Shown here: one piece after another, positions 1-34,775 of the stretch
Position numbering within the stretch: the first letter of the stretch is position 1
How the letters are laid out: the number at the start of each line of letters is the position of its first letter
Assembly (NCBI GenBank): GCA_024958795.1
Contig: JANXHP010000009.1
Location: 1-34,775, forward strand
Reading direction: 5' to 3'
Length of the DNA: 34,775 bases
DNA from: Candidatus Poseidoniaceae archaeon
GTDB taxonomy: Archaea > Thermoplasmatota > Poseidoniia > Poseidoniales > Poseidoniaceae
Translations under genes and position numbers: made by a program
The notes under the pieces: model-generated
The model's database searches: none
The model's input: the letters and a program-made list of their open reading frames with translations, nothing else
What the model was told of the DNA's origin: nothing

Positions 1-312
1 ATATTACGCGGAACTCCTTCCGGGATTACTACTATTGTTGATGGTTTCAAAAAATGGAATGAACGTTGTAAAATCTCAGTGGTAAGACCTATTGATGAAA
101 ATGAAGTGATTGAAGGCACTGATTTGACTGAAAAGCAATTAGAAGTATTCAACAGAGCATGGGAAATGGGCTACTATGAAAAGGATTCTTCCACAAAGGC
201 TGGAGAAGTTGCTGATTCTTTGGGAATTGCACGTGTTACTGTTACTGGCCATCTTCGCCATATTGAAGATAAAATGGCCTTATTATTGGCACGTAGATTG
301 GGAATTCATTGA
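1..312 (+). CDS. HTH regulator, bacterio-opsin activator type (5' partial)
   Basis: The frame is open from base 1, so this is the C-terminal end of a longer protein; the GTG at 79 is probably internal. The visible 103 residues end in a helix-turn-helix resembling the HTH_10 (bacterio-opsin activator, Bat) family: an LTEKQLEVFNRAWEMGYYE stretch, then AGEVADSLGIARVTVTGHLR as the DNA-binding helices. Family knowledge says this module closes archaeal transcription regulators that often carry sensory domains at the N-terminus, which lie outside the window. It probably acts in the cytoplasm as a DNA-binding regulator. The target is unknown; tgtA follows 48 bases downstream on the same strand, but nothing seen links them. 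Confidence 0.75.
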   Translation: MLRGTPSGITTIVDGFKKWNERCKISVVRPIDENEVIEGTDLTEKQLEVFNRAWEMGYYEKDSSTKAGEVADSLGIARVTVTGHLRHIEDKMALLLARRLGIH

Positions 313-360
313 TATTGAATAAGCGAGGACTTCAAGACTGATTGACCTCCGCCCAAAATT

Positions 361-2634
361 ATGAGCGCTTGGCAGGAGGGGAGACGCAGTGATGCTGAGC
401 CTTGCCGAGAGCAAGATATTGGTCTGTTTGAAATAACCAATCGCGATGGACGTGCGCGTTTAGGTAGATTGCATACTAAGCATGGAATTCTAGAAACTCC
501 TGCTCTACTACCGGTTATCAATCCAAACATTAGAACAATAGAACCGCGTGAAATGTGGGATAGATACGGTATTTCTGCACTAATTACTAATTCTTATATT
601 ATCTGGAAACATGATAATTTGAAACAACAAGCAATCAGAGATGGTGTCCATTCATTGATTGATTACCCAGGAGTAATAATGACTGATTCGGGTACTTTTC
701 AATCTTACATATATGGGGATGTAGAAGTAGGAGTTGAAGAAATTGTTGAATTCCAAAATAGTATCGGAGTTGATATTGCTACGATGTTAGATGTGTTCAC
801 TAGGCCAGATATGAGTGAGAGTGAAGTAAAAAGCGCAGTTATGGAAACCGCTGAAAGAGCAGCAATCAGTATTCAAACTGCGAAAGATACAATGCTTAAC
901 GGACCAATACAAGGAGGAGTATTCAAAGATCTAAGAATACTTTCTGCCAAAAAAATGGCCAAACATGACTTTTCCATTCACCCAATTGGTGGTATTGTTC
1001 CAATAATGGAGAAGCATATGTACAAAGATTATGTAAAAATAATGCTCTCAACGTTGCCATATTTACCACCAAACCGCCCTGTTCATATGTTTGGCTGTGG
1101 ACATCCGATGCTTTTTCCAATGTCAATTGCATTAGGAGCTGATTTATTTGACTCTGCAGCATATGCATTATTCGCAAAGGATGGAAGGCTTCTAACCCCA
1201 TGGGGTACTGAAAAATTGGCCGAACTTGTTGATTGGCCTATTACAATGCCTTGTGTTGCATATACATCTCCAAATGAGGTTAGAGGTTTAGATTCTGAAG
1301 AACAGGTAAAGATTCTAGCACGATATAATTTAGAAGTTACACTTACAGAATTGGCAAGGTGTAAGCAGGCTGTTCGCGATGGTACTATTTGGAGGCTTGC
1401 AGAAAGGAGAAGCCACCAGCATCCTGCATTACGCGAGGCTTTTTTGTGGATAACAACAAGTCCAAATAAAGCAGGATTATCTGTGGTTGACCTTGAAGAA
1501 TTAGCGATGACTGATCGGGCTGCTGCACGAGAGAGAGATAACACAAGAGGCTCTTGGGAGAACTCTTGGGATTGGATTGTTAGTGCTCAAGAATCACCTA
1601 AAAAAGGAGGAGTTTCATGGGGGGGAGATGATACATATTTCCGTCCACATATTGTTGAAGCAAGAAGGCAACTTACCTCAAGATGGAAGACTCCTGAGCC
1701 AAAAGGAAATGGCTCTGATGATGTACTGATTCTCCATGGAAGACCTGGCCCATGGCGAGAAAGATGTAGCGATTTGATGACTCGCCTAACCCATCATGCT
1801 GAAGGAATGGAAGTGATGATAATGACACCTCTTGGACTGATACCTTACAGTATGGAAGATTTGAATCCTTTTTCCCATGTATCTGGTCCTAGCTGGATTT
1901 GGAGAAGGAAACCTGATTTGCCTTGGATACGAAGGGAATTAGAGCGTTTTGAATTGGGTGATAGAAGAATTATTCTATGCGATTTGGAAGGAGATGGGAT
2001 ACAAGCAAGATGTATGAATACCCTTGTTGAAGCAGGTGTGTTAAAGGCGATAAATGACGAAAATGCCAGTGATATTCCACTAGATACAGAGGGGAGAAGC
2101 ATTGCTATCGATAAAGTTCGTAGACGCCATGTAAGTGACAAAATGACAGTTCTTCTAAATGTTGAACACAGCCTTGCAAGAGAATTATTACAAGATGCCA
2201 CTTTTGTAATCAATCGCCAGGGTAGAATCAAAAATGCGATTTCGTCTTCGGGAAAACATATTGCAAGTCCACGTTTAACCGATGGTGGAATATCATTGAC
2301 TACAGATGGTGCAATTGAATTGCACAGTCATAGAAGAAGAAAAATTCCTACCGGTTTTGATACAACGCAAGCGTGGAATTTCATTGGTGAAGGTCCTGCA
2401 TGGGTCGTAGTAGATGATGATGCAGAACCATTTGTACGCAAAGGAAGGAATGTATTCCATGGCTTTGTTTTGGCTGCTGACCCTTGGATTACCCCTGGCA
2501 GAACATGCCTCATCGTAAATCAAAAGGGTGAATTGCTAGGACATGGACTGTCAAATTGTTGTTCTGAAGAATTTGCAGTATTCAAGAAAGGTATTGCGAT
2601 AAAAACTCGAGATGGTTTGCGTGAAGCCAATTGA
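361..2634 (+). CDS. tgtA: archaeosine tRNA-guanine transglycosylase, zinc site degenerate
   Basis: Replaces guanine-15 in the tRNA D-loop by preQ0, the first tRNA-bound step of archaeosine synthesis. The protein has 757 residues, longer than the roughly 580 of Pyrococcus ArcTGT. The catalytic domain spans about residues 22-340, with the MTDSGTFQS motif (Asp109), GPIQGGVF, HPIGGIVPIME, HMFGCGHP and GADLFDSAAYALFAKDGR (Asp264 in LFDS). A DUF5591-like middle part follows, and a PUA RNA-binding domain closes the chain from about residue 680 (GEGPAWVVVDDDAEPF to VFKKGIAIKTRDG). The usual PCxCxxC...H zinc site is reduced to PCVAYTS with Tyr322 where His is expected. Start at ATG 361 is the only good in-frame start before the conserved GLFEI region; a GGAGGGG at 374 serves no in-frame start. 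Function call is firm; the zinc loss is by-eye. Confidence 0.93.
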   Translation: MSAWQEGRRSDAEPCREQDIGLFEITNRDGRARLGRLHTKHGILETPALLPVINPNIRTIEPREMWDRYGISALITNSYIIWKHDNLKQQAIRDGVHSLIDYPGVIMTDSGTFQSYIYGDVEVGVEEIVEFQNSIGVDIATMLDVFTRPDMSESEVKSAVMETAERAAISIQTAKDTMLNGPIQGGVFKDLRILSAKKMAKHDFSIHPIGGIVPIMEKHMYKDYVKIMLSTLPYLPPNRPVHMFGCGHPMLFPMSIALGADLFDSAAYALFAKDGRLLTPWGTEKLAELVDWPITMPCVAYTSPNEVRGLDSEEQVKILARYNLEVTLTELARCKQAVRDGTIWRLAERRSHQHPALREAFLWITTSPNKAGLSVVDLEELAMTDRAAARERDNTRGSWENSWDWIVSAQESPKKGGVSWGGDDTYFRPHIVEARRQLTSRWKTPEPKGNGSDDVLILHGRPGPWRERCSDLMTRLTHHAEGMEVMIMTPLGLIPYSMEDLNPFSHVSGPSWIWRRKPDLPWIRRELERFELGDRRIILCDLEGDGIQARCMNTLVEAGVLKAINDENASDIPLDTEGRSIAIDKVRRRHVSDKMTVLLNVEHSLARELLQDATFVINRQGRIKNAISSSGKHIASPRLTDGGISLTTDGAIELHSHRRRKIPTGFDTTQAWNFIGEGPAWVVVDDDAEPFVRKGRNVFHGFVLAADPWITPGRTCLIVNQKGELLGHGLSNCCSEEFAVFKKGIAIKTRDGLREAN

Positions 2635-2724
2635 TGCATATGTGCTATCAGTGCTGCATAATCAATCCTTAACGGGCGAGCATTGAAAGGTCGTCTTTGC
2701 CCTCGTATAATTGAGGGGGACTAT

Positions 2725-3735
2725 TTGGAACAAGAGCGCATCATCCAAACTCAGAATTTGTCAAAATTCTATGGCCCTCATATGGCCCTTGAAAATCTTA
2801 ATCTTGATATCAAAAAGGGTGCTACTGGCCTTTTAGGGCCCAATGGTGCAGGGAAATCTACTTTCTTGAAAACAATCTTGGGCCTAATACAAGCAACTTC
2901 TGGTGAAGGGACTGTTCTTGGGCATGATATTAGGACAGAGGGGTCTGCTATTCGTTCAAGGATTGGATATATGCCGGAATACGATGCATTGAATCCAGAG
3001 ATGGATGCAATTAATCAGGTTAGATATTCAGGAGAATTGCTTGGAATGAATCCTATTGTCGCATTGCAAAGAGCCCATGCTTCACTTCAATATGTTGGAC
3101 TTGGTGAGCAACGGTATAGGGAAATAAAGTCATTTTCAACCGGTATGAAACAAGCAACTAAACTCGCATGTGCAATTATTCACGACCCTGAACTTATCAT
3201 AGCTGATGAACCTAGTAATGGCTTAGACGCTACTGCGCGTGAATTTATGATTAACACTTTGATTAATACCGTTAAACAAGGAGATCGTTCAGTATTGATG
3301 GCATCTCACCTAATGGATGATGTGGAGAGAGTGTGTGATGATATCGTGCTCTTGCACAAGGGGAAATTAGCAGCACAAGGGCGCATTGAAGATTTGAAGG
3401 CAATAGATAGAGAGATAGAAATTCATGTTTGGGGTGGTGCATCTAAACTTGAGGCTGCTATGAAACAACGTGGAATGAAAGTACGACGAGAAGGAAGAGT
3501 AATGAGAATCGCTCATGAATCTGAAGAATTGACCACTGAGATTTTATCATGTGCCTCACAAGTAGGCGCTCAAATAAGAAGGATGCATGAATATGAAGCA
3601 TCATTGGAAGATTTATTTCTTGTGATAATGGAAAACTTAGGCTATGATGTGAAAACCAGTGAAGACTTGTTTAGTCATCCAATCAATGCAAGGAAGGTCG
3701 ATGCACCAGGACATATGGGGGGTGGAGCTTCATGA
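2725..3735 (+). CDS. ABC transporter ATP-binding protein 1 (ABC-2 type exporter)
   Basis: Cytoplasmic ATPase of an ABC-2 type exporter, 336 residues. Seen: Walker A LLGPNGAGKST, a signature SFSTGMKQ in place of LSGGQ, Walker B LIIADEPSNGLDA and switch-His context MASHLMDDVE. A C-terminal extension of about 100 residues follows the core, as in the CcmA/NatA/GldA-like subfamily. The TTG at 2725 is chosen because GAGGGGGA lies 4 bases upstream and the homologous core begins right after; a TTG at 2683 would add 14 residues without support. Its last four bases overlap the permease at 3732, so the pair should be translationally coupled. The substrate cannot be read from sequence. Confidence 0.92.
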   Translation: MEQERIIQTQNLSKFYGPHMALENLNLDIKKGATGLLGPNGAGKSTFLKTILGLIQATSGEGTVLGHDIRTEGSAIRSRIGYMPEYDALNPEMDAINQVRYSGELLGMNPIVALQRAHASLQYVGLGEQRYREIKSFSTGMKQATKLACAIIHDPELIIADEPSNGLDATAREFMINTLINTVKQGDRSVLMASHLMDDVERVCDDIVLLHKGKLAAQGRIEDLKAIDREIEIHVWGGASKLEAAMKQRGMKVRREGRVMRIAHESEELTTEILSCASQVGAQIRRMHEYEASLEDLFLVIMENLGYDVKTSEDLFSHPINARKVDAPGHMGGGAS

Positions 3736-4871
3736 ACGAAGGTGAGCCAATTACACCACCACAGATTCCACAATCTCAACCAATACCGCAACCAATTGTG
3801 ACCACCCCACAACAGCCTATTCCTAATGTCACCCAACCAATACAATCCGTGGAACCTGCAACTACACCTATGGCAACCGCGGAAACACCTGTGACTGGAC
3901 AAACAAGAATGGAAGCCGCTTGGGGTTCAAGTGAAGGTGATGAAGACTATACGGAAATGGCCTCCGTTGGCCATTCTGGTTCTGGTGAAATTTTTCAGCA
4001 AAATTATGAACCCTGGAGGGGTGAATTAAATCCAAGATGGATGCGCAATTGGGCAATCTTGCGACATCATGTCCTTGGAATTGTCAAAAAGGGTCACCGT
4101 CCATGGGGAGTTCCAACAAAAATATTCCTAGTTCTCGTTTTCTTTGCATCTCTATCAGATGCAGGCCTTACTCTATTGGCGTCACTAATTGGAGAATCCG
4201 AATTTCATTCCATGTGGGGCGTGAACCGAGATAATCTCTATGGACATGTACTCGGATTTTTTCCGCGTAATGTGATGTATTACCCAATTGTTGCTGCATT
4301 ATTGGTGGGTGGAGTGATTTCTGAAGATCGCAATCATGGAACTTCTGCATTGTATTTTTCAAGACCAATAAATCGATTTGATTATGTTGGAATGAAATAT
4401 GCATCTGTTGCAATTATTCAGGCTGTAATCATTATTTTCACTCTATTTTTGTATTATCTTACTGAGATAATGGCATTTGGAAGAGGTTGGGCATGGATAA
4501 TTGACACATTTCCATTATTCCTCGGAGCCTTGGTAGGAGGCGTTCTGTTAATCATTACATACACCAGTATTGGCTTAGCACTATCCAGTGTTTCAAAGGG
4601 AAAATTCTTTCCTGGTATCGGATTGTTAGCAATAATATTGGGAACAAAAACATTGGCAATAATCGTTAAGAATTTATTTGATAGAGAAATACTCTATTTG
4701 TTATCTCCCTATGATTGTTTAGCCCATGTTGGACAAGCATTAGTAAAAACGCAACCAACATACGACCAATATTCTTGGACTTGGTCTCTAGCATCACTAA
4801 TCGTGATGAATGCAATCTCGTTGTATGTATTGAGTAGTCGTGTTTCATCAATGGAGGTGACCAGAGAATGA
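3732..4871 (+). CDS. ABC-2 type permease 1 with Pro/Gln-rich N-terminal tail
   Basis: Membrane subunit partner of the upstream ATPase, 379 residues. The first about 55 residues are rich in proline, glutamine and threonine, and about 60 more polar residues precede the first membrane helix near residue 130 (KIFLVLVFFASLSDAGLTLL). Further hydrophobic helices follow at about 178-196, 220-240, 255-285, 293-310 and 355-370. The stretch GTSALYFSRPINRFDYVGMKY is the cytoplasmic loop typical of ABC-2 permeases (compare the LAKPIARRDIF loop of the second permease). Start ATG overlaps the upstream stop and has a G-rich Shine-Dalgarno before it. The polar tail is unusual and has no recognised function. 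Confidence 0.85.
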   Translation: MNEGEPITPPQIPQSQPIPQPIVTTPQQPIPNVTQPIQSVEPATTPMATAETPVTGQTRMEAAWGSSEGDEDYTEMASVGHSGSGEIFQQNYEPWRGELNPRWMRNWAILRHHVLGIVKKGHRPWGVPTKIFLVLVFFASLSDAGLTLLASLIGESEFHSMWGVNRDNLYGHVLGFFPRNVMYYPIVAALLVGGVISEDRNHGTSALYFSRPINRFDYVGMKYASVAIIQAVIIIFTLFLYYLTEIMAFGRGWAWIIDTFPLFLGALVGGVLLIITYTSIGLALSSVSKGKFFPGIGLLAIILGTKTLAIIVKNLFDREILYLLSPYDCLAHVGQALVKTQPTYDQYSWTWSLASLIVMNAISLYVLSSRVSSMEVTRE

Positions 4872-5857
4872 TGCCAGACCTTCAACAAGTAGGACAAGCT
4901 CAAACTCAACAATGGGCACCGGAAGTTAGTGCTCCTGTCGTGTTGCTTGAAAATGTTTCAAAGACATACGGAAAAATTCACGCACTATCGGAAATAACTC
5001 TAGCACTTTCCGGTGGCGTAACTGGAATATTAGGAATGAATGGGGCTGGAAAATCAACATTGTTTAATCTGCTAATGGGTAAATTGAAACCCTCAAGTGG
5101 TAGTATCAAATTATTCGGAACCGACCCGTGGAAGAACCCTGCTCCTTATGCAAGAATCGGCTTTGTTCCAGAACATGAAAAAATGCATGATTGGATGACT
5201 GCACATGGTTTTGTCTCTCTTTTTGCTAGATTAAATGGTTTGACACGAGAAGAAGCAAAAGTGGAAGCTGAAAGAGTATTGGAATTTGTTGGACTTACCG
5301 ATGTTGCTCACAAGCAAATCGGGCGCTATTCAAAAGGGATGCGCCAGAGAGTTAAAATTGCTCATGCATTGGTAAATGACCCGGAATTGATTGTTTTAGA
5401 TGAGCCGCTTCAAGGATGTGATCCTCTTGCAAGAACAACGATAATGAATGTCATTAGAGAATTGGGTAAAATGGGTCGTACTGTTTTAGTCAGTAGCCAT
5501 ATATTGCATGAAATTGAGCGAATTACTGAACAAATTGTAATTCTTCATAATGGCCGATTGCTGGCATTAGGAAACCTTCATGCAATTAGAGAGAAGATGG
5601 ATAACATTCCTCACACAATCAGTATTGGTTGTGAAAACCCCAAAAAATTGGCCAAGGATATCATCAACAATGATGCTGTTTTTGGCATTAGTTTTCCAAG
5701 TGGAGATAATCTGCAAATTCAAACTCACAATCTAAATGAAGTCCATAAAGAATTACCTTCTTTAATTGTTGATAATAATCACAAAGTTTCATCAATTGAT
5801 AACCCAGATGACGATTTGGGATCGATTTTGGCTTACCTTACAGGGGGTCTTGGCTAA
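4868..5857 (+). CDS. ABC transporter ATP-binding protein 2
   Basis: Second ATPase of the operon, 329 residues. Walker A is ILGMNGAGKST, the signature YSKGMRQRVKIAHAL, Walker B LIVLDEPLQGCDPLA, and the H-loop VSSHILHEIE. The core resembles the GldA/NatA group; the last about 90 residues form a less conserved C-terminal domain. The ATG overlaps the upstream stop as ATGA and has a full GGAGGTGA Shine-Dalgarno at 4854-4861. The order ATPase-permease-ATPase-permease suggests a four-component transporter or two paralogous half-systems made together. The chemistry exported is unknown. Confidence 0.92.
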   Translation: MMPDLQQVGQAQTQQWAPEVSAPVVLLENVSKTYGKIHALSEITLALSGGVTGILGMNGAGKSTLFNLLMGKLKPSSGSIKLFGTDPWKNPAPYARIGFVPEHEKMHDWMTAHGFVSLFARLNGLTREEAKVEAERVLEFVGLTDVAHKQIGRYSKGMRQRVKIAHALVNDPELIVLDEPLQGCDPLARTTIMNVIRELGKMGRTVLVSSHILHEIERITEQIVILHNGRLLALGNLHAIREKMDNIPHTISIGCENPKKLAKDIINNDAVFGISFPSGDNLQIQTHNLNEVHKELPSLIVDNNHKVSSIDNPDDDLGSILAYLTGGLG

Positions 5858-7182
5858 TGATGGTGCCACCAAAAAAGGATAATGTCTTTAGAGCATTGGA
5901 TAGAAAACTTGGTGCTGTTGCAGAATTTACCATGCGCCAATATAGAACAAAATTATCTACCTGGGTAGTTCTTGGCGTTGGATTTATTGCAATTGCAATT
6001 GTTGTATTATTCTATGTTGATTCCATGCAACAAGAAATTGAAGCAATCGATAATGATGGTGATTCAGCAGATTGGGATGGAGATGGATATCCTACTGGCC
6101 AGGAACGGATATATGGTACAGACCCCGATAATCCTAATTCACATCCTGGTACATTCACTCCACCAATTGCTCCCGATCCCCCTGAAAAGTGGATAAATGA
6201 AGATGATTTTGATTGGGATTTATCGGCAACTGGAGATACTACTACTGGATATGATGATGATGGAGATTGTAGGCTTGCAGACACTACTCAAAGTCAAAAA
6301 GATAGGAATAGAAATAATATTTATTGTGATATTGCCCTTGACTATTCTGAGATAAGAGGGGAATGGGCAGAGCCAAGAAGTGATGGTTTTGTTGATGAAG
6401 ATCCTGATGAAGAGAAATATGGTAAGGAAGCAATTCATCGTGCCTTTTTGCTAGCAATTGGTAAAATGGGGTTCGTTTTCTTGCTTGGTATATTCCTGCC
6501 ATTATTCCTAGCAACAGGATTGATTCGAGAAGAAATGGAAAACTCAACGATGCATTTTATGCTTGCAAAACCTATTGCTAGACGTGATATTTTCCTCGGT
6601 AGAATTGTTGGATATTTAGGGGTTGTATGGCCATATATCATTGCGATGGGAATAATTGTAGGACTTATTTCTGGATTTGCTGGACCTGGAGATGGACTTT
6701 TTAGATTTTCAGACCTTGGAATGTGGATGGCAATTATTTTTGCAACTATGTTGGCAACATTGGTCTATGGGATGCTGTTTTGTGCTCTTGGAACACTATG
6801 GAAACGTGGTATTGTATTAGCGCTACCATTTGCTGCTTGGGAATTAGGGATGGCGATATTATCTTTTAATGCACCTTCAGCATCAATCCTTCGATTCTCG
6901 GTAATTGGCTGGTCTCTAAATATCATCGATGCAGCTTCTTTGATAATATGGCCAAATTTGGAATTATTCATCAATATGGGTTTGTGGGGAGGTGGATACA
7001 GTTCTAATTACTGGGGTAGCGAACTTGCTGGAGCCGATGCTCTAAGTGCTTTCGCGTCAAATACTGGATTGGGCATTAGTCCAGTGGCTACAATCGTTGT
7101 TTCCACTATTGTTTTACTATTCCAAGCATTAGTTCTGTGGATAGTTGGCTCAGCAGTTTTCAAAGGGAAGGAAATTGAATGA
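5857..7182 (+). CDS. ABC-2 type permease 2 with Ca-binding-like extracytoplasmic insert
   Basis: Membrane subunit, 441 residues, sharing one base with the upstream stop codon. Helix 1 is at about residues 26-48. It is followed by a roughly 140-residue hydrophilic loop that should lie outside the cell, containing Asp-rich segments DNDGDSADWDGDGYPTGQE then GTDPDNPN (about 65-90) and YDDDGDC (about 130). These resemble thrombospondin type-3/dockerin-like Ca2+ loops. The C-terminal part (from about 195) has the ABC-2 permease pattern: a helix, ENSTMHFMLAKPIARRDIFLGR, then several more helices, ending FKGKEIE. The insert may bind calcium outside the membrane; that is an inference from DxDxDG spacing only. 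Confidence 0.85.
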   Translation: MMVPPKKDNVFRALDRKLGAVAEFTMRQYRTKLSTWVVLGVGFIAIAIVVLFYVDSMQQEIEAIDNDGDSADWDGDGYPTGQERIYGTDPDNPNSHPGTFTPPIAPDPPEKWINEDDFDWDLSATGDTTTGYDDDGDCRLADTTQSQKDRNRNNIYCDIALDYSEIRGEWAEPRSDGFVDEDPDEEKYGKEAIHRAFLLAIGKMGFVFLLGIFLPLFLATGLIREEMENSTMHFMLAKPIARRDIFLGRIVGYLGVVWPYIIAMGIIVGLISGFAGPGDGLFRFSDLGMWMAIIFATMLATLVYGMLFCALGTLWKRGIVLALPFAAWELGMAILSFNAPSASILRFSVIGWSLNIIDAASLIIWPNLELFINMGLWGGGYSSNYWGSELAGADALSAFASNTGLGISPVATIVVSTIVLLFQALVLWIVGSAVFKGKEIE

Positions 7183-8387
7183 ATGAAAGTATGGCCACAT
7201 TTAGTGGTGATTTATCGCGAATGTGGAATCTGCAAGAAAGGCCACCATTACAACATCTCACATGGGATTGGTGGTGGTGGCTTGTCATGCTGGAAGATAA
7301 AGAGGGTAATCCAAGTGGAAAACAACTGATGGTATTGTGGTCCACAAAAGATAATGCAATCGTGGATGTAAATGGAAGTCCATGGACTCCTAAAGGCCGG
7401 CCTGGAATTGATGAAACTGGTGGAACTGCATTGGACGGAATGGTTTGCGCATGGTGGTTTGATGGAAAAACAATGCATGAGCCAATTATCAAAAGAATTT
7501 GTAAAATGATAGCAATGCCTGATAGTCATCCTCATTGGCCATTGAAAGGTTCTGAGAATACTGGATTGGGTGGTGGCGCTATTGTCCCTTTGTTAGGTGA
7601 TGATCTTTCAATGGGGTTGAAATCAGACCTTAGTGAATTCTGGATTAACTTGGTAAGTGATAAAGAGATGAGAGGGGATAATGTACCTACAGATTTCAAA
7701 TTGAAATTAACTCCATGGAGTCAAGCTATGTCTACTGCAAGAAGAGCAAGTGCAACTTACGCTGCCAATATGGGATATGATATTCTTCGCCTACATGGAA
7801 CAAAAGCATCTGGAACTTTGGATGGCGAGCAAGTCACAGGGACTGCATATTTCCAAAAAGTGTGTGTTCAAGCACCATCAGTTCCTTGGTATTGGGGTGT
7901 ATTGCATTTAGATGATGGCTCGTATATTGATTGGTTCATTCCGCACGCATCTTTTACTGTAAGTGCAAGAGATAACAGACCTTGGAAAAAGCGAGATTTT
8001 AGCCATATTGCGCTAAGTCAGGGTGGTCTTTTCCATGATGCAAAGAATAAGCGAACTGAGAAATTCACAAAGGTAACTGTGACCAAAAAGGCTGGAAAAG
8101 AATGTGAAGGCAAACATGCACATTTCCCCGGTGCTCCATTACCTATTTTTGATATTCATATGCATAATGGTAGAACTGATATCAAATTACAAGTGCAGGC
8201 AATTGAAAGAGCAAATTGGACTTTTGACCAACCGACTAGAGGGGGCTTGCAATCTCACCTAACCTACAATGAATATCCTCTCAAACTGAATAAAATGATA
8301 ATTCGGGATGAAAATGGAGTTAGAACCGAGTCTGAATACGAGTGGGCAAGAGGGAATGCTGAACATTCTTGGGGCTTGCTTCATTGA
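7179..8387 (+). CDS. possible AttH/CrtC-like lipocalin-fold protein
   Basis: 402 residues, no clear signal peptide or membrane helix. The ATG overlaps the permease stop by four bases, so it belongs to the transporter operon; an ATG at 7191 is an alternative start. Features that recall the AttH/hydroxyneurosporene synthase (CrtC-like) family: an N-terminal Trp-rich strand (LTWDWWWWLVML), a central ASGTLDGEQVTGTAYFQK...PWYWGVLHLDDGSYIDWF reminiscent of the family's 'dG..vsG.aW.d...W.W...qL.dG' pattern, and a terminal GNAEHSWG. Family knowledge: AttH-like genes sit beside ABC transporters in bacteria. The match is weak and by eye; it could be an unrelated beta-rich protein. Confidence 0.5.
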   Translation: MNESMATFSGDLSRMWNLQERPPLQHLTWDWWWWLVMLEDKEGNPSGKQLMVLWSTKDNAIVDVNGSPWTPKGRPGIDETGGTALDGMVCAWWFDGKTMHEPIIKRICKMIAMPDSHPHWPLKGSENTGLGGGAIVPLLGDDLSMGLKSDLSEFWINLVSDKEMRGDNVPTDFKLKLTPWSQAMSTARRASATYAANMGYDILRLHGTKASGTLDGEQVTGTAYFQKVCVQAPSVPWYWGVLHLDDGSYIDWFIPHASFTVSARDNRPWKKRDFSHIALSQGGLFHDAKNKRTEKFTKVTVTKKAGKECEGKHAHFPGAPLPIFDIHMHNGRTDIKLQVQAIERANWTFDQPTRGGLQSHLTYNEYPLKLNKMIIRDENGVRTESEYEWARGNAEHSWGLLH

Positions 8388-8454
8388 AAAATGAATAAAA
8401 ATGGCAAAAGGTTCATGTCTTCCGGCATGCCAAACCCATTTTAGAGGCGTTGCT

Positions 8455-9504
8455 ATGACTGAAGAAGAAATGGATGAAGTTGTTGAAGAACCAAATGAAG
8501 AAGTGACTAGTACTGACAAAACAAGTGCTGAAAATAGTGATGATATTAAGCAAAAAAAATTGGCCGCCAAATTTAGAACTATCGAAGGAGAGGAAATCTT
8601 ACTGACAAAACAGCCGAGTGCTTTTGCATTCATTGGAATGTACATTTTGGGTCTGATAGTACTTGGAGTACACTTACTGTTTGACCACCACGATGCGGTT
8701 ATGGGGGATGCAAGTGGACTGGCAAAATTCGTTATTGCAATAATCACAATGGGCGAGAACTCTGTGCCTTTCGGATTTGTATTCGTAATGCTCACAGTTG
8801 CATGGATAAACCGAATGATGAATATGTCTACGTCCAGTGGATGGGTTACTACTTGGCTATTGCTTGCTACATTTGCACCGATTATTCTCAAAATAGACAA
8901 ACTTCTAGAGTGGGTAACTGGCATTTTTATGGATGACTCAATTGGTGGATTCTTACCAGATGTTTATGATTATACTATTTTTGGAATCATATTTGTATCA
9001 ATGTTTTGGGGGTTGACATATTATTATCAGAAGAGTTTCAACTATGCCGTTACTTCCGATGCTGTTATTTTTCAACACCGATTCTTATTATCTCACTCAA
9101 GGAGAAGAATTCTTTACGATAGAATCTCCGAGGTAATGGAAGATAGAAAGCCATTGGGAGTACTATTAGGGTTTTCAACTATTACTATTCTAACGGATAC
9201 CGGCGTTGGTATGGCGGAAGAAACTATTGGAATTGGCGCAGGTGCGACTCTTCCGGGTACTGGTGAGAGTGATTCTGATTCTTCTGTTACTGCAGCTGGA
9301 AAGTCCTGGATTCGTAGTATTGTGGGACTACTCTCATACCAACGAACTGTTACCAAGGTAATGGCAGATCCTAAGAACTGTTTCTATTCTATCCGCAATT
9401 ATGAAAAGACTAAAATGTTAGTTGATGAAATGCACAAAAAACATTCTTCGTCAAGCCTATTATCTGATTTAAAAGATTCATTAACTCAACCAAAAGCAGA
9501 ATAA
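8455..9504 (+). CDS. membrane protein with bacterial-type PH domain (bPH2/DUF304)
   Basis: 349 residues. An acidic N-terminal tail (EEEMDEVVEEPNEE) precedes four hydrophobic helices (about 60-80, 95-120, 135-155 and 172-192). Then comes a segment with the bPH2/DUF304 pattern: YAVTSDAVIFQHRFLLSHSRRRILYDRISEV...LLGFSTITI. Family members are membrane-anchored and of unclear function. The start at 8455 is preferred because GAGGCG lies about seven bases upstream; the ATG at 8401 would add 18 residues of unlike composition. It follows the transporter operon on the same strand after a 67-base gap and could be co-transcribed. No catalytic motif seen. Confidence 0.75.
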   Translation: MTEEEMDEVVEEPNEEVTSTDKTSAENSDDIKQKKLAAKFRTIEGEEILLTKQPSAFAFIGMYILGLIVLGVHLLFDHHDAVMGDASGLAKFVIAIITMGENSVPFGFVFVMLTVAWINRMMNMSTSSGWVTTWLLLATFAPIILKIDKLLEWVTGIFMDDSIGGFLPDVYDYTIFGIIFVSMFWGLTYYYQKSFNYAVTSDAVIFQHRFLLSHSRRRILYDRISEVMEDRKPLGVLLGFSTITILTDTGVGMAEETIGIGAGATLPGTGESDSDSSVTAAGKSWIRSIVGLLSYQRTVTKVMADPKNCFYSIRNYEKTKMLVDEMHKKHSSSSLLSDLKDSLTQPKAE

Positions 9505-9573
9505 TTACCAGCAATTTAGAGCGAGTCATTGAAGAACCTCAAGCCCTTCACATGACTTATTGGAGATGCTGTT

Positions 9574-10092
9574 ATGAGCGATGAATTATTACAAACTGCC
9601 ATTGATTTGTTCAATCAAGGAGACCTTGATGGTGCTATTGAATACCTTGAATCTAAGTTATCCAGTAATTCTGACAACGCACAAGTGCACCATATGTATG
9701 CTGAATTTGCAAATATGAAGAACTCAGAGGCGCAAGAGGATGTTATTCCTGGTCGTAAAATTATGATGATGTACAAAAAAGCGATGGAACTTGATGAAGA
9801 GAATATGGAATATATTGGCGACTTTGCATCCTTTGCACTTGAATGTCGACGTATTCCTGTAGCTGTCAAAGAATTCCAACGCTATGCTCGACGCCTTGAA
9901 CTTGAAGATATTCCTGTTGATGAAATTCTTTTCAACGCAAGCCGAAATATTGTTGATGCGATTGAAGTGATGGACCCAAGTAAGCAAAACCCAATGGTTC
10001 AACCTTGGCTTCAACAGGCATTAGTTTGGGCAGTTGGTGGTCTTGGATACGGCAAGGATGATGCTGTTGAAATGCTAACACGTGAACTTTGA
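9574..10092 (+). CDS. TPR-repeat protein
   Basis: 172 residues, soluble, acidic. The N-terminal half has tetratricopeptide-like helices: LLQTAIDLFNQGDLDGAIEYLESKL, then AQVHHMYAEFANMK and a YKKAMELDEENMEYIGDFASFALECRRIPVAVKEFQRYARR stretch. Such folds usually act as protein-protein scaffolds. The ATG has GGAG eight bases upstream. It ends just before truA, whose Shine-Dalgarno overlaps this gene's stop region, so the two are probably co-translated. No partner can be named. Confidence 0.75.
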   Translation: MSDELLQTAIDLFNQGDLDGAIEYLESKLSSNSDNAQVHHMYAEFANMKNSEAQEDVIPGRKIMMMYKKAMELDEENMEYIGDFASFALECRRIPVAVKEFQRYARRLELEDIPVDEILFNASRNIVDAIEVMDPSKQNPMVQPWLQQALVWAVGGLGYGKDDAVEMLTREL

Positions 10093-10101
10093 GGTGGAAA
10101 A

Positions 10102-11025
10102 TTGACCGGCGAGACTGTGAAACTCGCCTTCAGAATTGGATACTTAGGCAGTGGATTCCACGGTAGCCAGATTCAGCCAGATGTCAAAACTGTACAAGGT
10201 GAATTAATTCGTGTATTTCAAAGCCATAAGTGGATTGACAAAAATGACAATGACCACAATTTGGTATTATCAAGTCGCACTGATGCTGGAGTCAATGTAA
10301 GAGTTAATGGTGGCATAGTTACCATCAAAAAAAGTCTGTGGCAATCACTAGGTTCTAAGAAAATGATTCGGGCAATTGATGATAGATTGTGTGAAGGAAT
10401 CTCATTTCTTGATGTAAAGCAAGTTGCTGATGATTGGAATCCTAGAATTGCACAATACCGTGTTTACCGATATAGGATAGAAGGAATTGAATTCTGGAAA
10501 TATCCTGGTGAAGTTTTTACTGAATATTGTAACTTATTCACAGGTACATACGATGCATCTAACTTCGCCCGATTAGAAGAGGGAAAGGAGCCAAAACGAA
10601 CAATACTATCCTGCACTCCGTGGATTGTTGATAACAGAGTTGTAGGTTTTGAAATCGTTGGATTGGCATTCCTTTGGAATCAAGTTCGCAGAACAGCAAA
10701 TGCAATCTTCAAAATGTCAATTGGTGATTTAACTATTGAACAGGTAAAACGGGCTATTGAAAAGCCAGAAATACCTGTTGATTTTGGTGTTGCACCTCCT
10801 GAATGGCTAGTATTGTGGGGGGTGAGTTGGCAACAATTACCACTACCTGAGTCAGTTACAGAGCCTCACTTCACCCCCGTTCCTGAAGGAAGAGTTGCTG
10901 AAAGAACAATGCGCAAACGTTGGAGGTTGGCTGCAGAACATGAAATGAAATCTCTACTTTACAACGAATGGGCTGCAATCGGTGAATTGCCGATTACTCG
11001 TCATAAGGAATCTAGATTAAATTAA
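10102..11025 (+). CDS. truA: tRNA pseudouridine synthase A family
   Basis: Converts uridines of the tRNA anticodon arm (positions 38-40 in TruA) to pseudouridine. 307 residues. The catalytic motif is SSRTDAGVNV, with the Asp as nucleophile; YLGSGFHGSQIQPD is the usual N-terminal RNA-binding region and FLWNQVRRTANAIFKMSIGDL the conserved C-terminal motif. Start is a TTG preceded by GAGGTGG with five bases of spacing, which makes it convincing. The C-terminal about 60 residues extend past the family core. The gene converges with kbl and the two overlap by nine bases at their 3' ends (11017-11025). Confidence 0.93.
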   Translation: MTGETVKLAFRIGYLGSGFHGSQIQPDVKTVQGELIRVFQSHKWIDKNDNDHNLVLSSRTDAGVNVRVNGGIVTIKKSLWQSLGSKKMIRAIDDRLCEGISFLDVKQVADDWNPRIAQYRVYRYRIEGIEFWKYPGEVFTEYCNLFTGTYDASNFARLEEGKEPKRTILSCTPWIVDNRVVGFEIVGLAFLWNQVRRTANAIFKMSIGDLTIEQVKRAIEKPEIPVDFGVAPPEWLVLWGVSWQQLPLPESVTEPHFTPVPEGRVAERTMRKRWRLAAEHEMKSLLYNEWAAIGELPITRHKESRLN

Positions 11026-12294
11026 ATCTAAAGTTGGCCCTACTTTTTCAAATAAGCGCAATACTTCATCTAGATCATCTCTTGACAAACCTGAAGACAT
11101 TTGAGTTCTAATTCTTGCTTTATCACGTGCAACCATTGGGAAAACTATTGCTCCCGCCATTACCCCTTCTTTTCCAAGTGCATTTGTCATTGCTTTTGCA
11201 ACACTTGATTCTCCACACATTACTGGAATAATTGGTGTTGTTGACATACCAGTATCAAAGCCAAGAGATTGCAATTCCTTTCGGAAATAGTGAGTATTCT
11301 CCCATAACCGTGCATGATGTTGAGGCTCACTCATCAGTACCTCTATCGCTGCTTTTTGTGCTGCAGCAACTCCAGGTGGCTGAGAACCAGAAAGAAGCCA
11401 CGAACGTGAATGGTTAAGTGCATGTGTTCTAGTCATTTCAGTACCAGCAACAATACCTCCCTGCACTCCAAGTGCTTTTGAAAATGAACCTATTTCAAAA
11501 TCGACTTTACCTTGTAGTTTGAAGTGGTCTACTATTCCAGCACCTGTATCACCAAGTACACCTTCACCATGACAATCATCAACATAGACCATCGCACCAT
11601 ATTCTTCTGCCAATGCATTTACTTCGTCTAAGGGAGCGATGTCACCATCCATTGAAAATACTCCATCAGTAATGATTAATTTACGAACTGAATCTTGATG
11701 TGATTTCAATACTGCTTCTAATTCCCCCATGTCATTATGAGCATAAACACCTCGAGCTGCTTTTGTTAAACGGACGCCATCAATAATTGAACCATGATTT
11801 AGAGAATCTGAAATGATTACATCATCTGCTCCAGAAACCAGTGTTGGGATCAAGCCAACATTTGCAGTATACCCGGCAGAATAAATCAATGCTGATTCAA
11901 CTCCTTTGAACTCTGCAACCTTTCTTTCTGCTTCAAGATGGATATCCATTGTTCCTGCTATTGCCCGCACTGAACCGCTTCCTGCACCATATTTCTTTGT
12001 TGCATCAAGCATTGCTTGAACAACTTTAGGATGTGTTGTTAAATTCAAATAATTATTTGCTGAGAGCATTATTGTGGGCTTTCCATCCATTTGACACCTA
12101 GGGATATTTGCCCCTTGCAAAGTTGGCGGCTCCCATAATAATGAATTCTCATTTAATTCGTCAAAACGGTCTTTCATCCATGACATATCACCTGGCATAT
12201 AGTTCCCCTCATACATACGAACTTGACGGCCCTTCATGTTCTTTCTTGTTGCCACTTTATCCCTCAAACTCAAAAAGGGAATTGACTTGGCCAT
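11017..12294 (-). CDS. kbl: 2-amino-3-ketobutyrate CoA ligase / alpha-oxoamine synthase family
   Basis: PLP enzyme of the alpha-oxoamine synthase family. The best fit is glycine C-acetyltransferase, which cleaves 2-amino-3-ketobutyrate with CoA to glycine and acetyl-CoA in threonine breakdown. 425 residues. Seen: ANNYLNLTTHP, GSGSVRAIAGTMDIHLEAE, SDSLNHGSIIDGVRL, HNDMGELE, TDGVFSMDGDIAPL, VDDCHGEGVLG and the PLP lysine in SFSKALGVQGG. Close relatives (BioF, serine palmitoyltransferase) share most of these, but TDGVFSMDGDIAPL and LNHGSIIDGVRL favour Kbl. The ATG at 12294 is chosen over 12351 because the longer form would run into ribK and lacks family similarity. Confidence 0.85.
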   Translation of the reverse strand: MAKSIPFLSLRDKVATRKNMKGRQVRMYEGNYMPGDMSWMKDRFDELNENSLLWEPPTLQGANIPRCQMDGKPTIMLSANNYLNLTTHPKVVQAMLDATKKYGAGSGSVRAIAGTMDIHLEAERKVAEFKGVESALIYSAGYTANVGLIPTLVSGADDVIISDSLNHGSIIDGVRLTKAARGVYAHNDMGELEAVLKSHQDSVRKLIITDGVFSMDGDIAPLDEVNALAEEYGAMVYVDDCHGEGVLGDTGAGIVDHFKLQGKVDFEIGSFSKALGVQGGIVAGTEMTRTHALNHSRSWLLSGSQPPGVAAAQKAAIEVLMSEPQHHARLWENTHYFRKELQSLGFDTGMSTTPIIPVMCGESSVAKAMTNALGKEGVMAGAIVFPMVARDKARIRTQMSSGLSRDDLDEVLRLFEKVGPTLDLI

Positions 12295-12298
12295 ACTA

Positions 12299-12766
12299 AT
12301 GCTGCTCACTGGTACTGTTAGTAGTGGCCTTGGCCGAGCACATATTTTCATGTCTCAGCAGCATTATCAAGAGCAGTTTAGAGGTTTTCTTGGACATACT
12401 GCTTGGCCTGGAACTCTAAACATTGCAGTAGAAGGAGAAATACTAGCAAAATATATCGCTTTGAGAAATAAAGCGGGAATAGATACTCTTGATGCAGACA
12501 CAAAGGCATTAGAAATAGCACAAACAATAGATGTTAGTAGAATTATCTCTACGCGAATTCGTGGATTTCTGCGAGATGGTGTTTCATTTGGAGGAGCAAC
12601 GGCTTTCAAAGCAACAATCACTCATATGGATAATTCCGTTCAATGTGCTATTCTAATTCCAGATTTAACTCGACATGTTGATGTTATCGAAATAATTTCT
12701 GGAACATTTTTGCGTGAATATTTCAACATTGAAGATGGTGCAAAAGTTTCCATTGAATTAGAATAA
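12299..12766 (+). CDS. ribK: CTP-dependent riboflavin kinase (DUF120 type)
   Basis: Makes FMN from riboflavin using CTP, the archaeal alternative to RibF. 155 residues. The N-terminal LTGTVSSGLGRAHIFMSQ and the GHTAWPGTLNIAVEG motif match the archaeal DUF120 pattern (G-rich loop, then PxPGTLN). ATG 12299 starts directly before the first family strand; an in-frame ATG at 12236 would place 21 residues inside kbl. The start codon is four bases from the divergent kbl start, so the promoter must lie within kbl coding DNA; CTTTATCCC at 12255-12263 is a candidate TATA box. Convergent with the next gene, four bases between stops. Confidence 0.88.
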   Translation: MLLTGTVSSGLGRAHIFMSQQHYQEQFRGFLGHTAWPGTLNIAVEGEILAKYIALRNKAGIDTLDADTKALEIAQTIDVSRIISTRIRGFLRDGVSFGGATAFKATITHMDNSVQCAILIPDLTRHVDVIEIISGTFLREYFNIEDGAKVSIELE

Positions 12767-12770
12767 CTGA

Positions 12771-13388
12771 TTACTCTTCTTCAAATTCATCAAAAGTGTC
12801 AACCACTTCTAGCATTTCTTTATCCTGGCCAACCATAGATTCTGCATGCTTTTGTTCATCTTCAACATTACTCATGCCAACGAATGGATCTTTTCCATCT
12901 TCAATCATGCATAGTAATCGCCACCTTGGAGCCCATGATAGATGCACATACATTGGTCCAGGCAATAATAGCAAGAACCAAGAAATAACTGATGGAATTT
13001 GCATCATATCAGTTCTATCTATCGTTAACAATGCAAATCCAATGAATGGCATTGGATACAGAATACTACGTGGTGGCGATATTGGGAATCTCTTGAAGAT
13101 TCCAACTAATATTACCGAAGTGATTCCAAGTAATACACAAGCAGCAATCAATAATGCAGAATGAAATAACCAACCACTCATCCACGCCGAAGTTGATTGG
13201 GAAAATTTGTATGGAAGGATTATTGCTATCGAAACTAATAACCCATAAAATCCACCGATATTAGCTGGATGAGATAACCATAAAGGCAATTTTGTAAAAC
13301 GACGTGAAAGCGAAGTTCCCAATAGGGTCTCTCGTTCACTTGTAGCAAGCGATTCGAGGCGGACTTCCCAGTCTGAAGAGGTACTCAT
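12771..13388 (-). CDS. four-helix membrane protein, unknown function
   Basis: 205 residues, not recognised. A polar N-terminus of about 40 residues is followed by four hydrophobic segments (roughly 46-64, 72-98, 108-125, 132-152) and a strongly acidic tail ending in DEFEEE. ATG 13388 is taken over the adjacent TTG at 13391. The promoter region is compact: a TATA-like CTATATTG (minus strand, 13417-13426) and a perfect palindrome at 13399-13412 lie directly upstream, suggesting its own regulated promoter rather than read-through from the gene at 13452. No enzymatic motif is visible. Confidence 0.65.
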   Translation of the reverse strand: MSTSSDWEVRLESLATSERETLLGTSLSRRFTKLPLWLSHPANIGGFYGLLVSIAIILPYKFSQSTSAWMSGWLFHSALLIAACVLLGITSVILVGIFKRFPISPPRSILYPMPFIGFALLTIDRTDMMQIPSVISWFLLLLPGPMYVHLSWAPRWRLLCMIEDGKDPFVGMSNVEDEQKHAESMVGQDKEMLEVVDTFDEFEEE

Positions 13389-13398
13389 CAACTCAATG

Positions 13399-13412
13399 GC
13401 CTAATATTAGGC
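13399..13412. promoter_or_regulatory. perfect 14-bp palindrome, candidate operator
   Basis: GCCTAATATTAGGC reads the same on both strands. It lies between a TATA-like element (minus strand, 13417-13426) and the expected start of transcription near 13395, eleven bases before the ATG at 13388. A dimeric repressor bound here would block the promoter. That is an inference from placement; no regulator is identified. Confidence 0.45.
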
Positions 13413-13416
13413 TTTT

Positions 13417-13426
13417 CAATATAGAG
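13417..13426 (-). promoter_or_regulatory. TATA-like box for the gene at 12771-13388
   Basis: Minus-strand CTCTATATTG is centred about 26 bases from a plausible start of transcription near 13395, giving a 5' leader of only a few bases before ATG 13388. This is the spacing expected for an archaeal TATA box. Confidence 0.4.
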
Positions 13427-13451
13427 GTGAGTTAATATCGCAATACTACCA

Positions 13452-14129
13452 TTATTCCTTGCTAAGAAACTTAGCCAGTGGACCTTCAATTTCAATTTCT
13501 TGTTCATCTTCTAACCAAGATCTTTCCAGTAATTCACTATCTTGTTTCTCCCTTATTCTTCTTTCACTATCTTCAGCAATACTTAATTCTTCAACATCTT
13601 CTTGATTAGATAAATTTGCCAAAACTATCGCTTGATTAAGCAACAACATCGAACGTCTAATTTTTGTCGTTATTTTGTGATTCAATGAGAAATGGCCAAT
13701 TCTTGAATAATCTTCATCATCATATACTAAATCAAATCCACCAAGAAGTGTATTCTCAATTAAACGAACTCTAGATTCTTGCAATAATGCCCATTTATTA
13801 TCCGCAGATAACCAAACAAAAACTTGAGCCTCGCCCATCGGTTCATCACTCATTAGCGGATGATTGAAATTTACTGCAAAAGGAATGTTTTTATCCCTAT
13901 TAACAAATGATAAAATAGAAAATGAAAACGATAGAATAACCATCGCCACCAATAGCGTTTTTTCTAAATCAAACGGTGTTAAAAGCAAAAAAATTGAACC
14001 TGAAAAAAGAATTGCGATTATTGCTATTTGGGGCTTTTTTGAATTATTAATATACAACTGTCTTGCTATCATTGTTTCAAAGTATACTTTGGTTGTTGAA
14101 GGCGGTTCATTAAACGAATTAGAAGCCAT
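13452..14129 (-). CDS. two-helix membrane protein with charged C-terminal domain, unknown
   Basis: 225 residues, not recognised. Two closely spaced hydrophobic helices (about 35-53 and 60-77) form a hairpin anchor. A soluble domain of some 100 residues follows (FVWLSADNKWALLQESRVRLIENTL), then a highly charged helical tail with many Glu/Arg (about 170-225). ATG 14129 is preferred over the adjoining TTG. It lies upstream of the other minus-strand membrane gene but is separated by 63 bases carrying that gene's own promoter. It is divergent from the DUF835 operon, with a 191-base shared intergenic region. Confidence 0.6.
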   Translation of the reverse strand: MASNSFNEPPSTTKVYFETMIARQLYINNSKKPQIAIIAILFSGSIFLLLTPFDLEKTLLVAMVILSFSFSILSFVNRDKNIPFAVNFNHPLMSDEPMGEAQVFVWLSADNKWALLQESRVRLIENTLLGGFDLVYDDEDYSRIGHFSLNHKITTKIRRSMLLLNQAIVLANLSNQEDVEELSIAEDSERRIREKQDSELLERSWLEDEQEIEIEGPLAKFLSKE

Positions 14130-14260
14130 CAATCTAACTCATCATCTAATTCCATTTGAAGGTTATGAGCAAGGAATAATTCGCTGTAAGCAATAATTAA
14201 CTCTTGTAAAACTGATTACGGCAATTGCAATAGGTTGCGAAAAACTTCATTCAAGCATCG

Positions 14261-14269
14261 CTTTTATCC
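14261..14269 (+). promoter_or_regulatory. TATA-like box of the DUF835/DnaA-like operon
   Basis: CTTTTATCC lies about 25 bases upstream of the G-run at 14290, a reasonable start of transcription. It would give a leader of about 31 bases that carries the hairpin at 14299-14313. It is the only good TATA match in the divergent intergenic region. Confidence 0.45.
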
Positions 14270-14298
14270 GCACCCTTCAATAATGTTAAGGGCGAGTT

Positions 14299-14313
14299 CA
14301 CCCCTACGGGGTG
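14299..14313 (+). promoter_or_regulatory. hairpin covering the G-rich ribosome-binding region
   Basis: CACCCC and GGGGTG form a perfect six-pair stem around the loop TAC. The 3' arm GGGGTG is also the only candidate Shine-Dalgarno before ATG 14321. When folded, the stem would hide the ribosome site, so translation of the operon's first gene could be dampened. Confidence 0.4.
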
Positions 14314-14320
14314 GATAACA

Positions 14321-16354
14321 ATGGTCGAATTACCTCAAGGAGAAATTGTTGAAGCGCGCCGTGGCGGTGCTGATGCATTGGCTCGTCTGACCAATGATAT
14401 GGCCCGTCTTGGCCGTTCAGGCCACATACGAATTGAGCGCCGCCCAAAAGGAATTATGCCAAGAGTCAGCCAGATCGTTTTGAGAGAAGGTAGGCCAATT
14501 ATCGCACTTCATGAGGCTGAAGTTCTTCTTACTGGATTAGAAGCGTTGCTGGAAATTGAAAGTGATTGTTCTGCACTTGATGCTACAATATCACTTCACG
14601 AACATGAGATTGAAGATATTGATGTAATTGCTAAATTATTTCCATCTGCAGCACTGAACCTTGATGCAGAACATATTTCTAACCACCGTGAAGGAGAAGG
14701 TGAATGGTGGACAAAGGCGAGAATCTTAAAATCAACATGGAAACGTGAAGAGAGACTTCCAGAATTAGAGCCGTCGGTTGAAGTCCCTGAATTTATCCGC
14801 CAAAAAAGTAAAGCTATGCTTGAAAGACATGGTGGCCTTGTTGAAATGCTAAGCCCAGGACAGGGGATAATCTTCGATAGCAGCGACCCTGCAAAATTGT
14901 TCCAACTAACAAGTTCTTTAGCATCCCATGGCAGACCCGTACTCGTAATCTCCCGCCATGAAGTTGAAGAGTTAAATGCCAAATATGACTTACCGATAGA
15001 ATCATGTTCGTGGTTAAGTAATGCAGAAACAGATAATTCTCTTGACCCATCATTAGAAAGCATTAGAATGAAAATTGATGCCTTTTTGTGGGGCAATATT
15101 AGAGCAGTGATTGCTTTTGAAGGATTGGAATATTTAGCCGGAATTCACGGTGATGACCGAATGATTGGAATGATTAGAGATATTTGTGATGGAATAAAGT
15201 TAGAAGATCACCTATTGCTAACCACTGCCGATTTAACTGCATTTGAATTGACAAAACGACAGATGCTAACCCGTGAATTGGATGAGGTAAAGACAGAAAC
15301 AATGGAACATTGGATAATGGAAGATGAGTTATTACTTGACCATCCAATTTGTGCCACTCCAACTGAAGATGAAATTCGATGGGTAGAATCTCAACTGAAA
15401 AAAGCCCTAGGAGACGAAATGATTTCGCAAACTGACGCTGATGATTCAATGCGTGGAATGTCTGGTGGTGCGGAATCATTAGACATTCAAACGATTGGTG
15501 ATGCTGCTGGAAATCTTTCTGCCATGATGCAAGGTTGGGCAGAAGATTCTGAAATTGATGTCGATTCACAGGAATTAACATCACAACCGGAGGTGGCATC
15601 TGCTGTACAAGGGCCGAGTGATGATTGGACTCCAACATTCCATAGTGCAGAAACGGTTGAGCAGGGTATCCCTCTTGAACAACAACCAAACTCATTAGAA
15701 GAAGTTGTTGAGCATGCGATGGTTGATGAAATTGTTGAGCAAGTTCCAGTTGAAACTGCTCCTATCAAAGCAACTGGACCGAGAAAAGCTAATATTATCA
15801 AGAAGACATTGAAGAAAACTATACTCCCTCCTATATTCAATAGAACACATACTATGCAAGCGAATGCTGCGGTTCAGGTTGCAAAGGAATCTCCAAGCCT
15901 TCCAGAACTCATAATTAATGCACAACCTGAAAAACACCTATCGGGATCTATCAAGGAACACGACATTAGGCAAAGAAAGGCATTAGATGAGACATTCCAG
16001 CCAGTCTCTCACGAACAAGACTTAGAACTTCAACAGGCCTCAGTACAATCTGCTGCTAAACGTAATGCAACTCTTCCAGCAACCGGTGATGGACCTAATG
16101 CACTTGATGGGCTCACTGACCTCATGCCCGTTGGTACGGAAACTAACCTAACTCCATCCATGGCTCTAGATTCTGTTGACCTAGCCACACAAAATAGTGA
16201 TGATGTAAGAGAATCTGCAAGCCGTTCGCAATCAGATAAAACGATTGTAGAAATTGTGAAAGAATGGAATGATTTGGGTTCTGCATCATTACTTGATAAT
16301 AGCACCCTATATGACCTTGAAGGAAATGCCATTGAACGCTACGGAGACCAGTGA
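14321..16354 (+). CDS. DUF835-domain protein with long disordered C-terminus
   Basis: 677 residues. The N-terminal module (about 10-90: LARLTNDMARLGRSGHIRIERR...LREGRPIIALHEAEVLLTGLEAL) looks like an effector-type domain with a 'more input, better access' beta pattern, not firmly identified. Residues about 171-325 match DUF835: GIIFDSSDPAKLFQL, GRPVLVISRHEVEEL, ESCSWLSN, AVIAFEGLEYLAGIHG, DHLLLTTADLTAFELTKRQMLTREL. DUF835 occurs mainly in archaeal signalling proteins, and its role is unknown. Residues 350-677 are acidic, low complexity and probably disordered. No kinase or receiver domain and no membrane helix. The stop overlaps the start of the DnaA-like gene (GTGA), implying a shared complex or pathway. 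Confidence 0.75.
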   Translation: MVELPQGEIVEARRGGADALARLTNDMARLGRSGHIRIERRPKGIMPRVSQIVLREGRPIIALHEAEVLLTGLEALLEIESDCSALDATISLHEHEIEDIDVIAKLFPSAALNLDAEHISNHREGEGEWWTKARILKSTWKREERLPELEPSVEVPEFIRQKSKAMLERHGGLVEMLSPGQGIIFDSSDPAKLFQLTSSLASHGRPVLVISRHEVEELNAKYDLPIESCSWLSNAETDNSLDPSLESIRMKIDAFLWGNIRAVIAFEGLEYLAGIHGDDRMIGMIRDICDGIKLEDHLLLTTADLTAFELTKRQMLTRELDEVKTETMEHWIMEDELLLDHPICATPTEDEIRWVESQLKKALGDEMISQTDADDSMRGMSGGAESLDIQTIGDAAGNLSAMMQGWAEDSEIDVDSQELTSQPEVASAVQGPSDDWTPTFHSAETVEQGIPLEQQPNSLEEVVEHAMVDEIVEQVPVETAPIKATGPRKANIIKKTLKKTILPPIFNRTHTMQANAAVQVAKESPSLPELIINAQPEKHLSGSIKEHDIRQRKALDETFQPVSHEQDLELQQASVQSAAKRNATLPATGDGPNALDGLTDLMPVGTETNLTPSMALDSVDLATQNSDDVRESASRSQSDKTIVEIVKEWNDLGSASLLDNSTLYDLEGNAIERYGDQ

Positions 16355-18537
16355 GTATGATTGGCAGGAAAGAACGGCTTGACCTTGCAATTCAGAAGGC
16401 TAAGAATCAATTAGTTCAAAATGGTGTAGGTAACCTGCAATTTCCACAAGAAAAAATTGCAAAAAAGGAAAAATCAACATTACCGTTGTCCAAAATGAAT
16501 CGCTTGCTTGGAAAATCAACAATTACTGATACTCGCAATAGCAGCATCTTGCAACGTACAGGAGTTGCACAACGACCTACCTTTGATTTGATTGCTGATG
16601 CTAATTTAGGTCAGGAAAGTAGAAGGCACAAACCTGTAATAAATCTACAAGATGATGGAATGGACTTTGCTGGAATTGCTGCAAGACGGATAAAATCACT
16701 AAGAGAAACTAGCCTCAGTTATTCAGAGGAATTAGCGCTGAAGGAAGAGAGCAATGACGAATATGTGGGTATCGAAGTTGATGCTAGACCTGTTTGGCTA
16801 GGCATACTTGATGAGCAAAGAGGTAGAGTAACCAATACTCTATCCGATGATTTAGCACCTGTAGGGGAAGATTCAATTTTCCACCATGGCCGTTCACTAA
16901 ATGTTAAGGCAGAATGGCCAAAACCCTTGACTATTGACACTCATCGAACATTCAAACAGTGGTTTGTTTGTCCTGAAAATGCAAATGCTAGTAGAGCCTG
17001 TGAATCAATTGTTGATTCTCCTGGAACACTTCTCAATCCTTTACTAATCATTGGAGAAAGTGGAACCGGTCGTTCACATTTGATTCATGCAACAGCTCAA
17101 GGTGTAGCAAGACGAATGGAAGGATTGGTATTCTTGATTAGTGCTGTTGATTTGATTGGTATGGAAACTCTTCCAAATAATTGGCAGGAAGCATTGGTCG
17201 GGGCGAGCCTATTAGCAATTGATGATGCACATATTATTGCAGACGATGTATTGCTAGCCACACAAATCGGGCAAATGATAGACCATGCAATCAACTTGGG
17301 AGTACATGTGATTTTAACAAGTCTAGATTCACCAGAAGAATGGCCTTCTTCACGACTTTGGGATATTTGTCGCAATTCTGCACAAACTCATCTTCAAGTT
17401 CCGACTGCAACAAGTTTGGTGATGTTTACTAGACGATTAGCTGGTTCAAGAAATCTGATGTTAGACGATGGTCAAATGGCCAGCATTGTCACATACAACC
17501 ATATTGGCTGGAGAAGTACTATTGCCAATTTTGACAAGATCGCACTTGCAGTTGAATCAGGAGATGACATAGTTGATGGTGAAGATGTTATTCACGCTCT
17601 AAGTGAGAAGTCAACACGCACAACCGAAAAAGAAAATAAAATCGTTCACCAAAATGTTGGTGATATCGCAACTAGATTGATATCTAACGCAGTTGATACT
17701 GTCTATTCGGAACATGATATTGGTGGAATTGACCTAGAGCGCGAAATTCCTGACCTAGGAGATGACGATTATTCGCCACCTCAATGGAATGTTAATGAAA
17801 TGGCGATGGAAGGTGAGGAAATGCTTGAGAAGTATGTTCATACATCACTTGAAGAATTAACACCTGAAGCACCTTCTGTATTGAGTATTCATGAAAATGA
17901 ACAACACCTTGTTACACGTCCGAATCGTATTGAAGAACAAGATTACGGTCGTGCTGCGGATATTTTGACTGAATTAGATGACATGATAGATGACAAAATA
18001 AGAGACACTGAATTAGATGTTTTCAATAACTCAGAACTTCTCATTGAACTCGAAGATAAGATGCTTGAATTGGCACAAAAAGCAGGTGATGCTGATATTG
18101 AAGAATTGATATTGATTGCAGATGAATTGCGCTATCTTGAAGAAAAACTAGTGGAAATAGATCCTGAAAGAGAACCACTTCCACCATTTGAAGAGGACAA
18201 AAAACAGCGCAAAATTCCAAAGAGAAGTAAGGGTAAATCAAAGAGAAAGGTTGCTCGACGTGCACCAAAAAGGAAAAAAGAAGTGCTAGAAGAAGATTTT
18301 GAAAAATCACTAGATAGTTTTGAGCCGGAAGGTGAATGGGATATTGAAGCTGATGATGTTGACATGAATGATTTGTTAGTTGATTCTGATGTGGATGTGG
18401 AAGAAGATGAAACTACAGTTACAGAAAAAATTATTCGGACAATAAAAACACCAATGGATGTAGTCGATGATGTTGTCGATGCACCCCCGCAATTGAGATT
18501 ACACATCAGTAGACCAACTTCAGGGGAAGAGGAATGA
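16351..18537 (+). CDS. DnaA-related AAA+ protein, variant Walker A, no DNA-binding domain IV
   Basis: 728 residues. Residues about 205-400 align by eye with the bacterial DnaA AAA+ domain: TFKQWFVCPENANASRA (DnaA 'tFdnFvvG.sN..A'), NPLLIIGESGTGRSHLIHAT (DnaA NPLFIYGGxGLGKTHLLHA), Walker B LLAIDDAHII (Asp291-Asp292), sensor-1 region VILTSLDSPEEW, and a sensor-2-like GWRSTIANF. Arg241 replaces the Walker A lysine, and the box VII SRF motif is absent, so ATP hydrolysis may be weak or lost. There is no DnaA domain IV helix-turn-helix. Instead an acidic coiled-coil region (about 525-610) leads to a Lys/Arg-rich patch (about 617-646) and an acidic tail. The start is GTG 16351 (ATG 16357 also possible). 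It is flanked in operon by DUF835 and YkgJ-type genes. Confidence 0.72.
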   Translation: MSMIGRKERLDLAIQKAKNQLVQNGVGNLQFPQEKIAKKEKSTLPLSKMNRLLGKSTITDTRNSSILQRTGVAQRPTFDLIADANLGQESRRHKPVINLQDDGMDFAGIAARRIKSLRETSLSYSEELALKEESNDEYVGIEVDARPVWLGILDEQRGRVTNTLSDDLAPVGEDSIFHHGRSLNVKAEWPKPLTIDTHRTFKQWFVCPENANASRACESIVDSPGTLLNPLLIIGESGTGRSHLIHATAQGVARRMEGLVFLISAVDLIGMETLPNNWQEALVGASLLAIDDAHIIADDVLLATQIGQMIDHAINLGVHVILTSLDSPEEWPSSRLWDICRNSAQTHLQVPTATSLVMFTRRLAGSRNLMLDDGQMASIVTYNHIGWRSTIANFDKIALAVESGDDIVDGEDVIHALSEKSTRTTEKENKIVHQNVGDIATRLISNAVDTVYSEHDIGGIDLEREIPDLGDDDYSPPQWNVNEMAMEGEEMLEKYVHTSLEELTPEAPSVLSIHENEQHLVTRPNRIEEQDYGRAADILTELDDMIDDKIRDTELDVFNNSELLIELEDKMLELAQKAGDADIEELILIADELRYLEEKLVEIDPEREPLPPFEEDKKQRKIPKRSKGKSKRKVARRAPKRKKEVLEEDFEKSLDSFEPEGEWDIEADDVDMNDLLVDSDVDVEEDETTVTEKIIRTIKTPMDVVDDVVDAPPQLRLHISRPTSGEEE

Positions 18538-18992
18538 AACCTTGGTGGATGAACGGTATTCCGTTCAAATGTCAATCTGATTGTGGCAAGTGTTGTGATG
18601 AACCAGGTGGAATTGTATATCTCTCAGAAAAAGATGCAGTGAGAATCTCTGCGCATCATGAGATGGATGTCAAAAGTTGGTTGAAAAGAGATTGTAAACA
18701 AACACTTGATGGAAGATATATTCTGCAAAGTAGAGAAGTTGATGACATTTGTATATATTTAGATGATAACAAGCAATGTATGATCTACAAAGCCAGGCCG
18801 CAACAATGTGCTGCATTTCCTTGGTGGGGAGAAAATCTTGCAACTGAAAGATCTTGGAATCGAGTGGTTAATGAATGCCCAGGCCTTAGTGCTGATGATG
18901 CGATATTAATCGATGGGAATAGTATTAGAATACAGATATTTTCTGATAGAGAATCGAGTAAGGGTTTTCGTCAGTGGCCAGCAAATCGATAA
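18534..18992 (+). CDS. YkgJ-type cysteine cluster protein
   Basis: 152 residues. The pattern C13-x3-C17-x2-C20-C21 (FKCQSDCGKCC), then DDICIYLDDNKQCMIYKARPQQCAAFPWW, matches the YkgJ/CxxCxxCC family, whose cysteines are thought to hold a zinc or iron-sulphur centre. Exact function is not known for the family. Its ATG overlaps the DnaA-like gene's stop (ATGA), making it the third gene of that operon. Position and motif are clear; the role in the operon is unknown. Confidence 0.85.
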   Translation: MKPWWMNGIPFKCQSDCGKCCDEPGGIVYLSEKDAVRISAHHEMDVKSWLKRDCKQTLDGRYILQSREVDDICIYLDDNKQCMIYKARPQQCAAFPWWGENLATERSWNRVVNECPGLSADDAILIDGNSIRIQIFSDRESSKGFRQWPANR

Positions 18993-19002
18993 AAAATATA
19001 TC
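18991..19002 (+). promoter_or_regulatory. candidate distal TATA box upstream of citrate synthase
   Basis: AAAAAATATATC would place transcription near 19023, giving a leader of about 93 bases that contains the inverted repeat at 19043-19070. It overlaps the stop codon region of the preceding gene. An alternative TATA at 19074-19082 would give a short leader instead. Confidence 0.3.
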
Positions 19003-19042
19003 ATCGCATGTCAAATACATCAAGTGAGTTTTACTACACTGA

Positions 19043-19070
19043 GGTACCTAATTGCATTCAAATTAGGACC
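19043..19070 (+). repeat. inverted repeat (10-bp stem) before citrate synthase
   Basis: CCTAATT at 19047-19053 pairs with AATTAGG at 19061-19067 around a seven-base loop. GGT 19043-19045 pairs with ACC 19068-19070, leaving A46 bulged. It could be an RNA hairpin in a leader or a DNA operator just upstream of the TATA-like CTTATATGA at 19074-19082. Its half-site CCTAAT/ATTAGG is shared with the palindrome at 13399-13412. Confidence 0.55.
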
Positions 19071-19109
19071 CTCCTTATATGAGTGGGTCTTTTCCGTTGC
19101 TTCGGAGGG
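19069..19109 (+). promoter_or_regulatory. anti-Shine-Dalgarno and Shine-Dalgarno pair before citrate synthase
   Basis: CCCTCC (19069-19074) is an exact complement of GGAGGG (19104-19109), the ribosome site of the GTG at 19116. The two CCs at its start also close the outer stem of the preceding hairpin, so the structures could exclude each other. This matters only if the transcript starts upstream at about 19023. Confidence 0.35.
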
Positions 19110-19115
19110 AAAATA

Positions 19116-20282
19116 GTGAGTGATAAAGAAGTTCTTTTGGAAGTTACTGCTGACCATCTAAACACAGGATTGCGCGGTGTACCAGTTGGGACATGCAGAA
19201 CTTCATTCGTAACTCCTACAGAAGGAGTTCATTATTGCGGATATCCAATTGCCGAACTTACTCATTTTTCTCCAGAAGACATCGTATATCTATTATTCAA
19301 CAAAGAATTACCAAATGCTCAACAATCTGCTGACATTCGTGCAGATTTGGCGAGTAGAGGTGAAATTCCAGGTGACTTGGAATCAGTGTTTAGAACTCTA
19401 CCAAAATATGGCCACCCAATGGACTGGCTTAGTGTTGCAATTCACACAATCGGAATGTGGGAGACTACAGGAGATTGGAAGGAAGATGCGCTGAATTTAA
19501 TCGCTAGAATGCCTAGAATAATGGGCCTAATGTATAGAATAAGAGAAGGTAGAGATCAAGATATTCCTGCTGATGATACATCACTAAGTATGGTTGAAAG
19601 ATTTATTTCAACATTAGGGCTTGAGGATGTTGATAATGAAAAAATGCATAGAGTAATTGCGACATATTTAGTATTACACATGGACCATGGTGGAGGTAAT
19701 CTCTCAACATTTACTGGGAAGGCAATTGCTTCTAGCAAAGCGACTGTTTATTCGGCAATTGCAGGCGCAATGAATGCATTGAGTGGCCCATTACATGGAC
19801 GTGCAAATCAATCATGCCTTGAATTCGTTCTCAAAGTCGGCACTAGCGATCCTGAGCAAGTGGAACATTTCGTGCGAGGAGAGTTGGCGGCAAAACGTCC
19901 AATATTCGGCTTTGGTCATGCCGTTCTTCGCACCGAAGACCCAAGGGCAACTGCTCAGTTTGCTCTTGGAGAAGAAATCTGCCCAGATGATGAGAATTTC
20001 AAAATTATTCGCACACTAAGAGAAGTTGCACCAAGAGTTCTTGCTGAAAATCCAAAAATAAGTAATCCAAATGCGAATGTTGACATTGCAAGTGGAGCTT
20101 TACTCCACCATGTTGGATTAGAAGACCCTACCTACTATACAACATTCTTTGGATGGGCTCGTGTAATCGGAATCGGAGCACAGATTGTTGATGAGCGTTC
20201 TGTTTTCCGTGGTGGCAAAGGCACTCCAATTTATCGCCCTAAGTACTATGCAGAGCAGCAAACTCTGCGCCACATTGAGTGA
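19116..20282 (+). CDS. gltA: citrate synthase
   Basis: Condenses oxaloacetate and acetyl-CoA to citrate, the entry to the TCA cycle. 388 residues, a normal length. Catalytic motifs: LSGPLHGRANQ (His), GFGHAVLRTEDPRA (His and Arg; the family's HRV is HAV here) and NPNANVDIASGALLHH (Asp). The N-terminus GLRGVPVGTCRTSFV...GVHYCGYPIAEL is typical. GTG 19116 is preferred because GGAGGG lies six bases upstream; the ATG at 19080 is out of frame with it and a GTG-like start at 19083 lacks a ribosome site. The upstream region is unusually structured. It converges with the phosphodiesterase gene with no bases between the stop codons. A 2-methylcitrate synthase activity cannot be excluded. Confidence 0.92.
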   Translation: MSDKEVLLEVTADHLNTGLRGVPVGTCRTSFVTPTEGVHYCGYPIAELTHFSPEDIVYLLFNKELPNAQQSADIRADLASRGEIPGDLESVFRTLPKYGHPMDWLSVAIHTIGMWETTGDWKEDALNLIARMPRIMGLMYRIREGRDQDIPADDTSLSMVERFISTLGLEDVDNEKMHRVIATYLVLHMDHGGGNLSTFTGKAIASSKATVYSAIAGAMNALSGPLHGRANQSCLEFVLKVGTSDPEQVEHFVRGELAAKRPIFGFGHAVLRTEDPRATAQFALGEEICPDDENFKIIRTLREVAPRVLAENPKISNPNANVDIASGALLHHVGLEDPTYYTTFFGWARVIGIGAQIVDERSVFRGGKGTPIYRPKYYAEQQTLRHIE

Positions 20283-21434
20283 TTATTCACTTATTACTGG
20301 ACGAGATGTTTTTCCAGAACCTCTGTGCCCGATTAATCGTGGTGCTTGCCAAGGAGGTGAAGAGTTACTAGAACTTTGTAAGATTTCATCAACAGATTTT
20401 TGCCAATTCCAAGATTCTTTCCACATTGAAATTAATTCAATTCTTCTTGAATTATCACACTCACTCCAAAGTGGAACTTCCATTTTGAGTTGTTTCAATA
20501 TTTCTAGATGATTTTCTTCTGTAGCAGAATCAAGAAGTTGCTGTTGTTGATTATCGAGTGGCTGGATTGCTGGATTTACCCAACGGGCGTTTCCTGTAGG
20601 TAGCCATGTAAATTGTGGATTTGCATTATCGGTCAATCCAGTTAACCCTGCATTCAAGATTGATTTCTCGTGGATCGGTTTGGCAGGCCAAACATATGTT
20701 GGCAAACCTTTCCGAATATGATTCATATCGCTTAATTTCTTACCATGTAACCCTATTGTCTTTCCAAGTGGAAGTTTATTATGAGGTGCAACAAAGTACT
20801 CTATTGCACACGGTAGCATTGAACTTCCCATGTTATTATGCTGCCTTACCAATGATGAAAACGATGTGGAAAGATATCTTGGAAAACTTTGAATCCGTTG
20901 GGTAGTCCTATTTCCATATGGTGAAATATATGGAATCAAGGCAGCCCATGGACGCTTTGACTTTGCCATGTTTGAACTATCTCTCATGCCCTTGTGAAAG
21001 GCATAATAGACCGTGTTTTCATGAGGTACTTGAAATTCTTCAAGTATTTCATCAGCCATTTTAATAATGTTAGCAACATGCTTATTGTGCTTTTTTCGTG
21101 AAAAAAATCCTCCACCCATAGGTGCGTTTGGATGCGGCCGTTTTATCTCAATGCAACCTATTTTTCCTTTCTCAACCCAGTTGCTATTGATTATTGGATC
21201 CTCTAACATAGCCCTAAAAGAAAGAAATCCTTCAGACTCTAAATCCGCTAGTGTCCATGATTCAACCCATTTGTTCTTTCCTTGTAAGCGACTATTGGGG
21301 ATTGATACTTCTCTGTCATGATGAATCACTAATTGATTATCTGAAGTCATTCTAATATCAAATTCAACCCCATCAAAAAGGCTAATGGCGTGCTGTAAAC
21401 TCTTTAATGTATTTTCCGGCTCTTGGTAATACAT
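20283..21434 (-). CDS. glycerophosphodiester phosphodiesterase family, apparently circularly permuted
   Basis: Family enzymes hydrolyse glycerophosphodiesters with a TIM barrel. In normal members the first strand ends in the catalytic HRG motif and is followed by ENT. Here the protein starts MYYQEPENTLKSL, continues GVEFDIRMTSDNQLVIHHD (acid pair and second His), IGCIEIKRPH and YVWPAKP...AGLTGLTDN (the last barrel strand). After about 95 further residues it ends with RLIGHRGSGKTSRP, so HRG sits at residues 370-372 of 383. GAGGCGGG lies just before the ATG and an in-frame stop lies upstream, so the missing strand is not encoded at the N-terminus. Cytoplasmic: no signal peptide seen. Substrate not known. 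Confidence 0.8.
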   Translation of the reverse strand: MYYQEPENTLKSLQHAISLFDGVEFDIRMTSDNQLVIHHDREVSIPNSRLQGKNKWVESWTLADLESEGFLSFRAMLEDPIINSNWVEKGKIGCIEIKRPHPNAPMGGGFFSRKKHNKHVANIIKMADEILEEFQVPHENTVYYAFHKGMRDSSNMAKSKRPWAALIPYISPYGNRTTQRIQSFPRYLSTSFSSLVRQHNNMGSSMLPCAIEYFVAPHNKLPLGKTIGLHGKKLSDMNHIRKGLPTYVWPAKPIHEKSILNAGLTGLTDNANPQFTWLPTGNARWVNPAIQPLDNQQQQLLDSATEENHLEILKQLKMEVPLWSECDNSRRIELISMWKESWNWQKSVDEILQSSSNSSPPWQAPRLIGHRGSGKTSRPVISE

Positions 21435-21529
21435 CTTCCCGCCTCATGATGTCCACACCTTTCACCTTGAAAAAATATCTTTAAGTTTAGAGTCAAAAGC
21501 ATCATATCCTGTTAATGATATTGTGCTTC

Positions 21530-23212
21530 ATGGGCGAGTCTACAAGGCAAAGTCGGGCAGACAAAAAGGCTGCCAGAAGTGAAGAAAAACGCAAGGCTAT
21601 TTTTGGTTATGGAATGTTCGATTGGGCAAAGTCTGCATTTGAAACGAGTGTTGTATCTGCAATTCTACCCGCATGGTTCGCCTACTTATTTTTAGAAGCA
21701 AATGGAGTTTCTGTTAATTTTACAGATTCATTTGCCCTTACTGCAGATACTGCTTGGGCAATTGCAACAATGGCTTCTGCACTTTTGGTTGCTGCTGTTT
21801 CACCTGCTCTGGGAATTATTGCTGACAGAAAAACAATCAAAATATTGGCGTTGAAATGTTTCACTTGGCTAGGCTCAGGAGCGACCGTTTTGTTGGCCAT
21901 TGGTGCAATATTACCAATCAATATTGCATGGATGTTTATTTTGATTACTTTCTTCTTTGCTAATATTGGATTGAATGCTTCCTCTGTATTCTATAATGCA
22001 GTTCTTCCATTTATGGGAGATGATGATGAATTAGATGAAATCTCTAATCTTGCATTCGCATATGGATATTTAGGTGGTGGAATACTATTGTTAATACATT
22101 TAGTAATGGTAATGACTTTGAGTGGTTCATGGGTAATACCTTTCACACTTGCTTCTAGTGGCATGTGGTGGTTCGGGTTTGCGTGGTATACTTTCGCACA
22201 TATTCCTGAACCTGAAGTTGAAAATGAAATGGAATGGAATGGTTTCATCAGTGCAACAAAATTAGCTCTATCAGAATTATATTTGACAAGTAAAGAGATT
22301 AAGAAATTCAAAGTCTTATTCATTTACATGTTCGCATATTTCCTTTTCATTGATGGGATAAACTCAGTTACAGCTCTTGCAGGCGTGTTTGGTTCTGCAG
22401 TATTGGGGATTCCTATTGCTACATTGATGATAGTCATTCTATTGGTTCAGTTTGTTGCAGCCCCTGCTGCAATAGGTTTTACTCGTTTAGCAGAAATTAC
22501 TTCAGCCAAAACAGCACTTACAATCGCTTGTGTGGGGTGGTGTGTAGTAATAATCCTAGGTGTTGGATTTGCACCTTTGATGCCAGTTGATGTGGATGAA
22601 TTTGATGCGGTAATAACAAGCGAAGATGGAGTGAATTATCAGATGACTAATGAGGAAGAAAATATTGGTGACCTCATGATTGAAGGGAATATTACTGCTT
22701 TGGAAATTGAAGGAATATTATCAACTTTTGACGATTCTCGATTTAGTGTAATCGTTGTTGATAAAATTGGCACAAATGATGGAAAAAGTGTAATTGGAAT
22801 TGACAATCCCGCTAATATTGGTGATGAAAGTGGCGATGGATGGGCAGTCTATTTGCGTGATAATCTGTGGCACCCACTCGGCTTGGGAGTGAATATTCAA
22901 TTTCTAATGCTTGGATTATTATCTGGATTATTGCTGGGCGGATCACAAGGACTTGCACGTTCATTATTCAGTAAAATAATTCCTGAAACTCGCTCTACAG
23001 AGTTCTTTGGATTCTTTGGATTCTTTGGTAAGGTTGCAGCATTCATTGGACCGTTTCTCTATGCCTTTGTTGGTGGATTCTATGGTTCTAGAGCGGGTCT
23101 TATTTCCATTGCATTGTTGATTGTTGCTGGAACTTTGGTTTTACGTTGGGTAGATGTTGAAGAGGGAATTAGAGTCGCGAAAGAAGAAGATGTTCGCAAT
23201 CGAATAGCCTGA
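21530..23212 (+). CDS. MFS transporter, UMF1/Atg22-like
   Basis: 560 residues, about twelve membrane helices. The opening RKAIFGYGMFDWAKSAFETSVVSAILPAWFAYLF is the hallmark of the UMF1 family (PF11700, Atg22-like), which exports amino acids in fungi; bacterial and archaeal members have unproven substrates. The loop between helices about 8 and 9 (residues about 355-460) carries a roughly 100-residue acidic extracytoplasmic insert (ITSEDGVNYQM...DESGDGWAVYL). The end FGFFGFFGKVAAFIGPFLYAFVGG is typical of the family. ATG 21530 is taken over 21515; CATATCC near 21502 may be its TATA box, giving little or no leader. Confidence 0.85.
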   Translation: MGESTRQSRADKKAARSEEKRKAIFGYGMFDWAKSAFETSVVSAILPAWFAYLFLEANGVSVNFTDSFALTADTAWAIATMASALLVAAVSPALGIIADRKTIKILALKCFTWLGSGATVLLAIGAILPINIAWMFILITFFFANIGLNASSVFYNAVLPFMGDDDELDEISNLAFAYGYLGGGILLLIHLVMVMTLSGSWVIPFTLASSGMWWFGFAWYTFAHIPEPEVENEMEWNGFISATKLALSELYLTSKEIKKFKVLFIYMFAYFLFIDGINSVTALAGVFGSAVLGIPIATLMIVILLVQFVAAPAAIGFTRLAEITSAKTALTIACVGWCVVIILGVGFAPLMPVDVDEFDAVITSEDGVNYQMTNEEENIGDLMIEGNITALEIEGILSTFDDSRFSVIVVDKIGTNDGKSVIGIDNPANIGDESGDGWAVYLRDNLWHPLGLGVNIQFLMLGLLSGLLLGGSQGLARSLFSKIIPETRSTEFFGFFGFFGKVAAFIGPFLYAFVGGFYGSRAGLISIALLIVAGTLVLRWVDVEEGIRVAKEEDVRNRIA

Positions 23213-23300
23213 TTGAAAACCAATCATTATTGCCAAACTGTCATTACTGCCTCTAATTACTGTGGTAACTGCTAAAGAGAGGCGGCATTGCCATACAATC

Positions 23301-24758
23301 ATGGAACCATATACAATCATGCTTTTGATGATTGTAGTTCTTACTCCAGTCATATGCTGGTTATTCAGTCTACATCGTCCAGAGATGAGGGTTCCTTGGC
23401 GTGAATGGAGTCGTACATTCCATGAAAAAAGATATTATCTTCACGCTCTTGGATATATTGTCATCATAAAATGGAAGGAAATTACTGATAAAATAAATGA
23501 ACCTATAAAAATTGAAACTGGACATTGGACTGAATTAGTATATTCTATTGAAGGTGATTTTACAAAGTGGATTCAAGATGCTTTTCAAAATGATCTGCTG
23601 ACTGAAATCCTCAACTTCCATTATCTGTTCATTTATCTATTTTTAATCTATGTAACAACAGTCTACTTTGCATTTACTGATGACCGGGATATGACCGATA
23701 AGGTGGCCTTGAATTATCTGCTAATCTATGCTCTTGCTGTACCATATTACTTATTTTTCAATGTAGAAGTAACTTCATCATGGATTCCTAATATGGATGC
23801 TCTATTGTATCATGATGGTTGGTATAGTTCGTTTTATGCATTACACGACCCGATGGATAATGCAATTCCAAGTTTACACGTTGCCATACCATTTGGCATC
23901 CTCTATCTCAATTATTTACATGTAAAAGAAAAGGGTATGAAAATGACTGAGTGGCGCCATTGGCCGTACCATTTATTCGTTGCAATAAATACAGCATTAT
24001 TCATGTTCACAATTCTATATCTTGGTATTCATTGGGTTGTTGACATCCCACTTGGAATAATTATCGGTGGAATCGGTGCATTGTTTATTCATCACCTACA
24101 GCCGAGACTTCGCAATGATTTTGGACCAATGTTCAAAGGAGTTACTAGAAAGAAAGTGTGGCGGCATGTATTTGCTGAAGGCGTTGCTGCTCTAATATTA
24201 CTCACTGTTATTTTGATGTCTGTAAATATTCAATCAGAAATCACAGATTCTAGAATCTCCTATCAACTTGGAGCTGATGATACAACTTTTGAAATTATTC
24301 AAGAATTTAAACCTGGCTCAACTGTTTCCTCAAACTTGACTAATCTTCATGAAAGTATTACATTAGAGGTTGTTGTAATCATTGTTGAAATGAGTGAACC
24401 TGCTATGGAAGATGGTTCTATTGATTGGGAGATAATGAAAACTTTAGGTAATTATCACACTGTTGAGGCCCAATCCACTTTAATGCTTGAAATCGATTCT
24501 CCCAATAATTACCATCTAATAATTATGCACAACCCCGGAAACGCTAACGGATCAACTGATAATGAGATTGTACAAGTACGTATTATCAATGACTACCATG
24601 AAGACATCATGTGGAAAGCAGTATTACTTTCTCTACCTTCACTATGGATCACAGGATTTGTAGTACATCGACTATATCGCTTAAAGAAGTACAAGCGTAG
24701 TTTGATTGATTCGACACCGAGTCATCTGTGGGAACAGGATTTATCTGAATCAGAATAA
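23301..24758 (+). CDS. PAP2-superfamily membrane phosphatase/transferase with C-terminal domain
   Basis: 485 residues. Several helices (about 5-25, 105-130, 140-160) lead to the active-site pattern NAIPSLHVAIPFGILY and FTILYLGIHWVVDIPLGIIIG, i.e. PSLH and the H..D motif of the PAP2/inositol-phosphotransferase group. Such enzymes remove or move phosphate groups on lipids at the membrane. After the PAP2 core, a helix near residue 285 (VAALILLTVILMSVNI) is followed by a beta-rich, likely extracytoplasmic segment of about 120 residues, then a final helix. ATG 23301 is preferred to the GTG at 23262, without strong ribosome-site evidence. Its stop lies ten bases before tatC. Confidence 0.75.
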   Translation: MEPYTIMLLMIVVLTPVICWLFSLHRPEMRVPWREWSRTFHEKRYYLHALGYIVIIKWKEITDKINEPIKIETGHWTELVYSIEGDFTKWIQDAFQNDLLTEILNFHYLFIYLFLIYVTTVYFAFTDDRDMTDKVALNYLLIYALAVPYYLFFNVEVTSSWIPNMDALLYHDGWYSSFYALHDPMDNAIPSLHVAIPFGILYLNYLHVKEKGMKMTEWRHWPYHLFVAINTALFMFTILYLGIHWVVDIPLGIIIGGIGALFIHHLQPRLRNDFGPMFKGVTRKKVWRHVFAEGVAALILLTVILMSVNIQSEITDSRISYQLGADDTTFEIIQEFKPGSTVSSNLTNLHESITLEVVVIIVEMSEPAMEDGSIDWEIMKTLGNYHTVEAQSTLMLEIDSPNNYHLIIMHNPGNANGSTDNEIVQVRIINDYHEDIMWKAVLLSLPSLWITGFVVHRLYRLKKYKRSLIDSTPSHLWEQDLSESE

Positions 24759-24768
24759 TGGTGAGATT

Positions 24769-25563
24769 ATGTCAACAAACAGTGACTTAGTTAGCGCTGT
24801 TGATGATTTGATGGAAAGCCCTGGGGGGCAATTACTCAAACGATTAAGGGATTTATTACGATTAAAACTCAAAAGTCTTGGATTCGTTTTCATCCTAGGA
24901 ATTATTGTTGGGTTTCCGATGACAAGGGAACTGATATCATGGTTAATTGAGCCTAGCAAATTGCCCGATGGTGTAGAAATAATTGTCATTTCACCAGTTG
25001 AATTTATTATGCTACAGTTACGAATTGCTATGAGCATTGGTGCATTTTTTGTAATGGCAACATTGATTTATTTTGGAATCATTGAAGGACTAAAATCTCC
25101 TGAATTAAAACAGAAATTAATTGAAATAAATACTACAATACCAAAACCTGCTCCAACATTTTTCATCACAACCATTGCAATTCTCAGTCTATCAATATCG
25201 GGTTTGCTTTACTCTTGGAATTGGTTAACTCCAATGCTTCTTGATTATCTGACAAACGATGCACATAGTGCAGGATTGTCCACAGAATGGAGATTATCTG
25301 GATATGTTGGATTCATCACTAATTTGGCCATTGCATCAATTATTGGTTTTCAGGCACCTGTTGCCACATTGCTAGTTTTGAGGTTTGGAGTGGTGGATAG
25401 AAACCAAATCAAACAATACCGACGACAGATTTGGTTTGCATCTTTCATAATGGGTGCATTATTTTCTCCACCCGACCCACTCAGTTTATTCTTGGTCGCT
25501 GTTCCTATTATCCTCTTATTCGAAATTGCACTAATTATTGACACAATTACGCGTAAACAATAA
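24769..25563 (+). CDS. tatC: Sec-independent protein translocase subunit TatC
   Basis: Core membrane receptor of the twin-arginine pathway, which exports folded proteins. 264 residues and six membrane helices (roughly 33-52, 83-108, 123-145, 175-200, 222-234, 238-255). The end ALFSPPDPLSLFLVAVPIILLFEIALII is the typical TatC 'tPpDp...P...LYE' signature. ATG 24769 has GGTGAG before it; a longer form from 24706 would overlap the PAP2 gene without similarity. TatA is not in the window. Closely follows the PAP2 gene and converges with the PHP gene with three bases between the stop codons. Confidence 0.93.
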   Translation: MSTNSDLVSAVDDLMESPGGQLLKRLRDLLRLKLKSLGFVFILGIIVGFPMTRELISWLIEPSKLPDGVEIIVISPVEFIMLQLRIAMSIGAFFVMATLIYFGIIEGLKSPELKQKLIEINTTIPKPAPTFFITTIAILSLSISGLLYSWNWLTPMLLDYLTNDAHSAGLSTEWRLSGYVGFITNLAIASIIGFQAPVATLLVLRFGVVDRNQIKQYRRQIWFASFIMGALFSPPDPLSLFLVAVPIILLFEIALIIDTITRKQ

Positions 25564-25566
25564 TTG

Positions 25567-26454
25567 TCAAATTATCTGCTTAGGTAAGGACGAACTTGGC
25601 ACAGGCATATGCCCAGGACGTGCTTGGTAACTCGGTCCATGATAATCTGAACCGCAGGTTACTTTCAAGCCAAGTTTTTGAGCACCCTTCCACAATTCTA
25701 TACGATACTTATCTGGATGAGAACGATGGAATGCCTCTACCGCATCTACTCCAGCATTTTTGATATAAGAAAGTAAATTATTTGTTTCAATTCCATAATA
25801 GATTGGATGTGCTAATGAACAGATTCCGCCTGCTGCATGAACGGCATTTACTGCTTCAATTATTGATGGCTTTCTCTTTTCAACATGAGCGGGACAGCCA
25901 TCACCCAACCATTCATCAAACACTTGTTGTACAGAATCAGCATAGCCTTTTTCAATCATTTCTTTAGCTAAATGAGGTCTTCCAATCGCACCACTAGACC
26001 TCGCCATTACATCTTCAAAGGTAATCTCCATTCCCAATTCATTTATCTTCTCAACCATGCGCTTCATTCTTCCAATTCTACCTTCAGCAAATGGTTCTAA
26101 CCAGTCGCTAAAAACATCAATTGTAGCAGAATCAGTATTTGGTTGATGATGTGGAAAGTAAGCAAGCAAATGCCATGATGTGGTCGACCTATCTCTGCCT
26201 TCTTTCTCAAGAATCGTTTTTTCTGCAGGTAATCCAGGAATGCAAGTAATCTCCACACCTGGAATAAATCTCATCCCTCTAAGTTTGGCCTCTTCACTCG
26301 CTTCTTTCCAGCCACTGATGACGTCATGATCGGTTAAGGCCCAAACTTCAACTCCCTCATCTTTGATTCTTTGAGCAAGTTTAGAGACACTTAATTCTCC
26401 ATCAGAATGTGTAGAATGACCATGAAGGTCGTAACGTTCACTCCATTGCAGCAT
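25567..26454 (-). CDS. PHP-domain phosphoesterase (YciV / RNase AM-like)
   Basis: 295 residues. PHP metal ligands appear in order: DLHGHSTHSDG (residues 9-19), LTDHD, GVEITCI, GRPHLAKEM, SLAHP and GSDYHG. The layout matches the YciV group, whose members hydrolyse 3',5'-nucleoside bisphosphates or trim RNA 5' ends. Three metals are expected in the site. The ATG at 26454 is chosen because GGAGG lies seven bases upstream (26462-26466 on the plus strand); a TTG at 26496 would overlap the upstream stop. Third gene of the folD unit. Substrate uncertain between nucleotide and RNA. Confidence 0.88.
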   Translation of the reverse strand: MLQWSERYDLHGHSTHSDGELSVSKLAQRIKDEGVEVWALTDHDVISGWKEASEEAKLRGMRFIPGVEITCIPGLPAEKTILEKEGRDRSTTSWHLLAYFPHHQPNTDSATIDVFSDWLEPFAEGRIGRMKRMVEKINELGMEITFEDVMARSSGAIGRPHLAKEMIEKGYADSVQQVFDEWLGDGCPAHVEKRKPSIIEAVNAVHAAGGICSLAHPIYYGIETNNLLSYIKNAGVDAVEAFHRSHPDKYRIELWKGAQKLGLKVTCGSDYHGPSYQARPGHMPVPSSSLPKQII

Positions 26455-26492
26455 AATCAATCCTCCAATCAACCACATTTCAAGTTGTGTTT

Positions 26493-27419
26493 TCAAAACA
26501 AACCATCTAAGTCTGGTAACTCAGGAGTAGGGCTAATTATTTCAGAAACTGCAGGGGGTAATTTTTCTTTTGGTTGTGAATCAATTTCTGGCAATTCAGG
26601 AAGCGTTGTAAGAAGATTTTCTAAATCTGAAGTTACTTTATTTTCAATACTTTCATCTTCTTCAAGCAAATCATCCAAAGGTGGAAGGCTAGAAAGAAGT
26701 TCATCTAAATCAGGTAGCGGCACCTGAGAAAGTTCTTCACTGGCAAATACTCGATCTTCTTCTAGACCAGGAATGTCGGGCGTTACTATTTCTTCTGGGT
26801 CTTCATGTGGGAGAGCTACTCGCTCAACAGTTACTCTCAAAGGCTCTGCTTCAACAACTTGTGCTGGCTCGATTGCATGCTCAATTGGTTGTTGAGTTGA
26901 TAGTTGAACTGGTGCCTCTATTACTTGTTGAACTGGTGCTGCTACTATTGCATGTTCATTATCTGCAACTCCTAATGCGCCCATTGCTTGTTGGATATTT
27001 TGCTGGTTGGAATCTTCCGATTGTCCAAGTATTGAATGAATTATTGCAGATGTTTGTGGATTAGAACCAACTGTTTCAAATCCAAATTGATCCATGCTGG
27101 TTGATGAAGAACGAACTTTTGTCGGCATCTCCTCAAACGCTTGTAATTGTTGTTCAAATGTTGGCCTAGAATCAAATTCAGGTACTTCTCTTTCTTTACT
27201 AGCCCACCAGGCAACTGCTGCCCAAGTAATTGCTTTCATTAGCAAAACGGTTTCCTCAACCGTCCATCCTGTATTTCCAAATAGATTAAATTTGAAATTA
27301 GTAATTAGAACTGCGACGATTATTGCGATGATTATTCTAGCAATAATCAAAAGTCGAGGCGCTCGGTGGTCCATGCTATCATACGATACGAGGTGGCTGA
27401 ACCTATCAGTGTTGTCCAC
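26493..27419 (-). CDS. membrane-anchored acidic low-complexity protein
   Basis: 308 residues, not recognised. Two hydrophobic helices near the N-terminus (about 22-44 and 57-74) are followed by a long hydrophilic tail. The tail is disordered-looking and repetitive: VPLPDLDELLSSLPPLDDLLEE, LENLLTTLPELPEID and PTPELPDLDGLF share an LPxLDxLL-like motif. The start is GTG 27419, directly abutting the folD stop with no gap; ATG 27374 is an alternative. The end lies inside the 5' part of the long PHP reading frame. The tail could be a short-linear-motif scaffold on the cytoplasmic face; that is inference only. Confidence 0.6.
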   Translation of the reverse strand: MDNTDRFSHLVSYDSMDHRAPRLLIIARIIIAIIVAVLITNFKFNLFGNTGWTVEETVLLMKAITWAAVAWWASKEREVPEFDSRPTFEQQLQAFEEMPTKVRSSSTSMDQFGFETVGSNPQTSAIIHSILGQSEDSNQQNIQQAMGALGVADNEHAIVAAPVQQVIEAPVQLSTQQPIEHAIEPAQVVEAEPLRVTVERVALPHEDPEEIVTPDIPGLEEDRVFASEELSQVPLPDLDELLSSLPPLDDLLEEDESIENKVTSDLENLLTTLPELPEIDSQPKEKLPPAVSEIISPTPELPDLDGLF

Positions 27420-28295
27420 TCAATTGATTTTCATCTCTGCTGCGCGTACTGTATTTTCCATCAACATTGCAATGGTCATTGGTCCGACTCCACCTGGAAC
27501 TGGTGATAGCCAAGATGCTGTGTTAGCAACGCTAGAATCAACATCTCCTGCTAATCTCCATCCACGTTCACGGCTTGAATCATCTACTCGATTTATCCCT
27601 ACATCAACAACAATAGCCCCAGGTTTGACCCAATCTGCAGTCACCATCTCAGCCCTACCAACAGCAGCGATTAGAATATCAGCCTTTGAACAGACTGCTC
27701 TACCATCGGCTGTTCTTGAATGTGCAACTGTTACTGTACAATCAATACCTTTTGCCCCGAGTAACAAAGCCATCGGATTTCCAACAATTCGCGAACGACC
27801 AAGAACTACAGCGCTTTTTCCTGAAGTCTCAACGCCTGCCCATTGTAGCATACGCATTACTCCACTAGGTGTACAAGGTAGCATTCCATCCATTCTTCCT
27901 TGAACTAAACGGCCAAGGTTTTCAGGATGAAAACCATCAACATCTTTACTTGGAGAAATTAAATCAGTTAATCCTTCTTCATCCATATGTTTTGGAAGTG
28001 GTGATTGAACTAATATCCCATGTAGTGAGTCATCTGCATTTAATTTGTTGATAATATCTCTAACTTCATCTTCACTACTATCGCTTGGCAATTCAATATG
28101 AGTTGATTTAATTCCTAATCTCTCACAGGCTTTGACTTTTGATCCAACATATACATGCGATGCTGGGTCGTCTCCTACAATTACTACTGCAAGATGAGGA
28201 TTAATCCCCACCTGTTTTAGATTTGAAATGCGAGCATGGAGTTCTTCCTCAACGCTCGCCGCGCAAGCCCTACCATCTAGGCGCTGTGCTACCAT
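27420..28295 (-). CDS. folD: methylenetetrahydrofolate dehydrogenase/cyclohydrolase
   Basis: Interconverts methylene-, methenyl- and formyl-tetrahydrofolate, feeding purine and formyl-group synthesis. 291 residues, normal length. Motifs: VVIVGDDPASHVYVGSKVKACERLGI (catalytic Lys), GILVQSPLPKHMDE, SPSKDVDGFHPENLG, CTPSGVMRML, the nucleotide-binding VLGRSRIVGNPMALLL and the C-terminal PVPGGVGPMTIAMLMENT. ATG 28295 fits the family start (MVAQRLDGRACA); a TTG at 28337 adds 14 residues. The tRNA-Thr gene lies 90 bases upstream on the same strand, so read-through from its promoter is possible. Heads the folD-membrane-PHP unit. Confidence 0.95.
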   Translation of the reverse strand: MVAQRLDGRACAASVEEELHARISNLKQVGINPHLAVVIVGDDPASHVYVGSKVKACERLGIKSTHIELPSDSSEDEVRDIINKLNADDSLHGILVQSPLPKHMDEEGLTDLISPSKDVDGFHPENLGRLVQGRMDGMLPCTPSGVMRMLQWAGVETSGKSAVVLGRSRIVGNPMALLLGAKGIDCTVTVAHSRTADGRAVCSKADILIAAVGRAEMVTADWVKPGAIVVDVGINRVDDSSRERGWRLAGDVDSSVANTASWLSPVPGGVGPMTIAMLMENTVRAAEMKIN

Positions 28296-28385
28296 GAGGG
28301 GGCCTGTCGCTACACCTTCTTTGAGGATTCGCCACAAAACACTATGTTTTTCAACGAACTATCAAAAATAACTCAGTTAATAGGA

Positions 28386-28457
28386 GCCAACGGAGAGACT
28401 CGAACTCCCGACCGTCGGATTACAAATCCGAAGCACTACCAGCTATGCTACGTTGGC
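28386..28457 (-). tRNA. tRNA-Thr (anticodon TGT)
   Basis: 72 bases on the minus strand. The acceptor stem GCCAACG/CGTTGGC pairs perfectly over seven bases. The D arm is GCAT/GTGC with an AGCTGGTA loop. The anticodon stem TCGGA/TCCGA encloses TTTGTAA (anticodon TGT), and the T arm GGGAG/CTCTC encloses TTCGAGT. No intron is visible and CCA is not encoded. A TATA-like ACTTTATTC (28488-28496) lies about 35 bases upstream. Confidence 0.95.
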
Positions 28458-28487
28458 GACAAGGTGGGCGAGTTGCCTCCCCTTCTT

Positions 28488-28496
28488 GAATAAAGT
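28488..28496 (-). promoter_or_regulatory. TATA-like box for tRNA-Thr
   Basis: Minus-strand ACTTTATTC is centred about 35 bases from the tRNA 5' end, which would leave a leader of about ten bases to be removed by RNase P. No other TATA match was seen in the region before the tRNA. Confidence 0.4.
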
Positions 28497-28619
28497 GGTT
28501 GAACAAATTGCTGAATGCATAGACAATTAGCAAAAATATTGGATAGTATTGTCATTTACAATAATATTTACAATTATTTAGAGGGGCAACTCAAAGAGGA
28601 AGTCTGCAATGGGCGGGGC

Positions 28620-29903
28620 ATGGACGACGAAGCAGGCGTAGGATTGCTGAACCCATATGCCCAAACCAAAGTCGGTAACGACACTATTTTTGGCTGGTGG
28701 GCTCGTTTTCAAGAAGCGGTTGCGTCTGGTGCTGATGCAGTAAACGGAACTATTGGTGCATTGCTAGAAGATGATGGTTCATTAGCAATAAATCAGGTTG
28801 TTGACGCTGCAATTCGCCAAGCACCACCAGTTGAGATTGCTGCTTATGCACCACTCAAGGGGTTGCCTGCATTTCTTGACCTCGCAGTTACACTTGCTTT
28901 AGGAGAAAATCGTACTAAACTTGAGCAGTTAGGAATCACAACTACTGCAACGGCCACCCCTGGTGGTTCTGGTGCACTCTATCTCGCAGCAGCAAATTTT
29001 GCTAATAGAGGTGATAAAGTTCTGCTAAGAGATAGACATTGGGGGCCATACAAAGGATTTCTCAACGGTTGCGGATTAACCTATGCAACATATCCACTAT
29101 TACCATCTAAAGATTCTAGTATTCCATATGTTGATATTGCAGGTTTTAATTCTGAGTTAGAAAAGTTATGTCAAAGTCAAGATAAAGTAATGACTTGGCT
29201 AAACGATCCGGCTCACAATCCTACTGGATTGTCAATGACTGCTGAAGGTAGAATGGCTCTATTAGATGCAATAATGGAAAGTGCATCTCGTAATGAAAAT
29301 GTTGGCCATACTCTTCTCTTAGATGCTGCATATCATTTGTATGCGGATGAGCCACATGGCTGGGCAGAAACTATTGCTGAAGCTTTGGATAACGGAATGC
29401 CATGGCCTGAGAATTTATTGATAACAATTTCAGTTTCTCTTTCAAAATCGCATACTGTTTATGGTTTGAGAACGGGGGCTCTAGTTAGTTTGCATCCAGA
29501 CTCTGCTGTAACTGAAAGAATTGGTACAGTCATGGGAGTTACTGGGCGACAAACGTGGTCGGCAGCACCGCGAATTGCTCAATATACAGTTAGTACAATG
29601 CATGCAGATGAACAATCTGGTGCTGCATGGGCTGGCGAGAGAGATAGGTTGAGAGATTTGCTAGTAACTAGAAGAAATGCGCTAAATGAATCCTGTTCTA
29701 AACTCGGAGTTCCTCTCAATCCTACTATGGATGGATTCTTTGCATGGATTGAGAGTGATGACCCAACTGCACTTGCGGAAGCCTGTGCAGAACAGGACGT
29801 ATACCTAGTTCCACTTACTGGAGGAGTACGCATTGGCCTATGTGCAGTTCCTTTGTCACAAATTCCACGAGTTGCTGAAGCATTAGCAAATGCGCTTGCA
29901 TAG
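28620..29903 (+). CDS. class I aminotransferase (aspartate/aromatic type)
   Basis: PLP aminotransferase of fold type I, 427 residues. Motifs: substrate/PLP contacts ATATPGGSGALYLA and WLNDPAHNPTGLSM, DAAYHLYADEPH (Asp binding the pyridine N), the PLP lysine in SVSLSKSHTVYGLRTGAL, and GVRIGLC with the carboxylate Arg near the end. This resembles aspartate/tyrosine/aromatic aminotransferases (AspC type), but substrate preference cannot be told. ATG 28620 is chosen because the homologous region NPYAQTKVGNDTIFGWW starts soon after and GGCGGGG precedes it; ATG 28515 would add a 35-residue non-homologous stretch. The small membrane gene follows 12 bases later. Confidence 0.88.
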   Translation: MDDEAGVGLLNPYAQTKVGNDTIFGWWARFQEAVASGADAVNGTIGALLEDDGSLAINQVVDAAIRQAPPVEIAAYAPLKGLPAFLDLAVTLALGENRTKLEQLGITTTATATPGGSGALYLAAANFANRGDKVLLRDRHWGPYKGFLNGCGLTYATYPLLPSKDSSIPYVDIAGFNSELEKLCQSQDKVMTWLNDPAHNPTGLSMTAEGRMALLDAIMESASRNENVGHTLLLDAAYHLYADEPHGWAETIAEALDNGMPWPENLLITISVSLSKSHTVYGLRTGALVSLHPDSAVTERIGTVMGVTGRQTWSAAPRIAQYTVSTMHADEQSGAAWAGERDRLRDLLVTRRNALNESCSKLGVPLNPTMDGFFAWIESDDPTALAEACAEQDVYLVPLTGGVRIGLCAVPLSQIPRVAEALANALA

Positions 29904-29915
29904 AGAGTTGATATT

Positions 29916-30293
29916 ATGCGTAATCCACGTGAAAACTTTATTCTTGCCGGTGTGATATGCATTGTCTTTGGAGCATTCTTTTCTGTTGCAGGAATATTCA
30001 CTCTTGCAGGAACTGTTGGAATCAGTGGAATTGTATTATTTATTATCGGAATGGGCATCAAAAGCGACCTAGGTATGTCAAAGAAAGAAATTAGGGAATG
30101 GCTTCCCACAAGTGAAGGGATGCCTGAAGCTGGACGCGTCATGTACCGTGTTGATACTACAATAGATGAACCAATAACAACTTCAATTCTTTGTGGTGCT
30201 TGCGCTCATATCGAAGTTGTCAAAGGAACAAGGCCACAAACATACACTTGTGTCTCATGTGACAAATTCCTTTGGCTTGATGAAGAAGAATGA
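29916..30293 (+). CDS. two-helix membrane protein with C-terminal zinc ribbon
   Basis: 125 residues, not recognised as a named family. Two hydrophobic helices (about 9-30 and 33-48) are followed by a linker (GMSKKEIREWLPTSEGMPE) and a soluble C-terminal module with ILCGACAHIEV...YTCVSCDKFLWLDEEE. Its two CxxC pairs about 20 residues apart could hold zinc, like rubredoxin-type or zinc-ribbon folds. The start follows the aminotransferase stop by 12 bases with an AGAG-type ribosome site, so the two are probably one transcript. Could be a small regulatory or chaperone-like membrane protein; no function known. Confidence 0.7.
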   Translation: MRNPRENFILAGVICIVFGAFFSVAGIFTLAGTVGISGIVLFIIGMGIKSDLGMSKKEIREWLPTSEGMPEAGRVMYRVDTTIDEPITTSILCGACAHIEVVKGTRPQTYTCVSCDKFLWLDEEE

Positions 30294-30339
30294 TTTGAAG
30301 TATCACGATAATTCTGTAAACATCTTCAACTGATACAAT

Positions 30340-31875
30340 ATGCACTTTGACAACCGGTTAATTGAAGGCACGGATTCAACTCCAAAAGTCATGCAAGGAC
30401 ATGCGCTACTCAATCCTGAGCGTCGCATGCTTGGTATAATCCAAGGAGATGCTGCCAAGAAGTGGAGTCTTGATGAAGTATTACAAGCATGTAATTGGCA
30501 TGACCAAGCGATTGCCGTTACAGCAGGACATGGACTTACCAACAAAGGATTAGCCCAAACAAAAGAGACGTCTTCTGCAGTTATTAGATTGGCTAGTGAA
30601 GGCGATAATGCACTGACAAATGGATTATTGGAAGCAAGATTATGGAATTGGATTTGTTCTACTGATGAAGCAACAATGCAGAATTTACAACAGTCATTTG
30701 AACGACATGAGGCTGGCCCAGGTGTTGGATTATTGAAGAGATTGGGTGTTGGTCTTGAGGCTGGTATATTCACTGCTTCAAACCCTAATGCAGTTAGTGA
30801 TGCAATCGCCAAAAGGAGTGCATTCATTGCAAGTCTACCCGCTGCTGAACAATCGCTTGATTCTGAATTACTAGATCATTTCAAAGGGCGCAAAAATCTG
30901 ATTGAAAGTGTAATCTCAACAACAAGAATGTGGAATGTTACTACTGCAGGAAATGCAGTCAAGGCTGAGCAGTTACAAGAAAATGAGATGGTTAGTGAGA
31001 TTACTGCTGAATTATTGCAAAATGATAGTTGGCGTGATGCTGAATATCGTTCCTTTGATGTAACATTGGAGTCATCCACTCCATTGAGTGGTCGAAGTCA
31101 TCCGATGCAAGCACTTATTGAGAGAATACGTAGTACATTTTTAGAAATGGGTTTCTCAGAAATTGTTGATGATTATGTTCAGACTGCAGGTTGGAATATG
31201 GATGCACTATTCATTCCACAAGACCACCCAGCAAGAGAGATGCAAGACACATTTTATTTGGATAATCCAGCATCAATGGAAATACCTCAAGATATTCTTG
31301 ATGCTTGGCAAGCAATACACCTCAATGGAGGTGACACAGGTTCAACCGGTTGGGGTGGAAGTTACTCCAATGAAGTTAGCAAGCGTGGCTTGTTAAGAAC
31401 GCATACCACTGTCAATACCGTTCAGTATCTTGCTCGAAATCCAAACAAAGCTTGTCGCGTTTTTGCTGTAGACAGAGTATTTCGCAAGGAAGCAATAGAC
31501 CGAACACACCTACCTGAATTCCACCAAATTGAAGGCATCATTATGGAAGAAGGTGCCAATCTGCAAATGTTGGTAACCACTCTCAAAACATTCTATGCTA
31601 AGATGGGCTGTCCCGAAGTTAGAGTTCGCCCTGCATATTTCCCATATACAGAACCAAGTCTTGAGGTTGAAGTCAAATGGAAAGGTAAGTGGCTGGAATT
31701 GGGTGGAGCAGGTATTTTCCGCCCAGAAGTAACTGAACCACTGGGAATCACATCACCGGTATTAGCATGGGGTATGGGACTGGAAAGGTTAGCGATGTTG
31801 GTATTAGGGCTAGATGATATTCGTCAATTATACATCTCTGATTTAGAATGGCTAAGAAATCAACCGATTCTATGA
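30340..31875 (+). CDS. pheS: phenylalanyl-tRNA synthetase alpha chain
   Basis: Catalytic subunit of the heterotetrameric Phe-tRNA ligase, 511 residues, the archaeal/eukaryal size. The N-terminal ~200 residues carry winged-helix-like tRNA-binding regions (MLGIIQGDAAKKWSLDEVLQ). The class II core shows SGRSHPMQALIERIRSTFLEMGF, HPAREMQDTFYL, motif 2 CRVFAVDRVFRKEAIDRTHLPEFHQIEG and motif 3 SPVLAWGMGLERLAMLVLGLDDIR. The ATG at 30340 is 47 bases after the zinc-ribbon stop. The beta subunit gene pheT is not in the window; it would have to be elsewhere, which is common in archaea. Confidence 0.95.
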   Translation: MHFDNRLIEGTDSTPKVMQGHALLNPERRMLGIIQGDAAKKWSLDEVLQACNWHDQAIAVTAGHGLTNKGLAQTKETSSAVIRLASEGDNALTNGLLEARLWNWICSTDEATMQNLQQSFERHEAGPGVGLLKRLGVGLEAGIFTASNPNAVSDAIAKRSAFIASLPAAEQSLDSELLDHFKGRKNLIESVISTTRMWNVTTAGNAVKAEQLQENEMVSEITAELLQNDSWRDAEYRSFDVTLESSTPLSGRSHPMQALIERIRSTFLEMGFSEIVDDYVQTAGWNMDALFIPQDHPAREMQDTFYLDNPASMEIPQDILDAWQAIHLNGGDTGSTGWGGSYSNEVSKRGLLRTHTTVNTVQYLARNPNKACRVFAVDRVFRKEAIDRTHLPEFHQIEGIIMEEGANLQMLVTTLKTFYAKMGCPEVRVRPAYFPYTEPSLEVEVKWKGKWLELGGAGIFRPEVTEPLGITSPVLAWGMGLERLAMLVLGLDDIRQLYISDLEWLRNQPIL

Positions 31876-31901
31876 GCCGCTATTGAGGAATAGGCAAGGA
31901 A

Positions 31902-31910
31902 CTTTATACC
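31902..31910 (+). promoter_or_regulatory. TATA-like box for a leaderless transcript
   Basis: CTTTATACC is centred 25 bases before ATG 31931, so transcription would begin at the start codon. This is the clearest leaderless promoter in the window, and it separates the following two genes from pheS. Confidence 0.55.
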
Positions 31911-31930
31911 AACACCTACATAGCAATATT

Positions 31931-32458
31931 ATGGAAATTGCTACTGCAACATTGGCCACTGCGGTTCAAGCCGTTAAGTTGGTAGTTTCCGCTTATGACG
32001 GATACGAAAAGGGACGCTTCATGAAGACTGATGAAGCCGTACGAGCAGAAATACAACGTCGCTGTCAAATGCTTATTCGACATTCTGAGAAACTTGAACG
32101 GGATGCTCATGAAAAAGGACACCGTGACATTCGTCTATCTCTTGGTAGAATCATTGACTCTCTTCAGAGTTATCGTGGAGATGCACAATTCGCATTGTCA
32201 GGAACTAATTTATCCGGCCACTCTGGTATTGGAAAACTAAAATCAAAAGCAGTTCGCAAACTAGTTGATCATGATAGCGCTAGTCTCAATTCACTAGTAG
32301 AAGCGACTCGAATGGGCAATGCTTTAGCAGAGACGGCAAGTCAATCAAGCGAAGAAGAATTACGAGCAATGGTTGCAGAATGGCATCAAAAAATCAATCG
32401 AGCGAGAAATCATTTCTTGGAAAGGAATATGTTTATCGACGGACTAACAAAAAGGTGA
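31931..32458 (+). CDS. helical soluble protein, unknown function
   Basis: 175 residues, mostly helical, not recognised. The chain starts MEIATATLATAVQAVKLVVSAYDGYEKGRF and is rich in charged helices (RRCQMLIRHSEKLERDAHEKGHRDIRLSLGRIIDSL; LVEATRMGNALAETASQSSEEELRAMVAEWHQKINRARN). The ATG at 31931 is 25 bases from a TATA-like box; the longer frame from 31883 lies before the promoter. The stop is six bases before the next ATG, whose ribosome site overlaps it, so the two genes form a short operon and are probably made together. Confidence 0.7.
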   Translation: MEIATATLATAVQAVKLVVSAYDGYEKGRFMKTDEAVRAEIQRRCQMLIRHSEKLERDAHEKGHRDIRLSLGRIIDSLQSYRGDAQFALSGTNLSGHSGIGKLKSKAVRKLVDHDSASLNSLVEATRMGNALAETASQSSEEELRAMVAEWHQKINRARNHFLERNMFIDGLTKR

Positions 32459-32463
32459 AAATA

Positions 32464-33675
32464 ATGCATTTTAGATGGAGAGATAACCCCGCAGTACTTG
32501 CAACATATATGCTTGACAAAGCCGTGCCTGAAAAGGCAGAAGTTGTTTTGAAGCCTAACGAAATATGTGTTGTACTTGAGAATGGAAAAGTAGTTGGTTC
32601 AGTTTCCCAGCAGCATCTTGAGGTAAATCCACAAGTTGGCTTAATTGGCAAGTTATTTGGCAAAAAAAATCCACACCGTGCGTTCTTGTTTTGTTTCTCA
32701 GGACCTCATGAGGTTATGATCCAAGTTCAAGGGCAATCATCTGAGGGTGAAGAAATCAATTGTATGGTTGTTCTAAAACTTGAGATTAGTCGTGAGTCAG
32801 CTCCTCGACTTCTTAAGTTTCCAGCGAGTGGAACCAATACCATACGCACAAAAGATATTGCTTCAAAATTTTCTAACCCTGTGCAATCCGCATCAATGGA
32901 GTTTTTGAAGACGGTTAGTAAGGATGAAATGAAGTCAACAGTCAACAATGACGACCTGATTTTCCATATCAAGTCACAACTTCGAACTACATTTGAGGAA
33001 CATGGGTTAATGTTCATTGGAGCCTATGTTGTCTGGAGTGCATCCGTTGCAGAACAGCGACTAAAGCGTGAACAAGAACTTGAACGCATTACTGTAGAAA
33101 GGGACCATGTCAGTGAGCGTCAGGAACTGGAACTTAATCACTTGATTAGAACTGAACAACGTCGACATGAACTTCAAGCACGCATGGCACTGGTCGGAGT
33201 CCAAGCTCAAGAGAAAGCAAATATGAATAATGAACTTGAACGAATCCGGAACTCTGGAACAATCAATTTCGAAACTTGGAGTCAGGCTAATCGAGTTCAA
33301 GTGGCTCAAAACCAATCCAGACGCGAGCAAGCGATTCAAGATGCACAAGCAGGAGTTGAAGTCGCTAAACTTAATGCAGATATGAAGCGAGAAGAAGTTG
33401 CGGTTGACCTTGAGGCAAACGAACATAAAACCAAACAGGCTATGGAAATGTTTGAACAAGTTCAAGCACGAAAGAAAGAGCGTATGCAATTGAAATCAGA
33501 ACAAGAGCAACAACGACTTGATAACCATACAAAGGGCTCTGAAAAAACTATTGAAGTATTGGAAAATATTGCATCAACTGCAACTGATCCATTGGTTCAA
33601 ATGGAAGCACTAAAGCAACTTGCAGAATTAAGAAAGGCAGATGTTGCTGGGCAAAAGGACGCTTACAAAGACTAA
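32464..33675 (+). CDS. possible SPFH/band-7-like protein with long coiled coil
   Basis: 403 residues. The N-terminal ~200 residues look like a band-7/SPFH-type beta domain (AEVVLKPNEICVVLENGKVVGSVSQQHLEV...GPHEVMIQVQGQSSEGEEINCMVVLKLEI, then FIGAYVVWSASV). Then comes an about 150-residue coiled coil with many Glu/Arg/Gln (EQRLKREQELERITVERDHVSERQ onward). No membrane helix is obvious. SPFH proteins form membrane-associated rings that organise proteins or lipids. ATG 32464 has AGGTGA seven bases upstream; an earlier in-frame start at 32380 overlaps the preceding gene. The family call is by eye and moderate. It overlaps the downstream minus-strand gene by three to four bases at the stops. Confidence 0.55.
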   Translation: MHFRWRDNPAVLATYMLDKAVPEKAEVVLKPNEICVVLENGKVVGSVSQQHLEVNPQVGLIGKLFGKKNPHRAFLFCFSGPHEVMIQVQGQSSEGEEINCMVVLKLEISRESAPRLLKFPASGTNTIRTKDIASKFSNPVQSASMEFLKTVSKDEMKSTVNNDDLIFHIKSQLRTTFEEHGLMFIGAYVVWSASVAEQRLKREQELERITVERDHVSERQELELNHLIRTEQRRHELQARMALVGVQAQEKANMNNELERIRNSGTINFETWSQANRVQVAQNQSRREQAIQDAQAGVEVAKLNADMKREEVAVDLEANEHKTKQAMEMFEQVQARKKERMQLKSEQEQQRLDNHTKGSEKTIEVLENIASTATDPLVQMEALKQLAELRKADVAGQKDAYKD

Positions 33676-34775
33676 TTGTCTGTCCTTCCCATCCTATATG
33701 CTTCTACAGCTGCCATAGCAATTGCCTTTGGATCATTGACAATTTGTTGGTCTATTTTTGTAGAACCGAACAAAGCATCTCCTACGAATACTGAATCCGC
33801 CATTGTTAGAGACTTACTATCTGGGTCAGTCTCATTTTCTGCAACCGTTTCCATATTTTCTTTTACTGCGCGCATATCATCAATTTCAGCATTTTTCTCA
33901 TCAATTTCAGTATTCAAAGTAACAACTCTTTCATTTACTTCCTTCAATTCAACCTTCAGTTTTGCAGTCTCTTCTCTTGCACGCTTCATCTCCATTTCTA
34001 GAATCTGTATCACTGCATCAAGTCGGGCTGGTTCATCGTAATTGACCTCTTCCTCAACAGGAGGTTCTTCTTCAGAAACTCCTGTAAATTCAGAACTGAG
34101 GATTGAACTATCTTCTGACAATGTTGCGTGGAATTCTCCAAGAAGGATTAGTGCAGTAGAACAATTAATAATGGCAAATAATGTTATCCACGCATGGATA
34201 AGAAGTTCACCCATTACCACATTCCCGGTGAAAACTGTACTTGCAGTATCACCATTAAAAATATCCGTAACTACAATTACGAATGTCTGAGGGAATGCAA
34301 GAATAGACAGAGTTAGAATAGGTATGGTCAATAAATATTCAAGTTTGGTTGGTGGAATCGGAGTTATTGTCTCGGGTAATGTGATTCTGCCTTCAAGGAC
34401 TCCATCTGGGTCAAGAGCCAGTAAAGGGATAAGCGCCAATTCCTCTCGCCTTTTTTGGTGTTTCTTCATGTAAAAATTGCCTTCTCTAATTGTTCGAGCA
34501 AGGACTCCAATTAACATGAACCCTGCACATGCCAAATATATTGACCATAGCCAAGGTGTGTTAATGCCTAGATCATAGTTAGAGGTTCCTTCTACAAGTG
34601 TATCGTTTGGATAATTAATATCACCAGTATCCCAAAATCCTATTTCATCCACATACCCACCATGATTCCAATCATCTCCAGCATTTCGTACTGATTGGTA
34701 GATTTCTGTGACAGCGAGTATTGATGTAATAATTAATATTGCATAAAACAAGGCAACTAATACGTGTCTGATTCC
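33672..34775 (-). CDS. membrane protein with C-terminal coiled coil (5' partial)
   Basis: The frame is open to the right edge, so the N-terminus lies outside the window; the TTG at 34751 is only the first start-like codon. Four hydrophobic helices are seen (VLVALFYAILIITSILAV; WLWSIYLACAGFMLIGVL; LLTIPILTLSILAFPQTFVI; LLIHAWITLFAIINCSTALILL). An acidic linker (EEEPPVEEEVNYDEPARL) follows, then about 55 residues of heptad-rich coiled coil (ILEMEMKRAREETAKLKVEL onward) and a short tail. Not recognised. It converges on the SPFH-like gene, which also has a coiled coil; a functional link is only a possibility. Confidence 0.6.
   Translation of the reverse strand, partial: GIRHVLVALFYAILIITSILAVTEIYQSVRNAGDDWNHGGYVDEIGFWDTGDINYPNDTLVEGTSNYDLGINTPWLWSIYLACAGFMLIGVLARTIREGNFYMKKHQKRREELALIPLLALDPDGVLEGRITLPETITPIPPTKLEYLLTIPILTLSILAFPQTFVIVVTDIFNGDTASTVFTGNVVMGELLIHAWITLFAIINCSTALILLGEFHATLSEDSSILSSEFTGVSEEEPPVEEEVNYDEPARLDAVIQILEMEMKRAREETAKLKVELKEVNERVVTLNTEIDEKNAEIDDMRAVKENMETVAENETDPDSKSLTMADSVFVGDALFGSTKIDQQIVNDPKAIAMAAVEAYRMGRTDN

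Follow-up and report, generated by a model that had tools for sequence, protein, structure and literature searches.

DnaA is the textbook marker of Bacteria; archaea are described as using Orc1/Cdc6, which, like DnaA, is a member of the AAA+ replication-initiator clade. Among the proteins related to these systems, E. coli Hda, which acts on DnaA, is described in a section of PMC5742627 as working in an ADP-bound form. A separate archaeal literature deals with DUF835, termed iKaiC, which part of PMC5847659 reports as fused to receiver domains in both Methanomicrobia and Thermoplasmata. Here we analyse a DnaA-related gene, gene B, from a Candidatus Poseidoniaceae archaeon, together with its upstream partner, gene A, and its relatives in Thermoplasmatota.

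Results

The window, by which we mean the whole stretch of 34,775 nucleotides analysed (contig JANXHP010000009.1), contains an open reading frame at 16351..18537 on the forward strand (GTG start, stop included), which we confirmed as a real gene of this Poseidoniales (Marine Group II) archaeon. The gene encodes a DnaA-domain-III-like AAA+ protein of 728 aa, with an AAA+ core at residues ~197-400 (16939..17550, + strand) as delimited by Pfam, a Poseidoniales profile and the motif alignment. The match of Pfam Bac_DnaA (PF00308) to residues 197-330 (E = 2.8e-10; 41 bits, cut-off 23) could not settle the kinship alone, because this model is non-specific: a Thermoplasmatota IstB protein scores 39 bits with it and three archaeal control genomes exceed its cut-off. 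In the reverse test, E. coli DnaA scored 103.8 bits with a profile built from 65 Poseidoniales AAA+ domains, the L090 sequence of genome G090 being kept out. The same profile gave 23-28 bits for Hda, DnaC and the better IstB, and a score below zero for both the SSV1 virus "DnaA-like" protein and the Orc1/Cdc6 of this genome.

Gene B matches the DnaA model TIGR00362 at 2.1e-14, far under the equivalog cut-off, and the Hda equivalog model at 2e-9 (37.3 bits, far under the cut-off of 194.8), which leaves it outside Hda. There was no match up to E = 1 to PF01695 (IstB) or to PF08299, the helix-turn-helix of DnaA domain IV, and TIGR02928, the test for Orc1/Cdc6, was absent from the matches at E up to 0.1. 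By profile, the AAA+ domain of gene B is of the DnaA type and nearest to DnaA domain III, and kinship with Orc1/Cdc6, DnaC, IstB, Hda or the SSV-type protein was rejected. The first-pass annotation had recognised the DnaA AAA+ pattern and the lack of a helix-turn-helix domain IV, and both observations held up in these comparisons, where DnaA was clearly the nearest of the families. In the tree, long branches meet (Hda groups with L143 and others; L057 was left out as a fragment), and so it was used to follow the spread of the Walker A lysine states inside Poseidoniales rather than for deep placement.

The catalytic motifs of gene B are unevenly preserved. Walker A (GESGTGRS, residues 235-242; 17053..17076, + strand) is followed by histidine to read GESGTGRSH, with Arg241 at 17071-17073. 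Walker B (LLAIDD, residues 287-292; 17209..17226, + strand) keeps both aspartates, and Arg388 (17512..17514, + strand) aligns with the sensor-2 Arg334 of E. coli DnaA. Arg241, encoded by CGT or CGC, is invariant in the window protein and its five closest relatives. At the same position, the 53 aligned rows of family f1 have Arg in 29, Lys in 15, Cys in 8 and Gly in 1, whereas all 12 rows of family f2 have Lys. Two same-genus relatives also have Lys (GKT in L028, GKS in L069), an outcome that the first-pass annotation had itself listed as counting against its reading. In the sister clade g2, Cys or Gly stands at this position, together with loss of the first P-loop glycine (SEVHAGCS, AEPQSGCS). 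On the tree, catalytic residues were lost more than once. The change from Lys to Arg, to which the first-pass annotation gave most weight, is thus real in this alignment but not fixed, and it carries less meaning than was given to it. E. coli Hda also has Arg at this position, within the same letters AREGAGRSHLLHA (GRSHLLHA), and its P-loop likewise has no first glycine (AREGAGRS). Given that Hda, with this arginine, is described as working in an ADP-bound form, the substitution alone does not mean that nucleotide binding is lost.

Other positions of the domain have changed more uniformly. Box VII SRF had been reported as absent, and this is correct for the Arg finger (Arg285), which is Ile in the window protein and Arg in none of the 65 Poseidoniales rows. 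It does not extend to the position aligned to Arg281, where Arg is kept in the window protein, in 48/53 f1 rows and in 6/12 f2 rows. The initiator-specific motif is gone in all 65 rows, the sensor-1 Asp is missing in 62 of them, and the spacing between Walker A and Walker B is 48-53 in Poseidoniales, against 57 for DnaA. Walker B is retained, and 41 of the 53 f1 rows still have the sensor-2 Arg. With these residues and many of the Walker A lysines preserved, the ability to bind nucleotide may have survived. Beyond the AAA+ core lies a conserved C-terminal stretch (residues ~524-606; 17920..18168, + strand), with bounds and a helical look judged by eye, in which Leu564 and Leu586 are nearly invariant and Asp591 invariant across 19 diverse orthologues.

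Directly upstream, gene A (14321..16354, + strand) encodes the candidate partner, a 677-aa protein with an N-terminal domain (residues 1-125; 14321..14695, + strand; profile match and alignment) and a DUF835, or inactivated KaiC-like, domain (14894..15280, + strand; PF05763, E = 9.8e-13). The gene B start and the gene A stop overlap in the four bases GTGA (16351..16354, + strand). Across 33 loci, which include close relatives, the overlap of the first-start reading frames is 4 bp in 23 and of some length in 30. The two genes are adjacent in 80 of 86 Poseidoniales genomes, a count that leaves out weak second P0002 matches to a separate DUF835 protein of ~300 aa; in G103 and G030 this kind of protein provides the sole P0002 matches. 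The remaining six genomes comprise G039 and G093, where the genes sit on separate contigs; G131, with its match close to a contig start; G118 and G103, in which gene B is matched in part; and G090, with the odd sequence described below. Only a partial gene A was found in G035.

The end of gene B overlaps a gene for a CxxCxxCC putative metal-chelating protein (18534..18992, + strand; PF03692), a conserved neighbour whose strand varies (same strand in 22 and opposite in 7 of 33 loci). On the other side are two conserved divergent genes on the minus strand, encoding proteins of 226 aa (13455..14132; 30/33 loci) and 206 aa (12774..13391; 27/33 loci), which always lie on the opposite strand. Both have hydrophobic segments by eye, and neither matched any Pfam or NCBIfam model at E up to 0.001. 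No two-component domain was found among the window genes scanned with Pfam.

Outside Poseidoniales, the DnaA-type domain has a patchy distribution over at least 12 further Thermoplasmatota families. Twenty of 25 candidate loci, spanning 12 families, were examined (L038, L042, L047, L051 and L057 fall outside this set), and their DnaA motifs are mostly intact. In 12 of the 20, from 8 families, DUF835 is fused behind the DnaA-type domain; eight of these were scanned with Pfam, which confirmed DUF835 in all eight. A profile of the gene A N-terminal domain also finds it at the N-terminus of DnaA-type proteins at 12/20 loci (best i-E 2.5e-16). The DnaA-type AAA+ domain, DUF835 and the shared N-terminal domain are linked as adjacent genes in Poseidoniales and as fusions elsewhere. 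Neither module occurs at 6/20 loci, so that the link is not universal, and DUF835 is itself common in Thermoplasmatota (90 of 100 genomes searched in the class of G279). In family f20, an intact DnaA domain follows a signal-like start, an Fn3-like region and what appears by eye to be a membrane segment; Pfam fn3 is over the cut-off in L107 and under it in L105. The next genes at L105 encode KaiC and a 7TM-DUF835 protein, and together with the f20 architecture this suits sensing rather than origin firing. Genes of a gyrB/gyrA cluster lie beside 5/20 loci (checked with Pfam for L117), and a Rad51/KaiC-fold gene lies beside L113 and L114 (checked for L113).

Gene B was found in 86 of the 145 genomes of the order and not found in 59, with no match in 6 of its 21 genera (seven if G090 is set aside), whereas Orc1/Cdc6 was found in all 145. 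It is present in 71/72 f1 genomes, in frames without internal stops, several of them cut by contig ends; this presence and the conserved neighbourhood led us to reject contamination by a bacterial contig. PF08299 exceeded its cut-off in none of 284 Thermoplasmatota genomes, with one weak match in G052, and did so in ten bacterial control genomes; there is thus seemingly no full DnaA on which an Hda could act. Purifying selection acts on the AAA+ region: for residues 191-430 of gene B, dN/dS was 0.05-0.08 in comparisons with L002-L006, and the close pairs tested gave 0.11-0.15.

Two further observations concern sequences outside this set. G090 contains a lone DnaA-like frame (L090) with E. coli motifs, which groups with E. 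coli DnaA in the tree and may be contamination. In a phage collection, 13 records gave weak partial matches; among the ten listed, both that are annotated at the match are DnaA.

Discussion

These data allow us to propose, with a slightly better than even chance of being right, that the gene B product, an AAA+ protein derived from DnaA, is one subunit of a complex with the gene A product that serves in signalling or as a scaffold. This reading draws on the DnaA-type domain, its fusion to DUF835 elsewhere, the near-constant adjacency, the loss of motifs and the purifying selection. The gene A product, with its N-terminal domain and inactivated KaiC-like DUF835, would be the other subunit, and the two products would bind each other. 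In its intact ancestral form, the AAA+ module may have responded to ATP by switching or oligomerising and relayed its state to DUF835. The Poseidoniaceae protein looks like a largely pseudo-ATPase version of it, DnaA-derived and partly worn out, which would no longer make an ATP-dependent DnaA-like filament and would serve as a docking platform, possibly binding ADP. The pseudo-ATPase part must be set against the retained Walker B, the sensor-2 Arg in most f1 rows and the lysines of f1 and f2. The signalling part has to accommodate the gyrB/gyrA and Rad51/KaiC-fold neighbours, which could point to DNA metabolism, the six loci with neither module, Poseidoniales neighbours without known function and the lack of two-component domains among the scanned window genes. 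That the DnaA fold has been reused for another job, as the first-pass annotation suggested, gains support from the domain III profile, the missing domain IV, the order-wide Orc1/Cdc6 and the recurrent DUF835 partner.

Much of the same evidence could be read in other ways. It is possible, though we hold this tentatively, that gene B is an ADP/ATP-binding nucleotide sensor in which Arg stands in for Lys as in Hda and which reports its state to gene A without hydrolysis. The Walker A letters shared with Hda (described, in the section cited, as an ADP form; PMC5742627), the largely kept Walker B and sensor-2 residues of f1 and the purifying selection all fit such a sensor; the Cys/Gly P-loops of g2, which also have no first glycine (though neither has Hda), and the near-general loss of the sensor-1 Asp do not. 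We regard as unlikely a role in regulating replication or DNA topology, in which the DnaA-type module would have Orc1/Cdc6, the clamp or gyrase as its target in the way that Hda has DnaA. Such a role would suit a domain derived from a replication protein, the GRSHLLHA and short Walker A-B spacing of Hda (46, against mostly 50 here), and the gyrase and Rad51/KaiC-fold neighbours, but the Hda-type Arg finger is missing throughout Poseidoniales, and a simple PCNA-type box pattern occurs in 2/99 family rows (L052, L090), neither of them a Poseidoniales two-gene protein. Nor does such a regulator sit well with the apparent lack of a full DnaA, the 59 genomes in which gene B was not found, the apparently membrane-anchored f20 protein, or the distance of ~308 kb between gene B and the best Orc1 match in the one-contig genome G002.

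Two further readings were rejected. Relatives of gene B match TIGR00362 at up to 1.4e-99 (334 bits, close to the cut-off of 343.9), as a working archaeal DnaA-type initiator might, but in the eight proteins scanned the matches end at profile positions 337-351 of 437, short of domain IV. With the Arg finger and the initiator-specific motif both missing from Poseidoniales, domain IV in 0/284 genomes, Orc1/Cdc6 in every genome of the order and gene B in only 86, we consider an initiator role extremely improbable. A decaying relic without function, to which the repeated loss of catalytic residues and the genera without a match might point, is hardly less improbable in view of the low dN/dS, the f1 frames free of internal stops and the conserved overlap with gene A.

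Extending the two-gene complex to the whole group gives a history that we put just short of an even chance. A bacterial initiator ATPase would have been captured and fused with DUF835 and the N-terminal domain as an ATP-controlled switch; in Marine Group II it would have been split into two coupled genes and become a pseudo-ATPase scaffold, losing the Walker A lysine on more than one line. If A and B do form one machine, an initiator ATPase has been turned into a signalling part. The fusion with DUF835 elsewhere and the separate partner gene in Poseidoniales go beyond the first-pass annotation and are more informative than Arg241. With P-loops that carry Lys, Arg, Cys or Gly in a domain that has already lost its Arg finger, nature supplies a ready-made set of variants for testing what stays useful in a fading ATPase. 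Such genes are also easily mislabelled as "chromosomal replication initiator DnaA" and call for care in annotation. In the open full-text literature we found no account of a DnaA-DUF835 link, nor of DnaA-domain proteins encoded by the cellular genomes of Thermoplasmatota or Marine Group II, which is weak evidence of novelty as most subscription journals lie outside that scope.

Among known systems, the SSV-type viral 'DnaA-like' ATPase (arCOG07960; PMC4158269, as far as its description there goes) resembles gene B in name and archaeal hosts only, and SSV1 CDS 191-946 scores -0.5 bits with the Poseidoniales profile. Orc1/Cdc6 shares the clade, but the genome's own copy, its identity confirmed by Cdc6 domains, has no match to that profile. 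IstB, the IS21 helper ATPase, also matches PF00308 (39 bits), but two IstB proteins reach 23.1 and 13.7 bits with the Poseidoniales profile, and gene B has no PF01695. The DUF835 of gene A recalls the archaeal iKaiC signalling proteins, for which receiver or PAS fusions are described in PMC5847659, a paper with no occurrence of DnaA in its main text. Hda likewise has Arg in place of the Walker A Lys, within GRSHLLHA, a short Walker A-B spacing and no domain IV, but retains the Arg-finger Arg and the sensor-1 Asp and scores 23.6 bits, against 103.8 for DnaA. The best profile match remains domain III of bacterial DnaA (PF00308, TIGR00362), with a TF..F-type lead, NPL(L/F)I, Walker A followed by HLLHA, the Walker B DD and the sensor-2 Arg. 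In contrast to bacterial DnaA, the Poseidoniales protein is without domain IV, the initiator-specific motif, the Arg finger and, mostly, the sensor-1 Asp, and the archaeal domain is fused to or paired with DUF835.

Kinship of the gene B ATPase domain

Gene B is an open reading frame at 16351-18537 on the forward strand of the window, encoding a protein of 728 aa whose top Pfam match is Bac_DnaA (PF00308; 2.8e-10, residues 197-330). In NCBIfam it matched DnaA (2.1e-14) and Hda (2e-9), both well under the equivalog cut-offs, and a search of solved structures with E up to 1 returned five sequences, all of them DnaA. The nearest named relatives, from Poseidoniaceae, Poseidoniales or 'Euryarchaeota' archaea, are 74-78% identical. 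The coordinates and motifs of the first-pass annotation proved correct: Walker A reads GESGTGRSH and contains Arg241, Walker B reads LLAIDD, and sensor-2 is Arg388.

PF00308 on its own is a weak test, because an IstB protein scores 39 bits to the 41 of the gene B protein and 13 of 14 controls, including three archaea, exceed the cut-off. Our family set comprised 99 ORFs from fetched loci (91 once identical or contained rows were removed), and a clade-test profile was made of 65 Poseidoniales domains only. With this profile E. coli DnaA scored 103.8 bits, far above DnaC (27.9), Hda (23.6) and a pair of IstB proteins (23.1, 13.7); the genome's own Orc1/Cdc6 gave no match (-1.6 bits in a repeat run). 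These scores bear out the proposed DnaA fold and show that the kinship of gene B is with DnaA itself. The family fell outside both DnaA and Hda in membership tests. In the tree all 65 Poseidoniales rows lie on one side of a long branch (support 99/100), the deep placement of which is untrustworthy because long branches meet.

A role as replication initiator is very unlikely, given the missing domain IV, the presence of Orc1/Cdc6 throughout the order and the patchy occurrence of gene B. As the first-pass annotation had it, domain IV (PF08299) is absent: none of the phylum's 284 genomes exceeded the cut-off, G052 alone gave a weak match, and ten bacterial controls were positive. Orc1/Cdc6 (TIGR02928) was found in 145/145 genomes of the order, 143 above cut-off. 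Gene B was recovered from 86 of these 145, many of them incomplete, by a single sequence and again by a 19-row profile; counted from listings, it occurs in 71/72 genomes of the window's family (f1) and 15/73 of the other Poseidoniales family (f2). In the one-contig genome G002 it lies ~308 kb from the best Orc1 match. The f2 count includes G090, where a solitary DnaA-like frame whose motifs are those of E. coli (locus L090, 2597-3967, reverse strand) is possibly contamination or a recent transfer.

Motif losses under constraint

Motifs were counted by alignment to E. coli DnaA numbering in 53 f1, 12 f2 and 29 other Thermoplasmatota rows. Lysine occupies the Walker A Lys178 column in all f2 and all other Thermoplasmatota rows; the f1 column holds Arg (29), Lys (15), Cys (8) and Gly (1). 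Arg241 is thus not universal among relatives, and two of the f1 lysines (L028, L069) lie inside the g1 clade. On the whole tree, E. coli Hda included, the lysine label requires six changes, five of these forced by well-supported branches. Arg arises in g1, in L085/L087 and in L077, which sits amid Lys rows; the g2 clade and L019 carry Cys or Gly. Hence the lysine was lost repeatedly, probably three times, or was lost and then regained.

The arginine finger (Arg285) is Arg in 0/65 Poseidoniales rows, in contrast to 24 Arg, 3 Lys and 2 Cys in the 29 others. Sensor-1 Asp269 is retained in 1/53 f1, 2/12 f2 and 24/29 other rows, and sensor-2 Arg334 is Arg in 41/53 f1 and just 3/12 f2 rows. Walker B is largely kept across Poseidoniales (Asp235 in 61/65, Asp236 in 63/65). 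Box VII, previously called absent, retains Arg at Arg281 in 48/53 f1 and 6/12 f2 rows. The Poseidoniales spacing between Walker A and Walker B is 48-53, against 57 in DnaA and 55-58 in 27 of the 29 other Thermoplasmatota rows (42 in two); this shortness in Poseidoniales indicates that the initiator-specific second helix is missing.

Comparing gene B with L002-L006 gave dN/dS of 0.05-0.08 for residues 191-430 and 0.24-0.31 for residues 621-728; in the former comparison the synonymous sites were almost saturated (pS 0.62-0.70). Residues 191-430 were lowest in three of five comparisons; against L005 and L006 a C-terminal region was lower, and for four pairs of close relatives among L002-L005 the AAA+ region gave 0.11-0.15, with other region(s) lower. 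The AAA+ core is constrained, though not uniformly the most constrained part, and the low dN/dS indicates that loss of catalytic residues is not gene decay.

Gene A and fused relatives

Gene A (14321-16354), directly upstream, encodes 677 aa with a DUF835 domain (9.8e-13) and overlaps gene B by GTGA. Of the 86 genomes that carry gene B, 80 have the two genes side by side; among 33 loci, 23 overlap by precisely 4 bp and three have a gap instead (first-start ORFs). Pfam offers no convincing match to the N-terminal domain of gene A, DUF2226 touching 3 of 15 members (best 5e-4); in appearance this domain may resemble PATAN/DUF4388. Two divergent reverse-strand genes with hydrophobic segments by eye, at 12774-13391 and 13455-14132, stand beside the pair in 27/33 and 30/33 Poseidoniales loci and match nothing in Pfam or NCBIfam at E up to 0.001. 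The window also encodes, at 361-2634 (forward), a 757-aa archaeosine tRNA-guanine transglycosylase, TgtA, above the equivalog cut-off.

In other Thermoplasmatota the DnaA-type domain matches TIGR00362 at E 1.6e-45 to 1.4e-99 (eight proteins scanned). Across 20 non-Poseidoniales loci from 12 families, a C-terminal DUF835 is fused to it in one long protein in 12, and the first domain of gene A forms its N-terminus in 12 (profile i-E 2.5e-16 to 2.1e-4, and alignment). Both modules are fused in ten loci, the N-terminal domain alone in L103 and L104, DUF835 alone in L121 and L122, and neither in six (L105-L109, L112), of which L105 has a DUF835 gene nearby. These proteins contain long charged stretches, coiled-coil-like by eye, and weak zinc-ribbon matches, above cut-off in L104 only. 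Given these shared modules, the Poseidoniales pair is best read as the fused protein with its AAA+ module moved to a separate gene.

Context and proposed mechanism

DUF835 is described, in the part of PMC5847659 consulted, as an inactivated KaiC-like (iKaiC) domain with receiver-domain fusions in Methanomicrobia and Thermoplasmata. Of 100 genomes searched from the class to which G279 belongs, 90 carry it, with as many as 36 matches in one; the window's genome carries two. Family f43 has a large expansion (31 matches in G331, 36 in G333). In family f20 an Fn3-like region (26.4 bits in L107, cut-off 25; under cut-off in L105) and, by eye, an apparent membrane segment precede an intact DnaA-type domain, and the next two genes in L105 encode KaiC (4.7e-37) and a 7TM-DUF835 protein. 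Such arrangements would suit sensing. Counting against a tidy sensing story, gyrB/gyrA cluster genes lie near the DnaA-type gene in 5/20 loci (with a Pfam check for L117 alone), and a Rad51/KaiC-fold gene is a neighbour in both L113 and L114 (with a Pfam check for L113 alone); these neighbours may come from shared synteny or may be tied to DNA metabolism. Intein splicing domains are present in both the gyrA and the gyrB frame of L117 (3-5325, reverse strand), close to its fused DnaA-DUF835 gene.

What the sequences show is a domain of DnaA type, a partner that is adjacent or fused, the loss of motifs, and selection. We propose that the products of A and B would bind each other, and that the ancestral AAA+ module would have been switched by ATP to act on DUF835. 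In Poseidoniaceae ATP-dependent oligomers would have been lost, leaving the module as a docking platform, perhaps ADP-bound. We lean slightly towards this mechanism as a whole.

Our search of open full-text literature found no description of a Thermoplasmatota DnaA-DUF835 family, and the archaeal 'DnaA-like' proteins it returned are viral in the portions consulted of PMC4158269 and PMC6563490. The viral SSV1 'DnaA-like' protein is unrelated in sequence to the Poseidoniales domain (-0.5 bits with the profile). What appears new in the gene B family is its architecture, the ATPase domain itself being already known. E. coli Hda reads AREGAGRSHLLHAACAEL, with the identical substitution in the GRSHLLHA stretch that it shares with gene B, and its ADP form is the one that the clamp-DNA complex binds, according to the part consulted of PMC5742627; an arginine at this site is therefore consistent with a DnaA relative that binds nucleotide. 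Hda and gene B share both the arginine and a short Walker A-B spacing, 46 in Hda.
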